Shown piece after piece: positions 1 through 64,000 of a stretch of 64,000 nt of DNA. The stretch's first letter is position 1; each line of letters opens with the position of its first letter. Location: positions 1 through 64,000 of the forward strand of contig NZ_JRWG01000011.1 in assembly GCF_001573155.1 (NCBI RefSeq), given 5' to 3'. The position numbers were made by a program, and so were the translations under genes. The notes below the pieces were generated by a model that worked only from the letters and a program-made list of their open reading frames with translations, was not told the origin of the DNA and ran no database searches. Source of the stretch: Aequorivita aquimaris. GTDB lineage: Bacteria; Bacteroidota; Bacteroidia; Flavobacteriales; Flavobacteriaceae.

Positions 1-227
1 GTGGTTATGTTTTCCAGATAGCCCACCAGGCATATCTTGAAAAAGACCACGGGGTCTATGCTTTTTTGCCCGCTTTGTCCATAGAACTTATTGGTGAGCG
101 GGTAAAGAAAGTCCAGGTCTAGAACTTCTTTTAGCCGTCGGTAAAAATTTTCTTTTGAAACCCTGTCGCTTAGCTTAAAGCTTGTGAAGAGTTTTTCCTG
201 ATAGTTTTTCTTGCCTTGCATAGGCAT
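1..227 (-). mobile_element. IS1182-like transposase, N-terminal part (cut by window edge)
   Basis: Reading the minus strand from the ATG at 227 gives about 75 uninterrupted residues that run off the window. The start (MPMQGKKNYQEKLF) and the segments RVSKENFYRRLKEVLDLDFL, LTNKFYGQSGQKSIDPVVFF and KICLVGYLENI match my memory of the N-terminal DUF772 region of IS1182/IS5-type DDE transposases, which cut and paste their own insertion sequence. The catalytic DDE residues lie outside the window, so intactness cannot be judged. A second in-frame ATG at 221 is an alternative start. I found no clear terminal inverted repeat between 228 and 300. Confidence 0.75.
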
Positions 228-265
228 GAAATTAATAAACTTCTCAATTTTATACAAGCCTTTTG

Positions 266-571
266 CTATATTTGAAGAGGTGGTTGTGCAACAGGCACAC
301 TATCTATCTGCATTGTGTTATCATTGCCCTCAAACTCTGACAAAGCATTATAAAAATTGCTTAGTTCTTCATTTTGATTTAACATATTGAAAAAGCTTCG
401 CATTTCTGTTGACAAACCGCCAGAAACTTCCAGTCTATACCTAAAAGTGGCTTTCTTTGCCTCCATATTCACATCACTGGAAAACATTTGGTTTATATAA
501 TTGAAATTTGAATCCATCCCAGGCATATTGATAGTTGCAACCGATACGGAATCAACTTTTGCCAATTGCAA
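266..571 (-). pseudogene. Orphan ORF fragment, unknown function
   Basis: This is an open frame of about 100 codons with only a TTG at 571 as a possible start; internal ATGs begin at the MPGMDSN segment. Upstream in frame, codons back to a stop at 596-598 read GCGFHHRD, which resembles the residues around a lipoprotein cysteine, but no signal peptide precedes it. It may be the remnant of a lipoprotein gene that lost its 5' end. It lies 38 bp from the transposase start, so damage linked to the insertion sequence is plausible. No family is recognised, and the frame could also be spurious. Confidence 0.3.
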
Positions 572-657
572 ATCCCTATGATGAAATCCACAACCCTAAT
601 AAGTACCTAACTTTTTAAGAAATAAACTAAAGAATACGCAACTTTTTAATTAAAAAA

Positions 658-690
658 TTTGGAAATAAAAAATCTTATTTTATAAATTTG
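658..690 (+). promoter_or_regulatory. Bacteroidota-type promoter for the 888-1688 gene
   Basis: TTTG at 658-661 and TAAATTTG at 683-690, 21 bp apart, fit the flavobacterial consensus TTTG-N17-23-TAnnTTTG. The implied 5' leader of roughly 190 nt up to the ATG at 888 is unusually long. The stretch 572-887 otherwise shows no gene I can support. Confidence 0.5.
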
Positions 691-887
691 TAAATATTTT
701 CCTTCAAAAGGCAGACTCGATACCCTTACGGAAGGATTTCTTTCAGTGTTTGATCAACACATTTTTCCCCACTATTCGACAAGTACGCATGAACGGATAT
801 AGACTCCCAAGTCGTATCCCATTTCTAACTAGATGTCATTGTCTCGTTATAAAAGCCATAGGCAATGCCATCATAAATGTGAATAGT

Positions 888-1688
888 ATGGCAAAAAATA
901 GAAGTTATCTCAAGTTTGAAGGCACCCTAGATGGGTTGACTTATTATGACCAAAAGGGACAATCCCTAGTTAAGACCAAGACCAGCCTCACCAAGAGCAG
1001 GATAATGAAAGACGCCAAGTTCAAAACCACCCGTCAGAACATGACAGAGTTTGGTGGCTGTGCCCAAGCGGGCAAAGCGTTCCGAAAAGCCTTTGCGGGA
1101 ATGGTGGGTATAATGGGCGATAGCTACATCTCGGCGCGCGTCAGTGCGCTCATGAAACGCATCAACCTGAAGACGCCCGGGCTTAGGGGCCGAAGGGGAA
1201 TCGATCTGGTAACAAATGCAGATCTGTTGGTAGATTTTTCCTTCAACCCAGCAGATTCCCTCGAGGCAATCCTTTTGGCACCCTATGCGTCGCCTACGCT
1301 GGATGCAAATAGGGACGTTGCCACCTGGCTTGTCCCCGATTTCAATACAGACAGTTTGCTCAAAAGCCCCGAGGGCGCTACCCACTTCCAGCTCATCCTG
1401 TCGCTGGGTACGGTGAGTAACTATCAGTATGTGGATAGTATGACAAAATACCAAGCTGTTGAAAAAGATTTCAACAGCAAGGGCATAACTGCCTACAGCG
1501 CCTACATCCCTATTGGCGGTATGGTGGGGGCAGATACTACCCTAACCGCAGATTTGGGTATCGGGGCTCCCCTACCCGCCACCGTAGTGGCCATTGCGGC
1601 CATCGGCATCCTGTTCTTTCAGGAAGTGGATGGGGTACAGAATCAGTTCGCACAGGGCAATAGCCTTGTGGTTGCAACGGCTGAATAA
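888..1688 (+). CDS. Conserved hypothetical protein of Bacteroidota mobile/accessory regions
   Basis: The 266-residue product begins MAKNRSYLKFEGTLDGLTYY. I chose this ATG because the family, as I remember it, starts with a short 'xKLKGTIGGLSFY'-like motif; the frame extends upstream to a TTG at 750, but those residues look non-coding. Conserved-looking features are the KDAKFKTTRQNMTEFG segment, a central TPGLRGRRGID stretch, and a hydrophobic region near the C-terminus (ATVVAIAAIGILFF). Similar proteins are widespread in Bacteroidota and have no known function. The gene is visibly richer in G+C than the AT-rich genes around it, which suggests separate ancestry. It is followed by a rho-independent terminator. 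Confidence 0.75.
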   Translation: MAKNRSYLKFEGTLDGLTYYDQKGQSLVKTKTSLTKSRIMKDAKFKTTRQNMTEFGGCAQAGKAFRKAFAGMVGIMGDSYISARVSALMKRINLKTPGLRGRRGIDLVTNADLLVDFSFNPADSLEAILLAPYASPTLDANRDVATWLVPDFNTDSLLKSPEGATHFQLILSLGTVSNYQYVDSMTKYQAVEKDFNSKGITAYSAYIPIGGMVGADTTLTADLGIGAPLPATVVAIAAIGILFFQEVDGVQNQFAQGNSLVVATAE

Positions 1689-1690
1689 CA

Positions 1691-1732
1691 AAAAAGGCCT
1701 TCCCCTTTTTTCGAGGAAGGGGGAAGCTTTTT
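1691..1732 (+). terminator. Rho-independent terminator after the 888-1688 gene
   Basis: CTTCCCC pairs with GGGGAAG around a T-rich loop. The stem is flanked by an A run on the left and CTTTTT on the right, directly after the stop codon at 1688. Confidence 0.65.
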
Positions 1733-1828
1733 ATAAATGCAATGTCTAACCAAAAATTCATGTAAAACTATGAAGAAAAAAGAAGGACTAAGAGGCTAAC
1801 CGTCGAATATAGCCTACACAAGTCCGCA

Positions 1829-1870
1829 AAAAAAACCTCCAACCGTTTGGGGAAAGGGTTGGGGGTTTTT
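1829..1870. terminator. Bidirectional terminator between convergent genes
   Basis: AAAACCTCCAACC (left arm) pairs with GGTTGGGGGTTTT (right arm) with one G-U-type position. The A run and T run on the two sides allow termination in both directions. It lies 6 bp beyond the hsdR stop, so it most likely ends the defence operon on the minus strand. Confidence 0.75.
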
Positions 1871-1876
1871 GTATTA

Positions 1877-4800
1877 TTATAAATTGTTAACATTAGCCAT
1901 CCGCTTCATAGTATCAAAAAATGCTTGATAAAATGTTGGGTCTTTGGCATACAGTCTGTATAAATCCAATTCCTGCTTTCGTTGTTTGGACATTACATCA
2001 TCCAAGATTCTTCGGAAGGCCAAATCTTTATTTTGCTCATCAGTATTATCTGCTACTTTGGTTTGAAAGTCGGGATGTGCTTGTATGGATTTCGTTAGAC
2101 TAATAAACTTAACTCGTTGGTCTTCTGGCGTTGCTTCCCAACCCTGAAACCATCTTTCATTAAACGATTTTATAATTAATTCTAGAGGATCTTTGTTTTC
2201 ATCACCTCCATGAGCTCCACGCGGATTTGGATTTTGTGGGTCAACTTCAGTTTCTGCATCATCCAAACCAATACTGTGATTTAATTTTACACGTTCCAAA
2301 CCATAGGTTGAAAGGTCTACAGAATTAAGGAGTTCATCCAAAGCATCAATATCTGGATCTTTGACTGGAAGTTTTGGAATAAGAAATTTTAAAAACCAAA
2401 ATAACTTCTCCCACTGGAGAACTTCAAATGGCAATATAGATGCCATTTGCCCATAAATCTTTACAAACTGCTTTGCCTTAATTTTAAAATCTGCCTTTTC
2501 ATCATCTTCCAATTCTAGTTGATTTTTAAACCGTTCCGCAGCAACATCTATTATAGGGCTTAACAATTGTGCATCTACCTTATTAAAAAACAAGGAATTA
2601 AAGTCTTCCACTTCTTGCCATTCATAAACCCCAACTTCTTCCAGTACACTCTTCAATTCGTGGAGCACATTTACATCGGTGGCTTGGCTTAATGATGTAG
2701 CTGTATAAAATGGATCGAAAGAGTCTTTAATATCCTCAGTTGAGTTAAAAAAATCAAGTATGAAAAGGTCTTCCGTTTTCTTGCCAAATTTATCAGCAGC
2801 TCTATTTAAGCGTGATAAGGCTTGAACCGCAAGCACTCCTTGTAGTTTCTTATCCACATACATAGCACAAAGCTTCGGTTGATCAAATCCTGTAAGATAC
2901 TTATTGGCCACCACAAGCATTCTGTAGTCATCTTCGTTAAATTTATCACGGGTATCTTTTTCGGCAAAGCCATTCATTTCGGCTTCTGTATATTCTATGC
3001 CGTCCACTTTTTTAGTTCCAGAAAACGCAATGGCTATTTTAAAAGGATTGCCTTTATCTTCCAAAACACTTTTTAAAGCTTTGTAATACCTTATGGCAGA
3101 CTCAATACTTTGGGTAATGACCATTGCCTTTGCTTTTCCCTTTAGTCGTTTCTTGTTTACGATTTGAGGAATAAAGTGGTCAAGGATAATTTCCCCTTTA
3201 GTCTGTATGGTTTGTTGATGTTGCTCCACAAAGGCACGTAATTTCTTTTGTGCTTTCTTGGTATCGAACAACGGATTTTCCTCAATGGATTTTTCTATTT
3301 CGTAATAACTTCTAAGTGTAGTATAGTTTGCCAAAACGTCTAGAATAAAACCTTCTTCAATGGCCTGTTTCATGGAGTACAAATGGAAGGGCTTAAAGCT
3401 ATCGTCTTCTTGTTTTACTCCAAATTTTTCAAGCGTAATAGGTTTAGGAGTTGCAGTAAATGCCATATAAGAAGCATTTCCCCGCATTTTTCGCGCCTGC
3501 ATTGCCCTTACTATTTTATCCTGAACCTCAGTTTCATCTTCTTCTTCCGATTGTTGCCCCATGGCTTGGTTCATTTTATCGTGGGCAGAACCGCTTTGGC
3601 TACTATGTGCTTCATCTATAATTACAGCAAACCGCTTGTCACTCAAATCGGCTATTCCGTCTATGATAAACGGAAACTTTTGGATAGTGGTGATAATAAT
3701 TTTCTTTCCCTGCTCCAAGGCATCCCTTAACTCTTTGGAAGAGTAAGCAGGGGCAATAATATTTTTAACTTCCGAAAACTCCTTAATGTTCTCCCGAAGC
3801 TGTTTGTCAAGCAAACGTCTATCAGTAACCACTATCACCGAATCAAATAAAGGATGTTCCATTCCTTTACTGCCTGCTGTGCTTTCGTTTTCTGGATAGG
3901 CTTCAATTAATTGATAAGCTGCCCACGTAATGGAATTAGATTTACCAGAACCTGCGGAATGCTGTATTAAATAGGTCTGTCCTACTCCATTTTTGCTTGC
4001 GTGATTTATAATGCCACGCACCACATCCATTTGATGATAACGTGGAAAAAAGAGTGTACGTGAACCTAAAGCATCCTTTTTACTACCATCCAAACGCACA
4101 AAATGTTGCAAAATGTTAGCGAGGCTTTCCCTTGTAAAAACTTCTTTCCATAAATAGGCTGTTTTATGTCCAAAAGGATTGGGAGGATTACCCTTCCCGT
4201 GATTGTTTCCTTTATTAAATGGCAGGAAAAAAGTATTGTTGCCATTTAACTTTGTGGTCATATAGGCTTCATCGGTATCTACGGCAAAATGCACTACGCA
4301 ACGTGCAAATTGTAATAAGGGCTGTTTTATATCCCGTTGGGTTTTGTATTGATGTTGCCCGTGTACTTTGGCATTTTGTCCGGTCCAATGGTTTTTTAGT
4401 TCCATGGTTACAATGGGCAGCCCATTGATAAAAAGCACCATATCAATTTCTTCCCGAGAATTGTCCACCGAATAACGAAGCTGTCTGGTAACACTGAATA
4501 TATTCTTCTCAAAATTTTCTTTTACCGATTCACTACTACTTGCCATTGGCAATTGATAAAACAATGTAAAATGGGCATCGTCTACTTCTAAACCTTTTTT
4601 GAGCAAATGCAGTACACCGTATTTTTTTATCATACGGTCAAAACGATTCAGGATTTTAAGTTTCCAATCGGTTTGCTTTTGTAGTTTTTCTAACTCCTCT
4701 TTTTGAGTGCTTTGTAAAAAGTCCCAAAAAAATTGCTCGTCTATAGCAAATTGGGCATTAAAATTACTCGGTTGCCCAATGTAATAGCCTTTACCTGTTC

Positions 4801-4930
4801 TATATATTTCGGCATCTTCATTCACCGCATCTATAGCAAGACTTTGTTGTTTTAGGTCTTCTAAGGAAATACCTGTAAGGTGTCTTTCTATTGCTGCTTC
4901 TAAAGCTTGTTCGTTGGTTTGGCTATGCAT
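1877..4930 (-). CDS. hsdR: Type I restriction endonuclease subunit R (HsdR)
   Basis: This is the 1017-residue motor and nuclease subunit of a type I restriction-modification complex, which translocates DNA and cuts at a distance when the target is unmethylated. The N-terminal nuclease fold shows a PD-ExK-like core (MVLFINGLPIVTMELKN). It is followed by a Walker A motif (SAGSGKS), a DEAH box (VIIDEAHSSQSG) and SF2 helicase motifs such as AFTATPKP and ALSRLNRA. Length and domain order are normal. It is the last gene of the operon, and its start overlaps the preceding DUF262 gene by 8 nt, which suggests coupled translation. No frameshift is seen. Confidence 0.96.
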   Translation of the reverse strand: MHSQTNEQALEAAIERHLTGISLEDLKQQSLAIDAVNEDAEIYRTGKGYYIGQPSNFNAQFAIDEQFFWDFLQSTQKEELEKLQKQTDWKLKILNRFDRMIKKYGVLHLLKKGLEVDDAHFTLFYQLPMASSSESVKENFEKNIFSVTRQLRYSVDNSREEIDMVLFINGLPIVTMELKNHWTGQNAKVHGQHQYKTQRDIKQPLLQFARCVVHFAVDTDEAYMTTKLNGNNTFFLPFNKGNNHGKGNPPNPFGHKTAYLWKEVFTRESLANILQHFVRLDGSKKDALGSRTLFFPRYHQMDVVRGIINHASKNGVGQTYLIQHSAGSGKSNSITWAAYQLIEAYPENESTAGSKGMEHPLFDSVIVVTDRRLLDKQLRENIKEFSEVKNIIAPAYSSKELRDALEQGKKIIITTIQKFPFIIDGIADLSDKRFAVIIDEAHSSQSGSAHDKMNQAMGQQSEEEDETEVQDKIVRAMQARKMRGNASYMAFTATPKPITLEKFGVKQEDDSFKPFHLYSMKQAIEEGFILDVLANYTTLRSYYEIEKSIEENPLFDTKKAQKKLRAFVEQHQQTIQTKGEIILDHFIPQIVNKKRLKGKAKAMVITQSIESAIRYYKALKSVLEDKGNPFKIAIAFSGTKKVDGIEYTEAEMNGFAEKDTRDKFNEDDYRMLVVANKYLTGFDQPKLCAMYVDKKLQGVLAVQALSRLNRAADKFGKKTEDLFILDFFNSTEDIKDSFDPFYTATSLSQATDVNVLHELKSVLEEVGVYEWQEVEDFNSLFFNKVDAQLLSPIIDVAAERFKNQLELEDDEKADFKIKAKQFVKIYGQMASILPFEVLQWEKLFWFLKFLIPKLPVKDPDIDALDELLNSVDLSTYGLERVKLNHSIGLDDAETEVDPQNPNPRGAHGGDENKDPLELIIKSFNERWFQGWEATPEDQRVKFISLTKSIQAHPDFQTKVADNTDEQNKDLAFRRILDDVMSKQRKQELDLYRLYAKDPTFYQAFFDTMKRMANVNNL

Positions 4931-7415
4931 TTAGTAATTGTTTTTTTAAAATTAACTCAATCTCTATTAACAACTTATCAAGTTTTATCTTAACATTGTT
5001 TACATTTTCAACTATTGATAAGCTTAAAACATCTTTATAAATAATACTTTTTTGAGGAATTACTCTAAATTCGTCATTTAGATTACCAAAATTATTAACT
5101 GTAAAAATCTTAAGTTTTTCTTCTCTTTCTGAATCCTCTCTATAAAGAATTGAATAGTGCCATTCTGTATTTTCATACTTAATATCAATAGCATAACTTT
5201 TCTCTTTATGTTCAATTTTATCATTAACTAAATCAAAATCTAAAACACACACGTTATGCTGAAACACCCACATTTTTCTATCTTTAAATAGAGATTCTAA
5301 AAGTTTGCATTGCAATTCTTTATATCCCTTATCTTTTTCAGAAATTAGAACTACACGTTGAGGACTTTCTCTTAATATTCGTTTTTTATTACAATAGTTT
5401 AAAATAGATTTATTTTCAATAAAAGCTTCTCTCCAATCCTTAGCTTTCGTTTTTTTATAATCTTCGATTATGAATTTTAAATCATTAGTCTTGTTTTCTT
5501 TTAAATTAACTAATAGTTGTGGAAGGTATTCTTTGTCATTATTAAAAATCTCGGTCATTTCTTTATTGTCACTATTATCACTATAGCCAAAAGAATAACC
5601 TTCAATTCTATTTCCTAATCGATAACTTCCATTAGTTTTTACACTATAATCACCAAAAGTTAATAATGCTCTTCTAAAAATATCTGAGTCTTTTCCATTA
5701 TTATAAACATTATATTCTTCTAATAACGAGGTTAGAGTACCATAAAACGCCTTTAGTTCTTCACAATAGGTATTATCTATTATCAGTTCACGATTTTGCT
5801 TGCTGTAAAACAATTTTACGGTTTTGAACAATATGCTAAAATCTCCTTTTAAAAAATTAGTTAGTTTTGTATTTACAGTAATTGCCCAAATAACTTCCTC
5901 TAGGTTTTGCCTGTAAATACCCGCTTTTTCATAAAGGGATAAAACCTGTCTTGTATAGCTTGTTAAATAGCTTTTAAATTTATTATCATAACCTTCATCT
6001 AAAAAACAGACAATATCTGTTTTACCTGAATCACACAGGCTTTTAACCAACTCTATTGCATCTATAGTTGCATTATCTGGATTTTTAGATATTGACAAAA
6101 AACTAGTGGTGCCATATAAAAACATTATCAAACGTTTTGTTGCTATATCTTGTTCTTGTTGGTTTATACAACTTGAATTGTTTATAAAATAAATTAGAGG
6201 TAAAATATTTATGTAATTTACTGCTCCACCCATTTCAGATAATAGTTTCTTATCTAAAGGGTTGGTTGCAAAATTTAGATTTAACAGTGATTCTAAAGCT
6301 GAAAAAGCATTTTTTAAATAAGTAGCATTTAGTTGTTTTACTTGATATGCGGCGAGAAGCTCTCTTTGTCTTTCTACCTTGGCTTTTGTTTTATTGATAT
6401 AGTTTTCTTTTGCCTCTCTTAGTGATTGGCGTTTGCCTTTTACTTCTTCAAATACCAAATGTTCTTCACTATTGGTTGTACAAATATGAAGTATAGCCCA
6501 CCATTTTAAAAACTCTTCAAAACCTATATCTGCATTCTCATTGTTACCTCTGTAAGTCCAAAAGTAATTTTGCCACTCTTCCCATTGTTTACCAACTTGT
6601 TTTTTATCGTCAAGTGTTTTTTCTTTCTTAATAATTTCAGACTTTACAATTTCTTGATGTGATAAAAACTCACCTCTACTATTCATATATAAATAGAGCT
6701 GTTCTCCTTGTTCACTTATATTGGTATCAAAATAATTTACTTCTATATATTCTTCTATATATTCTAAAAAATTATCTAAACTGTTATTTTCCTTTACAAT
6801 TGCTTCATTTTTCTCTAGAATGGTTTTTATCGTGTTGTAATTACTTATTAGGTTTACAATGGTTTCATCCTCTTCATATTCATTTTTATAATACTGATTA
6901 GATAACTTAATATCTGTAGGGTTTTCACTCAATTCATTACTAATAAAAGACCTCATAAAATTATGTGAGTTTTCTCTCACTTTATAATCTATTTTCAATA
7001 GGTTATCAGTAAAATAAAGAGTTTTAAAATCTGCAGTTTTCCCACTTTTTACATACACTGCTAATAACAATAGATACAAGGTTGTAAATCGTTGTTGACC
7101 ATCTATTAAGAAAAATTTACCTGCATATTCATTATCGTGATAGGCATAAACAAAACCAATTTTAGTATTGTACAATAAGCGACTATACTCTTTTTGCAAA
7201 TAATTGGTTATGCTTCCTTCTTCAATTTGTTGCCCATTAACCTTGAAGGATATTTGTTCTCGCTTTTTATTTTGAAAATGATTAATTATTGAATTTAATA
7301 ATTGGGTAACGTTTTTACTTTTCCATACATAATCACGCTGAATTTCTGGAATGATAATTTGCTCAATTTCATTATGAGTTAGTAACTCTTTTATGCTATA
7401 TCGTCCAGTTCTCAT
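4923..7415 (-). CDS. DUF262-domain protein embedded in the type I R-M operon
   Basis: The 830-residue product has an N-terminal DUF262 (ParB/sulfiredoxin-like) domain with the motifs IPEIQRDYVWKS (about residues 22-33) and FLIDGQQRFTTLYLL. This domain is the GmrS half of GmrSD-type modification-dependent restriction enzymes. I do not see the HNH motif of DUF1524 in the long C-terminal part, so the nuclease function may come from the neighbouring DUF262-DUF1524 protein. The gene is very AT-rich compared with hsdM and hsdR. It overlaps its upstream neighbour by 4 nt and hsdR by 8 nt. A role as an accessory restriction factor or regulator is inference from context. Confidence 0.85.
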   Translation of the reverse strand: MRTGRYSIKELLTHNEIEQIIIPEIQRDYVWKSKNVTQLLNSIINHFQNKKREQISFKVNGQQIEEGSITNYLQKEYSRLLYNTKIGFVYAYHDNEYAGKFFLIDGQQRFTTLYLLLLAVYVKSGKTADFKTLYFTDNLLKIDYKVRENSHNFMRSFISNELSENPTDIKLSNQYYKNEYEEDETIVNLISNYNTIKTILEKNEAIVKENNSLDNFLEYIEEYIEVNYFDTNISEQGEQLYLYMNSRGEFLSHQEIVKSEIIKKEKTLDDKKQVGKQWEEWQNYFWTYRGNNENADIGFEEFLKWWAILHICTTNSEEHLVFEEVKGKRQSLREAKENYINKTKAKVERQRELLAAYQVKQLNATYLKNAFSALESLLNLNFATNPLDKKLLSEMGGAVNYINILPLIYFINNSSCINQQEQDIATKRLIMFLYGTTSFLSISKNPDNATIDAIELVKSLCDSGKTDIVCFLDEGYDNKFKSYLTSYTRQVLSLYEKAGIYRQNLEEVIWAITVNTKLTNFLKGDFSILFKTVKLFYSKQNRELIIDNTYCEELKAFYGTLTSLLEEYNVYNNGKDSDIFRRALLTFGDYSVKTNGSYRLGNRIEGYSFGYSDNSDNKEMTEIFNNDKEYLPQLLVNLKENKTNDLKFIIEDYKKTKAKDWREAFIENKSILNYCNKKRILRESPQRVVLISEKDKGYKELQCKLLESLFKDRKMWVFQHNVCVLDFDLVNDKIEHKEKSYAIDIKYENTEWHYSILYREDSEREEKLKIFTVNNFGNLNDEFRVIPQKSIIYKDVLSLSIVENVNNVKIKLDKLLIEIELILKKQLLNA

Positions 7416-9307
7416 TTTACTACCTCTAATTTATTAATCATCAACTCAATATTTTCTTTAATACTTTCTAAATGTGCATTAATATCATTACTACTCCACA
7501 CAGTTAAAGAGTTGTCAAATGTAACATTTGCTTTTACTTCTAGCATTTTAGAGAATACATCTATGGTATGCTTTGGCACAAAACTGCCTGCATTAATTTT
7601 GCGTAATAATATTTTGCGTTTGGTATTAAAAAAACCATTGCTCAAAGCGCTATTAACACCACTTGATAATAAGGCCATATTACCCAAAACGTCTGCATCT
7701 TCAATCTCATCAAATAAAAAATCTATTTTAGAAGTATCTATTTCTTGGTTTGTCTGTACTTCTTGAATTAGGGCTTTATAATTATCGCGTGATGATTGAT
7801 CATCTTCTGAAACTGGTAAGTCATTTATTTTTTCTTGAATTTTCTGAATAACCCAATCCTTATCATCCTTTACATCTAAATTATTTGCATTAGGTTTTTG
7901 CGGAAAAATATGTTCTAAACTCCATTCTTCGTCTATAAAAGAATAAAAATCGAAACGATAATTTCTGAAATTTCCTTTAGTAGTATGGTTTTGAGGAAAG
8001 ACATTGATTGCTAAAAGCAAGAAAAACGTTTCCTCATATTTTTTATATCCTAGCTTCACTATATCGTCTGTCGATTTGTTTATTTTTTCTAGTACAAACT
8101 TTTGTAGGTTTTCAAGCACTTTTCCATTAGATGATTTTGACAGTAAATCTTTAATATTATTACTAAAACCTTCGCTGGATTTTGCCTTATAATTACTTAC
8201 TATTTGTTTGTAACCTATAAGGTTGTAAAATTGATTATCGTAATACCAACTTTTTAAGCGTTTATAGATATGCTCTATTTGATTAAGGTATTTTGCGGCA
8301 TCAAAAGTTGTAATTATATGCTGATGGTAAGTATTAAATAATATGTATGGAATTTTATATTGTACTGTATTATCAGAAAAAAATGCTTTGTAGTTTTGAA
8401 TAACCGATGCATCGTGATTTTCGGTATCAAAACTGACTAACTGTAGCATTTTTTCCATACCTTCTTGTGTTGTACCAAAAAAGAATAAGCTCACGTCTGG
8501 TTTAGAAAACCACGTATTCATTTCGTCCCACAGTCTGCCCATAATAGCACGTTGGTCTATTATTTCTTTGAAATGTTTTTTTGAGCTTTGGTTACTTTGT
8601 AATCGAGAGGCTTTGGTTAGCAACAAACCTTTAATTAAATAAGCATTGGTAAGCGGTACTTTATTATCGTTTAAATTAGCAAAAACCTCTTCGGCAGTGG
8701 TATGTTCGTCTTCAATATTAAGAATGAGCTTTACACTATTTTTAATATAGTTGAGAAAAGCATTAAAATTTTCTTCGCCATCTTCCTTAAGTAAATCAAA
8801 AAAGTGTTTAATGCTTAAGGCTGCTTTAAGCATATAGAACTTGTCTTGTTCTTTAAGTGACTCAGCTTCTTGATTATTGGTCATTAAATCTATTATAGTA
8901 TCAAAAATAGAAACTAACTCTTCATCGTAGCGTGCATAGGTTACCAAATACTGCTTTTTATATTTGGTGATATTTTGTTGATTAAAAAACTGCTCTAATA
9001 CACTAAAAATTAAGGTTAACGTTGTTAAACGCTGTTGGCCGTCTATAACCTCAAACTGATTTTGCGCTGTCTTTTTTACCGTAATATATTGCAAATAGTA
9101 TTCTTGCTGACTTTGGGTGGTTTGCGCTTTTATAAAAGCTTCGTAAACATCTAATAGCAATACAGGAACTTGGTCGTAAACACTATTAGATTTCCATTTA
9201 TAACCACGTTGGTACGAAGCTATATAATACCCATTTACTTTGTAATGAAATAAGCAACCACTTTTTGTGTTAAACACATCTTGTATAGAATAAATAAAAT
9301 CTTTCAT
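7412..9307 (-). CDS. DUF262-DUF1524 (GmrSD-like) predicted nuclease
   Basis: The 631-residue product has both GmrSD halves. The N-terminal DUF262 domain carries YQRGYKWKS and VIDGQQRLTTLTLIF; these DGQQR motifs are linked to nucleotide hydrolysis in the family. The C-terminal DUF1524 HNH-type domain carries WSLEHIFPQKPNANNL and the later LGNMALLSSGVNSALSN. Characterised GmrSD and BrxU proteins cut modified phage DNA. The key HNH residues appear intact, so an active nuclease is likely. It starts 1 nt after the hsdS stop and overlaps the second DUF262 gene by 4 nt (ATGA), which places it firmly inside the R-M operon. Its target is unknown. Confidence 0.9.
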   Translation of the reverse strand: MKDFIYSIQDVFNTKSGCLFHYKVNGYYIASYQRGYKWKSNSVYDQVPVLLLDVYEAFIKAQTTQSQQEYYLQYITVKKTAQNQFEVIDGQQRLTTLTLIFSVLEQFFNQQNITKYKKQYLVTYARYDEELVSIFDTIIDLMTNNQEAESLKEQDKFYMLKAALSIKHFFDLLKEDGEENFNAFLNYIKNSVKLILNIEDEHTTAEEVFANLNDNKVPLTNAYLIKGLLLTKASRLQSNQSSKKHFKEIIDQRAIMGRLWDEMNTWFSKPDVSLFFFGTTQEGMEKMLQLVSFDTENHDASVIQNYKAFFSDNTVQYKIPYILFNTYHQHIITTFDAAKYLNQIEHIYKRLKSWYYDNQFYNLIGYKQIVSNYKAKSSEGFSNNIKDLLSKSSNGKVLENLQKFVLEKINKSTDDIVKLGYKKYEETFFLLLAINVFPQNHTTKGNFRNYRFDFYSFIDEEWSLEHIFPQKPNANNLDVKDDKDWVIQKIQEKINDLPVSEDDQSSRDNYKALIQEVQTNQEIDTSKIDFLFDEIEDADVLGNMALLSSGVNSALSNGFFNTKRKILLRKINAGSFVPKHTIDVFSKMLEVKANVTFDNSLTVWSSNDINAHLESIKENIELMINKLEVVK

Positions 9308-9308
9308 A

Positions 9309-10529
9309 CTAACAAACCCTAACCTTACCCGTTACCACACTATTTATTAAACTACTTTTATACTCTTGTAGCTTGCTTATCTCTTGTTCTTTTAGGCTAA
9401 TGGCGGTTCCTATTTTAGCCGATGCCGTTTCTATATAGTTGGCGATTTCTTTTTGCTCGGAAAGTGGTGGATACGGAAATCTTTCATTTTTTATTACTCC
9501 AACAGCTATTCCTGGTTGTGCTGCTGATTGAGAAAGACGATTAAAATCAGCTACTCTAATAGTTTCACCAAGCCATAAAGTATCTTCTTCGTTTAAAGGA
9601 TAGACTACAACTGCGTGTTCTGTAGCATAAAATTTTCCTTTTGCATAATTAACGTTTCCACATAATGCTCCTTGTCTCCCAATTAAGGCATAAAATCCTT
9701 CATTAGTAAATGTTTCAGCATAAGCCCTAAATCCATTTCCACCATAAACAGGATAACCTTCCTCTTTAAAGTCATCTGACGAAATAAACTCACCGCTTTG
9801 TAGGTAACAAATAAACTTTAGAGCTTTCACCTCCCAATGCTCAGGAATCTCTCCAATCCATTCTACACCAGAGTCTTTTAGGGCAACCTTATCATTTAAA
9901 CCACGAGTGACCGCTTTGTGTATAAGGATTTGTTTGCGTTCTTTTAATAGGGCTATTTGTTGCTGTTTTATGGCAATAGCTTGGTCTATTTTGGTGGTTT
10001 TATCGTTCAGAAATTGGGCGATGGCGGATTGCTCCTCTAGAGGGGGGAATACGAACTCTGTATTTGCTATAAGGTTAAAATTTAAAGTTTGCCTCACCCC
10101 TGCACCTAAGGTTTTCATAAAGGCAACATCAAAAACATGAAGTAACCATTTATAATAATCTTTAGATAATTCAATAATATCTTGAACTATAATATAACCT
10201 GAACTTACAACAACATCTTTGTCAGATAGTGCAATTCTTAAACTAATAAGGTCATAATTTAAATTTAAAGGATTAATTAAAAACTCTCCCTTATTTAATA
10301 CTTGATAAGAACGTTTTGTAGATTCAGTTACTTTTTCATCATCCTTAAAAACTACTTTACCAAAACTAATGGAACCACAATTTAGATCAAGATTTGATGA
10401 AGCTTTCTTCTCTTTAAATATGTGTTTAAATCGTTTTAGTTCCCAATGTTCAGGAATTTCTCCCACCCATTCCACGCCTGAATCTTTATAACTTTCGTAA
10501 CGCTGTAATTGTATTTCAGTTTCTACCAT
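9309..10529 (-). CDS. hsdS: Type I R-M specificity subunit (HsdS)
   Basis: This 406-residue DNA-recognition subunit has two target-recognition domains. Each is introduced by the same motif (YKDSGVEWVGEIPEHWE near residue 14 and LKDSGVEWIGEIPEHWE near the middle), the usual two-half architecture of HsdS for a bipartite target. Conserved spacer helices follow each domain (QIALLKERKQILIHKAVTRGL and LQEYKSSLINSVVTGKV-like segments). The hsdM stop and the hsdS start overlap by one base (TAATG). Both domains look complete, so the complex should be specific. The recognition sequence cannot be read from the protein. Confidence 0.95.
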   Translation of the reverse strand: MVETEIQLQRYESYKDSGVEWVGEIPEHWELKRFKHIFKEKKASSNLDLNCGSISFGKVVFKDDEKVTESTKRSYQVLNKGEFLINPLNLNYDLISLRIALSDKDVVVSSGYIIVQDIIELSKDYYKWLLHVFDVAFMKTLGAGVRQTLNFNLIANTEFVFPPLEEQSAIAQFLNDKTTKIDQAIAIKQQQIALLKERKQILIHKAVTRGLNDKVALKDSGVEWIGEIPEHWEVKALKFICYLQSGEFISSDDFKEEGYPVYGGNGFRAYAETFTNEGFYALIGRQGALCGNVNYAKGKFYATEHAVVVYPLNEEDTLWLGETIRVADFNRLSQSAAQPGIAVGVIKNERFPYPPLSEQKEIANYIETASAKIGTAISLKEQEISKLQEYKSSLINSVVTGKVRVC

Positions 10530-12877
10530 TACGATAAGTTTAATATTTCAGCAATCAAACCATCGCTTTGACGTTCCAGTTCCATAATATCGGCAGTTAC
10601 TTCCTCAATGCTTCTCAATGGTGTATGCTTGTAGAAATATTTATTAAAGCTAATCTCGTACCCAATCTTAGTATTGTCCAGATTTATCCATGCCTCATCC
10701 ACGTGGGGCTTTACTTCCTTTAAAAAATATTCGTGAATATTTTCCTTTAAGGGTATGTTTTCGGTGTCGCGTAGGTCGCTTTCAGTTTCGTAAATTATGT
10801 ACTCCCCTTTCTTTTCTGTTGGGAAATAGCCAAAATCTGCCAATTGGTCTTCCTTGCAACCCAAATGGTGTAATAGTTTTTGAAGTTTATCGCCCGTTAG
10901 CCTTTCCTTCTTTTTAATTACTTTTTTCGCATCGGCATCATACCAGCTTACGGCATTCAATATTGCTTTTTTGTCACTGGCGCTTACCTCTTTTTTGCCT
11001 TTGAGAGCATCGCTTACCTCTTTTTCAAAATCGTTATAATTTGTAAACAGTGTGTCACCAAAAAACAATTTTTCCATATCAGAAGCCCATCTTACAAGGT
11101 TTGCATGCTTATTCCAGGTTTCCTGCTTCAATAATTTCTTTTTATTGGCTGAAGAAAGATTTAGGTCATTTTTCTCGCACCATTCCAACAGTTCCTTTTC
11201 GTGTTGCTTAATATTGCTGTAAACGCTTTCCCCAAAAGTTTCAAAGGCATACTGCATCGGCTCCTGCAAACTTTTATCATAACGCAATGTTTCTATACGC
11301 TCTGGTGTAAACTGGGCTTTTAATCGTTTTGGGCGTTCTATGGTGACTTTGTAATATCCAAAATCTTCGTTGTCAAAAACCTGTGCAGCAATTTGTTGTT
11401 CGCCATGGCTTTCCATGGCCTGCATTTCGGTATAAACCTTTACAATTTCGTCTATATGTTCTGGTGCGAACTCGCAGTTTTTGTTTCCTAAATTTTTGCG
11501 CAGTTTTCTATATAACTGTCCAGCATCAATCAGCTGTACTTTTCCTTTTCTTTGGTCGGCTTTGTTGTTGCTTAAAATCCAGATATAGGTAGTAATGCCC
11601 GTATTGTAAAAAAGATTGTTGGGCATCTGTATAATAGCTTCCAACCAATCGTTTTCAATAATATGGCGGCGTATATTGCTTTCGCCCCCGCCGGCATCAC
11701 CTGTAAAAAGGCTACTGCCATTATGCACCGAAGCAATACGGCTACCACTGGCGCTCTGGCTTAAGGGTTTCATTTTGCTAACCATTTCCATCAGGAATAG
11801 TAATTGCCCGTCTGAAGAGCGCGGGGTGGCATCAGCATCTTCTTCCACGCCCCAATAATTTTTTAGTTGTATTTTAAACCTTGGATCAATTACATCTTTA
11901 CCGTCCTTTATATATTTCTGCTCGCTGCTCCAAGATTTTCCGTAAGGCGGATTGGAGAGCATAAAGTCAAAGGTTGTTCCTGCAAATTCATCGGTTGATA
12001 AAGTAGAGCCTACACGAATGTTTGCGGGGTCATTTCCTTTTATCATCATATCACTTTTGCAGATAGCGTACGTTTCGTCGTTTATTTCCTTTCCAAAAAG
12101 ATAAACATCGCCCAAAGCTTTTATAACACCTTCTTCATCTTTAATAAAATTTTGGCTTTCGGTAAGCATTCCTCCACTACCACAGGCAGGATCATAAATG
12201 GTCATTACGGGGGGTAAATTATCTTTTATAGGATCAAAAATTATATGTGTCATTAAATCAATTACCTCTCGTGGCGTAAAGTGTTCTCCTGCTTCTTCAT
12301 TATTTTCCTCATTGAATTTTCGTATCAATTCCTCAAACACATAACCCATTCCTAAATTGGTAAGCCCTGGTAATTTTCTACCATCGGGATCTTCTTTTTC
12401 ATAAGGGGTTAAATTGATATAGGGCGATGTAAACTTTTCCAAAACATCGAGCAACACATCTTTAGTTGCCATATGCCGTACTTGGCTACGAAGTTTAAAT
12501 TTGTCTATAATTTCCTTTACGTTGGCGCTAAAACCGTTCAGATAATCTTCAAAATTGGCCTGTAAAATCTGTTGGCTGTTGGTTGCAGTATCGTGTAGCA
12601 TTTGGAGGGTCCACTTGCTGGTATTGTAAAAAACATAGTTAGAGGCTTGGCGCAAACCGTTTTCATCCCATTCGGTAAACTTGGCTTCATCGCGTTGAAA
12701 AGCTAATTCTTCCAGAACGGCTTCTTTAGTGGGTTCTAGCAAGGCATCTAATCGGCGAAGAACAACCATTGGTAAAATCACGTCACGGTACTTTCCGCGT
12801 ACGTAAACATCACGTAGGCAATCGTCAGCGATAGACCAAATGAAGGATACTAGTTTGTTGTGAGAGCTTGTATGCAT
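10529..12877 (-). CDS. hsdM: Type I R-M adenine methyltransferase subunit (HsdM)
   Basis: This 782-residue N6-adenine methyltransferase subunit protects host DNA and forms the M2S core with HsdS. The N-terminal helical domain leads into the SAM-binding motif DPACGSGGML and the catalytic motif SNPPYGKSW. The protein is longer than a classical ~500-residue HsdM because of a C-terminal extension rich in charged helices, a form I recall as common in Bacteroidota. As the first gene of the operon it would be made before the nuclease subunits, consistent with protection before restriction. A Bacteroidota -7 box lies upstream. Confidence 0.95.
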   Translation of the reverse strand: MHTSSHNKLVSFIWSIADDCLRDVYVRGKYRDVILPMVVLRRLDALLEPTKEAVLEELAFQRDEAKFTEWDENGLRQASNYVFYNTSKWTLQMLHDTATNSQQILQANFEDYLNGFSANVKEIIDKFKLRSQVRHMATKDVLLDVLEKFTSPYINLTPYEKEDPDGRKLPGLTNLGMGYVFEELIRKFNEENNEEAGEHFTPREVIDLMTHIIFDPIKDNLPPVMTIYDPACGSGGMLTESQNFIKDEEGVIKALGDVYLFGKEINDETYAICKSDMMIKGNDPANIRVGSTLSTDEFAGTTFDFMLSNPPYGKSWSSEQKYIKDGKDVIDPRFKIQLKNYWGVEEDADATPRSSDGQLLFLMEMVSKMKPLSQSASGSRIASVHNGSSLFTGDAGGGESNIRRHIIENDWLEAIIQMPNNLFYNTGITTYIWILSNNKADQRKGKVQLIDAGQLYRKLRKNLGNKNCEFAPEHIDEIVKVYTEMQAMESHGEQQIAAQVFDNEDFGYYKVTIERPKRLKAQFTPERIETLRYDKSLQEPMQYAFETFGESVYSNIKQHEKELLEWCEKNDLNLSSANKKKLLKQETWNKHANLVRWASDMEKLFFGDTLFTNYNDFEKEVSDALKGKKEVSASDKKAILNAVSWYDADAKKVIKKKERLTGDKLQKLLHHLGCKEDQLADFGYFPTEKKGEYIIYETESDLRDTENIPLKENIHEYFLKEVKPHVDEAWINLDNTKIGYEISFNKYFYKHTPLRSIEEVTADIMELERQSDGLIAEILNLS

Positions 12878-12903
12878 AAAATGGAGTTATTTTCTGTTTT
12901 CTT

Positions 12904-12945
12904 CAAATATAAAACAATATAAATCCATCCCACTACGGAATTCCG
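12904..12945 (-). promoter_or_regulatory. Promoter region of the hsd operon with palindrome
   Basis: On the minus strand TATATTTG (12911-12904) matches the -7 consensus TAnnTTTG, 27 nt before the hsdM start. A perfect palindrome CGGAATTCCG (12936-12945) lies where the -33 element would be and could be an operator. No R-M controller (C protein) gene is visible nearby. Confidence 0.45.
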
Positions 12946-13067
12946 CAACTGGAACAAATTAAAAGGGGAGAAAAGTAAAGATATTAAAATTTAAAGTACC
13001 ACAATCAAAAAATTGCCTTGTTTAAAAAGCGCCCCTACCTAAAGCAGTTTTATCTCGCGTTTAAGGT

Positions 13068-13109
13068 GGGTTTACTTCGGGTTTATTTCGGGTTTATTTC
13101 GGGTTTGGG
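13068..13109. repeat. 11-bp tandem repeat next to the corA stop
   Basis: The unit GGGTTTATTTC occurs about 3.8 times in a row (the first copy has GGGTTTACTTC) and ends directly at the corA stop codon. It is non-coding and of unknown role. Confidence 0.8.
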
Positions 13110-14198
13110 TTACAACCACTTCTTCCGCTTAAAATACCACAGCAAACCAAAAAACACCAAAATCATCGCTCCCCAAAGGTAGTAATAGCCGTATCTAAAG
13201 TGCAGTTCGGGCATATGGTCAAAATTCATCCCGTAAATCCCCGCCATAAAGGTTAAGGGAATAAAGATGGAAGCCATAATGGTAAGCACCTTCATCACCT
13301 CGTTCATTTTGTTGCTAATGGTGGTCATATACATATCCATCAGCCCCCAAATCATCTCCCGGTATATCTCAACACTTTCGTTTACTTGAATAATGTGGTC
13401 ATATAAATCACGAATGTATTTATTCGTCCGCTCTTCAATAAGTGTCGATTCAATTTTTTCCAGTCGGTTTACAACCTCACGCAAGGGCACTACAGCTTTT
13501 CTGATTCTGAGAATTTCCTTTTTCAGATCCTGTATTTCCTCTGTAATATCAGGGTCTTCCTTATCGTCAAAGAGTTTGTCCTCAAGTAGTTCTACCTTAT
13601 TGCTCAAAAATTCCACTACGGTAAAATAATTATCCACTACGGCATCCAGAATGGCAAACATCAAATAATCCGAGCCCAGCCCTCGAACCCTACCCTTTCC
13701 GTGCTCCAAGCGCTCCCGCAGATCCCCAAAAATATCGCCTTCCGCTTCCTGAAAAGTAATAACATAATCCTTGCCCACTACCATGCTTAGGTGTTCTGAA
13801 GTAAGCTGTTCGCTATCGTCGTAATGCAGCATTTTGAATACGATAAAAAAATAGTCTTCGTACTCATCAATCTTGGGCCGTTGGTTGGTGGTAACAATGT
13901 CTTCCTGTATAAGCGGGTGCAATTCAAAGTGGTTCCCCAGCGTAACAATATCATCGGTATTGCTAAGCCCGTTTACATTGATCCAAGTAATGTTTGTGGA
14001 GTCTTCGTAGTTAAAGGCTTCCTGTATGTTATTTGTCTCAAAGCGTTGAAAATGTTCCTTCGAGTAATCTATAATGTCCAGTTCCGTGACCGTAGTGGTT
14101 TTTTTTCCGGTATAGGCAACCGTACCTGGCGAAAGGTTTTTTGCTCTTTTGGGTTGTATTTTGGTGGTTTGCGGTTTCTTTCTTCTTCGTGCAGCCAT
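13110..14198 (-). CDS. corA: CorA-family magnesium/cobalt transporter
   Basis: The 362-residue product is a CorA-type divalent cation channel of the inner membrane, which works as a pentamer. A long cytosolic domain with extended helices is followed by two C-terminal membrane segments. The signature YGMNFDHMPEL sits after the first (ASIFIPLTFMAGIYGMN), and the basic tail KRKKWL ends the protein. A basic N-terminal stretch (AARRRKKPQ) precedes the domain. It lies 43 bp downstream of the his-operon scar on the same strand with no visible terminator between, so transcription from the his leader may reach it. Confidence 0.95.
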   Translation of the reverse strand: MAARRRKKPQTTKIQPKRAKNLSPGTVAYTGKKTTTVTELDIIDYSKEHFQRFETNNIQEAFNYEDSTNITWINVNGLSNTDDIVTLGNHFELHPLIQEDIVTTNQRPKIDEYEDYFFIVFKMLHYDDSEQLTSEHLSMVVGKDYVITFQEAEGDIFGDLRERLEHGKGRVRGLGSDYLMFAILDAVVDNYFTVVEFLSNKVELLEDKLFDDKEDPDITEEIQDLKKEILRIRKAVVPLREVVNRLEKIESTLIEERTNKYIRDLYDHIIQVNESVEIYREMIWGLMDMYMTTISNKMNEVMKVLTIMASIFIPLTFMAGIYGMNFDHMPELHFRYGYYYLWGAMILVFFGLLWYFKRKKWL

Positions 14199-14241
14199 AA
14201 AAAATTGATTATTTTTTTAAAGGTAGGAAAAAGTAAAAAGA

Positions 14242-14367
14242 TTATTCCAATTTATGGCGCTGCCGAAGTATTTTCTCCACATCCTGAAGCGTAAAGCCCT
14301 TTAGCAATGCCAGTGATTCGTCGAGAAATCGCCCAGATTTTTGTACTGCTATTTTTAATTTCTTCAT
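14242..14367 (-). pseudogene. hisG'-'hisIE fusion scar of a deleted histidine operon
   Basis: The 41-codon ORF starts with KLKIAVQKSGR and SLALLK, which match the N-terminus of ATP phosphoribosyltransferase HisG (E. coli has LRIAMQKSGRLSDDS). It ends with FTLQDVEKILRQRHK, which matches the C-terminus of HisIE (phosphoribosyl-ATP pyrophosphatase; the family ends in patterns like LxDVxxxLxxRH). hisG is the first and hisIE the last gene of the usual Bacteroidota his operon. This looks like one in-frame deletion of everything between, perhaps through the shared LLK-coding stretch. Neither fragment can be catalytic. The his leader and attenuator directly upstream strongly support the reading. Confidence 0.85.
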
Positions 14368-14396
14368 TATAATTTTTTCTTTTAGTTGGATTGGGG

Positions 14397-14433
14397 AAAT
14401 AAAAAAACCCGTTTGATTGCTCAAACGGGTTTT
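14397..14433 (-). terminator. his attenuator terminator hairpin
   Basis: On the minus strand AAAACCCGTTTG pairs perfectly with CAAACGGGTTTT around a 6-nt loop, and the T run continues TTTATTT. It lies between the His-rich leader peptide and the hisG start, the position of a transcription attenuator. A second hairpin upstream (14460-14466 with 14489-14495, CCATATC/GATATGG on the minus strand) overlaps the His codons and could be the 1:2 pause hairpin. I did not work out an antiterminator pairing. Confidence 0.85.
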
Positions 14434-14464
14434 CGAATATAGTCGAATTTACACAATAGCCATA

Positions 14465-14521
14465 TCACCTCGCGAGCGCGTGGAAAAGGATATGGTGATG
14501 ATGTAAAAATGAATTGTTCAT
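14465..14521 (-). CDS. hisL: Histidine operon leader peptide
   Basis: This 18-codon ORF reads MNNSFLHHHHILFHALAR and stops with TGA. Five of the 18 codons are His, four in a row, the hallmark of his leader peptides (E. coli HisL has seven in a row). Ribosome stalling at these codons when charged tRNA-His is scarce would change leader folding and prevent the terminator downstream. It is positioned correctly, 97 nt before the hisG start codon. The biosynthetic genes it once controlled are gone, so it is an orphan regulator unless it now controls corA. Confidence 0.88.
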   Translation of the reverse strand: MNNSFLHHHHILFHALAR

Positions 14522-14657
14522 AAATGTGAGGATAAATCTAAACAAAAAGATTGTTTATTAAACTGTGAATATAAAATTTAACGCTTTATTAATTTTAGGT
14601 GCAATTTCTTTACTTTCACGCAAGCAATTATAAACTGCTGAAAAACCGAGACCTTTT

Positions 14658-16388
14658 ATGCATTTAGAAACACTTGATTGGGTAATTATAGTTTCATTTT
14701 TTATCGTTTTTATCGCAATCGGCCTGCTGGTTGCCAAAAAATCGGGCAAAGACTCCAAATCATTTTTTCTCTCCAATAGAAATATGCCGTGGTGGCTGCT
14801 GGGCGTAAGTATGGTGGCTACTACGTTTGCGGCAGATACGCCCAATTTTGTCGCTGGTGTAATCCGTGAAGACGGTGTTTTTGGAAACTGGATTTGGTGG
14901 AGTTTTCTTTTAACTGGAATGCTGACCGTTTTTTTCTACGCCAAACTGTGGCGCAGAAGCGGAATAACCACAGACTTAGAGTTCTATGAATTACGCTATA
15001 GCGGAAAAAGCGCTGCTTTCTTAAGAGGATTCCGAGCCATATATCTTGGCGTTTTCTTCAACATTGTAATTATGGCAAATGTTTGCTTGGCCGCAATTAA
15101 AATTGGTCATGTAATGTTTGGGCTTTCTTCTATTGAAGTATTATTGATTGCTTCTCCGGTAGTCGTTATTTATTCGGCTTTTGGCGGATTGAAAGGGGTT
15201 TTGCTTACGGATTTTGTACAATTTATAATTGCGATGGTCGGGAGCATTTGGGCAACCATTTTCATTGTAAATATGCCAGAAATTGGCGGGATTGAGAACC
15301 TGCTCTCCACTCCTGCCGTTGCTGCAAAAACTGCAATGCTTCCCGATTTTTCAAAACCTGAGTTATTGATTCCGTTACTTATAATTCCGCTTGCCGTGCA
15401 ATGGTGGAGCGTGTGGTATCCCGGCGCCGAACCTGGTGGTGGCGGCTATATTGCACAGAGAATGCTCGCTGCAAAAGATGAAAAACACGCAACTTGGGCA
15501 ACGCTATTCTTCAACTTTGCGCATTATGCACTTCGTCCTTGGCCTTGGATTATTATTGGGTTGGCGTCTATTATTATTTATCCAAATATTGAAAGTTTGC
15601 AAGCTGCCTTTCCTAATTTGAATCCTGCCTTTGTTAAAAACGATTTATCGTATCCCGCGATGCTCACTTTTTTACCCGCTGGTTTGTTGGGAATTGTAAT
15701 TACATCGCTCATTGCTGCTTTTATGAGTACAATCTCAACACATTTAAATTGGGGAAGCTCGTATGTGGTTAATGATTTTTATGTACGTTTTCTTAGGAAA
15801 GAAGCCACAGGTAAAGAACAGGTTGCCGTTGGAAGAATTTCCACCGTTGTAATGATGCTTTTTGCTGGCATATTGGCATTTTATTTAGAAGAAGCGCGTG
15901 ATGGTTTTAACTTGCTCTTGTCTATTGGAGCTGGTACAGGTTTACTGTTTATTTTAAGATGGTTTTGGAGTAGGATCAACCCGTATAGTGAAATAGCCGC
16001 GATGCTAATTTCGTTTATAATAGCAACCTTCTTTTTTATAAATGGAAAATTGGAAACTCCAATGATTGAAATGGCAGGCCATTGGCAATTGGTTTTAAGC
16101 GTGGCGATAACAACTATTGGTTGGGTGATTGTAACTCTAATGACACAACCTTCAAATGCAGAAACATTAAACAGTTTCAACAGTCTTATTTTTGGAAAAG
16201 AATCCAAATTCAAAGGGTTTGGAATGAAAATCCTCGGGTTCTTTGCAGGTGTAGTTGGAGTTTATTGTTCTTTATTTGCTATTGGGAACTTTATTTATAG
16301 CAACATTCTTTTGGCTTTTGGTTTAACTGCAGTGGCCGTGATTTGCGGCTTGGTGATTATTAAATCTTTTCAAAAAACCGATTCGTAA
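14658..16388 (+). CDS. Sodium:solute symporter (SSS family)
   Basis: The 576-residue multi-spanning inner-membrane protein has the SSS fold: hydrophobic segments from residue 8 (WVIIVSFFIVFIAIGLLVA) through to the C-terminus, with SFFLSNRNMPWWLLGVSMVATTFA in the region following TM1. That motif is typical of Na+-coupled sugar, amino acid or carboxylate symporters. The substrate cannot be told from sequence. It is transcribed away from the his leader, and 136 bp separate the two starts. No enzyme gene that could hint at a substrate lies beside it. Confidence 0.85.
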   Translation: MHLETLDWVIIVSFFIVFIAIGLLVAKKSGKDSKSFFLSNRNMPWWLLGVSMVATTFAADTPNFVAGVIREDGVFGNWIWWSFLLTGMLTVFFYAKLWRRSGITTDLEFYELRYSGKSAAFLRGFRAIYLGVFFNIVIMANVCLAAIKIGHVMFGLSSIEVLLIASPVVVIYSAFGGLKGVLLTDFVQFIIAMVGSIWATIFIVNMPEIGGIENLLSTPAVAAKTAMLPDFSKPELLIPLLIIPLAVQWWSVWYPGAEPGGGGYIAQRMLAAKDEKHATWATLFFNFAHYALRPWPWIIIGLASIIIYPNIESLQAAFPNLNPAFVKNDLSYPAMLTFLPAGLLGIVITSLIAAFMSTISTHLNWGSSYVVNDFYVRFLRKEATGKEQVAVGRISTVVMMLFAGILAFYLEEARDGFNLLLSIGAGTGLLFILRWFWSRINPYSEIAAMLISFIIATFFFINGKLETPMIEMAGHWQLVLSVAITTIGWVIVTLMTQPSNAETLNSFNSLIFGKESKFKGFGMKILGFFAGVVGVYCSLFAIGNFIYSNILLAFGLTAVAVICGLVIIKSFQKTDS

Positions 16389-16501
16389 CTGGTACTGGAA
16401 ACATTTGTTCTATAGTTTGAAACATACGTAATATTCAAAATTGCACAATAGTCTTAATATTGCACTGAAACATGTCATTTTAGACTAAAAATTTATCGAA
16501 T

Positions 16502-16651
16502 ATGAAAACTAAAATATTATTTATCTTATTATTGTTTGTTTCAGTTTTTGTTACAAGTTGTGAGGAAGAAGATGCGAGAGAAAGTTGTGTAGAACTTGGA
16601 TGTCAGTGGTACTTACCTGCTGGAGAAGACGAGTGGATTTGTAATTGCTAA
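16502..16651 (+). CDS. Small cysteine-rich lipoprotein
   Basis: This 49-residue ORF has a clear lipoprotein signal: MKTK, a hydrophobic core (ILFILLLFVSVF), then VTSC with Cys20 as the lipidated residue, followed by acidic EEED. The mature part has four more cysteines (29, 34, 47, 49), the last in a C-terminal CNC, which suggests disulphides or metal binding. No family is recognised. It stands alone downstream of the symporter gene. The signal peptide and absence of in-frame stops support it as real despite the short length. Confidence 0.65.
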   Translation: MKTKILFILLLFVSVFVTSCEEEDARESCVELGCQWYLPAGEDEWICNC

Positions 16652-16757
16652 AACTTCAATACTTAAATATGGAAGACCAAGCATTGTTTTACCAATAGAA
16701 TATATTCCTCGAGATTTACTTTCTGTTGCAATATTACATTTGCTACTAAAAATTACA

Positions 16758-17573
16758 TCAATTATTCCCTAAAATCAAAGGCAAACCACTGTCGCCAGAA
16801 CCAACTACTACAACTTTAGCATTAGGTGATTTTGCAAGTTCAAGAGTTGCGTCAATTCCTTTATCTTGAAGGATTTTATCTGTTAATGAAGCACTTAAAA
16901 TAGCATTTGCATCCGCTTTTCCTTGGGCTTCAATTCTAACTTTTTGAGCTTCTTTATCAGCGGTTACCAGTCTAAACTCATATTCCAAAGATTCTTGTTC
17001 CTGCTTCAGTTTTCTTTCGATCGCATCTTTAATTGTTGGCGGTAGGGTTACATCACGCACCAAAATTTCATTTAATTGTACGTATTGTTTGTCAAGAATT
17101 TTTTTGGTTTCCTCAAAAATTTCTTCTTGAATTGCATCTCGCTTGGTAGAGTACAATTGTTCGGGCGTATAACGACCTACAACACTTCTTGCCGCACTTC
17201 TGATGGCTGGCTGAATAACACGTTGCAAATAATCTTCTCCTTTTTCTTGGTGTAACTTGGCAACATCACTGTAAATGGGTTGATACCAAGCAGAAGCATC
17301 CAATTTAATTTCAAGTCCGTTGCTGGATAGTACCTGCATTTTTTCACTAAGTTCTTGTTGGCGTACTTCATAAACGAAAACCTTATTCCAAGGCGCAATA
17401 ATATGAAAACCTTCGCCAAGCGGCGGTTCATCGGTAACCACACCGTTTCCAAAAGTTTGATATAGCACACCTGCGTGACCGGAGTCAATAGTAACCGAAG
17501 ATTTTGATACTAAAATTATCAGCAAAATAATTCCTACGATGACGGGTATTGTGAGTTTGGGTAATTTTTCCAT
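16758..17573 (-). CDS. Prohibitin/SPFH-domain membrane protein
   Basis: The 271-residue product has one N-terminal membrane anchor (about residues 9-26, IPVIVGIILLIILVSKSS) and an SPFH/Band-7 domain (GHAGVLYQTFG ... LGEGFHIIAPWNKVFVYEVR) followed by a helical region rich in Q, E and K. Such proteins form large rings or scaffolds in membranes and associate with proteases. The C-terminus (LPLILGNN) is typical of bacterial prohibitin homologues. It lies 25 bp downstream of the VWA-type gene and is probably co-transcribed with it. Confidence 0.9.
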   Translation of the reverse strand: MEKLPKLTIPVIVGIILLIILVSKSSVTIDSGHAGVLYQTFGNGVVTDEPPLGEGFHIIAPWNKVFVYEVRQQELSEKMQVLSSNGLEIKLDASAWYQPIYSDVAKLHQEKGEDYLQRVIQPAIRSAARSVVGRYTPEQLYSTKRDAIQEEIFEETKKILDKQYVQLNEILVRDVTLPPTIKDAIERKLKQEQESLEYEFRLVTADKEAQKVRIEAQGKADANAILSASLTDKILQDKGIDATLELAKSPNAKVVVVGSGDSGLPLILGNN

Positions 17574-17598
17574 TGTATATTTTTATATGGGTTAATTT

Positions 17599-19632
17599 TT
17601 AGATGAGTCCGTTATATTTTCTTATAAACCATTCTGCTGCGAGGGCGAGAACGATAAGGGCGAGAAGATATTTCCAATCCACCAAAGGTACCACTTTTTG
17701 TTCGCTTCGTTCAATGTTTTGGTAGTTAGTATTTTCAACCAGCGCATTGATCAGTAAATCGCCATGCGTTGCAAAAAATGCCTTTCCGTTCGTATTTTGG
17801 GCAATGCGGCGGAGTTTAGGCACATCGGCATTGAGAAATTGCTGCTCTACATTAAAATCCAAAATGGTGAATTTGCCACTGCTTGAAACCGCTTCGTTTG
17901 AAACCGAAACCGTATAATTGTATTCCCCCGCGGGAAGGCTGTTTAAATCTACCTCGTAATAATTGTTTCGCAGCAGCATCGGGAAAACGGTCTGTTTTTC
18001 CGTCTCGGTATTTTTTACTGAAATATTCAATGAGGCACGATTGTCAAAAACATAATTTTTATCAAAATACTGGGCAGAAATTTTTATTGGATTATTGTTA
18101 TAGTAAAATGTTTCCGAAGAGACTTCCAACCTGCTTCGGCGTTTGTTTGAAGCCAAATATTGAACAAGGTTTCCTATGAAATCGTCAAAACTTTGAAAAC
18201 TTTCGGTTTCCAAAAAACTTCGTGCGCGCCAACGCCAAAAACCTTCACCATCCCAGATTGCATCACGCTTTCCGTTTATTTCCGTTGTGGCGAGCAAAGG
18301 GTTTCCATTATCGATTCCGCTCACGGTCTGTGCCAGCATCACTTCATTTGGAACGCTGATGGTCAACGCGCCAAATTCTGTATGCAAAGGCGGAAAATTA
18401 TCGAATCCAATATTTTCCACGGCAAATGTGCCATAGTTACCATTCAATTCAGCTTGGATGTCTTCACTGGCGTTGGAAGCTTCTTTGTTGAAATTGTCCT
18501 GCGCGCCATTTAAAAAATACCAATCCGTTTGCAGGCCCGAAATGGTCCAAGTGTTTTTATTCAACTTTTCAATTTCAGCAAAAACCGAAGCGAAACTTCT
18601 GTCCGGTTGATACAAGATTACCAGCTGAAAATCATTTAAAACGCTCACGGCCTCCGCAGGTTTTTTAAATGTAACCGTCCGGCGTTCGTTGGATGTAATC
18701 GCTTTTTTTAGTGCGCCCAAATCGGGGTGGGTAATTTTGCTCACGACCAAAACGTTGGTGGCTTGGTCAATCACTTCCACAGCAAACTGTTTGCTGTTGT
18801 TGGTTTTGTTCTTCTCATCGGCCAGCGGCAGGATTTGCGCGCTGTATTTTTGGAGTCCGACGCTGGAGGCATTTAAGGTGAAGTTTAGGGTTTTTGATGT
18901 TTCATTTTCCGAAAAGGAGACGTTGGTTCTATAAACCGTCGCCGCGCCTTGGGCAACTGCAAATTCAGAATTTACGGGGCTTGTCCCGCTATACGTTAAA
19001 ATGACTTCAACGGGAAATTGGTTTTTTAGGAATGCGTACCGGTTTGTGTTTAGTTGTTCAATCTTTAGGTCGGTGTATTGTATGGAATCGCCCAGAATGA
19101 CCGGATAAATCGGGTTTTTAAACGTAGCCGAAGAAAATTCGTAATCGTTGCCGAGGGTTTGGTTTCCGTCGGTTATGACGATTGTGGGTGCCGTTTGGTT
19201 TTTGAAAAGTTCATTGGCCGAAGTCAGTGCTTTGGAAATGTTGGTGTTCTTTTCATCAAAAGAAAGGGAATCGCTTTCGCGGAAATCATTTCCGAAGGAA
19301 TAATAGGAAACATCAAATTTATCGTTGAGTTCGTTATTCTCTTTCAGTTTTTGAAGGAATGCTGAAACGTTTTCCTTTTGACCCAACTCCCCTATTGAAG
19401 CCGAATTATCAATAAGCACGGGAAGTTTCGGTTTTTCAATGGTATAGGTTTCACTTTTGAATTTTGGGTTGATAATCAAAAGCAGAATTGAAAATAAGGT
19501 TATAAACCGAAGAATCCCAAACACCCATCGCAGCGAACCAGTTTGTTTTGACCTATAGCCATACATAAAAACCGCCAGAGCGATTGATACTACTCCGGCG
19601 AGGACTATGTAAAGTATGGTTTCTGGAGACAT
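17599..19632 (-). CDS. Membrane protein with VWA-like domain
   Basis: The 677-residue protein starts with two membrane segments (ILYIVLAGVVSIALAVFMYGY and FGILRFITLFSILLLII) and ends with a third near the C-terminus (YLLALIVLALAAEWFIRKY). The segment after TM2, PVLIDNSASIG, resembles the DxSxS metal-binding motif of von Willebrand A domains, with TIVITDGNQT as the later strand. The middle part looks like Ig/BatA-type periplasmic domains. Similar proteins occur widely in Bacteroidota with no assigned function; binding or envelope assembly is inference. Confidence 0.75.
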   Translation of the reverse strand: MSPETILYIVLAGVVSIALAVFMYGYRSKQTGSLRWVFGILRFITLFSILLLIINPKFKSETYTIEKPKLPVLIDNSASIGELGQKENVSAFLQKLKENNELNDKFDVSYYSFGNDFRESDSLSFDEKNTNISKALTSANELFKNQTAPTIVITDGNQTLGNDYEFSSATFKNPIYPVILGDSIQYTDLKIEQLNTNRYAFLKNQFPVEVILTYSGTSPVNSEFAVAQGAATVYRTNVSFSENETSKTLNFTLNASSVGLQKYSAQILPLADEKNKTNNSKQFAVEVIDQATNVLVVSKITHPDLGALKKAITSNERRTVTFKKPAEAVSVLNDFQLVILYQPDRSFASVFAEIEKLNKNTWTISGLQTDWYFLNGAQDNFNKEASNASEDIQAELNGNYGTFAVENIGFDNFPPLHTEFGALTISVPNEVMLAQTVSGIDNGNPLLATTEINGKRDAIWDGEGFWRWRARSFLETESFQSFDDFIGNLVQYLASNKRRSRLEVSSETFYYNNNPIKISAQYFDKNYVFDNRASLNISVKNTETEKQTVFPMLLRNNYYEVDLNSLPAGEYNYTVSVSNEAVSSSGKFTILDFNVEQQFLNADVPKLRRIAQNTNGKAFFATHGDLLINALVENTNYQNIERSEQKVVPLVDWKYLLALIVLALAAEWFIRKYNGLI

Positions 19633-19635
19633 TCT

Positions 19636-19660
19636 GATTTACGATTTACGATTGACGATT
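19636..19660. repeat. 7-bp tandem repeat, intergenic
   Basis: GATTTAC GATTTAC GATTGAC GATT follows directly upstream of the VWA gene start. It is a heptad-period repeat like that at 53620-53653. Confidence 0.75.
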
Positions 19661-19737
19661 TTGGATTTAAAATCTAATTCTAAAATTTCAACTATTTGAT
19701 AAAACTTCATAAATCGTACATCTAAAATCACAAATTT

Positions 19738-20484
19738 TTAAGTAAGCATCCCCCCATCAACATTCAAAACTTGCCCGGTAATATAGGCCGAAAGGTCGCT
19801 GGCAAGAAAAACACAGGCATTGGCAATATCCTCAGGAGTGCCGCCACGCTTTAACGGAATGGCATCGCGCCAACCCTGTACGGTGGCTTCGTCCAGTTTT
19901 CCGGTCATTTCAGTTTCGATGAAACCGGGAGCGATGGCGTTACAACGAATATCGCGGGAACCTAATTCCAGGGCGACCGATTTTGTAAATCCAATAATTC
20001 CTGCTTTGGAGGCTGCGTAATTGGTCTGTCCTGCGTTTCCTTTCACACCAACCACAGAGCTCATATTGATGATGGAGCCTTTGCGTTGTTTCAACATAGC
20101 GCGCTGTACCGCCTTGGTCATATTGAATACCGATTTGAGGTTTACCTCGATTACCTTATCAAAATCTTCCTCGGAAATACGCATCAACAGGTTGTCTTTG
20201 GTAATGCCGGCGTTGTTTACGAGAATATCGATACTTCCAAAATCTTTCAAAACTTCTTCAGCCAATTTTTGCGACTCGTCATAGGAAGCCGCGTCGCTTT
20301 TATAGGCCTTTGCTTTCACGCCGGATTTTGAAACTTCATCTGCCAAAGCATTTGCCGCTTCGGCCGAAGAGCTATATGTGAAAGCCACATTGGCACCGTG
20401 CTGGGCGAATGTTTCAACGATTCCTTTTCCAATTCCGCGGCTACCGCCTGTGATGATTGCTGTTTTTCCTTCCAGTAATTTCAT
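19738..20484 (-). CDS. fabG: 3-oxoacyl-[acyl-carrier-protein] reductase
   Basis: The 248-residue short-chain dehydrogenase reduces 3-oxoacyl-ACP with NADPH in fatty acid elongation. The NADPH-binding motif TGGSRGIGKGI is near residue 12, NNAGI in the middle, and the catalytic Ser (NMSSVVG), Tyr and Lys (YAASK) are all present. The C-terminus YITGQVLNVDGGM is typical. Length is normal. It lies downstream of the lipid A genes and sucD on the same strand, separated from sucD by a terminator and a palindromic repeat. Confidence 0.95.
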   Translation of the reverse strand: MKLLEGKTAIITGGSRGIGKGIVETFAQHGANVAFTYSSSAEAANALADEVSKSGVKAKAYKSDAASYDESQKLAEEVLKDFGSIDILVNNAGITKDNLLMRISEEDFDKVIEVNLKSVFNMTKAVQRAMLKQRKGSIINMSSVVGVKGNAGQTNYAASKAGIIGFTKSVALELGSRDIRCNAIAPGFIETEMTGKLDEATVQGWRDAIPLKRGGTPEDIANACVFLASDLSAYITGQVLNVDGGMLT

Positions 20485-20516
20485 ATTTTTAAAAGGTGTT
20501 TTGATGGTTGGTAAAA

Positions 20517-20547
20517 AACCTACAAGGTTTGGAAAACCTTGCAGGTT
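20517..20547. repeat. REP-like palindrome
   Basis: AACCTACAAGGTTT (20517-20530) and AAACCTTGCAGGTT (20534-20547) form a 14-bp inverted repeat with one mismatch and a 3-nt spacer, 33 bp upstream of fabG. It is of a type often dispersed in flavobacterial genomes. Confidence 0.7.
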
Positions 20548-20590
20548 CTATCTTATGGTCAAATATAACAAAAGGTTGCGGGTTCTCCAT

Positions 20591-20626
20591 AAAAAAAGCC
20601 CTGTGAATTTCACAGAGCTTTTTTTA
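20591..20626 (-). terminator. Terminator after sucD
   Basis: The arms AAAAAAAGCCCTGTGAA and TTCACAGAGCTTTTTTT pair with one mismatch. It lies 16 nt beyond the sucD stop. Confidence 0.75.
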
Positions 20627-20642
20627 TATAAATTCAGAAGAA

Positions 20643-21515
20643 TTAACCCAATACTTCTTTTACTTTCTTTCCAATTTCAGCTGGAGAATCCACAACGTGG
20701 ATGCCACATTTGCGCATTACTTTTTTCTTTGCCTGTGCCGTATCGTCGCTTCCGCCAACGATGGCTCCGGCGTGGCCCATGGTTCGTCCCGCAGGCGCAG
20801 TTTCACCGGCAATAAAGCCGATTACCGGTTTTTTAATGCCGCTGTTTTTGTACCAGTTGGCGGCATCTATTTCAAGTTGGCCACCAATCTCCCCGATCAT
20901 AACCACGGCTTCGCTTTCGGAATCGTTAATAAGCATTTCCAAAGCTTCCTTAGTGGTTGTACCGATGATGGGATCACCACCAATCCCGATAGCCGTTGTA
21001 ATGCCAAGGCCCTGCTTCACTACTTGGTCTGCGGCTTCATAGGTAAGGGTTCCCGATTTTGAAACGATGCCCACGGTTCCTTTTTTGAAAACGAAACCAG
21101 GCATAATACCCACTTTCGCTTCTCCCGGAGTAATAACACCTGGGCAGTTAGGACCAATAAGGCGACAATCTCTGTCTTTTATATAGTTTGATGCAGTAAT
21201 CATATCTTTTACTGGAATTCCTTCGGTAATAGTGATAATTACCTTAATACCTGCATCGGCAGCTTCCATAATGGCGTCTGCAGCAAATGCTGGCGGAACG
21301 AAAATAATAGATGTATCGGCATCTGTTTTTTCAACTGCTTCTGAAACCGTATTGAACACAGGTTTGTCAAGATGTTTTTGGCCACCTTTTCCTGGGGTCA
21401 CCCCGCCTACTACATTGGTTCCGTATTCAATCATTTGTTCGGCGTGGAATGTACCTTCGCTACCGGTGAAACCTTGAACTATTATTTTTGAATTTTTATT
21501 TACTAAAACGCTCAT
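20643..21515 (-). CDS. sucD: Succinate-CoA ligase (ADP-forming) subunit alpha
   Basis: The 290-residue alpha subunit of succinyl-CoA synthetase acts in the TCA cycle and carries the phosphohistidine. CoA-binding Rossmann motifs (VQGFTGSEGTFHAEQM) start the protein, RLIGPNCPGVITPGE is in the middle, and the active-site His lies in MGHAGAIVGG. All expected motifs are present at normal length. The partner sucC is not in the window, so the subunit genes are separated, as I recall is common in Bacteroidota. A strong -7 box lies 75 nt upstream. Confidence 0.96.
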   Translation of the reverse strand: MSVLVNKNSKIIVQGFTGSEGTFHAEQMIEYGTNVVGGVTPGKGGQKHLDKPVFNTVSEAVEKTDADTSIIFVPPAFAADAIMEAADAGIKVIITITEGIPVKDMITASNYIKDRDCRLIGPNCPGVITPGEAKVGIMPGFVFKKGTVGIVSKSGTLTYEAADQVVKQGLGITTAIGIGGDPIIGTTTKEALEMLINDSESEAVVMIGEIGGQLEIDAANWYKNSGIKKPVIGFIAGETAPAGRTMGHAGAIVGGSDDTAQAKKKVMRKCGIHVVDSPAEIGKKVKEVLG

Positions 21516-21589
21516 TGCTAATTATTTTCTATTAATTATTTCTATTTATTATTGAAGTGAAATCTGAAGTAGGTTTTTCAGAATTGCCG

Positions 21590-21597
21590 CAAAGATA
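21590..21597 (-). promoter_or_regulatory. -7 promoter element of sucD
   Basis: TATCTTTG on the minus strand matches TAnnTTTG exactly. A -33 TTTG is not obvious. The long leader to the start at 21515 has no clear structure. Confidence 0.45.
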
Positions 21598-21625
21598 CGG
21601 CTTTTCGGATGGCTTTTAAAAGATA

Positions 21626-22039
21626 TTACACCTTAACTCGGTGGTAGCTTTCATTGGTATCATCTTTATCGGTTACGGGTTGGCTTACTTGGTATCCTCG
21701 GTATAGCTTATCATCCTTCACCTCCCAAATTGCGATAAAGTGGGCAATCCCCAATTCTTCATCGGGATTTTCCATAGTGCGGATATAATATTTATAGCGG
21801 ATGGTTACGTGATTGTCATCAGCCAGCAAATGGCTCACCTCAATTCTTAAATCATTATAAGATCGTCTTACTTCACTAAAGAAATTTACAATATCATCAT
21901 AGTTCATGATAGATAATCCGTTGGCACTGTTCCAAATAAGCACCAGTTCAGGGTGAAAAAAACGCTCCAAAACCGTATCGTCTCTTAAAATATCTGATCT
22001 GTAAAAGTCCCTTACAATCTGTTTTGCTTTATTGCTCAT
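21626..22039 (-). CDS. SnoaL/NTF2-like domain protein
   Basis: This 137-residue small alpha-beta protein shows the NTF2-like pattern: an N-terminal helix (KAKQIVRDFYRSDI), then LERFFHPELVLIWNSANG and strands with ..NHVTIRYKYYIRT and GIAHFIAIWEVKDDKLYRGYQVSQP. Such folds act as enzymes or ligand-binding domains, and the specific role is unknown. Its start overlaps the stop of the lpxD-like gene by 4 nt (ATGA), so the two are translationally coupled and may function together. Confidence 0.75.
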   Translation of the reverse strand: MSNKAKQIVRDFYRSDILRDDTVLERFFHPELVLIWNSANGLSIMNYDDIVNFFSEVRRSYNDLRIEVSHLLADDNHVTIRYKYYIRTMENPDEELGIAHFIAIWEVKDDKLYRGYQVSQPVTDKDDTNESYHRVKV

Positions 22040-22974
22040 GATAATTTGTCCAATTTTTCAATGATATCCGGAATCAGCTTGATGGAAGCCAATTCTTTAT
22101 ATTTTTTTCTGAATTCATCTGCGGGAGAACCAAAATATGCCTTGTGGCCCGAAAGTGATTTACTAACACCGCTTTGTGCAGAGATTACTGCCTTTTCACC
22201 TATGGTTATACCACTGGTTATGCCCACCTGACCCCAGATGGTCACAAAATCCTCTATCAGCACACAACCAGCGATGCCCACTTGAGAAGCAATCAAGCAG
22301 CGTCTTCCAATAACGGTATCATGACCTACGTGAACCTGATTGTCAAGTTTAGAGCCTTCGCCAATGGTTGTTGATGCCGTTACCCCTTTATCGATAGTAC
22401 AAAGGGCACCCAAATCTACGTTGTCTTCGATTACCACATTACCCCCACTTAAAAGTTTATCGAATTTTTCAGGGCGGTTTTTGTAATAGAAAGCATCGCT
22501 GCCCAAGACGGTGCCTGCGTGAATGGTTACGTTATTGCCAATTATTGTATTGTCGTAAATACAAACGTTGGAATGGATTAGGCAATTGCGGCCAATTTTC
22601 ACATTATTTCCAACGAAAACATTGGGTTGAATTACCGTGTCTTTACCTATTTCAGCGGATTCTGAAATCGCACTATTTGCACTTTTGAACGGTTTAAAAT
22701 AATGGGTAAGTTTATTAAAATCACGAAAAGGATCTTCGGAAATCAACAGGGCCTTCCCGGCGGGACAATCCACCTTTTTATTGATAAGAATTACGGTGGC
22801 CTGTGATTGTAATGCCTTGTCGTAATATTTCGGATGGTCCACAAATACGATATCTCCGGGCTGTACCACGTGAATCTCGTTCATTCCAAAAACCGGAAAC
22901 GTAGGTTCCCCCACATAATCGGAACCGATTATGACAGCTATATTTTCTAGGGTTTGGGGAGTTGGGAATTTCAC
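22036..22974 (-). CDS. LpxD-like acyltransferase (paralog)
   Basis: The 312-residue product has an LpxD N-terminal domain (VFVDHPKYYDKALQSQATVILIN) and a left-handed beta helix of hexapeptide repeats from about residue 105 (IGKDTVIQPNVFVGNNVKIG). LpxD transfers the N-linked 3-hydroxyacyl chain to UDP-glucosamine in lipid A synthesis. A second, more typical lpxD lies at 25811-26836, so this copy may have another substrate. The start codon is GTG at 22974; no ATG is available before conserved sequence. The C-terminal part is shorter than in the canonical copy. Confidence 0.85.
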   Translation of the reverse strand: MKFPTPQTLENIAVIIGSDYVGEPTFPVFGMNEIHVVQPGDIVFVDHPKYYDKALQSQATVILINKKVDCPAGKALLISEDPFRDFNKLTHYFKPFKSANSAISESAEIGKDTVIQPNVFVGNNVKIGRNCLIHSNVCIYDNTIIGNNVTIHAGTVLGSDAFYYKNRPEKFDKLLSGGNVVIEDNVDLGALCTIDKGVTASTTIGEGSKLDNQVHVGHDTVIGRRCLIASQVGIAGCVLIEDFVTIWGQVGITSGITIGEKAVISAQSGVSKSLSGHKAYFGSPADEFRKKYKELASIKLIPDIIEKLDKLS

Positions 22975-23030
22975 TTTTTCGGATTAATAGATTATTGAAT
23001 TGTTGTAATGATTGAATATTACATACCGGC

Positions 23031-23597
23031 TTACTCTTTCATTCGTTCCTGATACTGACCTTTTTCAGTATCAATTCTAATTTTATCACCTTCGTTTATG
23101 AAAAGAGGAACATTTATTTCAGCACCAGTTTCAACAATTGCAGGTTTGGTAGCATTTGTGGCTGTATTACCTTTAACGCCAGGTTCGGTTGAAGTAACCT
23201 CCAAAACTACATGAGCTGGCATTTCAACTGAAAGCGGCGCACTATCTTCAGTATTTATTAAAACTGTAACAATTTCTCCTTCCTTCATCAATTCAGGTGT
23301 ATCGAGTATATCCTTCATCAAGCGAATCTGCGAATAATCGTCAGTATTCATAAAATGATACATATCACCTTCATTGTATAGATATTGAAATTTTTGGGTT
23401 TCAACGCGAACGTCCTCTATTTTATGCCCTGCGGAAAAAGTATTGTCAATTACTTTTCCAGTGGTAACGCTTTTTAGTTTTGTACGAACAAAAGCGGGGC
23501 CTTTCCCCGGTTTTACGTGAAGGAATTCAATAATTTTATAAATATCATTGTTATAGCGGATGCAAAGTCCTTTTCTAATATCTGATGATGTTGCCAT
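23031..23597 (-). CDS. efp: Elongation factor P
   Basis: This 188-residue translation factor relieves ribosome stalling at polyproline stretches. The N-terminal KOW-like domain has VKPGKGPAFVRTKLKSV, with the conserved basic tip residue (K in PGKGPA) that many bacteria modify. OB-fold domains follow, with the C-terminal signature VPLFINEGDKIRIDTEKGQY. Length is normal. It sits inside the lipid A gene block between the lpxD paralog and lpxA on the same strand, a conserved flavobacterial arrangement. Confidence 0.97.
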   Translation of the reverse strand: MATSSDIRKGLCIRYNNDIYKIIEFLHVKPGKGPAFVRTKLKSVTTGKVIDNTFSAGHKIEDVRVETQKFQYLYNEGDMYHFMNTDDYSQIRLMKDILDTPELMKEGEIVTVLINTEDSAPLSVEMPAHVVLEVTSTEPGVKGNTATNATKPAIVETGAEINVPLFINEGDKIRIDTEKGQYQERMKE

Positions 23598-23625
23598 TAC
23601 TAGGTTTGTGGTTTATTGTTTACGT

Positions 23626-24411
23626 TTAATTTGAATTGAAATAGCCTTTCATAATTCCGCGTTTGGAATTTTTTATGAACTGGAGTATTTCGTCCCTTTC
23701 GGGAGTGGCCTCCATTTCGGCCTCAATGATTTCCGCTGCCTGAGAGGTGTTATAGTTTTTTTGATACAGAATTCTGTAAATATTTTGAATTTCAGTGATT
23801 TTTTGGGAATTGAATCCTCTTCTTCTTAAACCAATAGAATTAATACCCACATAACTAAGTGGTTCACGAGCAGCCTTTACAAATGGCGGAACATCTTTAC
23901 GAACAAGTGAACCCCCGGTTACAAAGGCATGGTTTCCAATCATACAAAACTGATGTACTGCTGTCATTCCTGCTAAAACTACGTGATCACCAACGGTTAC
24001 GTGCCCAGCAAGTGTACTATTGTTTGAAAAAATACAGTTATCACCCACAATGCAGTCGTGCGCAATGTGGCAATAGGCCATAATCCAACAGTTTTTTCCC
24101 ACTACAGTTTTGCCACGATCCACGGTACCGCGATTTATAGTAACATATTCACGGATGGTTGTGCCATCGCCTATTTCTACAGTAGTGTCTTCATCCTTAA
24201 ATTTTAAATCCTGTGGTATTGCAGAGATTACTGCCCCAGGAAATATATTACAGTTTTTCCCAATGCGCGCGCCCTCCATAATGGTCACATTACTGCCAAT
24301 CCAAGTTCCTTCACCGATCACGACATTATTATGAATGGTCGTAAAAGGCTCGATCACAACGTTTTTTGCTATTTTTGCGCCCGGATGGACGTATGCAAGT
24401 GGTTGGTTCAT
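23626..24411 (-). CDS. lpxA: UDP-N-acetylglucosamine acyltransferase
   Basis: The 261-residue cytosolic enzyme carries out the first step of lipid A synthesis, adding a 3-hydroxyacyl chain to UDP-GlcNAc. The hexapeptide beta helix runs from the N-terminus (YVHPGAKIAKNVVIEPFTTI) and contains the catalytic His region (AYCHIAHDCIVGDNCIFSNN). The C-terminal helices include IGLRRRGFNSQKI. Length is normal. The start codon directly follows the lpxC/fabZ stop with no gap, so the genes form one operon. Confidence 0.96.
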   Translation of the reverse strand: MNQPLAYVHPGAKIAKNVVIEPFTTIHNNVVIGEGTWIGSNVTIMEGARIGKNCNIFPGAVISAIPQDLKFKDEDTTVEIGDGTTIREYVTINRGTVDRGKTVVGKNCWIMAYCHIAHDCIVGDNCIFSNNSTLAGHVTVGDHVVLAGMTAVHQFCMIGNHAFVTGGSLVRKDVPPFVKAAREPLSYVGINSIGLRRRGFNSQKITEIQNIYRILYQKNYNTSQAAEIIEAEMEATPERDEILQFIKNSKRGIMKGYFNSN

Positions 24412-25818
24412 CTATAAATTTTTTGTTTTTACCATTTGGGCCATCAGTTCGGCCTCTGTTACTAATTTGCCATTGGCATATGCGTTTCCTTGCATATGAA
24501 CAATCCCGCGGCGAATAGGAGAGATTAGTTCCAACACAAAAATTAAGGTATCGCCAGGATTAACCTGTTGCTTAAACTTAACGTTGTTTATTTTCATAAA
24601 AAAAGTAAGATAATTTTCAGGATCTGGAACAGTGCTCAATGCCAATATACCACCTGTTTGTGCCATTGCCTCAACTATCAAAACTCCCGGCATTACAGGT
24701 GCACCAGGGAAATGGCCAACAAAGAACGGCTCGTTCATTGTTACATTTTTAAGGCCTACGACACTAGTGTCTGTCATTTCCATAATCTTATCAACCAACA
24801 AAAATGGCGGTCTATGCGGAAGCATGGCCATTATTTGGTTGACATCCTTTACTGGTGGTTGGTTAATGTCAAATTTTGGAACATTGTTTCTAGCTTCCAG
24901 CTTTATAATTTTAGATAGTTTTTTGGCAAACTGGGTGTTAACGTGATGGCCTGGTTTGTTGGCGATCACTTTTCCGCGTATGCGAGTGCCAATTAGAGCT
25001 AGATCTCCTATTACATCCAAAAGTTTATGCCTGGCAGCTTCATTGGGATAATGCAGGGTAAGATTATCTAAAATTCCGTTTGGTTTTACAGAAATAGTAT
25101 CTTTTCCAAAAGCTGTTCGTAGCTTTTCCATTGTGCTTGGGGAAAGTTCTTTATCAACATAAACTATTGCATTGTTTAGATCGCCCCCTTTTATTAAACC
25201 ATGTTCCAGCAACATTTCAATTTCGTGTAAAAAACTGAAGGTTCTAGCATTTGCAATTTCATTTTTAAAGTCAGAAATATTTTTAAGGGAAGCATTTTGA
25301 GTGCCCAAAACTTTTGTTCCGAAATCGACCATGGTGGTTACTTGGTATTCATCAGCAGGCATTACTATTATTTCACTTCCGGTTTCTTCGTCTAAGAAAG
25401 AGATTACTTCTTTTACTACATATTCTTCTCTCGGGGCATCTTGCTCTACTACTCCTGCTTTTTCTATTGCTTCAACAAAAAATTTGGCTGATCCATCCAT
25501 AATTGGAGGTTCGGAAGCATTAAGTTCCATAATGCAATTATCAACCTCAAGCCCTACTAATGAAGCTAGCACGTGTTCAGAAGTTTGTATTTTAACACCC
25601 TTTTTTTCAAGGTTTGTACCGCGTTGGGTATTTACCACATAGTTGGCATCTGCTTCAATGACAGGGTGGTCCTCCAAATCGATCCTCACGAATGTATATC
25701 CGTGATTTTCAGGTGCAGGTTTAAAAGTTATCGTAACTTCTTTACCTGTATGCAAACCCACTCCGGTAAGTGAAATTTCCTTACCAATGGTGCGCTGTTT
25801 TACAACACTTTCATTCAT
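24412..25818 (-). CDS. lpxC/fabZ: Bifunctional LpxC deacetylase / FabZ dehydratase
   Basis: The 468-residue fusion is characteristic of Bacteroidota. The N-terminal part is LpxC, the zinc deacetylase that commits lipid A synthesis ([15 protein letters not shown]; zinc-binding His in [15 protein letters not shown]). The C-terminal ~150 residues are FabZ, the 3-hydroxyacyl-ACP dehydratase ([13 protein letters not shown] and [20 protein letters not shown] with the catalytic His and Glu). I chose ATG at 25818; the frame extends to a TTG at 25836, but the ATG starts at the lpxD stop (8-nt overlap), which suits coupling. Both active sites look intact. Confidence 0.96.
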
Positions 25819-26836
25819 TATCGAGTTTTTTTTCAACTATATTGAACCTTTCCATAATTTTGGGAAGGTTTTTAAAATATACATAACTTTTATTAAAATC
25901 ACCATAACTAAACGCGGGAGAGCCCTGTAAGGTTTCGTTGTCCTTCACATTTCTTCCTATTCCGCTTTGGGCCTGTATTTTTACGTTATCGCCAATGGTA
26001 ATATGTCCAGCAATACCTACTTGCCCACCAATAATGCAGTTTTTCCCTATTTTGGTAGAACCCGCTATACCTGTTTGGGCGGCAATAACAGTATTTTCTC
26101 CAATAGTTACGTTGTGCGCAATTTGAATTTGATTGTCTAATTTTACCCCTCTTTTGATAAGGGTTGAACCCAAAGTCGCCCTGTCTATTGTTGTTCCAGG
26201 GCCAACATCTACATTATCTTCTAAAATAACATTCCCCGTTTGTGGAACTTTATTGTATTCACCTTTTTCATTAGGAGTAAAACCAAAACCATCTGCACCA
26301 ATTACAACCCCACTGTTTATAACACAAGATTCACCCACTACTGTCTCGGAATAAAGCTTCGCGCCTGTAAAAAGTACGGAATTGTTCCCAACTTTCACAT
26401 TATCGCCAATATATACGTTTGGATAAATCTTCACATTATCACCAATCTTTACATTTTCACCTATGTATGAAAAAGCTCCCAAATATAAATTCTCACCATA
26501 TTTGGCGGTTTCTGAAATAAATACCGGGTTTTCAATTCCGGTCTTGTTCATTTTCACCTGGTTGTAGTATTCCAACAATTGAGAAAAAGCCTTATAGGCA
26601 TTCTCTACCCGGATTAGGGTTGTTGATAAGTCTTGCGAGGCTACAAAATCATTATTTACAATGGTTATTGATGCCTGTGTGGAATATATGTAATGTGTGT
26701 ATTTTGGATTGGCCAAAAAGGTCAAGCTGCCTTTGCTGCCCTCTTCAATTTTTGCAAGTTTTGAAACTTCTATACCTTCATCGCCATCAACGGTTCCGTT
26801 AAGGATTCCTGCTATTTGGGCAGCTGTAAATTTCAT
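25811..26836 (-). CDS. lpxD: UDP-3-O-acylglucosamine N-acyltransferase
   Basis: The 341-residue enzyme carries out the third lipid A step and adds the N-linked 3-hydroxyacyl chain. The N-terminal uridine-binding domain ([37 protein letters not shown]) is followed by a long hexapeptide beta helix, which includes the catalytic His region ([17 protein letters not shown]). C-terminal helices end in [13 protein letters not shown]. Length is canonical, so I take this as the main LpxD, with 22036-22974 as its paralog. It is the first lipid A gene of the block. Confidence 0.96.
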
Positions 26837-26956
26837 TTGGCGTCAAGGTTTTTTTTAACCGAAGTACATATAAAAAGCAACCACAAAGTACTAAATTTTA
26901 AATGAATTGATTTTCGGTCGTTCGTTTTCATTCTTGCAAAAATAGAAAAAAAGGAT

Positions 26957-28201
26957 TTAGCCGCGATAGCTATCCTTATTGTTTTTTGGATAACACATAT
27001 AGTATTTTACCACCGACTTTGAAAGCGCCTCCAAATTCAGTTGGTCGCTTGCCTTTGCAACATCTATGATCTTTCCATTTTTCTTCAGGAGATTTATTGT
27101 ATCCTTTTCCATACTGTAGGCTTGGTTTTCAAGCTTTCCTTTGAATACAAAATAAGATGCATCCTCTTCAGAAATAGCATATGTCTCAGCCAGTTTTTTT
27201 CTTTTTTCCTCAATTTTTTGATTTGAAAAATCCTGTGGCTTTACTTTAATTTTTAATAAATCGCGATTAAGAAGCATTTTGGACAGATTTTTTAATACGA
27301 AATCATCGTTGCTTACCCAAGTCTTCATGGCCGAAATAATATCGTAATCATCTAATTTTGAAAAGGTGTCCAGTACCTCTTCAGAAAAATCATTGATACT
27401 TATATTGTTATTCAGAAAAAAACTTAAACCATTGCTTGCTGGAAGCACTACACCTTTAGCAGATAGCTGCTTGGCACGCTTCAGGACCCGAACTAAGAGC
27501 TGTTCTGCAACAATCCCCGTTTTGTGCAGATAAACCTGCCAGTACATCAACCGCCGCGCTACGAGAAAATTCTCCACCGAATAGATGCCCTTCTCTTCAA
27601 CCACCAACTTATCATCCTTAACGTGCAGCATGGCAATTAAGCGTTGAGCGTTTACCGTGCCTTCTGGCACACCGGTATAAAAACTATCGCGTTTTAGATA
27701 ATCCAACCTATCCATATCCAACTGCCCAGAAACTAACTGATGTAGAAATTTACGTGAGTGTTTATCCCTGAATATTTGAATGGCGAGCGTTAATTGCTTG
27801 TTAAACTTTCGGTTTAAAGCCTCCATAAAAAGAAGCGATATTTGCTCATGGCTTATGTTTTCAACAATGCTGTTTTCCATGGCATGCGAAAATGGGCCGT
27901 GGCCAATATCGTGCAAAAGAATGGCGATATACAGCGCTTCCTCTTCCTTTTCAGAAATCGAAACCCCCTTTGATTTAAGCACTTGCACGGCTTTCTGCAT
28001 CAAAAACATGGCGCCGAGCGCGTGATGCAAACGCGTGTGGTGCGCGCCCGGATAAACGATATACGAAAAACCCATTTGGGAGATTCTACGGAGTCTTTGG
28101 AAGTATTTATGCTCCATCAAATCAAAAACCAGCTTGCTGGGTATGGTAATAAAACCATAGATTGGGTCGTTTATAATTTTGTGCTTTGGAAGGGTTTTCA
28201 A
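26957..28201 (-). CDS. HD-domain phosphohydrolase
   Basis: The 414-residue product has an N-terminal HD domain: HHTRLHHALGAMFLM gives the first metal-binding His, AILLHDIGHGPFSHAME the HD pair, and SGQLDMDRLDYLKRD a later conserved Asp. This matches the dGTPase/SAMHD1-like group of HD hydrolases, which cleave nucleotides, though the substrate here is unknown. The C-terminal half is not recognised. It is divergent from porX and downstream of nothing obvious; 120 bp separate it from lpxD on the same strand. Confidence 0.9.
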   Translation of the reverse strand: MKTLPKHKIINDPIYGFITIPSKLVFDLMEHKYFQRLRRISQMGFSYIVYPGAHHTRLHHALGAMFLMQKAVQVLKSKGVSISEKEEEALYIAILLHDIGHGPFSHAMENSIVENISHEQISLLFMEALNRKFNKQLTLAIQIFRDKHSRKFLHQLVSGQLDMDRLDYLKRDSFYTGVPEGTVNAQRLIAMLHVKDDKLVVEEKGIYSVENFLVARRLMYWQVYLHKTGIVAEQLLVRVLKRAKQLSAKGVVLPASNGLSFFLNNNISINDFSEEVLDTFSKLDDYDIISAMKTWVSNDDFVLKNLSKMLLNRDLLKIKVKPQDFSNQKIEEKRKKLAETYAISEEDASYFVFKGKLENQAYSMEKDTINLLKKNGKIIDVAKASDQLNLEALSKSVVKYYMCYPKNNKDSYRG

Positions 28202-28357
28202 ACTTTAACTTTAAATTAATAGCTTCAAAAATTTTTTGAAATAATTCAGGTTTATTTTTGAAGAAAATTCTTCGACAAAGTGCGGAATTATTTAAAAAAT
28301 TGAATTTAACGATACTCCCACGCTAAAGCCTCGGAGTATAAAGACAAATATACATAT

Positions 28358-29908
28358 ATGAGCGACATAAAAGTACTATGGGTAGATGATGAGATTGATT
28401 TGCTTAAACCACATATTCTATTCCTAGAAAACAAGAATTATAAAGTAACTACGGCCCAGAGCGGCACGGAAGCCCTTGAGGAAATTAAAAAGGAAAATTT
28501 TGATATTGTCTTTCTGGATGAAAATATGCCCGGATTGACGGGGCTGGAAACCTTAGCAGAAATAAAGGAACAACAGGCCTCTGTTCCGGTGGTGATGATT
28601 ACGAAAAGCGAAGAGGAATATATAATGGAGGAGGCAATTGGCGCTAAAATAGCCGATTATCTTATAAAGCCAGTAAATCCAAACCAAATTCTATTGAGCC
28701 TGAAGAAGAATTTGGACCATAGTAGGCTAGTGTCTGAAAAAACCACTTCAAGCTATCAACAGGAATTCAGAAAAATAGCAATGGACCTTTCCATGGTCAA
28801 TAGTTTTGAAGAGTGGAAAGACCTTTACACAAAGCTTGTTTATTGGGAATTAGAGCTGGAGGATATAGAAGATTCTGGGATGTTTGAAATTCTTGAATCA
28901 CAAAAAACTGAAGCTAATAGTCAGTTTTGCAAATTTATAGATAAAAATTATCCAAAATGGTTTGAAGACCCTAGCAAGGCGCCCATTATGTCGCATACGC
29001 TTTTCAAAGAAAAAATTCAACCGCAATTGAACCAAGGAACCCCCACCCTACTAGTGGTTGTTGATAATTTGAGGTTTGATCAATGGAAAGCATTTGAACC
29101 TACGGTTGCCAATATCTATAAAAAGACGAATGAAGAGCTTTTTTGCAGCATTCTTCCTACCGCCACCCAGTATGCCCGTAACGCTATCTTTTCAGGCTTA
29201 ATGCCAAGTGATATGGAAAAACTTCATCCAGATTTATGGTTGAACGATACCGAAGATGGTGGAAAAAACATGAAGGAGGAAGAGTTTTTGGCTTCTCAAT
29301 TAAAGCGCTTGGGGCTTAAATTGAATTGGAGCTATCACAAAATATCAAGTTTGAAGCAGGGGAAAAAACTGGTTGAAAACTTCAAAAGCCACAAAGATGA
29401 AGACTTAACGGTTGTAGTTTATAATTTTGTCGACATGCTTTCACATTCAAAAACTGAAATGGAAGTTATAAAAGAGTTGGCGTCTAATGACAAATCATAC
29501 CGCTCCCTTACTCAAAGCTGGTTTAAGAACTCGCCCTTACTGGAAATTATCCAACAAGCTGCACGTTTAGGTTTTAAGCTAATCATAACTACAGATCACG
29601 GAACCATTAATGTGAAAAATCCATCTAAAGTAATAGGTGACAAAAACACGAGTCTTAATCTTCGCTACAAAACCGGGAAAAGTTTGACTTACGAAGACAA
29701 AGAAGTTTTAGCTGCAAAAGACCCTAAGACAATACATCTACCAACTATTAACATGAGCAGTTCTTTCATATTTGCAAAAGGCGATTATTTCTTTGCCTAC
29801 CCAAATAATTATAACCATTATGTAAGCTATTATAGAAACACTTACCAACATGGTGGAGTCTCTTTGGAAGAGATGGTTATTCCATTTTCAGTATTTACTC
29901 CTAAGTAA
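28358..29908 (+). CDS. porX: PorX-type response regulator with PglZ/phosphatase-like domain
   Basis: The 516-residue regulator is linked to type IX secretion. The N-terminal receiver domain has acidic residues in WVDDE, phospho-acceptor Asp54 (DIVFLDENMPG) and the conserved Lys in MITKSEE. The C-terminal half is an alkaline-phosphatase-superfamily PglZ domain (VVVDNLRFDQWKAF, LPTATQYARNAIFSG, ITTDHGTINVKNP, YQHGGVSLEEMVIPF). In Porphyromonas and Flavobacterium PorX acts with the kinase PorY to control T9SS genes. The partner kinase is not in the window. The gene is divergent from the HD hydrolase and just upstream of tsaE. Confidence 0.93.
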   Translation: MSDIKVLWVDDEIDLLKPHILFLENKNYKVTTAQSGTEALEEIKKENFDIVFLDENMPGLTGLETLAEIKEQQASVPVVMITKSEEEYIMEEAIGAKIADYLIKPVNPNQILLSLKKNLDHSRLVSEKTTSSYQQEFRKIAMDLSMVNSFEEWKDLYTKLVYWELELEDIEDSGMFEILESQKTEANSQFCKFIDKNYPKWFEDPSKAPIMSHTLFKEKIQPQLNQGTPTLLVVVDNLRFDQWKAFEPTVANIYKKTNEELFCSILPTATQYARNAIFSGLMPSDMEKLHPDLWLNDTEDGGKNMKEEEFLASQLKRLGLKLNWSYHKISSLKQGKKLVENFKSHKDEDLTVVVYNFVDMLSHSKTEMEVIKELASNDKSYRSLTQSWFKNSPLLEIIQQAARLGFKLIITTDHGTINVKNPSKVIGDKNTSLNLRYKTGKSLTYEDKEVLAAKDPKTIHLPTINMSSSFIFAKGDYFFAYPNNYNHYVSYYRNTYQHGGVSLEEMVIPFSVFTPK

Positions 29909-30001
29909 TTCTTATCAAAATATTTATGTAGGAAAATTACCGAATTAATAGATATTTTCGGTTTTGATTGATAAATTATCTATATTCGTCCCGTTTTTAC
30001 T

Positions 30002-30415
30002 ATGGAATTTACATATACCCAAAATGAAATTGGTAAGGTAGCTGAACAACTTTTAAAAAATTCAGTTTCAAAAACATTTCTTTTTTATGGCAATATGGGT
30101 GTTGGTAAAACCACACTAATAAAGGAGTTGACAAAACAACTTGGAGTTATGGAAACATCAAGTAGCCCTTCTTTTTCAATAGCAAATGAATACGATACGC
30201 CGCGTGGTGTTATCTATCACTTTGATTTTTACAGAATAAAAAATATTAATGAAGCGTTTGACATTGGTCTGGAAGATTATCTATACAGCGGAAACTATGT
30301 TTTTATTGAATGGCCCGAAAAAATAGAGAAACTTTTACCAGAGAATGCAAATAAGTTAAAAATAGAAATAAACAAAAACGGAAGTAGAACTTTAAAATTT
30401 ATGCCAGTGAAATAA
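30002..30415 (+). CDS. tsaE: tRNA threonylcarbamoyladenosine ATPase TsaE
   Basis: This 137-residue essential P-loop ATPase works with TsaB, TsaC and TsaD to make t6A at position 37 of ANN-decoding tRNAs. The Walker A motif is GNMGVGKTTLIKEL (Lys36), followed by SSPSFSIANEY and the conserved HFDFYRI and FIEWPEK motifs. Length is typical. It follows porX by 93 bp on the same strand, a neighbourhood I remember from other flavobacteria. Confidence 0.96.
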   Translation: MEFTYTQNEIGKVAEQLLKNSVSKTFLFYGNMGVGKTTLIKELTKQLGVMETSSSPSFSIANEYDTPRGVIYHFDFYRIKNINEAFDIGLEDYLYSGNYVFIEWPEKIEKLLPENANKLKIEINKNGSRTLKFMPVK

Positions 30416-30559
30416 CATTGCAGCGAAAAATACAATATTTATAAATCACTTTTTAGTTGTTTGCCCCAAATAGCAAAAATTATAGAGCTGGGAATTTATT
30501 TTCAAAAAAATTTATAAATATAACGCAAAAAAAATTAAAAAATCTTTCTTTTTTCATAG

Positions 30560-30567
30560 TAGGTTTG
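30560..30567 (+). promoter_or_regulatory. -7 element of cassette copy 1
   Basis: TAGGTTTG matches TAnnTTTG exactly and lies 31 nt before the lipoprotein ATG at 30599. The leader contains ATTAACCTCACAAAA, repeated in copy 2. Confidence 0.6.
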
Positions 30568-30598
30568 AAGTATTATTAACCTCACAAAACCATTTATT

Positions 30599-30739
30599 AT
30601 GAAAACTCTAAAAGTACTTTTTATCGCAGCAATTTTTTCATTAGGAACCTTTGCTTCTTGCACCCCAGAAAGCATCCAGGATGAACAAGCACCCCAACAA
30701 ATCCACAAAAGCAAAATCATCGTACCTAGTAACGGGTAG
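30599..30739 (+). CDS. Small lipoprotein, cassette copy 1
   Basis: The 46-residue ORF has a lipoprotein signal (MKTLKVLFIAAIFSLGTFASC, given here only as its first part and its end FASC, with Cys21 lipidated) and then a polar tail CTPESIQDEQAPQQI. It is closely similar to the ORF at 31571-31711 (shared core FASCTPE-IQDEQ-PQQI), so it is conserved between copies and likely real. Small SC-type lipoproteins with this tail pattern occur in other Flavobacteriaceae; their function is unknown. Its last 59 nt overlap the start of the membrane-protein gene in another frame. Confidence 0.75.
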   Translation: MKTLKVLFIAAIFSLGTFASCTPESIQDEQAPQQIHKSKIIVPSNG

Positions 30740-31193
30740 TATAATAGCCCTAATTATAGCGGCAACCCCTTACATATTTTATTCATATGAAAGTTTCCCA
30801 CAAACAAAATCGTGGGAAACTTTTTTATTTACATACCACGCAAATTGGTATCAAGAAGTGTACGTTTCTGTTTGGACAATGATGGGGAAGTTTGTGCCAA
30901 TGTTGCTTTTAATAATTTGGTTTATCACATGCAAACACTGGTGGTACCACGTAATACTTATTCCTATAGGAATGTTCGCATTCCAGCTTTTTAGTGTTAT
31001 TAACGATGATGTAGGTATAACCGACGAAGTTGAAATTTGGTGGCTTTTTCCTATAATGCTCGTAATTGTACCTTTAATCTATTTGATTAAAGCACGCTTA
31101 TCAAATAAGCTTTTAGGGAAAGATCTGAAAAGTTTTGAAGAAGAGTTAGGTTCTAAAAAGAGTTTCTTGCAGCAAATCAAGGATCTTTTTTGA
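30681..31193 (+). CDS. Conserved membrane protein, cassette copy 1
   Basis: The 170-residue protein starts MNKHPNKS and has hydrophobic segments around SIIALIIAATPYIFYSYE, FVPMLLLIIWFITC, VILIPIGMFAFQLF and FPIMLVIVPLIYLI, so three to four membrane spans. The motif TCKHWWYHVILIP and the C-terminal KDLKSFEEELGSKKSF..QIKDLF are shared with copy 2. I chose ATG 30681 because homology between copies begins there. The start lies inside the lipoprotein gene in a different frame. Similar proteins exist in many flavobacteria without known function. Confidence 0.85.
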   Translation: MNKHPNKSTKAKSSYLVTGSIIALIIAATPYIFYSYESFPQTKSWETFLFTYHANWYQEVYVSVWTMMGKFVPMLLLIIWFITCKHWWYHVILIPIGMFAFQLFSVINDDVGITDEVEIWWLFPIMLVIVPLIYLIKARLSNKLLGKDLKSFEEELGSKKSFLQQIKDLF

Positions 31194-31570
31194 TTTTTAT
31201 TCAAAATATATAATTTCAATTTTTATATGTACCTTGGTACTTTGTAATTTTCACCTAAACCTAAATAAAGAATACCTACTTAATTTCCTGACTTTATCAT
31301 TAGTTGTCTAGATGAAGATTGAACGAATAAAAATTAAAACTAACTAAAACCCTAAGCAACATAAGAACCTAAAGTAAATTGCCAGTGAAGTAATAATTAT
31401 TATTCAGTGTTATAGTAAATGTTAAAATTTAACACTTAATTGAGTCTTATGATGAATTTCAAAGGATTTAATTGCATTATAACCTGTAAAGATACAATTA
31501 ACATAATTAGTATGTTTAAGTTTTTTCAGTGTAAGTTTGACCCATATTAACCTCACAAAAACTTATTATT
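31194..31570. other. Intergenic stretch between cassette copies
   Basis: These 377 AT-rich bases hold no gene I can support. The 3' end carries the copy 2 promoter and the duplicated leader motif ATTAACCTCACAAAA; a 32-codon ATG frame near 31451 has no features of a gene. A short GTACC/GGTAC hairpin near 31230 is not followed by a T run. Confidence 0.6.
31532..31539 (+). promoter_or_regulatory. -7 element of cassette copy 2
   Basis: TAAGTTTG matches TAnnTTTG and lies 31 nt before the lipoprotein ATG at 31571, the same distance as in copy 1. Confidence 0.6.
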
Positions 31571-31711
31571 ATGAAAAACTTAAAAGTTATTATTGTAGCC
31601 GCAATTTTTGCAGTAGGATTATTTGCTTCTTGTACCCCAGAAGGAATCCAGGATGAACAAACCCCACAACAAATCGACGTCAGAACGGTCAACGTTCCGC
31701 CAGCCGGATAG
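31571..31711 (+). CDS. Small lipoprotein, cassette copy 2
   Basis: This 46-residue lipoprotein begins MKNLKVIIVAAIFAVG, then LFASC with Cys21 as the predicted lipidated residue, and the tail TPEGIQDEQTPQQID. It has the same length as copy 1; the signal peptide and tail are conserved, while the last ~10 residues (VRTVNVPPAG) diverge. The last 59 nt again overlap the following membrane-protein gene out of frame. Function is unknown. Confidence 0.75.
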   Translation: MKNLKVIIVAAIFAVGLFASCTPEGIQDEQTPQQIDVRTVNVPPAG

Positions 31712-32186
31712 AAAAAGTCTTATACAGGGAGGCATCATTGTTTTAATAATGGCCTGTACTCCTTTTATATATTATTCATACGAGAGTTTCCCAAGCAACA
31801 CACAAGTTTGGGAAACTTCTTTTTTTACTTTCACTACAAAATACACTTCTCTATATCATTATGCCTGGTTTTTAACAGGTAAAATAATTCCCGTAATTTT
31901 ATTACTTATTTGGTTTTTTACCTGCAAGCATTGGTGGCATTGGATAATATTAGTTCCGCTATCAATGTATGTTTTTCAGCTTTTCAATATTTTAAAACAA
32001 AGTTTGAATGCTGATGAAGTTGAAATCATTTACGTAATTCCCATAATGATGGTTTTGGTACCTTTCGTTTATTTAATTCGCGCCAAAATATTTAGCCAAA
32101 TGAGGCAGAACGATTTAAAATCATTTGAAGAAGAGCTTTTACACAAAAGATCTTTTTGGCAGCAGATAAAAGACCTCTTTCAATAA
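31653..32186 (+). CDS. Conserved membrane protein, cassette copy 2
   Basis: The 177-residue paralog of the copy 1 membrane protein starts MNKPHNKS and has the same predicted spans (IQGGIIVLIMACTPFIYYSYE, IPVILLLIWFFTC, IILVPLSMYVFQLF, IPIMMVLVPFVYLI), the TCKHWWHW motif and the C-terminal DLKSFEEELLHKRSFWQQIKDLF-type tail. The copies have diverged over most of the length, so the duplication is not recent. It ends 57 bp before ald. Function is unknown. Confidence 0.85.
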   Translation: MNKPHNKSTSERSTFRQPDRKSLIQGGIIVLIMACTPFIYYSYESFPSNTQVWETSFFTFTTKYTSLYHYAWFLTGKIIPVILLLIWFFTCKHWWHWIILVPLSMYVFQLFNILKQSLNADEVEIIYVIPIMMVLVPFVYLIRAKIFSQMRQNDLKSFEEELLHKRSFWQQIKDLFQ

Positions 32187-32243
32187 TTATCCATTCAAGT
32201 TTGTGAAAATTATTCCGTAAATTGAAACTGCCAAGTTTGTACC

Positions 32244-33443
32244 ATGACAAAACCAAAATCACCATTTACCAAAGCACAATTACTCCCTCAAGAGGAAACG
32301 CTTGAAGTAGCAAGACAAAGAGGAGAACTTTTTATCGGCATTCCCAAAGAAGCCTATTTTCAGGAAAAACGAATTTGCTTAACCCCCGATGCCGTAAACG
32401 CAATTGTAAATAATGGACACAGGGTACTTATTGAAAATGGAGCTGGTGATGAAGCTGGATTTTCTGATAAGGACTATTCAGAAGCCGGCGCCCAATTAAC
32501 CAATGACACAAAAAAAGTGTTCGGCTGCCCAATGGTTCTAAAAGTAGAGCCCCCTACCCTTGAGGAGTTGGAATTAATAAACCCTAAAACGGTTTTGATT
32601 TCCGCATTGCAATTAAAGACGAGACAGAAGTCATATTTTGATGCACTTGCGAAAAAGAAAATCACTGCCCTTGCTTTTGAATTCATTAAAGACGAAGACC
32701 ACAGCTATCCAGCCGTAAAAGCCCTGAGTGAAATTGCGGGTACCGCATCGGTGCTTATTGCCGCCGAACTTATGGTTAATGCAAAAAAAGGAAACGGTCT
32801 TCTTTTCGGAAGCATTAGTGGCGTACCTCCAATTGAAGTGGTAGTTATTGGCGCTGGCACCGTAGGCGAATTTGCCGTTCGATCTGCACTTGGCCTAGGG
32901 GCAAGCGTCAAAGTTTTTGATAGCTCTATTACAAAGCTTAGAACAATCCAGACTAACGTTGGAAGAATTTTATACACTTCGACCGTACAGCCCAAAAATT
33001 TAATGAAAGCTCTTTTAAGATGCGACGTGGCTATTGGTGCAGTTCGCGGACACAACCGAGCACCCATAATTGTTACAGAGGAAATGGTGCGCAATATGAA
33101 AAAGGGCGCTGTTATTATAGACGTTTGCGTAGATATGGGTGGCTGTTTTGAAACCACGGAAATGACAAGCCACGACAACCCTACGTTTATCAAACATGAA
33201 GTGATACATTACGGCGTACCTAATATTCCTGCGCGCTATCCAAAAACGGCTTCAATTTCAATAAGCAATATCTTCACACCCTATATTTTAGAAATTGCAG
33301 AAAGTGGCGGACTTGAAAATGCCATCCGTTTTGACAATGGTTTAAGAAATGGTTTGTACTTTTACCGCGGAATTTTGACCAACAAGGCATGTGCAGATTG
33401 GTTCAACATGTCTTATAGCGATATCAACCTTTTGATCTTTTAA
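32244..33443 (+). CDS. ald: Alanine dehydrogenase
   Basis: The 399-residue NAD-dependent enzyme interconverts alanine and pyruvate plus ammonia. The N-terminal substrate domain has IGIPKEAYFQEKRICLTPD and MVLKVEPPT; the Rossmann domain carries VVVIGAGTVGEFAVRSALGLGA. IDVCVDMGGCFETT and the conserved HYGVPNIPARYPKTAS segment follow, typical of the AlaDH/PNT family. The N-terminal extension of about 35 residues before the family core fits the Bacteroidota form as I remember it. It sits alone after the duplicated cassettes. Confidence 0.93.
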   Translation: MTKPKSPFTKAQLLPQEETLEVARQRGELFIGIPKEAYFQEKRICLTPDAVNAIVNNGHRVLIENGAGDEAGFSDKDYSEAGAQLTNDTKKVFGCPMVLKVEPPTLEELELINPKTVLISALQLKTRQKSYFDALAKKKITALAFEFIKDEDHSYPAVKALSEIAGTASVLIAAELMVNAKKGNGLLFGSISGVPPIEVVVIGAGTVGEFAVRSALGLGASVKVFDSSITKLRTIQTNVGRILYTSTVQPKNLMKALLRCDVAIGAVRGHNRAPIIVTEEMVRNMKKGAVIIDVCVDMGGCFETTEMTSHDNPTFIKHEVIHYGVPNIPARYPKTASISISNIFTPYILEIAESGGLENAIRFDNGLRNGLYFYRGILTNKACADWFNMSYSDINLLIF

Positions 33444-33498
33444 ATTAAAGGCGAAAGGGTTATACTGCTCAATTTCCAAAATCCCAAAACAAAAATTA

Positions 33499-33876
33499 AT
33501 GAAATTAGCATACCGATTGGCTTATTTTTCCAGTGGATTTTTAATTGGAATAGCCCTTTTATTTTTTATTCTCAGCGGAAAAAAAACATCCTGCGCATAT
33601 GGCCCAGAATCCAGAACACTTAAAAACATCCGTTTAAAGGAACGCGCTTTTTCCGAAAGTACTTTGCAGATTCTTCGTGAAAATAAAATGGACACTTCAG
33701 CAATTTCAATTCTTTTGGATGATGGTGATGTCCTCTTTTCAGAAAGCAATACCGAGCTTGACTCTTGCAGAATTTATGTTATTGAAGGTGAAATTTCAGA
33801 AAAAAACCTAAAAATCACAGTTGAAAATTGTGAGAAGTTAGCCACTGTTGTAGAGGCAGAGGTTCTCGAACAGTAA
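33499..33876 (+). CDS. DUF4258-family membrane-anchored protein
   Basis: The 125-residue protein has one N-terminal membrane helix (LAYFSSGFLIGIALLFFILSG) and then GKKTSCAYGPESRTLKNIR, the pattern I associate with DUF4258 proteins of Flavobacteriaceae. The rest is a small alpha-beta domain with two further cysteines (DSCRIYVIEG, VENCEKL). Function is unknown. It lies 55 bp after ald and is convergent with the proline dehydrogenase gene, 10 bp apart. Confidence 0.75.
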   Translation: MKLAYRLAYFSSGFLIGIALLFFILSGKKTSCAYGPESRTLKNIRLKERAFSESTLQILRENKMDTSAISILLDDGDVLFSESNTELDSCRIYVIEGEISEKNLKITVENCEKLATVVEAEVLEQ

Positions 33877-33886
33877 TTTAAACCCT

Positions 33887-35059
33887 TTATAATTTTCTTC
33901 GCTCTTTTTCTTTTTTCAAAAGCGTAAGCTCCCTACTTGTTTGCCCCGCCACCGAGGTATTTTCCTCTGCGCGGCGGATTAAATAGGGCATCACATCTTT
34001 AACTGGTCCAAAGGGAATATATTTTGCAACGTTATAACCCTCTGCTCCCAGATTAAATGTAATGTGGTCGCTCATCCCAAAAAGTTGGCCAAACCAGATA
34101 CGGTCATCACTTTTTGAAATTCCTTTTTCTTTCATCAAGTCCATCGTTAGATAGGTACTCAATTCATTGTGCGTGCCAACAAACAGTCCTATATCGTCTA
34201 TGTTTTCAAGAATGTATTTTAAAACTTCATTAAATGTGTCGTCAGTTGCTTTTTTACTCTCACATATTGGTGTTTTATAACCTTTTTCAATTGCTCTTTC
34301 ATTTTCCTTTTCCATATAAGCGCCACGAACAATTTTAAAGCCGAGCTTGTAACCTTTCATTTTAGCTCTTTGGTGCAACTTTTTTAAATAATCCAAACGG
34401 TCCCATCTATAGCATTGCAAAGTATTAAAAACTATAGGTCGCTCCTTGTTATATTTTTCCATCATTTTTTCGCAAAGATCATCAGCGGCGTCCTGCATCC
34501 AAGATTCCTCTGCATCAATTAGCAATCGGATTCCATTATCATGGGCTACTTTTGAAACCCGATCATAACGGTTTTCAATATTTTTCCAACCAATTTTTTC
34601 GCTATCCGTCAGAGGCTCACTTTCCGTGATTTTCTGCCAAACCTTAAATTTTCCAAAACCAGTGGGTTTAAAAACTGAAAACGGCATCGCCTCCTTATTT
34701 TTTGCAAACTCGGTCAGTTCAATCACTTTATCGGCGGTGGCGTCAAACTGTGTCTCTTCCTCCTTTCCTTCTACTGAAAAATCCAAGACTGAAGAAACGC
34801 CAACGTCATATAATCTGTCTACCGTAGACATACAATCCCTCTCATTCACACCCCCGCAAAAATGGTCAAAAACCGTGGAACGGATTAACCCCTCTACCGG
34901 TAGGTTTATATTTAAGGCAAATTTTGTAACGGCAGAACCAATTTTCACTAAAGGTTCCTTAGAAATCATCTTGAAAAGAAAATACGCACGTTCCAGTTCC
35001 GAATCGCTCTTTAGCTGAAAGGCCGTTTCGGTATTATCAAAAAGGGAATTTGAAGTCAT
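33887..35059 (-). CDS. Proline dehydrogenase
   Basis: The 390-residue FAD-dependent enzyme oxidises proline to pyrroline-5-carboxylate, the first step of proline use as carbon and nitrogen. It has the TIM-barrel motifs of the PRODH domain: LLIDAEESWMQDAADDL, FNTLQCYRWDRLDYL, GFKIVRGAYMEKENERA and the C-terminal YNVAKYIPFGPVKDVMPYLIRRAEEN. It is a stand-alone PRODH without an aldehyde dehydrogenase domain. Length is normal for the Bacteroidota monofunctional form. It is divergent from aroB. Confidence 0.95.
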   Translation of the reverse strand: MTSNSLFDNTETAFQLKSDSELERAYFLFKMISKEPLVKIGSAVTKFALNINLPVEGLIRSTVFDHFCGGVNERDCMSTVDRLYDVGVSSVLDFSVEGKEEETQFDATADKVIELTEFAKNKEAMPFSVFKPTGFGKFKVWQKITESEPLTDSEKIGWKNIENRYDRVSKVAHDNGIRLLIDAEESWMQDAADDLCEKMMEKYNKERPIVFNTLQCYRWDRLDYLKKLHQRAKMKGYKLGFKIVRGAYMEKENERAIEKGYKTPICESKKATDDTFNEVLKYILENIDDIGLFVGTHNELSTYLTMDLMKEKGISKSDDRIWFGQLFGMSDHITFNLGAEGYNVAKYIPFGPVKDVMPYLIRRAEENTSVAGQTSRELTLLKKEKERRKL

Positions 35060-35089
35060 AAAATTTACAATAATGTGTGCAAATATAGT

Positions 35090-35097
35090 TAGATTTG
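35090..35097 (+). promoter_or_regulatory. -7 element of aroB
   Basis: TAGATTTG matches TAnnTTTG. It overlaps the TTG at 35095, which argues against that codon as the aroB start and in favour of a downstream ATG. Confidence 0.45.
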
Positions 35098-35109
35098 AAC
35101 TTTGATTAT

Positions 35110-36201
35110 ATGAGAAAAATCAATAAATTCATGGGAAAAAATTCAAGTGAAAAAGGTCAGGTTTTAAGAGATGATATTGGATGGGAAGCTTTAGCAAAAT
35201 ATGTAAAGGAAAAAAGTCCTTCCAAAATATTTATTATAACCGATGAAAACACCAATAAATTATGCTTATCTATTTTTTTAGAGAAGAAAAAGTTTGAATT
35301 TTCATCAGAAACCATCACCATTCCCGTTGGGGAAATCTACAAAAACATAAGCACTTGTTTCAATGTTTGGGAAACACTTTCTGAAAAAGGAGCCGACCAA
35401 AAAAGCTTAATAATCAATCTAGGTGGCGGAGTGGTTACCGATCTTGGTGGATTTGTAGCTTCCACTTTTAAACGGGGCATTCCTTTTATAAATATCCCCA
35501 CTTCCCTACTCGCCATGGTAGATGCCTCAGTGGGTGGAAAAAATGGGGTCGATCTTGGCCATATAAAAAACCAAATTGGCGTAATAAATCTTCCCGAATT
35601 GGTAGTATTGGACACGGCGTTTCTAACAACCTTGCCACATGAACACGTAACATCAGGCTTAGCCGAAATGTTGAAACACGGCCTTATCCATAGTCAAACG
35701 TACTGGGAGCGTATAAAAAATGTGGATTTCTCAGATAAAGTGGAGTTTGAGAAACTTATTTGGGATTCAGTAGAAATAAAAAAAGAAATTGTGGCCAAAG
35801 ATCCTTTTGAGAATAACCTTCGAAAAACCTTAAATTATGGCCACACACTGGGGCACGCAATTGAATCGTATTTTCTAGAAAATGATGATAAGCCTACGCT
35901 GCTCCATGGCGAAGCTGTAGCAATAGGAATGATTTTAGCAACCCATATTTCAGCAGAAATTGTTGGTTTTCCTCAGCGTACATTGAATGATGTTACAGAA
36001 ACCATTCTTAATCATTTTCCAAAACAAACTTTCAGTAAAAATGATATTGATACTGTTATAAAGTTGTTGGTTTTTGACAAAAAAAACAGAAACGGGAAAG
36101 TGTTATTTGTACTTCTGGAAGACATTGGCCATTACAAAACTGATTGCGAAGTAGACAATAGCTTTATTTACAAGGCTTTTGAGTATTATAAAAATTTCTG
36201 A
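35110..36201 (+). CDS. aroB: 3-dehydroquinate synthase
   Basis: This enzyme carries out the second step of the shikimate pathway, converting DAHP to 3-dehydroquinate with NAD+ and a metal ion. Motifs include LGGGVVTDLGGFVASTFKRG, NIPTSLLAMVDASVGGK, the metal-binding SGLAEMLKHGLI and NYGHTLGHAIES, and LLHGEAVAIGM. I chose ATG 35110 (363 residues); ATG 35131 (356 residues) also fits, since conserved sequence only begins at DIGWEALAKY. A frame start at TTG 35095 would lie inside the -7 box. aroQ, a later pathway enzyme, is also in the window at 53738. Confidence 0.95.
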   Translation: MRKINKFMGKNSSEKGQVLRDDIGWEALAKYVKEKSPSKIFIITDENTNKLCLSIFLEKKKFEFSSETITIPVGEIYKNISTCFNVWETLSEKGADQKSLIINLGGGVVTDLGGFVASTFKRGIPFINIPTSLLAMVDASVGGKNGVDLGHIKNQIGVINLPELVVLDTAFLTTLPHEHVTSGLAEMLKHGLIHSQTYWERIKNVDFSDKVEFEKLIWDSVEIKKEIVAKDPFENNLRKTLNYGHTLGHAIESYFLENDDKPTLLHGEAVAIGMILATHISAEIVGFPQRTLNDVTETILNHFPKQTFSKNDIDTVIKLLVFDKKNRNGKVLFVLLEDIGHYKTDCEVDNSFIYKAFEYYKNF

Positions 36202-36278
36202 AAATTTTATTGAAAATATTTTTATCTCTTCATTTTTTGAATAGTTTTATAACCACAAACCAAAAGATTGAATATTAA

Positions 36279-36572
36279 ATGAAGCGAATAATAGTAGACT
36301 ACCGAAAGCTAACCCCAGAAATACTTTCTTTACTAGTGGAAAAATATCCCGATGGATATGATGATGACCATGTTATAACTTTTAAAAATGCTAAAAATGA
36401 AACCGTTGAAGCTGTTGAAGTAAGAACGGATGATACAATATATTTAGTTAAAGTAAGTTCTCGCTTAGAAACAACAATGGCTAATTTTGATGAAGACGAT
36501 TATGATGACGCTGATTTTAATGAGCCAATAAGTGAAATTCCGGATAAAAAGAAAATGGATGAGGAAGAATAA
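36279..36572 (+). CDS. Conserved hypothetical acidic protein
   Basis: The 97-residue protein has an N-terminal folded part (MKRIIVDYRKLTPEILSLLV, DGYDDDHVITFKNAKNETVEAVEVRTDDTIYLVKVS) and a very acidic C-terminal tail (FDEDDYDDADF and ending MDEEE). I recall close relatives in many Flavobacteriaceae but no known function. The acidic tail suggests a protein-binding role, which is inference. It follows aroB by 77 bp and ends before a bidirectional terminator. Confidence 0.7.
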   Translation: MKRIIVDYRKLTPEILSLLVEKYPDGYDDDHVITFKNAKNETVEAVEVRTDDTIYLVKVSSRLETTMANFDEDDYDDADFNEPISEIPDKKKMDEEE

Positions 36573-36583
36573 ATCTTTCTATC

Positions 36584-36617
36584 AAAAAAAAAGAGGCTGT
36601 CTAGCCTCTTTTTTTTA
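36584..36617. terminator. Bidirectional terminator
   Basis: AAAAAAGAGGCT and AGCCTCTTTTTT pair perfectly around GTCT. It lies between the convergent acidic-protein and DJ-1/PfpI genes and can serve both. Confidence 0.85.
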
Positions 36618-36636
36618 TTTTGAAACTTCATGGCTG

Positions 36637-37185
36637 TTACGCATGCTGAAGTTCGTGCTTACCTTCTTTAATTTCCTCGATTAATTTAGAATTAAACGCA
36701 GGCAAATCATCAGGGTTTCGGCTGGTTACAAAACCTTCGTCTACAACTACCTCTTCATCTACCCAATTGGCTCCTGCATTAATCAAATCATCCTTAATTG
36801 AGCTAAAGGAAGTCATTTTTCTACCTTCCACTACTCCTGCAGAAATTAAAACTTGAGGACCGTGACATATAGCGGCAACTGGTTTTTTCAACTCAAAAAA
36901 CTGTTTTACAAATTTTAATGCGTCATCATTTCTTCGCAGTTTATCAGGATTTATAACTCCTCCTGGTAACACCAGCGCGTTATAATCGTTAGCAGAAACA
37001 TTTCCGATAGTCTTATCAACATTATATTCGTTGCTCCAGTTTCCGTCAGCCCAACCTTTTATCTTTCCTTCTTTTTCACTAATAATTTCAACGGTAAAAC
37101 CTTCTTTTTCCATCGCCTCTTTGGGTGATTTCAACTCAGATTCTTCAAAACCGTTTGTAGCTAAAATTGCAATTCTCTTATTCAT
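36637..37185 (-). CDS. DJ-1/PfpI family protein
   Basis: The 182-residue protein has the glutamine-amidotransferase-like fold of the PfpI/YhbO group. The nucleophile elbow is AAICHGPQVLISAG with the reactive Cys, the conserved Glu lies in NGFEESELKSP, and NALVLPGGVINPDKLR supports the fold. Members act as general stress proteins, deglycases or chaperones; the exact activity is debated. It stands alone between terminators, so it is probably a single transcription unit. Confidence 0.92.
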   Translation of the reverse strand: MNKRIAILATNGFEESELKSPKEAMEKEGFTVEIISEKEGKIKGWADGNWSNEYNVDKTIGNVSANDYNALVLPGGVINPDKLRRNDDALKFVKQFFELKKPVAAICHGPQVLISAGVVEGRKMTSFSSIKDDLINAGANWVDEEVVVDEGFVTSRNPDDLPAFNSKLIEEIKEGKHELQHA

Positions 37186-37293
37186 TTTTCTTTTCTTTTT
37201 GGTTAAACAATTAATTTACAGTGAAGATACTAAGCGTAAGAGGTACTATCAATTTTTTGATATTAATCTTTTACTAATCTTTGTTAAGAATTG

Positions 37294-38250
37294 CTAAGAA
37301 GTACCATTATCCATTAAGGTTTCGGCTTTTTTTTTATCCTCCTCCACTTTCCGCTTGTATTCCCGAAGTTCCTGCATTTCAAGTTCGTAAGATAAAGTCG
37401 CGTTGCTGGAGGGTTCAATTTTTATATTTCGTAGCAACGCCCAATTCACGGTAAATTCTGCTCCCAAGAATAAAATAAGGCAGGTGTAATATACCCATAA
37501 CAGAATAAGTACGAGGCTTCCCGCAGCACCATAAACTGAAGCAGGGTCTGACGCTGCAAAATAAAACCCAATAAGGTATTTACCTGCCAAAAATAACAAT
37601 GAAGTCATAAATGCACCTATCAGATTAGTTTTCCATTTTATTTTTACATCCGGGAGCAAAGTGAAGATTGTTGCAAAAAGCGCCGTTATTATTATTTGCG
37701 AAAAAATAAAGTTCAGAATCTGAACAAGTTGTGAAGAAAGGTCGGTGTAATAGTTTCCAATTAGATCACTCAAAGCATTGATAGCCGTAGTGATTACCAA
37801 CGATATGAGCAGCAATAAACCAATAGCCAAAACCATCCCAAAGGAAATAACCCGTCTTTTTAATGTGTCCAAAAAAGTATTCTTTTTAGCTCGAACACTC
37901 CAAATATCGTTCAGTGCTTTCTGAAGTTGAAAAAAAACACCGGTTGCGCCGAAAATAAGCACCCCAATTCCAAAAATTATAAATAGCACAGAACTTTCCG
38001 ATAAAGCAGAATTAATTATCATAGCTTGAATAAGCTCAGCACTTTCCTGCCCTATCAATCCTCCAATCTCCCCTGTGATTCTCCCTTCTACTGCATCTCT
38101 TCCAAAGAAAATGCCCGCAAAATGTACAGTAATGATTAACAGAGAGGGTAATGAAAACAAAGCATAATAGGCAATCACAGCACTTTTAGCCCACGGATCG
38201 TTTTTGTCCCAACTAAGATAAGTGTCCTTTAATAATTTGAAAATCTTCAT
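37294..38250 (-). CDS. YihY/BrkB-family inner-membrane protein
   Basis: The 318-residue protein has about six membrane helices in the YihY/virulence factor BrkB pattern: WAKSAVIAYYALFSLPSLLIITVHFAG-like first span, FGATGVFFQLQKALNDIW, and SVYGAAGSLVLILLWVYYTCLILFLGAEF near the end. It was once thought to be RNase BN, which is not supported. A charged C-terminal tail (REYKRKVEEDKKKAET) extends into the cytosol. It begins directly after the dinB-like stop and is in one operon with it. Confidence 0.9.
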   Translation of the reverse strand: MKIFKLLKDTYLSWDKNDPWAKSAVIAYYALFSLPSLLIITVHFAGIFFGRDAVEGRITGEIGGLIGQESAELIQAMIINSALSESSVLFIIFGIGVLIFGATGVFFQLQKALNDIWSVRAKKNTFLDTLKRRVISFGMVLAIGLLLLISLVITTAINALSDLIGNYYTDLSSQLVQILNFIFSQIIITALFATIFTLLPDVKIKWKTNLIGAFMTSLLFLAGKYLIGFYFAASDPASVYGAAGSLVLILLWVYYTCLILFLGAEFTVNWALLRNIKIEPSSNATLSYELEMQELREYKRKVEEDKKKAETLMDNGTS

Positions 38251-38766
38251 TTAAAGATAACGTTCGTTAATAATGTTTTGGTGGTGAATTTCATGACCAC
38301 AAATAATAAATCCTGCGGCTGCAACTGACATGATACTGTCGTTGGCAATACCAGTCCGTTTAAGCTGTGTATCATCAAAATTTTTAAATAGATGAATACT
38401 TGCATTACGCACAGCACTATATTCACTGAGAAGAACGTCTATACTTTTATTATTTGCATTTGCATTTTGGGCAAATATATTTTCATCAAAACCTTTCAAA
38501 TTTGCACTATCAGCTCTTGAAAAGTAAAGCGCCCTATATGTAAAAACCCTTTCGGTATCAATAATATGCTGCAAAATGTCCTTTGGCGTCCATTTATTTT
38601 CAGCATACCGATAGTGCCATTTTGCTTGTGGTATATTTTTAAAAAATGATGGGGTATCGTGGAAGCCCATTTCCAAAGCTTCCGATAATGACACATCGTC
38701 AACCAAGTCAATATATTTTTGATAATAGGAATTATATTCTGAAGGATTAATTTCAGTAGGCTTCAT
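38251..38766 (-). CDS. DinB-family protein
   Basis: This 171-residue four-helix-bundle protein belongs to the DinB/YfiT superfamily. The metal-binding His pattern is visible as ILQHIIDTERVFTYRAL in the middle and CGHEIHHQNIINERYL at the C-terminus. WHYRYAENKWTPKDILQHI is the typical helix 2 region. Known members are metal-dependent, including thiol transferases in other phyla; the role here is open. It is immediately followed by the YihY gene with no gap. Confidence 0.9.
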   Translation of the reverse strand: MKPTEINPSEYNSYYQKYIDLVDDVSLSEALEMGFHDTPSFFKNIPQAKWHYRYAENKWTPKDILQHIIDTERVFTYRALYFSRADSANLKGFDENIFAQNANANNKSIDVLLSEYSAVRNASIHLFKNFDDTQLKRTGIANDSIMSVAAAGFIICGHEIHHQNIINERYL

Positions 38767-38785
38767 AGTTTTCTTTTAAAGATAA

Positions 38786-38816
38786 AAAAAACCTTTGTCG
38801 CTAAACAAAGGTTTTT
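38786..38816 (-). terminator. Terminator after the Lrp-family gene
   Basis: AAACCTTTGT and ACAAAGGTTT pair perfectly around a 7-nt loop with T runs on both sides. It lies 22 bp beyond the stop of the regulator gene. Confidence 0.8.
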
Positions 38817-38837
38817 AATTTAATTAAGAGGCGCTAC

Positions 38838-39317
38838 TTAAATTTCGTTAAAAATGGAATGTAGCAATCTCTTTTTATCATTGATACTCTCTTCCATTGA
38901 TATCATTGTTTCGGTACGGCTTACGCCTTCAATGTCGTCTATTTGATAAATTACATCTTTTGCGTGGGCAGTATCCCTTGCCCTAATTTTACAGAAAATA
39001 TTGAATTTTCCGGTTGTTACGTGGGCTACAGTAACGAAAGGTATTTCACTTATTCGTTCCAATACAAATTGAGTTTGTGAAGTTTTAAAAATAAAAACTC
39101 CCACATAAGCAATAAAGGAATATCCAAGCTTTTTATAATCTACTTGAAGTGATGAACCGGTAATGATGCCGGCTTCTTCCATTTTTTTCACTCTCACATG
39201 AACTGTTCCTGCAGAAATCTCTAATTTTTTTGCAATATCTGTAAAGGGGATTCGCGTATTATCAATTAATAAATCAAGAATTTTGTGGTCTACATCGTCT
39301 AATTTAAACTTTGGCAT
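38838..39317 (-). CDS. Lrp/AsnC-family transcriptional regulator
   Basis: The 159-residue regulator has an N-terminal winged helix-turn-helix (DHKILDLLIDNTRIPFTDIAKKLEISAGTVHVR in its outline) and a C-terminal RAM ligand-binding domain (GYSFIAYVGVFI, VTTGKFNIFCKIRARD). Such regulators sense amino acids. I chose ATG 39317; a TTG at 39338 would add seven residues that look non-coding. It ends with a terminator and lies 34 bp from the M14 peptidase gene stop, same strand, so it may be read together with that gene. Confidence 0.93.
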   Translation of the reverse strand: MPKFKLDDVDHKILDLLIDNTRIPFTDIAKKLEISAGTVHVRVKKMEEAGIITGSSLQVDYKKLGYSFIAYVGVFIFKTSQTQFVLERISEIPFVTVAHVTTGKFNIFCKIRARDTAHAKDVIYQIDDIEGVSRTETMISMEESINDKKRLLHSIFNEI

Positions 39318-39350
39318 ATATCTATTTTTTTTTTGCAAAATTATAAACTT

Positions 39351-40517
39351 TTAAGCTATAATAGAATTTATTCTTTGAAAATAAATCATTGATTTATCAT
39401 TTTTATCAATAATTTCTGAAATATTATCACCCACTGTTAAAATATCTTGTGAATTTGTTAAAATTTCAGCGCCTTCCACATTATTTTCAATATATGCAAA
39501 CTTGTTCTTTAATGACCCAATTTCATCAATAAATGGCTCAAAGACAATGGTTTCATTTCTTAAAATTTCACGATATTGGATTGCAACTGATACTTGCACT
39601 CTTTTATCCTTCAATTTTGCATTTCTCAAAATACAATCATTATAATTTTTAAGATTTTCTGGAATATTAAAATAATCTCTGTAATTTTTTGCAGGTTCAA
39701 TATCCCCAATAATATTAAATAAGGCAAGTAAGGAATAGAAGATAAATTCTCGGGTTTTTTCACGATGGTAATCTTGGGAATATTGACCCGCCTCAAATAA
39801 TATAGTTGGAACCCCTGCATTTTGAAAGGTGTCGCCCACACAAGCATTATTAAAGCTATCATCATACCTGCCCACTTGCCCGGGAATGTAACGTTGCAGC
39901 AATTTATACATTTTTACTATTTGTTCCATCGCAATTATTCTGGAAGGAGTTATAGATCGTTCCTTATTTGCTGCTGGAGATAAAAAAGAAATAGTTGAAG
40001 CCTTGCCATCTTTAAAGCCATAAATAGAGCGCTGATCATGAAAATTAAGGCATAAATCAGGTCTAAGCGCTTCAAATACTTTGCGCAGACATTTGCTTTC
40101 CTTTTGCGATAAATCCTGGGCATCTCGATTCAAATCTACTCCATTGGCATTCTCACGCGTGTAAAGTTGGGCGCCATCGGGGTTTAACATAGGAAATAGA
40201 TAAAAAGTATATGTGCCTAAAAATTCATCAATTTCTGATTGAAAATTTTCCTTTTGATCAATAAATCGTATAAAATCAAAAAGAGCTTTGGTTGTTGTAG
40301 ATTCATTTCCATGCATTTGAGACCACCCCAAGACCACCTTTTTACCATTTCCAATTTTAATCAAGGGAATATCCTGTCCTTTTTCTGAAACTCCAGGTAC
40401 CGAAACCTCATACTTAATTTTATACATATCCAGTAACGGATAAATATGCTTCATTGTGATGTATCGGCCCCTTAATTGAGTTTCAAAATGATTCGTGTAC
40501 CAATCTTCTATTTTCAT
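39351..40517 (-). CDS. M14-family zinc carboxypeptidase-like protein
   Basis: The 388-residue protein has the M14 zinc-site pattern: SQMHGNEST provides His and Glu ligands, LNFHDQ the third His, and the catalytic Glu is likely in TILFEAGQYSQD. MLNPDGAQLYTRENANGVDLNRD is the family substrate-pocket motif. No signal peptide is seen, so it should be cytosolic, perhaps acting on peptides or peptidoglycan fragments. Its start lies beside three TTAC-N4-GTAA sites that may be bound by the divergent XRE regulator. Confidence 0.88.
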   Translation of the reverse strand: MKIEDWYTNHFETQLRGRYITMKHIYPLLDMYKIKYEVSVPGVSEKGQDIPLIKIGNGKKVVLGWSQMHGNESTTTKALFDFIRFIDQKENFQSEIDEFLGTYTFYLFPMLNPDGAQLYTRENANGVDLNRDAQDLSQKESKCLRKVFEALRPDLCLNFHDQRSIYGFKDGKASTISFLSPAANKERSITPSRIIAMEQIVKMYKLLQRYIPGQVGRYDDSFNNACVGDTFQNAGVPTILFEAGQYSQDYHREKTREFIFYSLLALFNIIGDIEPAKNYRDYFNIPENLKNYNDCILRNAKLKDKRVQVSVAIQYREILRNETIVFEPFIDEIGSLKNKFAYIENNVEGAEILTNSQDILTVGDNISEIIDKNDKSMIYFQRINSIIA

Positions 40518-40533
40518 ATTCTAAAATTATAGT

Positions 40534-40604
40534 TTACAAAGTTAAACAACGACTTGTTCACAATTGTAAACAGAAAGATTATCAATTATTGATTACTTTT
40601 GTAA
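40534..40604. promoter_or_regulatory. Three operator-like sites near the M14 gene
   Basis: TTAC-N4-TTAA (40534-40545), TCAC-N4-GTAA (40558-40569) and TTAC-N4-GTAA (40593-40604) fit one palindrome, roughly GTTTACAATTGTAAAC, in the region just upstream of the M14 peptidase start at 40517. Confidence 0.6.
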
Positions 40605-40770
40605 ACGAAAATGTTATTGATCTGCTACCATTTTATTGAATTATAGCTTATAGCTTGTATTATGAAACTATATTATTGTATTTCAGTGCTTTATATTAAA
40701 TCAAATAAAGTATTAATTTTACAGTATCTGTAATTATTATCATTTATTTAGGCCTGTGAAAAGAAATAAA

Positions 40771-40817
40771 TTACATTTGTAACCGTTATTGTTATTCATA
40801 ATATGTTACAATGGTAA
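40771..40817. promoter_or_regulatory. Two operator-like sites at the XRE gene
   Basis: TTAC-N4-GTAA occurs at 40771-40782 and 40806-40817. The second covers the XRE start codon at 40811, as expected for an autorepressor. Core and spacing match the three sites near the M14 gene. Confidence 0.6.
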
Positions 40818-41230
40818 ACACCTCGAATTTCACAAAACGATTGGAAAAAATACTGGATTATTACTCATTATCTGCTGCTGCGTTTGCGGAAGAAATTGAT
40901 TTTAACCGCTCGACCATTTCACATTTACTCTCAGGAAGAAATAAACCGAGCTTGGAATTTGTTATGAAGCTCTATCAAAAATTTCCAGAGGTTGATATGG
41001 ATTGGTTACTTTTCGGAAAAGGGAGCTTCCCTTCTACCGGAGAAAACTTAAAAAGTCTGGACAATCAAAAACAAATTGAAACTTCAAATGAAGAAAACTC
41101 ATTGAATCTTTTTTCTGCAGAAAATGACACCGAGGTCAAAAGAAACATTCAAGTGAATCAAAATGTAAAGAATATTGAGAGAATTGTAATTTTTTATACT
41201 GACGGTAGCTTTAATGTTTACCAAAACTAA
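40811..41230 (+). CDS. XRE-family transcriptional regulator
   Basis: The 139-residue protein has an N-terminal Cro/C1-type helix-turn-helix (FTKRLEKILDYYSLSAAAFAE, DFNRSTISHLLSGRNKPSLEFV as recognition part, then DMDWLLFGKGSFP). The rest is polar and probably flexible, ending in IERIVIFYTDGSFNVYQN. DNA binding is likely and autoregulation is suggested by TTAC-N4-GTAA sites around its own start. The natural inducer is unknown. It may also control the divergent M14 peptidase. Confidence 0.88.
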   Translation: MVNTSNFTKRLEKILDYYSLSAAAFAEEIDFNRSTISHLLSGRNKPSLEFVMKLYQKFPEVDMDWLLFGKGSFPSTGENLKSLDNQKQIETSNEENSLNLFSAENDTEVKRNIQVNQNVKNIERIVIFYTDGSFNVYQN

Positions 41231-41272
41231 ATGGTTTCAGTAATTTTTCGGAAATTCGCATAAATTTTAAGC

Positions 41273-41647
41273 ATGCGGTTTTTTTTAGCTTTATTAAGTT
41301 TTCTATTATTGGCGGGATGCTATGAAACCCAACGAGATTGTGCCAATTTTAAAACCGGAACCTTCGAGTTTGAGGCGTTTTCGGGCACTGAGGTCTTCAA
41401 AACAACCATAATTCGCAATGATTCCATAGAGGTTGATTATTTTCAAGGGAAAACAGATTCTTCTTCTATTAGATGGATAAACGATTGTGAATATGTTTTA
41501 AAAAAAATAAATCCGAAAAATCAAGCTGAAAAGAAAGCCATTCACATCAAAATTTTAACCACTGATAAAGACAGTTACACTTTTGAGTTCAGTGAAGTGG
41601 GCAAAACCAAAACGAGCAAGGCTACGGCAAAAAGAGCAAAGCATTAG
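41273..41647 (+). CDS. Conserved flavobacterial lipoprotein
   Basis: The 124-residue protein has a lipoprotein signal (MRFFLALLSFLLLAGC, Cys16) and a small beta-rich domain: CANFKTGTFEFEA, TTIIRNDSIEVDYFQGK, SSIRWINDCEYVL, HIKILTTDKDSYTFEFSEVG. I remember relatives in this family being labelled 'DNA topoisomerase IV' in databases; nothing in the sequence supports that. Its stop overlaps the convergent mscL stop by 4 nt, and no terminator fits between. It follows the XRE gene by 42 bp. Confidence 0.8.
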   Translation: MRFFLALLSFLLLAGCYETQRDCANFKTGTFEFEAFSGTEVFKTTIIRNDSIEVDYFQGKTDSSSIRWINDCEYVLKKINPKNQAEKKAIHIKILTTDKDSYTFEFSEVGKTKTSKATAKRAKH

Positions 41648-42075
41648 TTGCCTTTGTGTTTCAGCAGTGTATTTTGCTCTTCCATCAATTTTTCAATATT
41701 TGATAGCAGTTGGATGTCCTTTGGCGTTTCTACGGTTTTATCCTGAGGATCCTCTGCCTTTTTCTTAAAGCGATTGATGAATTTTATTACCATGAAAATG
41801 GTAAAGGCAATAATGAAGAAGTCGATCAACACTTCCATAAATTCCCCATAACCAATTGCAATTTCCTCAGATGTTTCACTTGCAGGACGCAGAATATACT
41901 TTTTATTCGCCAGGTTTACACCATCAGTAAGCATTGAGAGCGGAGGCATTACAATCTTTTTTACAATTGTACTTATTACATTATTGAAGGCAGTACCTAT
42001 TACGATACCCACCGCCATATCAATCATATTGCCTTTTATGGCGAAGTTTTTAAATTCCTGAAAAAATGAAGCCAT
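41644..42075 (-). CDS. mscL: Large-conductance mechanosensitive channel
   Basis: This 143-residue channel opens under membrane tension in osmotic downshock. The N-terminal amphipathic helix (FFQEFKNFAIKGNMIDMAVG) leads into TM1 (IVIGTAFNNVISTIVKKIVMPPLSMLT, the pore helix), and TM2 (FFIIAFTIFMVIKFINRF) is followed by a charged C-terminal helix. Length is typical. Its stop overlaps that of the convergent lipoprotein gene. Confidence 0.96.
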   Translation of the reverse strand: MASFFQEFKNFAIKGNMIDMAVGIVIGTAFNNVISTIVKKIVMPPLSMLTDGVNLANKKYILRPASETSEEIAIGYGEFMEVLIDFFIIAFTIFMVIKFINRFKKKAEDPQDKTVETPKDIQLLSNIEKLMEEQNTLLKHKGN

Positions 42076-42131
42076 GTGTTGATTTTTTTGTTAGCGTGTA
42101 ATAATAGAAAAGATTTCAGAAAGAAAAAAAG

Positions 42132-42827
42132 TTAAACGCGACCCGCAATTCGGTCCTTTGCAAGCTGTAGTACTGTATGGAACTGATCTTCCAGATTCAT
42201 TTCAGAATTATCAATTTCAATAGCATCGGCTGCTTTTACCAATGGAGAGTCTTCTCTGGTAGTATCAATGTGGTCACGATCTTGAATATTCTTTAAAACC
42301 TCAATATACTGTATGTTCTCACCACGCTCCAAAAGCTCTTTATACCTTCTCTGGGCGCGCTCTTTAGCTGAGGCATTCATAAATATTTTTAGCTCGGCTT
42401 GGGGGAACACAATTGTACCAATATCACGACCATCCATAACTACTCCCTTTTCCAGGCCCATCTGCTTTTGCTGGGCCACCAGTTTTGCTCGCACTTCGTG
42501 AATTGTCGCAATGGGACTTACAAACTTTGATACTTCAAGGTTTCTTATTTTATCTTCCACATCTTTTCCATTCAAAAAAATATGTGCTTTGCCCCAATTA
42601 GGCTCTTTATAAAACTTAAGATGGATTAATGGAAGTGATTCTTTAAGTTTAGCAGTATCAAAATGATTTTTGGAAATAATACCATTTTGCATAGCGTAAA
42701 GCGTTACGGCTCTGTACATTGCACCACTGTCCACATAAACATAGCCCAGATAATCGGCCAATTGTTTGGCAACCGTACTTTTTCCGGTCGAGGAATATCC
42801 GTCAATGGCAATAGTAATTTTTCCCAT
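42132..42827 (-). CDS. cmk: Cytidylate kinase
   Basis: The 231-residue P-loop kinase phosphorylates CMP and dCMP. It has the Walker A motif DGYSSTGKSTVAKQLA, the CMP-binding VDSGAMYRAVTLYAM and the conserved VMDGRDIGTIVFP and DSPLVKAADA segments. Length is normal. Its start overlaps the porQ stop by one base (TAATG), so the two are co-translated; the same gene order with porQ and a nearby lon is familiar from other flavobacteria. Confidence 0.97.
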   Translation of the reverse strand: MGKITIAIDGYSSTGKSTVAKQLADYLGYVYVDSGAMYRAVTLYAMQNGIISKNHFDTAKLKESLPLIHLKFYKEPNWGKAHIFLNGKDVEDKIRNLEVSKFVSPIATIHEVRAKLVAQQKQMGLEKGVVMDGRDIGTIVFPQAELKIFMNASAKERAQRRYKELLERGENIQYIEVLKNIQDRDHIDTTREDSPLVKAADAIEIDNSEMNLEDQFHTVLQLAKDRIAGRV

Positions 42828-43846
42828 TACTGAAGATCTATATTTAAGCCGAAAAAGCTGGATGAAGCAGCGGTACTAAATTTTGAATAGGAATAGCTCA
42901 ATCTTAATTTATTCAGTTTAATTGCAAAACCGGCGCTTACTCCTGCGAAAGCCCGTTTTTCTGCTATTCGCAACTCTTCACCTCTTCTGAAATTATACCC
43001 CAACCGAATATTGAAACCGCTTTCGGGAAATAGTTCAATTCCCGCAATCATATGCCGAAAAGCGTTGTCTATAAAATTTATATTTTCTTCGGTAGTGTTT
43101 CCTTCCAAATCAGTTTCCTCTCTTGAAGGGTTAGAAAACGCTACATTCCATTGTTGCATATTTTCCAAGGTAAAATGCCAGCGAATAGGCACATTCTGCA
43201 ATGTTTGTGAAATTCCAAAAATAAGTTCAAACGGAAGGGGTTCATATTCTTCGTGATAGGGTGTGAATTGTGTTCCCAAATTTCTAGCAACTCCCGTAAT
43301 ATGAAGATCCCAATCTTCATAAACGTACATAATACCAATATCCAAAGCACCGCCAAATGAAGAATAATTTTCCAGTTTTGAAGAAATAAGCTTTAGGTTT
43401 ACACCGACGTGAAAATTTGTGAATGCAATATTTCGGGCGTGCCCCAGAGAAAGGGCTACTTCGCCCCCACTGAAACTATTAGTTGGGTTTCCTTGTTCAT
43501 CGTAACCATCAAACTGTCCATAGTTAACGTACGTTATACCAGCATGCAAAACCTGTGTTCTTCTATCCCATAGATAAGCATAGGTGGCCGTACCATAGTT
43601 TACATCCCCAATATAGTTTGTATAATTAAGCGAAAGCTGGTTGTCCATTGCAGGATTAATACTAGCGGGGTTGAATAGTGGCTGGGTAGGGTCGTAATCA
43701 TAATTAGTCACTACTTTTCCGCCCAAAGCAGCCATTCTAGGACTATTAACAAGGTTTAGAAACTGATAAGTTGCCTTACCTCCTATCTGGGCTGCCAAAA
43801 GCTGAGATATAAATAAGGAAACAACTAAGAAAACCTTTTGGGTCAT
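42827..43846 (-). CDS. porQ: Type IX secretion system protein PorQ
   Basis: The 339-residue outer-membrane beta-barrel protein belongs to the T9SS attachment complex, where PorQ works with PorU, PorV and PorZ. The signal peptide ends LLAAQIGG, and the mature start GKATYQFLNLVNSPRMAALGGK is the family signature; FNPASINPAM and NYTNYIGDVNYGTATYAYL follow. The sequence ends in beta strands (KLNKLRLSYSYSKFSTAASSSFFGLNIDL). It is coupled to cmk by a one-base overlap. No other PorUVZ genes are in the window. Confidence 0.93.
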   Translation of the reverse strand: MTQKVFLVVSLFISQLLAAQIGGKATYQFLNLVNSPRMAALGGKVVTNYDYDPTQPLFNPASINPAMDNQLSLNYTNYIGDVNYGTATYAYLWDRRTQVLHAGITYVNYGQFDGYDEQGNPTNSFSGGEVALSLGHARNIAFTNFHVGVNLKLISSKLENYSSFGGALDIGIMYVYEDWDLHITGVARNLGTQFTPYHEEYEPLPFELIFGISQTLQNVPIRWHFTLENMQQWNVAFSNPSREETDLEGNTTEENINFIDNAFRHMIAGIELFPESGFNIRLGYNFRRGEELRIAEKRAFAGVSAGFAIKLNKLRLSYSYSKFSTAASSSFFGLNIDLQ

Positions 43847-44001
43847 AGACGTAAGTTACCGTAACTAAAAACTAAACGAATGCAAGTATAATTTATTTTT
43901 GCAAAGGAAAGAAACATCCATGATTAATTTTTATAACGCTTGGGTTTGATAGCTGCAAGTTCTATTTAAACTTTAAAAGTAATGTAGGCAATAATATGAT
44001 T

Positions 44002-44046
44002 GATGATTAATGCATAATTGTTTTTGGCAACTCTGCATTAATCATC
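44002..44046. repeat. 13-bp perfect inverted repeat downstream of lon
   Basis: GATGATTAATGCA (44002-44014) and TGCATTAATCATC (44034-44046) pair perfectly around a 19-nt loop, 14 bp beyond the lon stop. The T run lies on the plus-strand side, so it is not a standard terminator for lon. Confidence 0.7.
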
Positions 44047-44059
44047 TTTTTGTTAAAAA

Positions 44060-46510
44060 TTATAGCTTTTTGGCGTTTTTTACCTTTTCCTTGGTTAGGG
44101 CTAACTCTAAGACATCACTCATATCTTTTACATAATGAAAAGTGAGTCCCTTTAAATATTCAGGTTTTATTTCGTTTATATCGCGTTTATTGTCTTCACA
44201 TAGTAGAATTTCTTTAATTCGGGCGCGTTTTGCAGCTAGAATTTTTTCCTTAATACCGCCTACGGGCAATACCTTTCCTCGCAAAGTAATTTCACCAGTC
44301 ATTGCGATGGATTTCTTTACTTTTCTTTGTGTGAAAAGTGATACTAATGAAGTAAGCATCGTTATACCGGCACTTGGGCCATCTTTGGGCGTTGCACCTT
44401 CTGGCACGTGAATGTGAACGTTATAATTATCGAATATATCTGGATTGATACCAAGCTTTTCAGCATTGGATTTTATGTATTCCAAGGCAATTGTGGCAGA
44501 TTCTTTCATAACCTTACCCAAATTTCCGGTCATATTTAACGTACCTTTTCCTTTGGAAAGGGTAGATTCAATAAACAATATATCTCCGCCAACTTTAGTC
44601 CAAGCTAGACCTGTAACCACGCCTGCTACATCATTATTTTCATATTTGTCGCGTTCCAGTTTGGGAGCGCCCAAGACTTCAATAATAATATCATTGGTCA
44701 CTTTTATTTCATACTCCTCTTCCATTGCAATCTTCATTGCTGCATAGCGAACCATTTTAGCAATTTGCTTCTCCAATCCACGCACACCACTTTCGCGTGT
44801 GTAGCCCTCTACAATTTTCTCAAGTTGGGGCTTGGCTATTTTCAAAGCCTCACTTTCCATTCCGTGCTCTTTTAATTGTTTGGGAAGCAAATGTCGCTTT
44901 GCTATTTCAACCTTTTCCTCTACGGTATATCCTGTTACGTTTATTATTTCCATTCTATCCCGCAAAGCAGGTTGAATGGTACTCAAACTGTTTGAAGTAG
45001 CTATGAACATAACCTTTGAAAGGTCATAGCCCAATTCTAAAAAGTTATCGTAAAAGGCATTATTCTGCTCTGGGTCCAAAACTTCGAGCATTGCTGAAGA
45101 AGGGTCGCCCTGATTGCTTGCGGAAATTTTATCAATTTCATCCAAAACGAAAACAGGATTACTTGTACCAGCCTTTTTAATACTCTGTACTATGCGCCCC
45201 GGCATGGCCCCAATGTAGGTTTTACGATGGCCCCTTATTTCAGCTTCATCGCGAAGTCCGCCCAAGCTCATCCTCACATATTTTCTGCCTAATGCCTCTG
45301 CAATAGATTTTCCCAAAGAAGTTTTACCAACACCTGGAGGTCCGTAGAGACAAAGAATGGGCGATTTCATATCGTTTCTTAGTTTCAAAACGGCCAAATA
45401 TTCTATGATGCGCTTTTTAACATCATCAAGGCCGTAATGGTCACGATCCAAAATTTTTCGGGCGCGCTTTAAGTCGAATTTATCTTTGCTATATTTATTC
45501 CAAGGAAGATCTAAAAGCAGGTCCAAATAATTTCGCTGGATACTGAATTCAGCAACCTGTGGATTCATGCGCTGCATTTTTGAGAGTTCTTTATTAAAAT
45601 GCTTTTCAACGTCTTTGTTCCACTTCTTTTTTGTGGCACGTTCACGCATTTCCTCTATTTCTTCTTCCATTGATGATCCACCCAATTCTTCCTGAATGGT
45701 CTTCATTTGCTGTTGAAGAAAATACTCACGCTGCTGCTGGTTTATGTCACTCTGAACCTTCGACTGGATATCATTACGAAGTGAGAGCTTCTGAATTTCC
45801 ATATTCATATATCGGAGCGTTTCCAGTGCACGATCCTTAAGGTTGTTAATCTCCAAAAGTGCCTGCTTCTCCTCTACTTCAATATTTAAATTTGAAGAAA
45901 CAAAATTTATCAAAAAGCTAGAGCTTTCAATATTTTTAATAGCAAAGGCAGCCTCAGAAGGAATATTCGGGCTTTCTTTAATAATCTTCAGTGCCATTTC
46001 CTTTATAGAGTCTATTATAGCTCTAAACTCTTCACTTTCCTTTTCTGGGCGTGCTTCAGCAACTTCTCTGATAGTAGCAGTCATATAGGGGTTGGTAGTA
46101 ATTACCTCTGCCACCTCAAAACGTTTTTTTCCTTGAATAATTACTGTGGTATTGCCATCGGGCATTTTGAGAACACGAAGTATTTGGGCTACGGTACCGA
46201 TTGTATTTATATCACCAATACCGGGTTCTTCCTCGTTTTCATCTATTTGTGAAACAACGCCTATTACTTTGTTACCTTTATTGGTTTCATTAATAAGCTT
46301 AATAGACTTGTCCCGTCCTGCAGTAATTGGAATAACCACCCCGGGGAAAAGTACTGTATTTCTTAAAGGTAGGATAGGTAGTATTTCAGGGAGTTCTTCT
46401 TTATGCATAGCATCTTCATCCTCAGCGGACATAAGTGGGATGAACTCTGCATCTTCCTTTAAATCTTGAAATGACAACTTGTCTAACGATGTAAGTTTTG
46501 AATTCGCCAT
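44060..46510 (-). CDS. lon: ATP-dependent protease Lon
   Basis: This 816-residue AAA+ serine protease degrades misfolded and regulatory proteins in the cytosol. The N-terminal substrate domain ([18 protein letters not shown]) is followed by a coiled coil, the ATPase module (Walker [27 protein letters not shown]) and the protease domain with the catalytic Ser in [10 protein letters not shown] and the catalytic Lys in [12 protein letters not shown]. Length and order are normal. The promoter carries a perfect -7 box inside an inverted repeat, which could allow stress control. Confidence 0.97.
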
Positions 46511-46523
46511 ATATGTTTTTAAG

Positions 46524-46555
46524 ACATTGTGTCACAAATGTAGTAAGCACAATGT
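46524..46555 (-). promoter_or_regulatory. lon promoter with flanking inverted repeat
   Basis: TACATTTG on the minus strand (46542-46535) fits TAnnTTTG, 24 nt before the lon start. ACATTGTG (46524-46531) and CACAATGT (46548-46555) form a perfect 8-bp inverted repeat around it, suggestive of an operator. Confidence 0.45.
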
Positions 46556-46726
46556 GTAAAATTTATAATTTATGTTTTTCTTAATAAAAAAGTATTGATT
46601 CTCAATAGCTTTATGTGTTCTTACCCTTTATAAGTCAAGAGTTGTGCCAGTTATATTTTATTCGCGCCTTACTGTTATAGTGAAACATTTTGGACCTGGA
46701 TATTATCTGTTCTTCTTTTTAAAAAG

Positions 46727-46763
46727 AAAAAACCGTCTCTGGAATTTCCAGAAACGGTTTTTC
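46727..46763 (-). terminator. Terminator after the repeat lipoprotein gene
   Basis: On the minus strand AAAAACCGTTTCTGGAA pairs with TTCCAGAGACGGTTTTT (one mismatch), and T-rich sequence continues. It lies about 20 nt beyond the stop at 46784. Confidence 0.8.
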
Positions 46764-46783
46764 AAAATTTGTTTATTTTTTAT

Positions 46784-48181
46784 TTACGGGAGCACTGCCA
46801 AGAATTCTCCTGCAGTTATTTGATATACCGTTGGGTCTTGCCCGGTGGCATCTACAGCAGTAAAGTTGAAAATTCCTTCAATGATACCATTTGGAATATC
46901 GTAATTTGTAATTACAATAGTTCCCGGGTTTGAAACATACGTTATCGAGGTTCCCACAACTGGGGTATAAGTTGCTACAATTTCATCTCCTTCTATTACT
47001 TCAGTGCTCATTTCAAATGAACCTTCAGTAATGGTTGCAGGAAAAGTAAGTTTCATTCTTTGGTCACCTACCAAGGTAGTAATGGTTATGGTAGGGTATT
47101 GATTGAAAACATCGGTAGTTATTGTAATATCTTCAGAATTGTAAGCTGCACCATCCACATTGGCCCTAAACACATTATTGGCTCCGGGCACCCCTTCAAA
47201 GTAAGCTGTAAAACTACCTTCGGTAACCTCAACAACATCTGGAAGCTGGTTTAATGGATCGGTTGCCGTAAAGGCAAAGGTTGCTTTTAATACCCCTAAC
47301 TCTAGATCAAATTCAGAAATTGTAATTGTCCCTGGATTTGATGTCAGGTTTTCGGCGCCATTGCCTGCGTTGTAAACTCCTATTAATTTTGTTCCGTCAG
47401 AAATTTGTACCATCTCAAATGTACCCACGCCTAAGGAACGGGGAACGTCAATTCGTATTTGCTCTCCGGTATTGGACTTAGCTTCAATCTTTATCATGTG
47501 TACATCGCCAACCATTGGTTCCGTAACCGAAATAGTATCAGCTACAAAATCAACTCCATTTGTTTTAGCGAAAAATTCATTTTCAGGATTTCCACCAGTT
47601 CCTCCACCACCTCCGGTATCATCGATAATGTAAGGAATGGCATTAAAAGCTCCATTTGTTATTGCAATTTCCTCTAACACGGGATCTCCATTGCCATCAA
47701 GGATCGGATTGCCGTCACCATCAACTTTAATTCGTACTCCTACAAAACTAAATGTTCCTGTAACGGTTTCAGCGCTAGCATCCAAAGCGGTAATGTTCAT
47801 TAACCCATATCCTCCCAAAGCATCTGCCGAGATATAAGGAAGTGGATTATTTGAACCGTCAAAATATGAGCCAGAATTTTGAATGGCCCCACCAAGAGAT
47901 AGGTTGAAAGAACCTACCGCAGCATCCACAATTGCAAGAGTTATATTTTCGCCACCTGGTTTTGAACCTGTAATCACCAATTGGTTATCGGTAGTAAGTG
48001 TAGCAGAAACAGAATTTGCAATAAACTCTTGGCCTTCTATTTGTGCTTTAAACTGTCCCTCATCTGCATCGTTCTGTTGTTCTTGGACAAATTCACCTGT
48101 AAGGGGCTCGTTTTCACAGGAAAAGAATTGAAATGCAAGAAATACTAAAAGCATTCCTTTTAAAAAATACATTTTCTTCAT
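46784..48181 (-). CDS. Lipoprotein with three DUF6252-like repeats
   Basis: The 465-residue lipoprotein starts MKKMYFLKGMLLVFLAFQFF and has SC at the cleavage site. Three repeats of about 120-140 residues begin with FKAQIEGQEFIAN, FFAKTNGVDFVAD and FRANVDGAAYNSE. Each ends in a similar motif (LTSNPGTITISEFDLELGVLKATFAF; YVSNPGTIVITNYDIPNGIIEG; both followed by ..TATDPLNQLP- or TAVDATGQDP-like segments). A glycine-rich linker (DDTGGGGGTGG) separates repeats 1 and 2. The pattern fits the DUF6252 family; function unknown. I chose ATG 48181 over an upstream in-frame start at 48211. Confidence 0.8.
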   Translation of the reverse strand: MKKMYFLKGMLLVFLAFQFFSCENEPLTGEFVQEQQNDADEGQFKAQIEGQEFIANSVSATLTTDNQLVITGSKPGGENITLAIVDAAVGSFNLSLGGAIQNSGSYFDGSNNPLPYISADALGGYGLMNITALDASAETVTGTFSFVGVRIKVDGDGNPILDGNGDPVLEEIAITNGAFNAIPYIIDDTGGGGGTGGNPENEFFAKTNGVDFVADTISVTEPMVGDVHMIKIEAKSNTGEQIRIDVPRSLGVGTFEMVQISDGTKLIGVYNAGNGAENLTSNPGTITISEFDLELGVLKATFAFTATDPLNQLPDVVEVTEGSFTAYFEGVPGANNVFRANVDGAAYNSEDITITTDVFNQYPTITITTLVGDQRMKLTFPATITEGSFEMSTEVIEGDEIVATYTPVVGTSITYVSNPGTIVITNYDIPNGIIEGIFNFTAVDATGQDPTVYQITAGEFLAVLP

Positions 48182-48228
48182 AAATAAGTAGTTTGTAGGT
48201 AATAAACGCAAACTTAAACAAAAATTGT

Positions 48229-49548
48229 TTAACGGTTTTTATTTCGTGGTACTCTTGCCAATAAAAATACCCCTGTCATAAAAAATATGACTAGAAATAA
48301 TATTGAGTTACGCATACTTCCTGTTATTTGATCTATAAATCCATAAATAAGCATTCCTATAACAATCCCTATTTTCTCGGCAACATCATAAAAACTGAAA
48401 TAGGAAGTGGTGTCCTTTGTCTCTGGTAAAAATTTTGAATATGTAGAGCGTGAAAGTGATTGTATCCCGCCCATAACCAAGCCTACCACTCCTGCAGTAA
48501 TATAAAACTGAATAGGATCTATAATAAAAAATGCAACCACGCAAATGCCCACCCAAATAATATTGATTACAACAAGCACGGGAATATTGCCAAATTTCTC
48601 TGATGCTCGGGAAGTTATAATTGCGCCCCCCACGGCCACCAATTGAATAATAAGAATACTCACTATTAAGCCCATGGTCTTTGCGTTGTCACCACCCCAA
48701 GCAATTTCCTGTTCACCAAAATAGGTAGCCACAAGCATCACGGTCTGTACAGCCATGCTGTATATGAAGAACGCCGCCAAATACCTCTTTAATTGAATGT
48801 TTTCCGATAATGAATTATAAACACTTTTCAGTTCCCTAAAACCATTCAAAAGTATTTTTGTACTCACTTTTTTTCCACTTTTGTTTCCCTTCGGAAGAAA
48901 ATAAAAAGAGTACTGGCTAAAAAGTATCCACCAAATTCCTACGGTAACGAACGACCACCGCATTGCTTTCATACTTGCCTCTCCCCCTTCTCCAAATCCG
49001 AAAAGTTCAGGTTTCATTACCATGGCTAAGTTAAACAGCAATAATACAACACTTCCTATATACCCAAGGGAATATCCCCGTGCACTCACCCTGTCTTGCT
49101 GTTCATTAAAAGCAACATCCGGCAGATAGGAATTGTAAAAAACGAGGCTTCCCCAAAAACCTATGAGCCCACCAAAATAAAATAGCAGACTAATATGAAT
49201 AGTTTCAATACTGAAAAAATAAAGCCCCATACACGAAAGTGCGCCCAGATAGCAGAAAAATTTCATGAAGTTTTTCTTGTTTCCCACATAATCTGCAATA
49301 CCCGATAGTAAGGGGGAAATAATAGCAACCAATAGAAAAGCTGCTGCTGTAGTATAGCTAATTAATGGAGTACTTCTAATTGTACCACCAAAAATAGAAA
49401 CTGACGTTACCCCCGCGGTCTTAAATAATGCCTGATAAAAAATAGGAAATATAGCCGATGCAATCACAAGGCTATAAACTGAATTTGCCCAATCATAAAA
49501 AGCCCACGCATTTAGTAGCTTCTTACTTCCTTTGGCTAAATTGGGCAT
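48229..49548 (-). CDS. MFS transporter, UMF1/Atg22-like
   Basis: The 439-residue protein has about twelve membrane helices and the start KGSKKLLNAWAFYDWANSVYSLVIASAIFP, typical of the UMF1 (vacuole effluxer Atg22-like) branch of the MFS. GVVGLVMGGIQSLSRSTYSKFLPE is the conserved cytosolic loop before the last spans. In yeast Atg22 exports amino acids from the vacuole; bacterial substrates are not established. It lies 47 bp upstream of the repeat lipoprotein, same strand, perhaps co-transcribed. Confidence 0.88.
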   Translation of the reverse strand: MPNLAKGSKKLLNAWAFYDWANSVYSLVIASAIFPIFYQALFKTAGVTSVSIFGGTIRSTPLISYTTAAAFLLVAIISPLLSGIADYVGNKKNFMKFFCYLGALSCMGLYFFSIETIHISLLFYFGGLIGFWGSLVFYNSYLPDVAFNEQQDRVSARGYSLGYIGSVVLLLFNLAMVMKPELFGFGEGGEASMKAMRWSFVTVGIWWILFSQYSFYFLPKGNKSGKKVSTKILLNGFRELKSVYNSLSENIQLKRYLAAFFIYSMAVQTVMLVATYFGEQEIAWGGDNAKTMGLIVSILIIQLVAVGGAIITSRASEKFGNIPVLVVINIIWVGICVVAFFIIDPIQFYITAGVVGLVMGGIQSLSRSTYSKFLPETKDTTSYFSFYDVAEKIGIVIGMLIYGFIDQITGSMRNSILFLVIFFMTGVFLLARVPRNKNR

Positions 49549-49582
49549 ATTCTTTTAAATTTTTGACGGCACTAATCTAATA

Positions 49583-49609
49583 AAAAATCCCGCGTGATGC
49601 GGGATTTTA
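49583..49609 (-). terminator. Terminator after the M48 peptidase gene
   Basis: AAAATCCCGC and GCGGGATTTT pair perfectly around GTGAT; it begins 20 nt beyond the stop codon on the minus strand. Confidence 0.85.
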
Positions 49610-49628
49610 AAAATTTATGTAATTCTGT

Positions 49629-50447
49629 TTATCTTTTAAAAGTTGTAACACCAAATTTTCTAGCTTCAGCTTTTGCTTCGGGCACCCAAGCCTGTATGTT
49701 TTGAATTCTTGTACTACTTGAGGGGTGTGTGCTCAAAAATTCTGGTGGCGCACCTTGTTCCTGGGCTTGCATACGCTGCCATAATTCTGCGGCAACACTC
49801 GGTTCGTAACCCGCAATGGCCATCAAAATTAAACCTATATGATCTGCTTCAGTTTCGTGACTTCTACTAAAAGGAAGCATTACGCCCACACTTGTGCCCA
49901 GTCCGTAAGCTGTGTTGAAAATTTGCGCATTTTCTGGATTATTAGCCAATGCAATATTTCCTGCTACAGCCCCTAATTGTTGCAATTGACCCGCACTCAT
50001 ACGCTGCTGTCCGTGATTGGCAAGCGCATGTGCTACTTCGTGCCCCATCACTGCAGCTAAGCCTGCTTCATTTTTTGTGATTGGCAAAATGCCTGTATAC
50101 ACTACTATTTTACCGCCAGGCATACACCAAGCATTTACGTCTTTGCTATCCACAAGATTATATTCCCATCTATAATCTGCCAAATATCCAGCATAACCAT
50201 TTGCGGTCAAATATCTTTCTGCAGCAGCTGCAATTTTTTGTCCTACACTTTTTACCATTCGTGAGTCCGCAGTATTATTAACAACTTTATGCTCAGATAA
50301 GAATTCTTGATATTGCTGAAATGCCATTGGCAATATCTGCGAATTTGGAACCAATGCCAAAGTTTGTTTTCCCGTAAAAGGGTTGGTACTACACGCAACG
50401 ACCAGTGCACCTATAAATAAAATGGAAAGTGATTTTGAAAATTTCAT
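49629..50447 (-). CDS. M48-family metallopeptidase lipoprotein
   Basis: The 272-residue protein has a lipoprotein signal (SILFIGALVVAC, Cys19) and an M48 peptidase domain. The zinc motif is MGHEVAHALANHG, the third ligand lies in HETEADHIGL, and AWCMPGGKIVVYTGI precedes the active site. This is the LoiP/YcaL-like type, which works in envelope protein quality control. A HPSSSTRIQNI motif ends the catalytic domain. It is flanked by terminators and is probably a single unit. Confidence 0.93.
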   Translation of the reverse strand: MKFSKSLSILFIGALVVACSTNPFTGKQTLALVPNSQILPMAFQQYQEFLSEHKVVNNTADSRMVKSVGQKIAAAAERYLTANGYAGYLADYRWEYNLVDSKDVNAWCMPGGKIVVYTGILPITKNEAGLAAVMGHEVAHALANHGQQRMSAGQLQQLGAVAGNIALANNPENAQIFNTAYGLGTSVGVMLPFSRSHETEADHIGLILMAIAGYEPSVAAELWQRMQAQEQGAPPEFLSTHPSSSTRIQNIQAWVPEAKAEARKFGVTTFKR

Positions 50448-50663
50448 AAATGATGGTTTTGTTTAAATATTAAAAATAGATATATAAATTATATTACACT
50501 CCTAAAATTATTGTAAAATTAATTTTCCAATAATTGTTCCACAATTTTTAAACTTTAATGTTTTTTTAATAGTGAAGTGTTCCGTAAGCCTTTAAATTTA
50601 TAGACTTTAAAAACTTGGAACGACTTTTGAATAAATAAAGCCGTAATTTAAAATTTACTCAAT

Positions 50664-51194
50664 ATGAAAAACATACTTCTTTTTTTAGCCCTTTCATCAA
50701 CAGTTTTATTTTCTTCCTGCGAAGGTGACCCAGGACCTCCGGGACAAGATGGAGGTTTAGTGTATGCCAATGTTTTTGAGGTAAGTCCCGCTTTCAGTTA
50801 TAGTGACTATCCCGATAATATATATTTTACTTCGGTTTATAATTATCCTTTTGAGGTGTATGAGAGCGACGTAGTTTTGGTTTATCGTTTATCAGGTCAA
50901 GACAATACCGTATCACCTCCAGCCGATATTTGGACACAACTTCCACAAAGCATCTATTATCAGGATGGTACTGGAGATATTTTTCAATATAATTACAATA
51001 GCACCTTTATTAGTGTTCAATTCACGATTGAAGGAAATTTCGACTTGACAAATATTGATCCCAATGATGTGAATGGTCAAACATTCCGTGTAGCTGTAGT
51101 CCCTGCCGAATTTGCAAAAACAAATCCTTCTATGAGAGATATTCTGGAAGTGATGCAAGCCGATGGTTCACAAATTGAAAAAATAGAACTTTAA
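50664..51194 (+). CDS. Lipoprotein with a short collagen-like stretch
   Basis: The 176-residue protein has a signal peptide ending FSSC (Cys19), followed directly by EGDPGPPGQDGG, a few Gly-X-Y units, and then a beta-rich domain with many aromatic and acidic residues (FEVSPAFSYSDYPDNIYFTSVYN as outline). No enzyme motif is seen. It starts the three-gene group with both msrB genes (2 nt before the first), so it may share a role in envelope oxidative stress, which is inference. Confidence 0.75.
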   Translation: MKNILLFLALSSTVLFSSCEGDPGPPGQDGGLVYANVFEVSPAFSYSDYPDNIYFTSVYNYPFEVYESDVVLVYRLSGQDNTVSPPADIWTQLPQSIYYQDGTGDIFQYNYNSTFISVQFTIEGNFDLTNIDPNDVNGQTFRVAVVPAEFAKTNPSMRDILEVMQADGSQIEKIEL

Positions 51195-51195
51195 T

Positions 51196-51693
51196 ATGAA
51201 AATATTAAGCACATTCCTTGTATTAAGCATGATGCTTTTCAGCTGTAATTCACCAGCACAGAAAAGTAAGGAATCCAAGAAAGAGACTTTTGAAATTACG
51301 AAAACGGATGCCGAATGGAAAGACCAGCTATCACCTGAAGCATATCAGGTGTTACGCCACGAAGGTACCGAACGTGCATTTTCAAGTGACTTAAACGATA
51401 ATCATAAAAAGGGTACATACGTTTGTGCTGGCTGCGGAACGCCCGTTTTTAAAAGTAAACACAAATTTGACAGCGGCACAGGTTGGCCAAGTTTTGACCG
51501 TGCCATTGAAGGAAATGTTGCGTACTCAACAGACAATAAGCTTGGATATACCCGAACAGAAGAGCATTGTGCAACCTGCGGGGGCCATTTAGGACATGTC
51601 TTTAATGACGGACCTGATGAAACTACTGGTAAAAGACACTGTATTAATGGGGTCGCTTTAAAATTCATACCCGAAAATGGAGAATCCAAATAA
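51196..51693 (+). CDS. msrB: Methionine-R-sulfoxide reductase, lipoprotein form
   Basis: The 165-residue MsrB has a lipoprotein signal (FLVLSMMLFSC, Cys17), which places it in the envelope. The reductase domain has zinc CxxC pairs (CAGC and CATC), GTGWPSFDRAI and the catalytic Cys in RHCINGVALKF. The residue before GWPSF is Thr where the cytosolic partner has Cys, so the resolving Cys may differ. It repairs methionine-R-sulfoxide in exported proteins. The next msrB starts inside its last codons (17-nt overlap). Confidence 0.93.
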   Translation: MKILSTFLVLSMMLFSCNSPAQKSKESKKETFEITKTDAEWKDQLSPEAYQVLRHEGTERAFSSDLNDNHKKGTYVCAGCGTPVFKSKHKFDSGTGWPSFDRAIEGNVAYSTDNKLGYTRTEEHCATCGGHLGHVFNDGPDETTGKRHCINGVALKFIPENGESK

Positions 51694-52081
51694 ATATCCC
51701 ATCACAAAATCTGAAGCCGAATGGCGCGAGGAACTGGGCGAAAAACGCTACCACATTCTTCGTGAGAAGGGCACCGAGTTCCCCCGCACGGGGGAGTATA
51801 ACCTGCATTTTGAAAATGGTACCTACGTTTGTGGCGCATGCCAAACTCCACTTTTTGAAAGTGACCAAAAGTTTGAAAGTAGTTGCGGGTGGCCCTCTTT
51901 TGATGATTCAATAGAAGGTGCTGTAGAATATGTGAACGATACATCGCACGGCATGATCCGTACAGAAATACTCTGTTCCAACTGCGGCAGCCATTTAGGG
52001 CACATATTTAATGATGGTCCCACCGAAACGGGACAACGCTATTGTGTGAATTCACTTTCGCTGGATTTTAAGAAGAAATAG
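51677..52081 (+). CDS. msrB: Methionine-R-sulfoxide reductase, cytosolic form
   Basis: This 134-residue MsrB lacks a signal peptide. Zinc-binding pairs are CGAC and CSNC, the catalytic Cys lies in RYCVNSLSLDF, and a likely resolving Cys lies in SSCGWPSFDDSI. It reduces methionine-R-sulfoxide with thioredoxin. The 17-nt overlap with the upstream lipoprotein msrB suggests coupled translation and a two-compartment repair pair. A terminator follows 23 nt after the stop. Confidence 0.95.
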   Translation: MENPNKYPITKSEAEWREELGEKRYHILREKGTEFPRTGEYNLHFENGTYVCGACQTPLFESDQKFESSCGWPSFDDSIEGAVEYVNDTSHGMIRTEILCSNCGSHLGHIFNDGPTETGQRYCVNSLSLDFKKK

Positions 52082-52103
52082 CATTATAAATAACAGATTT
52101 AAA

Positions 52104-52149
52104 GTGCCAAATTCCAAAATTGAAAACCCTGGAATTTGGTGCTTTTTTT
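52104..52149 (+). terminator. Terminator of the msrB operon
   Basis: GTGCCAAATTCCA and TGGAATTTGGTGC pair almost perfectly (two mismatched positions near the end), followed by seven Ts. Confidence 0.75.
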
Positions 52150-52240
52150 ATTATTTGGAATTTGACTTTTCGCTTTTGGGTTTTTTCCTTTTGAATTTCG
52201 TAATTTCGTACCTCCAAAAATTCAGACTTAAACATATATA

Positions 52241-53617
52241 ATGAGTAAATACGACGTAATAGTTTTAGGAAGCGGTCCCGGTGGATATGTTACCGCCATA
52301 AGGGCTTCGCAATTAGGTTTAAAGACCGCAATTGTTGAAAAAGAAAGCCTTGGAGGCGTTTGTTTAAATTGGGGGTGTATTCCCACCAAAGCACTTTTAA
52401 AAAGTGCCCAAGTTTTTGATTATCTAAAACACGCAGACAGTTACGGACTTACCGTAAAGGAGTTTGATAAAGATTTCAGTAAAGTAATTGAAAGAAGTCG
52501 TGGTGTTGCCGAAGGTATGAGCAAGGGCGTTCAGTTTTTGATGAAGAAGAACAAAATTGAAGTCATTAATGGTTTTGGAAAATTAAAACCCGGAAAAAAG
52601 GTAGATGTTGACGGAAAGGAATATTCCGCAGACCATATAATCATTGCAACTGGCGCGCGTTCCCGCGAATTGCCAAACCTAAAGCAGGACGGTAAAAAAG
52701 TAATTGGCTATCGTGAAGCTATGACACTGAAAAAGCAACCCAAAAGTATGATTGTTGTCGGCAGTGGTGCCATTGGCGTTGAGTTCGCACATTTTTACAA
52801 TTCCATGGGGACCGAAGTAACAATTGTTGAGTTTTTGCCAAATCTAGTTCCTTTGGAAGATGAAGACGTTTCAAAACAATTTGAGCGCTCCTTCAAAAAA
52901 GCAGGAATTAAAGTGATGACCAATTCTTCCGTAGAAAAATTGGATACCTCTGGAAAAATGGTAAAAGCTACTGTAAAGACTTCAAAAGGCGAGGAAACGT
53001 TAGAGGCGGAAATTGTTCTTTCTGCAGTTGGAATTGCTTCAAACCTTGAAAATATAGGTCTTGAGGACGTTGGCATCGTTACTGACAAAGGAAAAATTAT
53101 GGTGAATGATTGGTACCAAACCAATATTCCAGGCTATTATGCCATTGGCGATGTGGTGCCCGGACCTGCCCTAGCCCACGTTGCTTCCGCAGAAGGAATA
53201 ACCTGTGTTGAAAAAATTGCTGGCCTTCACGTAGAACCTATAGATTACGGAAACATCCCAGGCTGTACTTACGCTTCTCCCGAAATTGCAAGTGTTGGTA
53301 TGACCGAAAAGCAAGCTAAGGAAGCCGGATACGAAATTAAAGTTGGGAAATTTCCCTTTAGCGCAAGCGGAAAAGCAAGTGCTTCCGGCGAAAAGGATGG
53401 TTTCGTAAAAGTGATTTTTGATGCCAAATATGGCGAATGGCTGGGCTGCCATATGATTGGCGCCGGTGTTACCGATATGATTGCAGAAGCCGTTTTGGGA
53501 AGAAAATTGGAAACAACCGGACATGAAGTGTTAAAAGCAATCCACCCCCACCCAACGATGAGCGAAGCGGTTATGGAGGCTGTTGCGGATGCTTATGGGG
53601 AAGTGATTCATTTATAG
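52241..53617 (+). CDS. lpd: Dihydrolipoyl dehydrogenase
   Basis: The 458-residue FAD enzyme reoxidises dihydrolipoamide in 2-oxoacid dehydrogenase or glycine cleavage complexes. FAD site VLGSGPGGYVTAIRA, the redox disulphide in GGVCLNWGCIPTKALL, the NAD site VVGSGAIGVEFAHFY, the second FAD motif YAIGDVVPGPALAHVAS and the C-terminal catalytic His in KAIHPHPTMSEAVMEA are all present. Length is normal. The gene stands alone with a terminator after a short tandem repeat. Confidence 0.96.
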   Translation: MSKYDVIVLGSGPGGYVTAIRASQLGLKTAIVEKESLGGVCLNWGCIPTKALLKSAQVFDYLKHADSYGLTVKEFDKDFSKVIERSRGVAEGMSKGVQFLMKKNKIEVINGFGKLKPGKKVDVDGKEYSADHIIIATGARSRELPNLKQDGKKVIGYREAMTLKKQPKSMIVVGSGAIGVEFAHFYNSMGTEVTIVEFLPNLVPLEDEDVSKQFERSFKKAGIKVMTNSSVEKLDTSGKMVKATVKTSKGEETLEAEIVLSAVGIASNLENIGLEDVGIVTDKGKIMVNDWYQTNIPGYYAIGDVVPGPALAHVASAEGITCVEKIAGLHVEPIDYGNIPGCTYASPEIASVGMTEKQAKEAGYEIKVGKFPFSASGKASASGEKDGFVKVIFDAKYGEWLGCHMIGAGVTDMIAEAVLGRKLETTGHEVLKAIHPHPTMSEAVMEAVADAYGEVIHL

Positions 53618-53619
53618 AT

Positions 53620-53653
53620 GTTAGACGTTAGACGTTAGACGTTAGACGTTAGA
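53620..53653. repeat. 7-bp tandem repeat (GTTAGAC)
   Basis: Nearly five direct copies of GTTAGAC follow 3 nt after the lpd stop. Non-coding; similar in period to the repeat at 19636-19660. Confidence 0.9.
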
Positions 53654-53658
53654 AAAAT

Positions 53659-53688
53659 AAAAAAACCGCAATGTTGCGGTTTTTTTAT
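53659..53688. terminator. Bidirectional terminator between lpd and aroQ
   Basis: AAAAAACCGCAA and TTGCGGTTTTTT pair perfectly around TG, with A and T runs on the two sides, between convergent genes. Confidence 0.85.
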
Positions 53689-53737
53689 TTGCCATATTTT
53701 AGGGGAATTTTTCGCTCATCGCTAATCCCTCTTCGCT

Positions 53738-54154
53738 TTATTTTAAAAAACTTTGCAAAGCCAATTCATAACTCTGCAAGCCAAAGCCAACAATTACCCC
53801 TTTCACATTTGGCGAAATGTAGCTTTTGTGTCTAAAATCTTCCCTTGAAAAAGTGTTTGAAATATGTACTTCCACTACGGGAGTTGTTATTGCCTTCACC
53901 GCATCTGCAATGCCTACGGAAGTGTGAGTGTATGCCGCAGCATTTAAAATGATTCCATCATAATTGTATCCAACTTCTTGAATTTTATCAATCAATTCCC
54001 CTTCAATATTCGATTGGAAATAGGAAATTTCAAGATTGGCATACTCCTTCTGCAATTTTTCAAAAAAATCATTAAAAGTTTCGTTGCCGTAAATATCGTT
54101 TTCACGCTTGCCGAGCAGATTTAGGTTGGGACCATTTATGATGATTATTTTCAT
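53738..54154 (-). CDS. aroQ: Type II 3-dehydroquinate dehydratase
   Basis: The 138-residue enzyme carries out the third step of the shikimate pathway and forms a dodecamer. IINGPNLNLLGKRENDIYG carries the N-terminal motif with the catalytic Tyr, GIILNAAAYTHTSVGIADA the substrate pocket, and VEVHISNTFSREDFRHKSY the catalytic His region. Length is normal. aroB is far away at 35110, so pathway genes are scattered. It is convergent with lpd. Confidence 0.96.
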   Translation of the reverse strand: MKIIIINGPNLNLLGKRENDIYGNETFNDFFEKLQKEYANLEISYFQSNIEGELIDKIQEVGYNYDGIILNAAAYTHTSVGIADAVKAITTPVVEVHISNTFSREDFRHKSYISPNVKGVIVGFGLQSYELALQSFLK

Positions 54155-54174
54155 AGGGTAAATATAGAAAAATA

Positions 54175-54204
54175 AAAAAGCAGGAACATTGTCCTGCTTT
54201 TTAA
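54175..54204 (-). terminator. Terminator after the 54224-54844 gene
   Basis: AAAAAGCAGGA and TCCTGCTTTTT pair perfectly around ACATTG; it lies about 20 nt beyond the stop on the minus strand. Confidence 0.85.
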
Positions 54205-54223
54205 AATATGAAAAATTTGAAAT

Positions 54224-54844
54224 TTAGAATGAGTATCCGGCAGAAACTTGGAAAACATTACTTTGGTTTTTACCGGTATTGTAGGTGGTGCCTAAAACTC
54301 TATATTCTTCATTTACATTTAACAATCCTTTGTTATAACGTAGGCTGAAGAAAACACCCATGTTCAATCGATATGAAGCGCCAATGCCAAATTGAGCATC
54401 AAAACTTCTGTAATAATCTTTAGCATCACCACTTACTAGATCGCCATCATCATCATAATAGGTTCCTTCAGCATTAACCAAAACCCCAAATACAGGTCCG
54501 GCCTCAGCACTTAAACCTTCAATTATATAGAATTTTACCAATACTGGTACGCGAAGAAAATCTAATTTAGTGTCTTCTCCTAAAGTACCAAAACTCCAAT
54601 CTGAACCCTCGGAAGAGTACAATAATTCAGGCTGCAAGGAAAATTTCCCCATTAAGGGAATTTCAACAAGACCGCCAATGTGGAAGCTTGTTCTTGAGCC
54701 AAGGCTACCTAAACCACCATAATAGCTATCTCCTCCTAAAGTGGCAACGTTTAAACCAGCTTTCGCACCCATTCTGAATTCCTGCGATTGTACAGACGTT
54801 AATGTGAATAACATGACTGCAATAAAAAGTAAAAGTTTTTTCAT
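54224..54844 (-). CDS. Outer-membrane beta-barrel protein (PorT-like)
   Basis: The 206-residue protein has a signal peptide (MKKLLLFIAVMLFTLTSVQS, then QEF) and alternating strands typical of small eight-stranded barrels (FRMGAKAGLNVATLGGDSY, ISFHIGGLVEIPLMGKFSLQ-like segments, VPVLVKFYIIEGLSAEAGP). It ends with an aromatic residue (QVSAGYSF), as OMPs do. A paralog follows upstream at 55130-55684. Its function is unknown. Confidence 0.85.
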   Translation of the reverse strand: MKKLLLFIAVMLFTLTSVQSQEFRMGAKAGLNVATLGGDSYYGGLGSLGSRTSFHIGGLVEIPLMGKFSLQPELLYSSEGSDWSFGTLGEDTKLDFLRVPVLVKFYIIEGLSAEAGPVFGVLVNAEGTYYDDDGDLVSGDAKDYYRSFDAQFGIGASYRLNMGVFFSLRYNKGLLNVNEEYRVLGTTYNTGKNQSNVFQVSAGYSF

Positions 54845-54872
54845 AATGAATAAATTTTAAATTAATTAAAAC

Positions 54873-54884
54873 GACAATATTGTC
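54873..54884. promoter_or_regulatory. 12-bp palindrome upstream of the barrel gene
   Basis: GACAATATTGTC is a perfect palindrome, 28 nt upstream of the start at 54844, where a regulator could bind. No clear -7 box is seen beside it. Confidence 0.35.
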
Positions 54885-55082
54885 TCATTAAAAATACTAA
54901 AAGATTTCTATATAGTTATATGAATTATGTAACATTCTATGAAATATATGTATCAAAAAAAGAACGTTCAAAAACATAATCATTTAATTATCAGCGCTCA
55001 AGGTGTTTTTTGGAGAAATACCCTGTAACTAGAAAAGCATATTTATCGCCTTATTAATTAACGTTATTGTTAAAAAAAGTAA

Positions 55083-55111
55083 AAAAAACCGCCCAAATTG
55101 GACGGTTTTAT
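55083..55111 (-). terminator. Terminator after the 55130-55684 gene
   Basis: AAAACCGCCC and GGACGGTTTT pair with one mismatch around a short loop, 19 nt beyond the stop. Confidence 0.65.
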
Positions 55112-55129
55112 AATCAATAGTTGATATTG

Positions 55130-55684
55130 TTAAAGGAAGGAATAACCCAATGCAACAGAAAATACTTGGTTTTTTCCTTCAAACCCATTTTCCTTTGACA
55201 CATCAGTAAGTCCAAAATTATAACGGGCATCCAATCGTACTCCAAATGGAAAATCATATCCCGCGCCTACTATTCCCGAAACATCAAAATCTTCCGCCTT
55301 TGCTTTTCTGGTTATGTCACCCAAAACATTGATAGAAATTTTATCATCGACAATAAAACCAAACTGAGGCCCTGCTTGAACATTGAGTCCTTGCACAAGA
55401 TAATATTTAAGAACAACAGGGACGTTTACATATGTTAAATCAAACTCTCCAGCATCAAATTCGGCTCCCTGCTGTGAATACAACAAATCTGCCTGGATTC
55501 CCACTTTATCAGTAAATTTAATTCCTCCAAAGATACCTGCCTGGAAGCCTGTTTTGTTTGATAGGCCCGATGCATCGGTAATATTTGCAAAGTTGGCACC
55601 GGCTTTTATTCCCAAGTCAATTTCCTGTGAAAAAGCGGTGGTTCCTATAAATAATGTAATAACTGCTACAATCAATTTTTTCAT
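55130..55684 (-). CDS. Outer-membrane beta-barrel protein (PorT-like)
   Basis: This 184-residue paralog of the 54224-54844 protein has a signal peptide (MKKLIVAVITLFIGTTAFS, then QEI). Matching motifs are LGIKAGANFANIT, VNVPVVLKYYLVQGLNVQAGPQFG and the C-terminal QVFSVALGYSFL, ending in an aromatic residue region. The two genes lie in the same direction with their own terminators and separate promoter regions, so they are separately controlled. Its function is unknown. Confidence 0.85.
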   Translation of the reverse strand: MKKLIVAVITLFIGTTAFSQEIDLGIKAGANFANITDASGLSNKTGFQAGIFGGIKFTDKVGIQADLLYSQQGAEFDAGEFDLTYVNVPVVLKYYLVQGLNVQAGPQFGFIVDDKISINVLGDITRKAKAEDFDVSGIVGAGYDFPFGVRLDARYNFGLTDVSKENGFEGKNQVFSVALGYSFL

Positions 55685-55715
55685 AAATTTGGGTTTTTAA
55701 GTTTCTATTTAAACG

Positions 55716-55745
55716 CAAAGATACTTTTAATCTTATGCCTCAAAA
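55716..55745 (-). promoter_or_regulatory. Promoter of the 55130-55684 gene
   Basis: On the minus strand TTTTG (55745-55741) and TATCTTTG (55723-55716) are 17 bp apart, a good fit to the flavobacterial promoter consensus, 31 nt before the start. Confidence 0.65.
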
Positions 55746-55793
55746 TACATTTAGTTTTTTGTTAACTATTGTTTTTAATAGTAATATAGCAAT

Positions 55794-56690
55794 ATGAAGT
55801 GGCAACAGGGTTTGAAGGATTATCAAAATTACTTGCGTTTGGAGCGCGGACTTTCGGAAAATTCAATCATTAATTATTCTTTAGATATAAAAAAATTGAT
55901 GCGTTGGCTGGAAACCAATGAAATTAACACTTCGCCCGTTTCAATTTCTGAGGAAATATTGCAGGATTTCATTTATGACATCGCAAAAAGAATAAATCCC
56001 CGCTCCCAAAGCCGTCTCATTTCGGGTCTAAAAGGATTTTTCAACTACTTAATTTTTGAAGATTACAGAAAAACCAATCCCTTGGAACTGATTGAAGCTC
56101 CAAAATTAGGAAGAAAACTGCCAGACACTCTAGCCATTGAGGAAATAGATACTCTCATAAAAACAATAGACCTAAGCTCAAAGCAAGGTGAACGTAACCG
56201 TGCCATTATAGAAACGCTGTATGGGTGCGGTCTCCGCGTTTCAGAACTCACAAACTTAAAAATCTCCGACCTTTATTTTGAGGAAGGCTTTATTAAAGTA
56301 ACAGGAAAAGGCGATAAACAACGCCTTGTTCCTATAGGGGCAACCACCCAAAAGTATATTGAAATTTATAGGAAAGAAGTTCGCGTACACCAAAAGATCC
56401 AATCACTTGCCAAGGACACCCTTTTTCTAAACCAGCACGGCAAGCCCCTCACCCGCGCAATGATTTTTACCATCGTGAAGCGCCTCGCAGAAAAATCTGG
56501 TATCCGAAAAACTATTAGTCCCCATACCTTTCGCCACTCCTTCGCTACACATCTTTTGGAGAATGGTGCAGACCTTCGCGCCATTCAGCAAATGTTAGGA
56601 CACGAGAGCATCACTACAACAGAAATTTATACGCATATAGACCGCAAGCACTTAACCGAAGTAATAAACCGCTTCCACCCCAGAAGATAG
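55794..56690 (+). CDS. xerD: Tyrosine recombinase XerD-like
   Basis: The 298-residue site-specific recombinase acts in chromosome dimer resolution at dif. The N-terminal SAM-like domain (FKD-like GLKDYQNYLRLERGLSENSI) precedes the catalytic domain with Arg in GCGLRVSELTNL, Lys in VTGKGDKQR, HTFRHSFATHLLE, GHES and the nucleophile Tyr in TTEIYTHID. All catalytic residues are present. The conserved context outside any island supports a housekeeping Xer rather than a phage integrase. Confidence 0.93.
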   Translation: MKWQQGLKDYQNYLRLERGLSENSIINYSLDIKKLMRWLETNEINTSPVSISEEILQDFIYDIAKRINPRSQSRLISGLKGFFNYLIFEDYRKTNPLELIEAPKLGRKLPDTLAIEEIDTLIKTIDLSSKQGERNRAIIETLYGCGLRVSELTNLKISDLYFEEGFIKVTGKGDKQRLVPIGATTQKYIEIYRKEVRVHQKIQSLAKDTLFLNQHGKPLTRAMIFTIVKRLAEKSGIRKTISPHTFRHSFATHLLENGADLRAIQQMLGHESITTTEIYTHIDRKHLTEVINRFHPRR

Positions 56691-56841
56691 TGTGAGGTAC
56701 ATAAACATTTTTCTTTTTAGTATATCTATAATTAATTGACTCTTCCACAGGTTAAAAAAAAGCTAAACCGTTCCAATTTCTTTATTCTGAGAACATCCTT
56801 TCGTATTTTCAAAAGAAAAATTAAACCAAACAAAGAGAGAA

Positions 56842-57849
56842 ATGAAAACACTAAAATTTAGTAATGGAGACACGATGCATGCAATAGGTCTGGGCACTTG
56901 GAAAGCCAGAGGCAACGATGTTAAAAATGCAGTAAAAGATGCCATTTATGCTGGATACCGCCATATAGATACCGCGGCAGCTTATGGAAACGAAGAAGCA
57001 ATTGGCGAAGCACTAGCTGAGATTTTTGACAAAGGTGAAATTTTTCGGGAAGATGTCTTCATTACCTCTAAACTTCGGAACGACTCACACGCCGAAGGGC
57101 AAGTAAGGCCCGCCTTGGAAAAATCCCTTAAAAAATTAAAACTCGATTATTTAGATTTATATTTAATCCATTGGCCAGTGGCGTTCAAGCACGGTGTAGA
57201 CTCCCCAAAAAAACCTGATGATTACTTAACTCCCGAGGAAGCCCCTATAATTGAAACTTGGAAACAAATGGAAAAGGCCAAAAAGGATGGGCTTGCGCGC
57301 CATATTGGTGTGTCAAACTTCAGTGATATAAAATTAAAGGAGTTAATTGCAAAGGCAACTATTAAACCTGAGATGAACCAAGTAGAACTTCACCCACTAT
57401 TACAGCAGGATGACCTTTTAAAATATTGCAAATCAGAAAATATACATATAACCGCCTATTCTCCGCTAGGCTCTGGAGACAGATCGGAAAATATGAAAGG
57501 TAAAGAAGAACCAAATCTTTTGGAAATTAAAACGATTAAAGAAATTGCAAGAAAACACAATGCTTCGGAAGGGCAAATTTTGATAAGTTGGCACGCGCAC
57601 CGCGGTACTGCTGCTATCCCAAAATCTACAAGCAAAGAACATATAGAAGAAAACTTTAAAGCGGCTTCTATAGAACTGGATGATGCAGATATGAAAGCAA
57701 TTGCCAGTCTAGATGAACATTATCGATTTATAACCGGTAAGTTTTTTGAGGAACCGAGCAAAGGTTATGAAGATATTTATGATGAAAATTCACCCATAGT
57801 AGAGGGTATCAAAAAAGGAATTGACACCGTAAAGAATGTTTTTAAATAA
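56842..57849 (+). CDS. Aldo/keto reductase
   Basis: The 335-residue NADPH-dependent TIM-barrel enzyme has the AKR tetrad: Asp and Tyr in YRHIDTAAAYGNEEAIGEAL, Lys in ITSKLRND, and His in DLYLIHWPVAF. IGVSNFSDIKLKELI and the C-terminal IPKSTSKEHIEENF bind the cofactor. Length fits the AKR family; the substrate (aldehydes or ketones) is not predictable. It stands alone between xerD and rny, and a terminator follows. Confidence 0.94.
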   Translation: MKTLKFSNGDTMHAIGLGTWKARGNDVKNAVKDAIYAGYRHIDTAAAYGNEEAIGEALAEIFDKGEIFREDVFITSKLRNDSHAEGQVRPALEKSLKKLKLDYLDLYLIHWPVAFKHGVDSPKKPDDYLTPEEAPIIETWKQMEKAKKDGLARHIGVSNFSDIKLKELIAKATIKPEMNQVELHPLLQQDDLLKYCKSENIHITAYSPLGSGDRSENMKGKEEPNLLEIKTIKEIARKHNASEGQILISWHAHRGTAAIPKSTSKEHIEENFKAASIELDDADMKAIASLDEHYRFITGKFFEEPSKGYEDIYDENSPIVEGIKKGIDTVKNVFK

Positions 57850-57867
57850 TCTCCTGAATTAGAAAAC

Positions 57868-57895
57868 TAAAAAAGCTCCAAATGGAGCTTTTTCT
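57868..57895. terminator. Bidirectional terminator between the AKR gene and rny
   Basis: AAAAAGCTCCA and TGGAGCTTTTT pair perfectly around AA, between convergent genes. Confidence 0.85.
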
Positions 57896-57919
57896 TTTCT
57901 CTATATGTTATAAGAAACC

Positions 57920-59482
57920 TTATTTTGCGATGTTTACTGCACGTGTTTCACGAATAACTGTGACTTTCACCTGTCCGGGATAAGTCATATCCGTTTGGAT
58001 TTTTTGTGAAATTTCGAAAGAAAGCTGGGCAGCCTTTTCATCGCTCACCTTTTCACTTTCAACCATTACACGAAGCTCACGTCCCGCTTGTATTGCATAT
58101 GCTTTATTTACACCGCCGAATCCGAATGCAATATCTTCTAAATCCTTCAAACGTTGAATGTAAGAATCCAGCACTTGGCGTCTTGCGCCAGGTCTTGCGC
58201 CACTAATAGCATCGCAAACCTGTACAATTGGAGAAAGCAATCCGGTCATCTCAATTTCATCGTGGTGAGCTCCAATAGCATTACAAACTTCTGGTTTTTC
58301 ACCATATTTCTCTGCCCATTGCATTCCTAAAAGTGCGTGTGGCATTTCGGTTTCGGTTTCGGGAACCTTTCCAATATCGTGAAGCAATCCGGCCCGTTTA
58401 GCCAATTTGGCGTTCAGTCCAAGTTCCGCAGCCATTACCCCACACAGTCTCGCCACTTCGCGAGAGTGATGCAATAGGTTTTGGCCGTAGGACGAACGAT
58501 ATTTCATACGTCCAACAGCTTTTATAAGTTCGGGATGCAGACCGTGTATTCCCAAATCGATAACGGTTCTTTTTCCCACTTCAATAATTTCCTCTTCAAT
58601 TTGTTTGGTAGTTTTTTGAACAACCTCTTCAATACGTGCTGGGTGAATACGTCCATCGGTAACCAATTTGTGAAGCGATAGCCGTGCAATTTCCCTTCGT
58701 ACGGAATCAAAACACGACAGGATAATAGCTTCTGGAGTATCGTCAACTATAATTTCAACACCTGTAGCAGCTTCAATGGCGCGAATGTTTCTACCCTCGC
58801 GGCCAATAATTCTACCTTTTACGTCGTCGCTTTCAAGATTGAATACGGACACGCAGTTTTCTACTGCTTCTTCCGTTCCTATACGTTGGATGGTATTGAT
58901 TATAATTTTTTTGGCTTCTTGCTGAGCGGTCATTTTTGCTTCTTCCATAGAAGATTGAACATAGGCCATTGCTTGTGTTTTGGCTTCATCCTTCAAACTT
59001 TCCATTAATTGAGCTTTTGCATCCTCGGCAGAAAGACTGCTGATTACTTCCAACTGCTCAACTTGACTGCGGTGAAGCTTTTCTACTTCGCTTTGCTTTT
59101 TGTCGAGTATGGAAATTCTCTCGTCATAATCAGTCTTTTTACCTTCTAGCTCAGCATTTAATTTTTTTGATTTTGCAAGTTCGTTGGAAACTTGTGATTC
59201 TTTGTCGCGTATTCTCTTTTCTGCTTCTGAAATTTTTTTGTCACGGTTCAGGATTACTTTTTCGTGTTCAGATTTCAGTTCCAGAAACTTCTCTTTAGCC
59301 TGAAGAATTTTATCCTTTTTTATGGTTTCGGCTTCAGATTTTGCCTCTTTCAGTATTGAAGATGCGCTCTTTTTTGCTCTCGTTATAAGTTGGGAAGCGT
59401 TATTGCGCTCCATTATTTTTGCAATAAAAAAACCAATCGCAATACCAACTATGGCGCTAATTACAATAGTTATGATGTCCAT
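57920..59482 (-). CDS. rny: Ribonuclease Y
   Basis: The 520-residue membrane-anchored endoribonuclease initiates mRNA decay. It has an N-terminal membrane helix ([21 protein letters not shown]), a long coiled coil to about residue 200, a KH domain ([20 protein letters not shown]) and an HD domain ([26 protein letters not shown]) with the catalytic HD pair. Length is normal. The 6S RNA candidate and zapA lie upstream on the same strand. Confidence 0.97.
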
Positions 59483-59503
59483 TTTTAGTTGAATTATATG
59501 TAT

Positions 59504-59676
59504 AAAAAAAGCCTACATCAATATTATTATTTTGAATAAACTCCTTAAAAACAAGTTTAGGGTTAACAAGCTGGTCAAGTATCCGCTCAAAGACGGCTCG
59601 CTTTTACAACTTCAACTCACCCTTTTTAAAGAATTCCTGTTGAGTTTACCAAAAATTAGTATTAATGTAGGCAGTA
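59504..59676 (-). ncRNA. ssrS: Candidate 6S RNA (6S-Flavo type)
   Basis: The non-coding gap between zapA and rny folds, on the minus strand, into one long interrupted hairpin: GCCTACATTAATA near 59672 pairs with AATATTGATGTAGGC near 59511, further pairs follow inside (GTAAACTC with GAGTTTAT), and the RNA ends in TTTTTTT. A closed long stem with an open centre is the shape of 6S RNA, which binds RNA polymerase by mimicking an open promoter. Location next to zapA is also typical of 6S genes in other bacteria. Rfam has a 6S-Flavo family; membership is inferred, not tested. Confidence 0.7.
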
Positions 59677-59698
59677 ACCTTATTTAATTAAAAGAACG

Positions 59699-59989
59699 TT
59701 ATGATAACTGCTCTTGCAATAAACGGTCCAAAGCATTTAGCCTTGCTTCCATTTCCTGCGTATCGCTGGAATTATCAATTTGTTTTTGCTCAACCTGTGC
59801 TGCAAACTGGAGGGCACACATGGCCAAAACATCCTGTTTGTCGCGTACGGCATAACTTTGCTCGAACTTCTTAATCATTTCTTCTATCTTTTTTGTAGCC
59901 AACCGTAATCCCTCTTCCTGTGAAGGATTAATGGTCAAGGGATAAACCCTGTCTGCAATTGATAGTTTTATTTTTAATGGTTCGGCCAT
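59699..59989 (-). CDS. zapA: Cell division protein ZapA
   Basis: The 96-residue protein bundles FtsZ filaments at the division site. It starts EPLKIKLSIADRVYPLTINPSQEEGLRLATKKIEEMIKK (given here in outline only), typical of ZapA, and continues with DVLAMCALQFAAQVE and a C-terminal coiled coil. Length is normal. A small coiled-coil gene lies 10 nt upstream in the same operon. Confidence 0.93.
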   Translation of the reverse strand: MAEPLKIKLSIADRVYPLTINPSQEEGLRLATKKIEEMIKKFEQSYAVRDKQDVLAMCALQFAAQVEQKQIDNSSDTQEMEARLNALDRLLQEQLS

Positions 59990-59999
59990 TGTTATATTT

Positions 60000-60290
60000 T
60001 TATTCAGAAAGTTGGCTTATGCAATGGTCAATTTCCCGAATGAGAGCGTTTATCTTGAGTTTAGTTTCTCGTTTATGCTGGTCGCTGCCGAGCATTGAAT
60101 TTGCCATTTTTAATGAGTTACATTTTTCAGTCCAAGCTTCAATTTCTTCTTCAAATTGTTGCTGTTTTGACTGTAAAACTTTGAGTTCTTCTTCCAACGC
60201 TGCATTGGCCATATTTAATTTTTCGTGCCTTTTGAGCAGCTTGCCAATTCTATTTTCAAGAGAATCAACTATTTCAGAAAGATTACTCAT
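60000..60290 (-). CDS. Small coiled-coil protein, zapA operon
   Basis: The 96-residue protein is almost entirely predicted coiled coil, with heptads from SEIVDSLENRIGKLLKRHEKL to LKINALIREIDHCISQLSE. No enzyme motif is seen. Similar small proteins precede zapA in other Bacteroidota as I recall, so a role in division, like ZapB's coiled-coil role, is likely but not shown. It ends 10 nt before the zapA start and is very likely co-transcribed with it. Confidence 0.75.
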   Translation of the reverse strand: MSNLSEIVDSLENRIGKLLKRHEKLNMANAALEEELKVLQSKQQQFEEEIEAWTEKCNSLKMANSMLGSDQHKRETKLKINALIREIDHCISQLSE

Positions 60291-60440
60291 TAAAATCTGT
60301 GTTCAATACTTCTTTCACAAAGTTAGCATACCATCGTTAATAAGCAAACAGTTTTCCATTATTTTTTGTATTATTGAAGAATAGTTACAATAAACCAATT
60401 CTCTCCCCTTTTAATTATAGCGTATTTTTATTTTTACCCT

Positions 60441-62132
60441 ATGAAGAAAATTTTATCAATGCTACTCCTTTTTGGCGGGTTTGCGTACGGACAGAACGGT
60501 ATACCGACAGATTATTTTTCCAATCCTTTGGATATAAACTTAGTGCTTTCAGGCAATTTTGGCGAAATGCGTGCCAACCATTTCCACAGTGGCCTTGATC
60601 TTAAAACTGAACAACGCGAAGGGCTGCCGGTATATGCCCCAGCTGATGGCTATGTGAGCCGAATAAACGTACAACATTACGGTTATGGAAAGGCGCTCTA
60701 TATTCTTCACCCCAATGGATACACAACTGTTTATGGACATTTGCGAAGTTTTGCCGGCGATATTGAAAAGTATGTAAAAGACACACAATACAGTAAGGAA
60801 ACATTTGAAGTAGAACTCTTTCCAGATAAAACGCTATTACCAGTAAAAAAAGGAGATTTAATTGCCTATACCGGAAATACAGGTGGCAGCGGCGGACCAC
60901 ATCTTCACTTTGAAATTCGCGATTCTTCACAACGGCCCATGAACCCATTGCTTTTTGGCATAGAGATTCCAGATTCAAAAAAACCTATTGTGAGTGCAAT
61001 ATTTGCTTATCCCGTTGGAGAAGATGCACACATCAACCAAAGCCAAAACCGTACAAAATTGCGGATGATAAAACAAAAGGACGGCAATTATAAAACTGAG
61101 GACATAAAAGCTTTTGGAAAGATTGGCTTCGGAATCACAACATACGATCAGCAGGACGGCGCTTCAAACAAAAATGGCGCATACAGTATTGAAACCCGCT
61201 TTAACGGTTCTCAGAAATTTAAGGTTCTTTTTGATAAATTTTCTTTTTCAGAAACACGGTATTTAAATAGATATACAGATTACAACTATTATGAAACCAA
61301 CAAAAGTATGATTCAAAAGCTTTTCCGCGAAACCAATAATCCGCTGAGCATAATTACGGAAGAAGATAATAACGGATTCATAATAGTCCAAGATAGCCTA
61401 CAATCTATTTACACTATTGAAGTAAATGATTTTAATGGCAATCGTATGTATATCTCAGTGCCCATTGAGGGTGCAAAGCTTGAAATTTTAGACCCAAAAA
61501 ATATTGAAAAAACCGACGATTATATCTATGCGGACCACGCCACGTCAATCACCAAAGGCAAGTGGAGCATTTACATTCCTGCAAATAGTTTATATGAAGA
61601 CACCTATTTGAATATAAAAGATGAAGGTGATGTTCTGGAATTTCACGAAGATTTAATTCCAATTCACAGCAATATTTCAATCACGGCAGATATTTCATCA
61701 TACAATGAAGCTGACCGTGATAAACTCTATATTGGAAGATTGAACTATCGCGGCCAGCCGTATTATACATCCACAACCCGCAACGGAGACAAACTAACTG
61801 CCAAAACCCGAACCTTTGGAAGTTACACTATTGCCTCAGATACTACTCCTCCCACCATAAAGCCCGTTAATTTTTCTGAAGGAAAATGGATTAGCAACCA
61901 GAATTTTCTTCAATTGAAAATTACAGACGACCTTAGCGGAATTAGCTCCTACCGTGCCACTATCAATGAAAAGTTCATTTTGATGGAATATGATTACAAA
62001 AAAGACGTTCTAACTTATAATTTCAATGATAACGTAAATCTGGAAACAGAAAATAATTTGAAAGTTATTGTAATAGATAATGTGGGAAATAGTGCTACAT
62101 TTGAAGCAAAATTTTTCAGAAAACAACCCTAA
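60441..62132 (+). CDS. M23-family metallopeptidase with C-terminal Ig-like regions
   Basis: The 563-residue exported protein has a signal peptide ending AYGQNG. The LytM-type M23 domain has HFHSGLDLKTE (zinc His and Asp), the VYAPADGYVSRI strand and the GGPHLHFEIRDS motif with the last His residues, complete for peptidoglycan cleavage. The remaining ~380 residues look like beta-sandwich domains. It starts the plus-strand unit followed by the TonB-dependent receptor 9 nt later; the two probably share a transcript. The exact substrate is unknown. Confidence 0.9.
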   Translation: MKKILSMLLLFGGFAYGQNGIPTDYFSNPLDINLVLSGNFGEMRANHFHSGLDLKTEQREGLPVYAPADGYVSRINVQHYGYGKALYILHPNGYTTVYGHLRSFAGDIEKYVKDTQYSKETFEVELFPDKTLLPVKKGDLIAYTGNTGGSGGPHLHFEIRDSSQRPMNPLLFGIEIPDSKKPIVSAIFAYPVGEDAHINQSQNRTKLRMIKQKDGNYKTEDIKAFGKIGFGITTYDQQDGASNKNGAYSIETRFNGSQKFKVLFDKFSFSETRYLNRYTDYNYYETNKSMIQKLFRETNNPLSIITEEDNNGFIIVQDSLQSIYTIEVNDFNGNRMYISVPIEGAKLEILDPKNIEKTDDYIYADHATSITKGKWSIYIPANSLYEDTYLNIKDEGDVLEFHEDLIPIHSNISITADISSYNEADRDKLYIGRLNYRGQPYYTSTTRNGDKLTAKTRTFGSYTIASDTTPPTIKPVNFSEGKWISNQNFLQLKITDDLSGISSYRATINEKFILMEYDYKKDVLTYNFNDNVNLETENNLKVIVIDNVGNSATFEAKFFRKQP

Positions 62133-62141
62133 CCCTTGCTT

Positions 62142-64000
62142 TTGAAAACAATTAAACTACCGCTTACACTCCTTTTCTTTTTCTTTGCAACCGTTGTATT
62201 TGCTCAAAAGGCAACAATACGAGGAGTTATTTTAGACGAAACCAACAATCCACTTTCTGGAGTTAACGTAACGTATGAGGACAATGGCACCATTTCAGAT
62301 CTCAATGGTTTTTATTTGCTGGAAATTCCCGCAAATCAAGAAGTCATTATTACCTTTTCCCACGTTGGCCATAAAAATGCCAAGCTTCGTTTCAATTTAA
62401 GTCCGAATGAGGATTATGAATTGAATCCCGTGTTAAGAATGGATGTGGAACAAATTCCTGAAGTTGTGATTTCCGGTCGTGAAAACCGACGCATTGAAGG
62501 GATTGTAAATATAGAACCTGAGGTTATTCGCAAAATGGTGGGCGCCAATGCTGGTGTGGAAAACCTTCTAAAATCCCTTCCCGGAGTTAGTGGAAATGAC
62601 GAATTGAGCACGCAATATGCCGTGCGTGGTGGTAATTATGATGAAAACCTAGTTTACGTAAACGAAATTGAAGTATATCGTCCATTCCTAATTAGAAGCG
62701 GACAACAGGAAGGTTTAAGCTTTGTGAATAGTGACCTTACCAGTAATGTTGATTTCTCTGCGGGAGGATTTCAAGCTAAATATGGCGACAAGCTTTCTTC
62801 GGTGTTGGATATTACATATCGTCGTCCCGTTGATTTTGGCGCTTCCCTAGACCTTAGCCTTTTGGGCGCAAGCGGTTCTGTGGAAGGAATTTCAAAAAAC
62901 GGTCGTTTTTCGGGAATATTCGGAATTCGCTATCGTGACAACAGCCTATTTGTTGAAGCAAAGCAAACCGAAACCAATTACAGGCCAAAATTTGCCGATG
63001 CGCAAACCTATCTCACTTATAAATTCACCAATAAATTTGAACTGAGCTTTTTGGGAAATCTTTCCATTAACGAATACAATTACAGACCGTTAACCAGACA
63101 GACGAATTTTGGGACTATTACTGACCCAATCGCTTTACTCGTTTTCTATGAAGGCCGTGAAGAGGATCGCTACAATACTTATTTTGGCGCATTAAAATCT
63201 ACTTGGGTTGTTTCAGACAACTATACTGCAAAATTTATAGCTTCTCTTTACCAAACCACCGAACAGGAATATTATGATATACTTGCCGAATATCGTTTAG
63301 GTGAAGTAAATACTGAAATTGGCAGTGAGGAATTGGGAGAGGTTGAATTTACACGTGGCATCGGCGGACAGCTTACACATGCTCGAAACGATTTGGACGC
63401 TTTAATCCTCAATGTAGAGCACAAGGGAAATCTAGCGTTAGAAGATAATAATATAGAATACGGCATAAAATATACACGCGAGGATATTCGCGATCGAGTT
63501 CAGGAATATGAAATTATTGATTCGGCAGGATTTTCCATCCGTCCGCCTATATTCCCTCCAAATAACCAACCTTACGAAGCAGATACTTCTCCAATTGTTC
63601 CCTATACCAATGTTCGTGCACAAAACGATACACAGATTGATAGAATTTCAGGTTATGCACAATGGAGTAGAAAAACAACACTTGGAACCAGTGAACTTTG
63701 GATGAATGCAGGTATACGTGCACATAATTGGACTGTGAGTGGAAAAAACATCACAAGCACTACGCAAACTGTTTTCAGTCCACGTGCACAGGTTTCATTA
63801 AAGCCCGACTGGGAAATGGATATGCTTTTCCGACTTTCGGGAGGGGTGTACCACCAGCCTCCTTTTTATAGAGAATTGCGCGACTCGTCGGGTACCGTAC
63901 GCCCTGGGGTGAAAGCTCAAAAGTCTATCCATATTGTATTTGGAAACGATTATAGTTTCAAAATGTGGGATCGCAAGTTTAGATTAAATTCTGAAATTTA
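62142..64000 (+). CDS. TonB-dependent receptor, N-terminal part (cut by window end)
   Basis: The frame runs from TTG 62142 (TTG 62136 is an alternative; no ATG fits) to the window end, about 619 codons. A signal peptide (LLFFFFATVVFAQK) is followed by a carboxypeptidase-like regulatory domain (TIRGVILDETNNPLSGVNVTY), then the plug domain (LLKSLPGVSGNDELSTQYAVRGGNYDE in outline; VNEIEVYRP) and barrel strands. It imports an unknown ligand across the outer membrane. The C-terminus is not in the window. Stop-free length and domain order support an intact gene. Confidence 0.93.
   Translation, partial: MKTIKLPLTLLFFFFATVVFAQKATIRGVILDETNNPLSGVNVTYEDNGTISDLNGFYLLEIPANQEVIITFSHVGHKNAKLRFNLSPNEDYELNPVLRMDVEQIPEVVISGRENRRIEGIVNIEPEVIRKMVGANAGVENLLKSLPGVSGNDELSTQYAVRGGNYDENLVYVNEIEVYRPFLIRSGQQEGLSFVNSDLTSNVDFSAGGFQAKYGDKLSSVLDITYRRPVDFGASLDLSLLGASGSVEGISKNGRFSGIFGIRYRDNSLFVEAKQTETNYRPKFADAQTYLTYKFTNKFELSFLGNLSINEYNYRPLTRQTNFGTITDPIALLVFYEGREEDRYNTYFGALKSTWVVSDNYTAKFIASLYQTTEQEYYDILAEYRLGEVNTEIGSEELGEVEFTRGIGGQLTHARNDLDALILNVEHKGNLALEDNNIEYGIKYTREDIRDRVQEYEIIDSAGFSIRPPIFPPNNQPYEADTSPIVPYTNVRAQNDTQIDRISGYAQWSRKTTLGTSELWMNAGIRAHNWTVSGKNITSTTQTVFSPRAQVSLKPDWEMDMLFRLSGGVYHQPPFYRELRDSSGTVRPGVKAQKSIHIVFGNDYSFKMWDRKFRLNSEI

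Follow-up and report, generated by a model that had tools for sequence, protein, structure and literature searches.

The locus considered here raises a simple question: why does a histidine leader peptide with its attenuator stand in front of an open reading frame of only 41 codons instead of a his operon? The locus lies in a window of 64,000 nucleotides from Aequorivita aquimaris (positions 1 to 64,000 of contig NZ_JRWG01000011.1, assembly GCF_001573155.1, forward strand), and unless stated otherwise all coordinates refer to this window, whose genome is called G000. The initial annotation, made from the letters of the DNA, had proposed that a single in-frame deletion removed the middle of a his operon and spared its regulatory leader. 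After comparison with relatives we are highly confident that about 7.8 kb of the his operon were recently deleted here and that the locus is the resulting scar, with the leader left in place. In all likelihood this is gene loss of an ordinary kind, at a stage early enough to be readable.

The remnant itself, a hybrid hisG'-'hisIE reading frame, occupies positions 14242–14367 on the minus strand. Its start at 14367 is an ATG at the start position of hisG, whereas the list of open reading frames begins it at an upstream TTG. It had been described as beginning like HisG and ending like HisIE, and both halves indeed align: in a tblastn search against 105 sequences the remnant matches residues 1–23 of HisG of relatives (best E 1.5e-7) as well as the C-terminus of their HisIE (best E 1.4e-6). 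The HisG-derived part has to be corrected to an end at about residue 22–23, and the lysine at the joint is common to both genes. The hisG stub (14303–14367, minus strand) accordingly covers approximately residues 1–22 of HisG, and the hisIE stub (14242–14302, minus strand) holds the last 17–18 residues of HisIE together with the stop codon. Over these final 61 bases the remnant matches the 3' end of hisIE of the sister genome G026 without a single difference (0/61), and the 43 bases downstream of the remnant are likewise identical to G026 (0 differences). One detail of the first half deviates, since residues 14–15 of the remnant read FL and all 17 genus-mates that have retained the his genes (his+) read LH at this place. 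This represents either two substitutions or the trace of a more complex exchange. The FL of the remnant (14323–14328) equals the FL that precedes N/D-E-S in HisIE.

An open frame with its start codon at the position of hisG might suggest that the 41 residues form a functional small protein, and the differences of its hisG half from G026 are, in the alignment, mostly synonymous. Differences that accumulated in a still intact hisG would, however, be expected to show this pattern too. Furthermore, the 41 residues have no Pfam match at E values up to 0.01, the HisG domain (PF01634) included, no similar hybrid frame was found in the other corA and hisG loci of the genus, and the product would be far shorter than HisG or HisIE. 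We therefore regard a functional small protein as very improbable, and the peptide probably has no function.

That the two halves belonged to one operon becomes visible in the sister species. In G026 (locus L160) eight operon reading frames, named hisG to hisIE from their order and sequence, extend from 10302 to 18230, and corA begins at 18277. The undeleted operon is thus found between the same flanks that enclose the remnant in the window. The upstream flank, divergent from the his leader, is a gene for a sodium:solute symporter of the SSF type (14658–16388, plus strand; Pfam PF00474, E 1.2e-34), and a symporter of this type adjoins hisG in 17/17 his+ genus-mates, with 93–99% identity in 12 of them and 68–69% in five. 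Downstream follows corA (13110–14198, minus strand; PF01544, E 6.7e-74), and hisIE stands directly before corA in 16 of the 17 his+ relatives, the exception being G021. As to the alternative that a sister species might carry the same short frame beside an unrelated, complete his operon, no such genome was found among them. From the end of hisA (16162) to the beginning of the HisF match (16880), the operon of G026 holds about 0.7 kb (approximately 16163–16880) with an open frame of repeated RRSYL-like residues, which seems to be a repeat-rich spacer inside the operon.

The deletion joint can be located precisely. Aligned by blastn to G026, the window falls into two blocks, 14298–16383 (G026 10362–8285) and 13111–14302 (G026 19364–18173), which overlap by five bases and leave out approximately 7815 bases of G026. 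The overlap, at 14298–14302 on the minus strand, is a microhomology of 5 bp, AAAGG in the coding strand, common to hisG and hisIE. On the hisG side G026 reads CAAGGA, so that in this genome only four bases are shared, and G011 and G002 read AAAGGA. If the ancestral hisG had CTC, as in G026, instead of CTA before the joint, the microhomology would measure 4 bp. The deletion extended from hisG codon 22/23 to the last 17–18 codons of hisIE, and illegitimate recombination at the short AAAGG repeat is the most likely route. The two gene ends share one frame by chance. In the initial annotation a deletion as clean as this one was considered unusual; one joint in three would be in frame by chance, and its cleanness is therefore no evidence of anything.

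Since the joint sits at a repeat and one assembly, without reads, was available, it has to be considered whether a false contig join could have produced it while the operon is really present elsewhere. A repeat of 5 bp is too short for the usual false join in an assembly. Moreover, a false join would have left the operon on other contigs, and hisG, hisD, PRA-CH (hisI) and IGPD (hisB) are found on none of the 65 contigs (0/65), which makes an assembly artefact highly implausible. The genome (3.15 Mb) is 99.97% complete.

The genome-wide search, which covered hisG, hisD, PRA-CH, IGPD and the HisA/HisF family, thereby answers a question that had been raised with the first reading, namely whether his genes persist elsewhere. 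In G000 no match to hisG (PF01634) was obtained at E values up to 0.001, and hisD, the PRA-CH domain of hisI and the IGPD domain of hisB are found nowhere in this genome. For the HisA/HisF family only matches with E 1.2e-7 and 3.9e-4 are present, similar to the background matches of his+ genomes, in each of which the best copy scores between 3e-80 and 4e-84. Within the genus hisG is present in 17/28 genomes (16/25 of the good ones) and missing from 11/28, and hisD (PF00815) and PRA-CH (PF01502) are each found in 17/28, in the same 17 genomes as hisG. IGPD (PF00475) is present in 16/28; G013 is the his+ genome that lacks it, which is taken as an assembly gap because the operon of G013 spans two contig ends. 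Based on the absence of the searched enzymes, histidine auxotrophy is predicted, and the organism would need external histidine. At the same time, the histidine ammonia-lyase family (PF00221), a family that also takes in other aromatic lyases, is present in 28/28 genomes of the genus and in two copies in G000, which can probably degrade histidine though it is predicted to need it. These results agree with the available part of a study of the genus, where histidine degradation is complete in all 16 Aequorivita species and the histidine synthesis module M00026 is not annotated in five named species of the 16 (PMC10608841).

When did the operon disappear? On a tree of the rpoB region, made with a quick method for 27/28 genomes (G017 being without a match), G000 groups with the his+ genome G026 (SH-aLRT 99, 98% identity), and the his-minus label requires at least six changes. 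Since the sister keeps its operon, G000 must have lost its copy independently and recently, and the deletion happened in the lineage of the window species after the split from G026. The recency is also reflected in the sequences left behind, with 2/121 differences from G026 in the leader and 0/61 in the hisIE stub. G013, with a CorA of about 98% identity, had been considered as the nearest genome, and was ruled out in favor of G026 by the tree and the flanks.

Ten other genomes of the genus are without hisG, two of which, G016 and G017, are less than 90% complete. In eight of the ten (G005, G009, G012, G015, G016, G019, G024 and G027) the interval between symporter and corA is readable and measures 156–259 bp between the ends of the BLAST matches. 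None of these eight intervals contains a match to the 41 residues of the remnant. Furthermore, none of the ten loss genomes has a match to the leader covariance model in its corA locus (E values up to 1e-5), although the loci of G004 and G017 say little here, because they are without the symporter. What distinguishes the scar, known from one genome, is therefore its stage: leader and stubs are gone in the eight other readable loss genomes. The site in the window is predicted to decay to the same short gap between symporter and corA.

A plain deletion in an ancestor like G026 does not explain everything. The intergenic region between symporter and leader (14523–14640), which presumably contains the his promoter, shows 1/118 differences from G026 and likewise from G023, and the leader region that follows (14522–14402) shows the 2/121 given above. 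The next stretch, in contrast, has 15/34 differences at 14401–14368 (of which 8 are gap columns) and 7/65 at 14367–14303. Taken together, the tract 14303–14401 (minus strand), which comprises the spacer between leader and hisG and the hisG stub, carries 22/99 differences compared to 3/343 in its surroundings (3/239 on the leader side and 0/104 beyond the joint; Fisher p 9e-13). With the gap columns dropped the tract still shows 14/91 (p 5e-8). These statistics suggest that the joint marks the end of a stretch with a different origin. Because 99 bases are unlike the sister, an exchange with other DNA was probably involved as well, either preceding the deletion or accompanying it. Of the proposed single in-frame deletion, the frame stands and the single event remains the simplest reading, while the border with this tract speaks against taking it as the whole account.

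A different account of the deletion builds on the tract. Here, incoming DNA of a related lineage would itself have made the deletion, by homologous pairing at the strongly conserved leader and terminator on one side and illegitimate joining at AAAGG in hisIE on the other, and the 99 bp up to the joint would be the imported piece. The sharp divergence of 14401–14303 between nearly identical flanks, as well as its end at the joint, would fit such an event, and the spacer between leader and hisG is nearest to G006, G014 and G013 (5 mismatches and 4 gap columns each). Homology-facilitated illegitimate recombination, as described in the available part of PMC3240628, combines a homologous exchange on one side with an illegitimate joint on the opposite side and would give the mosaic seen; no donor was found, and the tract has no exact match among the 17 loci compared. 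A single donor is disfavored as well, since the hisG stub is nearest to G023 and G026 (6 and 7 mismatches) and not to G006, G014 and G013 (10, 10 and 11). In addition, an earlier import of a hisG allele followed by a later plain deletion would look alike, and imports seem to be frequent here because corA is also mosaic. A deletion caused by the import itself is thus a possibility to be kept in mind, to which we give limited credence.

Under the preferred reading, the recombination at AAAGG would have spared both gene ends and, before them, the region of the promoter, the leader peptide with its His codons and the terminator of the attenuator. The leader peptide ORF (MNNSFLHHHHILFHALAR; 14465–14521, minus strand) contains four consecutive His codons plus one more, as the initial annotation had noticed, and its peptide is identical in G026. 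A leader peptide of the same plan precedes the intact hisG in 17/17 his+ genus-mates: four His codons in a row are present in 13 of the 17, the other four hold three of those positions, and in all 17 the peptide ends with A-R before the stop codon. Such a conserved His leader element is present at 14396–14521 of the window and before hisG across the Flavobacteriaceae.

The peptide is followed and partly overlapped by three helices on the minus strand. Helix 1 (14460–14495) pairs the last His codons (14495–14489) with GATATGG (14466–14460), over and past the stop codon. Helix 2 (14438–14458) pairs TATTGT (14458–14453) with ACAATA in the relatives, which reads ACTATA here (14443–14438). The third is the intrinsic terminator, the attenuator hairpin (14403–14434), with 14 pairs and then a T run. 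A terminator scan of 14000–14800 found one site, and shuffled sequences give 0.8 sites (sd 1.0), so that the scan alone proves little. The hairpin, which had already been recognized together with its T run, is nevertheless held to be real because it is kept in all aligned relatives. In the aligned rows 99.5% of the cells of the terminator are paired, counted over 13 pairs, and for helix 1 the value is 99.2% in 17 distinct rows, with no pair changed on both sides. Overall, about 99% of the cells of the three helices are paired, compared to 36–50% if the whole structure is slid by 1–3 columns. Covariation neither supports nor refutes the helices, since no two-sided change of a pair is present and shuffles score equally.

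Has this orphan leader started to decay? The stretch from leader to terminator contains 81 columns that are invariant in the 17 relatives, and the window departs at one of them, 14441 A to T. This change breaks a pair of helix 2 that is kept in all 17 relatives (16 other distinct rows). If the relatives are left out singly, each of them departs at 0 to 2 invariant columns; the single change at 14441 is therefore by itself no evidence of decay. The window leader reaches 152.8 bits with the leader covariance model, a score which is no independent test because the window is one of the 18 rows of the model.

In its plan, a short ORF with a run of His codons followed by an intrinsic terminator before hisG, the element resembles the enterobacterial hisL-type leader with ribosome-mediated attenuation, which we take to be the Rfam family His_leader. 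The locus differs from hisL in that the operon is gone, no antiterminator that overlaps the 5' arm of the terminator was found, and no Rfam family reaches its gathering score. Helix 2 ends before this arm, and successive consensus folds, each omitting more of the 5' part, yielded no overlapping antiterminator. Attenuation by stalling at the His codons, which would lead to read-through, is thus proposed by analogy to the known type. The leader would still be transcribed, and its terminator would still stop the transcripts. A search of 14000–14800 against Rfam 15 returned no family at gathering score. Its seven matches at E values up to 1, all below threshold, belong to families taken as unrelated.

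The retained leader invites the further question of whether it has found a new use. The start of corA is 43 bases past the end of the remnant, with no terminator-like site between. No other complete gene now stands between corA and the his leader, whose peptide and terminator are intact. If histidine were low, transcripts from the his promoter could pass the attenuator into corA; the deletion would then have made the His attenuator a control element of a magnesium transporter, with transcription rising when the auxotroph is short of histidine. Several observations speak against this. The motif TACCTTT, found within 80 bases before corA in 16/17 his+ genomes and in 7/8 readable loss genomes, is read as the promoter of corA itself, so that the his leader would control this gene in part at most. 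Also, corA already followed hisIE before the deletion, the change at 14441 is unique at a column invariant in the relatives and breaks a pair, and too little time has passed since the deletion for conservation to reveal selection. We consider this rewiring unlikely. If true, it would be a simple route by which an amino-acid switch gains a new target after the loss of its operon.

The surroundings of corA have a history of their own. The gene is mosaic, its protein having 97.5% identity to that of G013 and 92.8% to that of G026. The bases before corA match G026, the sister on the rpoB-region tree, while the CorA protein (13113–14198) has its closest counterpart in G013. Similarity to G026, G023 and G013 does not continue past the end of corA (approximately 13102–13116). 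Beyond it, at 7412–12877, the window contains type I restriction genes (HsdM, HsdS) and a GmrSD-type endonuclease.

The leader is not restricted to the genus. In an even sample of 299 Flavobacteriaceae genomes from a larger group, the leader covariance model matches 253/299 at E values up to 1e-3, a count that includes chance and opposite-strand matches (37–41 bits), and hisG is present in 250 of the same 299. For 50 genomes paired by hand among the matches listed, the leader lies 153–304 bases before the HisG match on the same strand. In six genomes hisG is present without a match to the leader (G030, G041, G074, G091, G230 and G264). Conversely, weak leader matches (E 9.0e-4 to 1.9e-5) occur without hisG in G032, G115, G131, G142, G148, G288 and G297. 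These may only be terminators, because the opposite strand of true leaders scores 37–41 bits.

One genome of another Flavobacteriaceae genus, G298, deserves particular attention. It is not among the 250 genomes with hisG and has a leader at 55.2 bits (locus L172, G298:C43:199000-206000, positions 3099–3233, minus strand) with leader and terminator intact. Behind the terminator, residues 1–32 of HisG are fused to the C-terminal part of HisA, with an internal stop, followed by HisF in two frames; no match to hisIE is present in the 7 kb fetched at this locus. G079, a member of that genus, shares the leader peptide of G298 and carries hisG to hisH in the 8 kb fetched. As in the window, leader and terminator were kept and the N-terminus of hisG was joined to a later his gene, but the joint is hisG'-'hisA in G298 and hisG'-'hisIE in the window. 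A deletion that spares the leader has therefore occurred at least twice.

Events of this kind have been described before, and that the genus has lost the pathway is partly published. In its available part, PMC10608841 names species in which the module is not annotated, not sites; scars, leader and joint do not occur there. As to the leader, the available text of PMC9413887 places attenuators in Proteobacteria and some Firmicutes, and the string 'Bacteroid' never occurs in it. According to the accessible portion of PMC2965389 (2010), amino-acid leader peptides outside Proteobacteria and Actinobacteria were not known before its own. Among the open-licence papers listed, none dealing with a his leader of Bacteroidota or Flavobacteria was found, nor were the scar, the joint, the second case or the breadth of the leader met there.

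The scar catches the loss of a pathway at an early step. Since the genus offers the intact operon, a fresh scar and complete losses between the same two genes, the order of decay becomes readable. The His leader is widespread in the Flavobacteriaceae, without a family in Rfam 15 at cut-off at the locus of the window. Together, A. aquimaris and G298 represent two natural cases for studying this leader without its operon.
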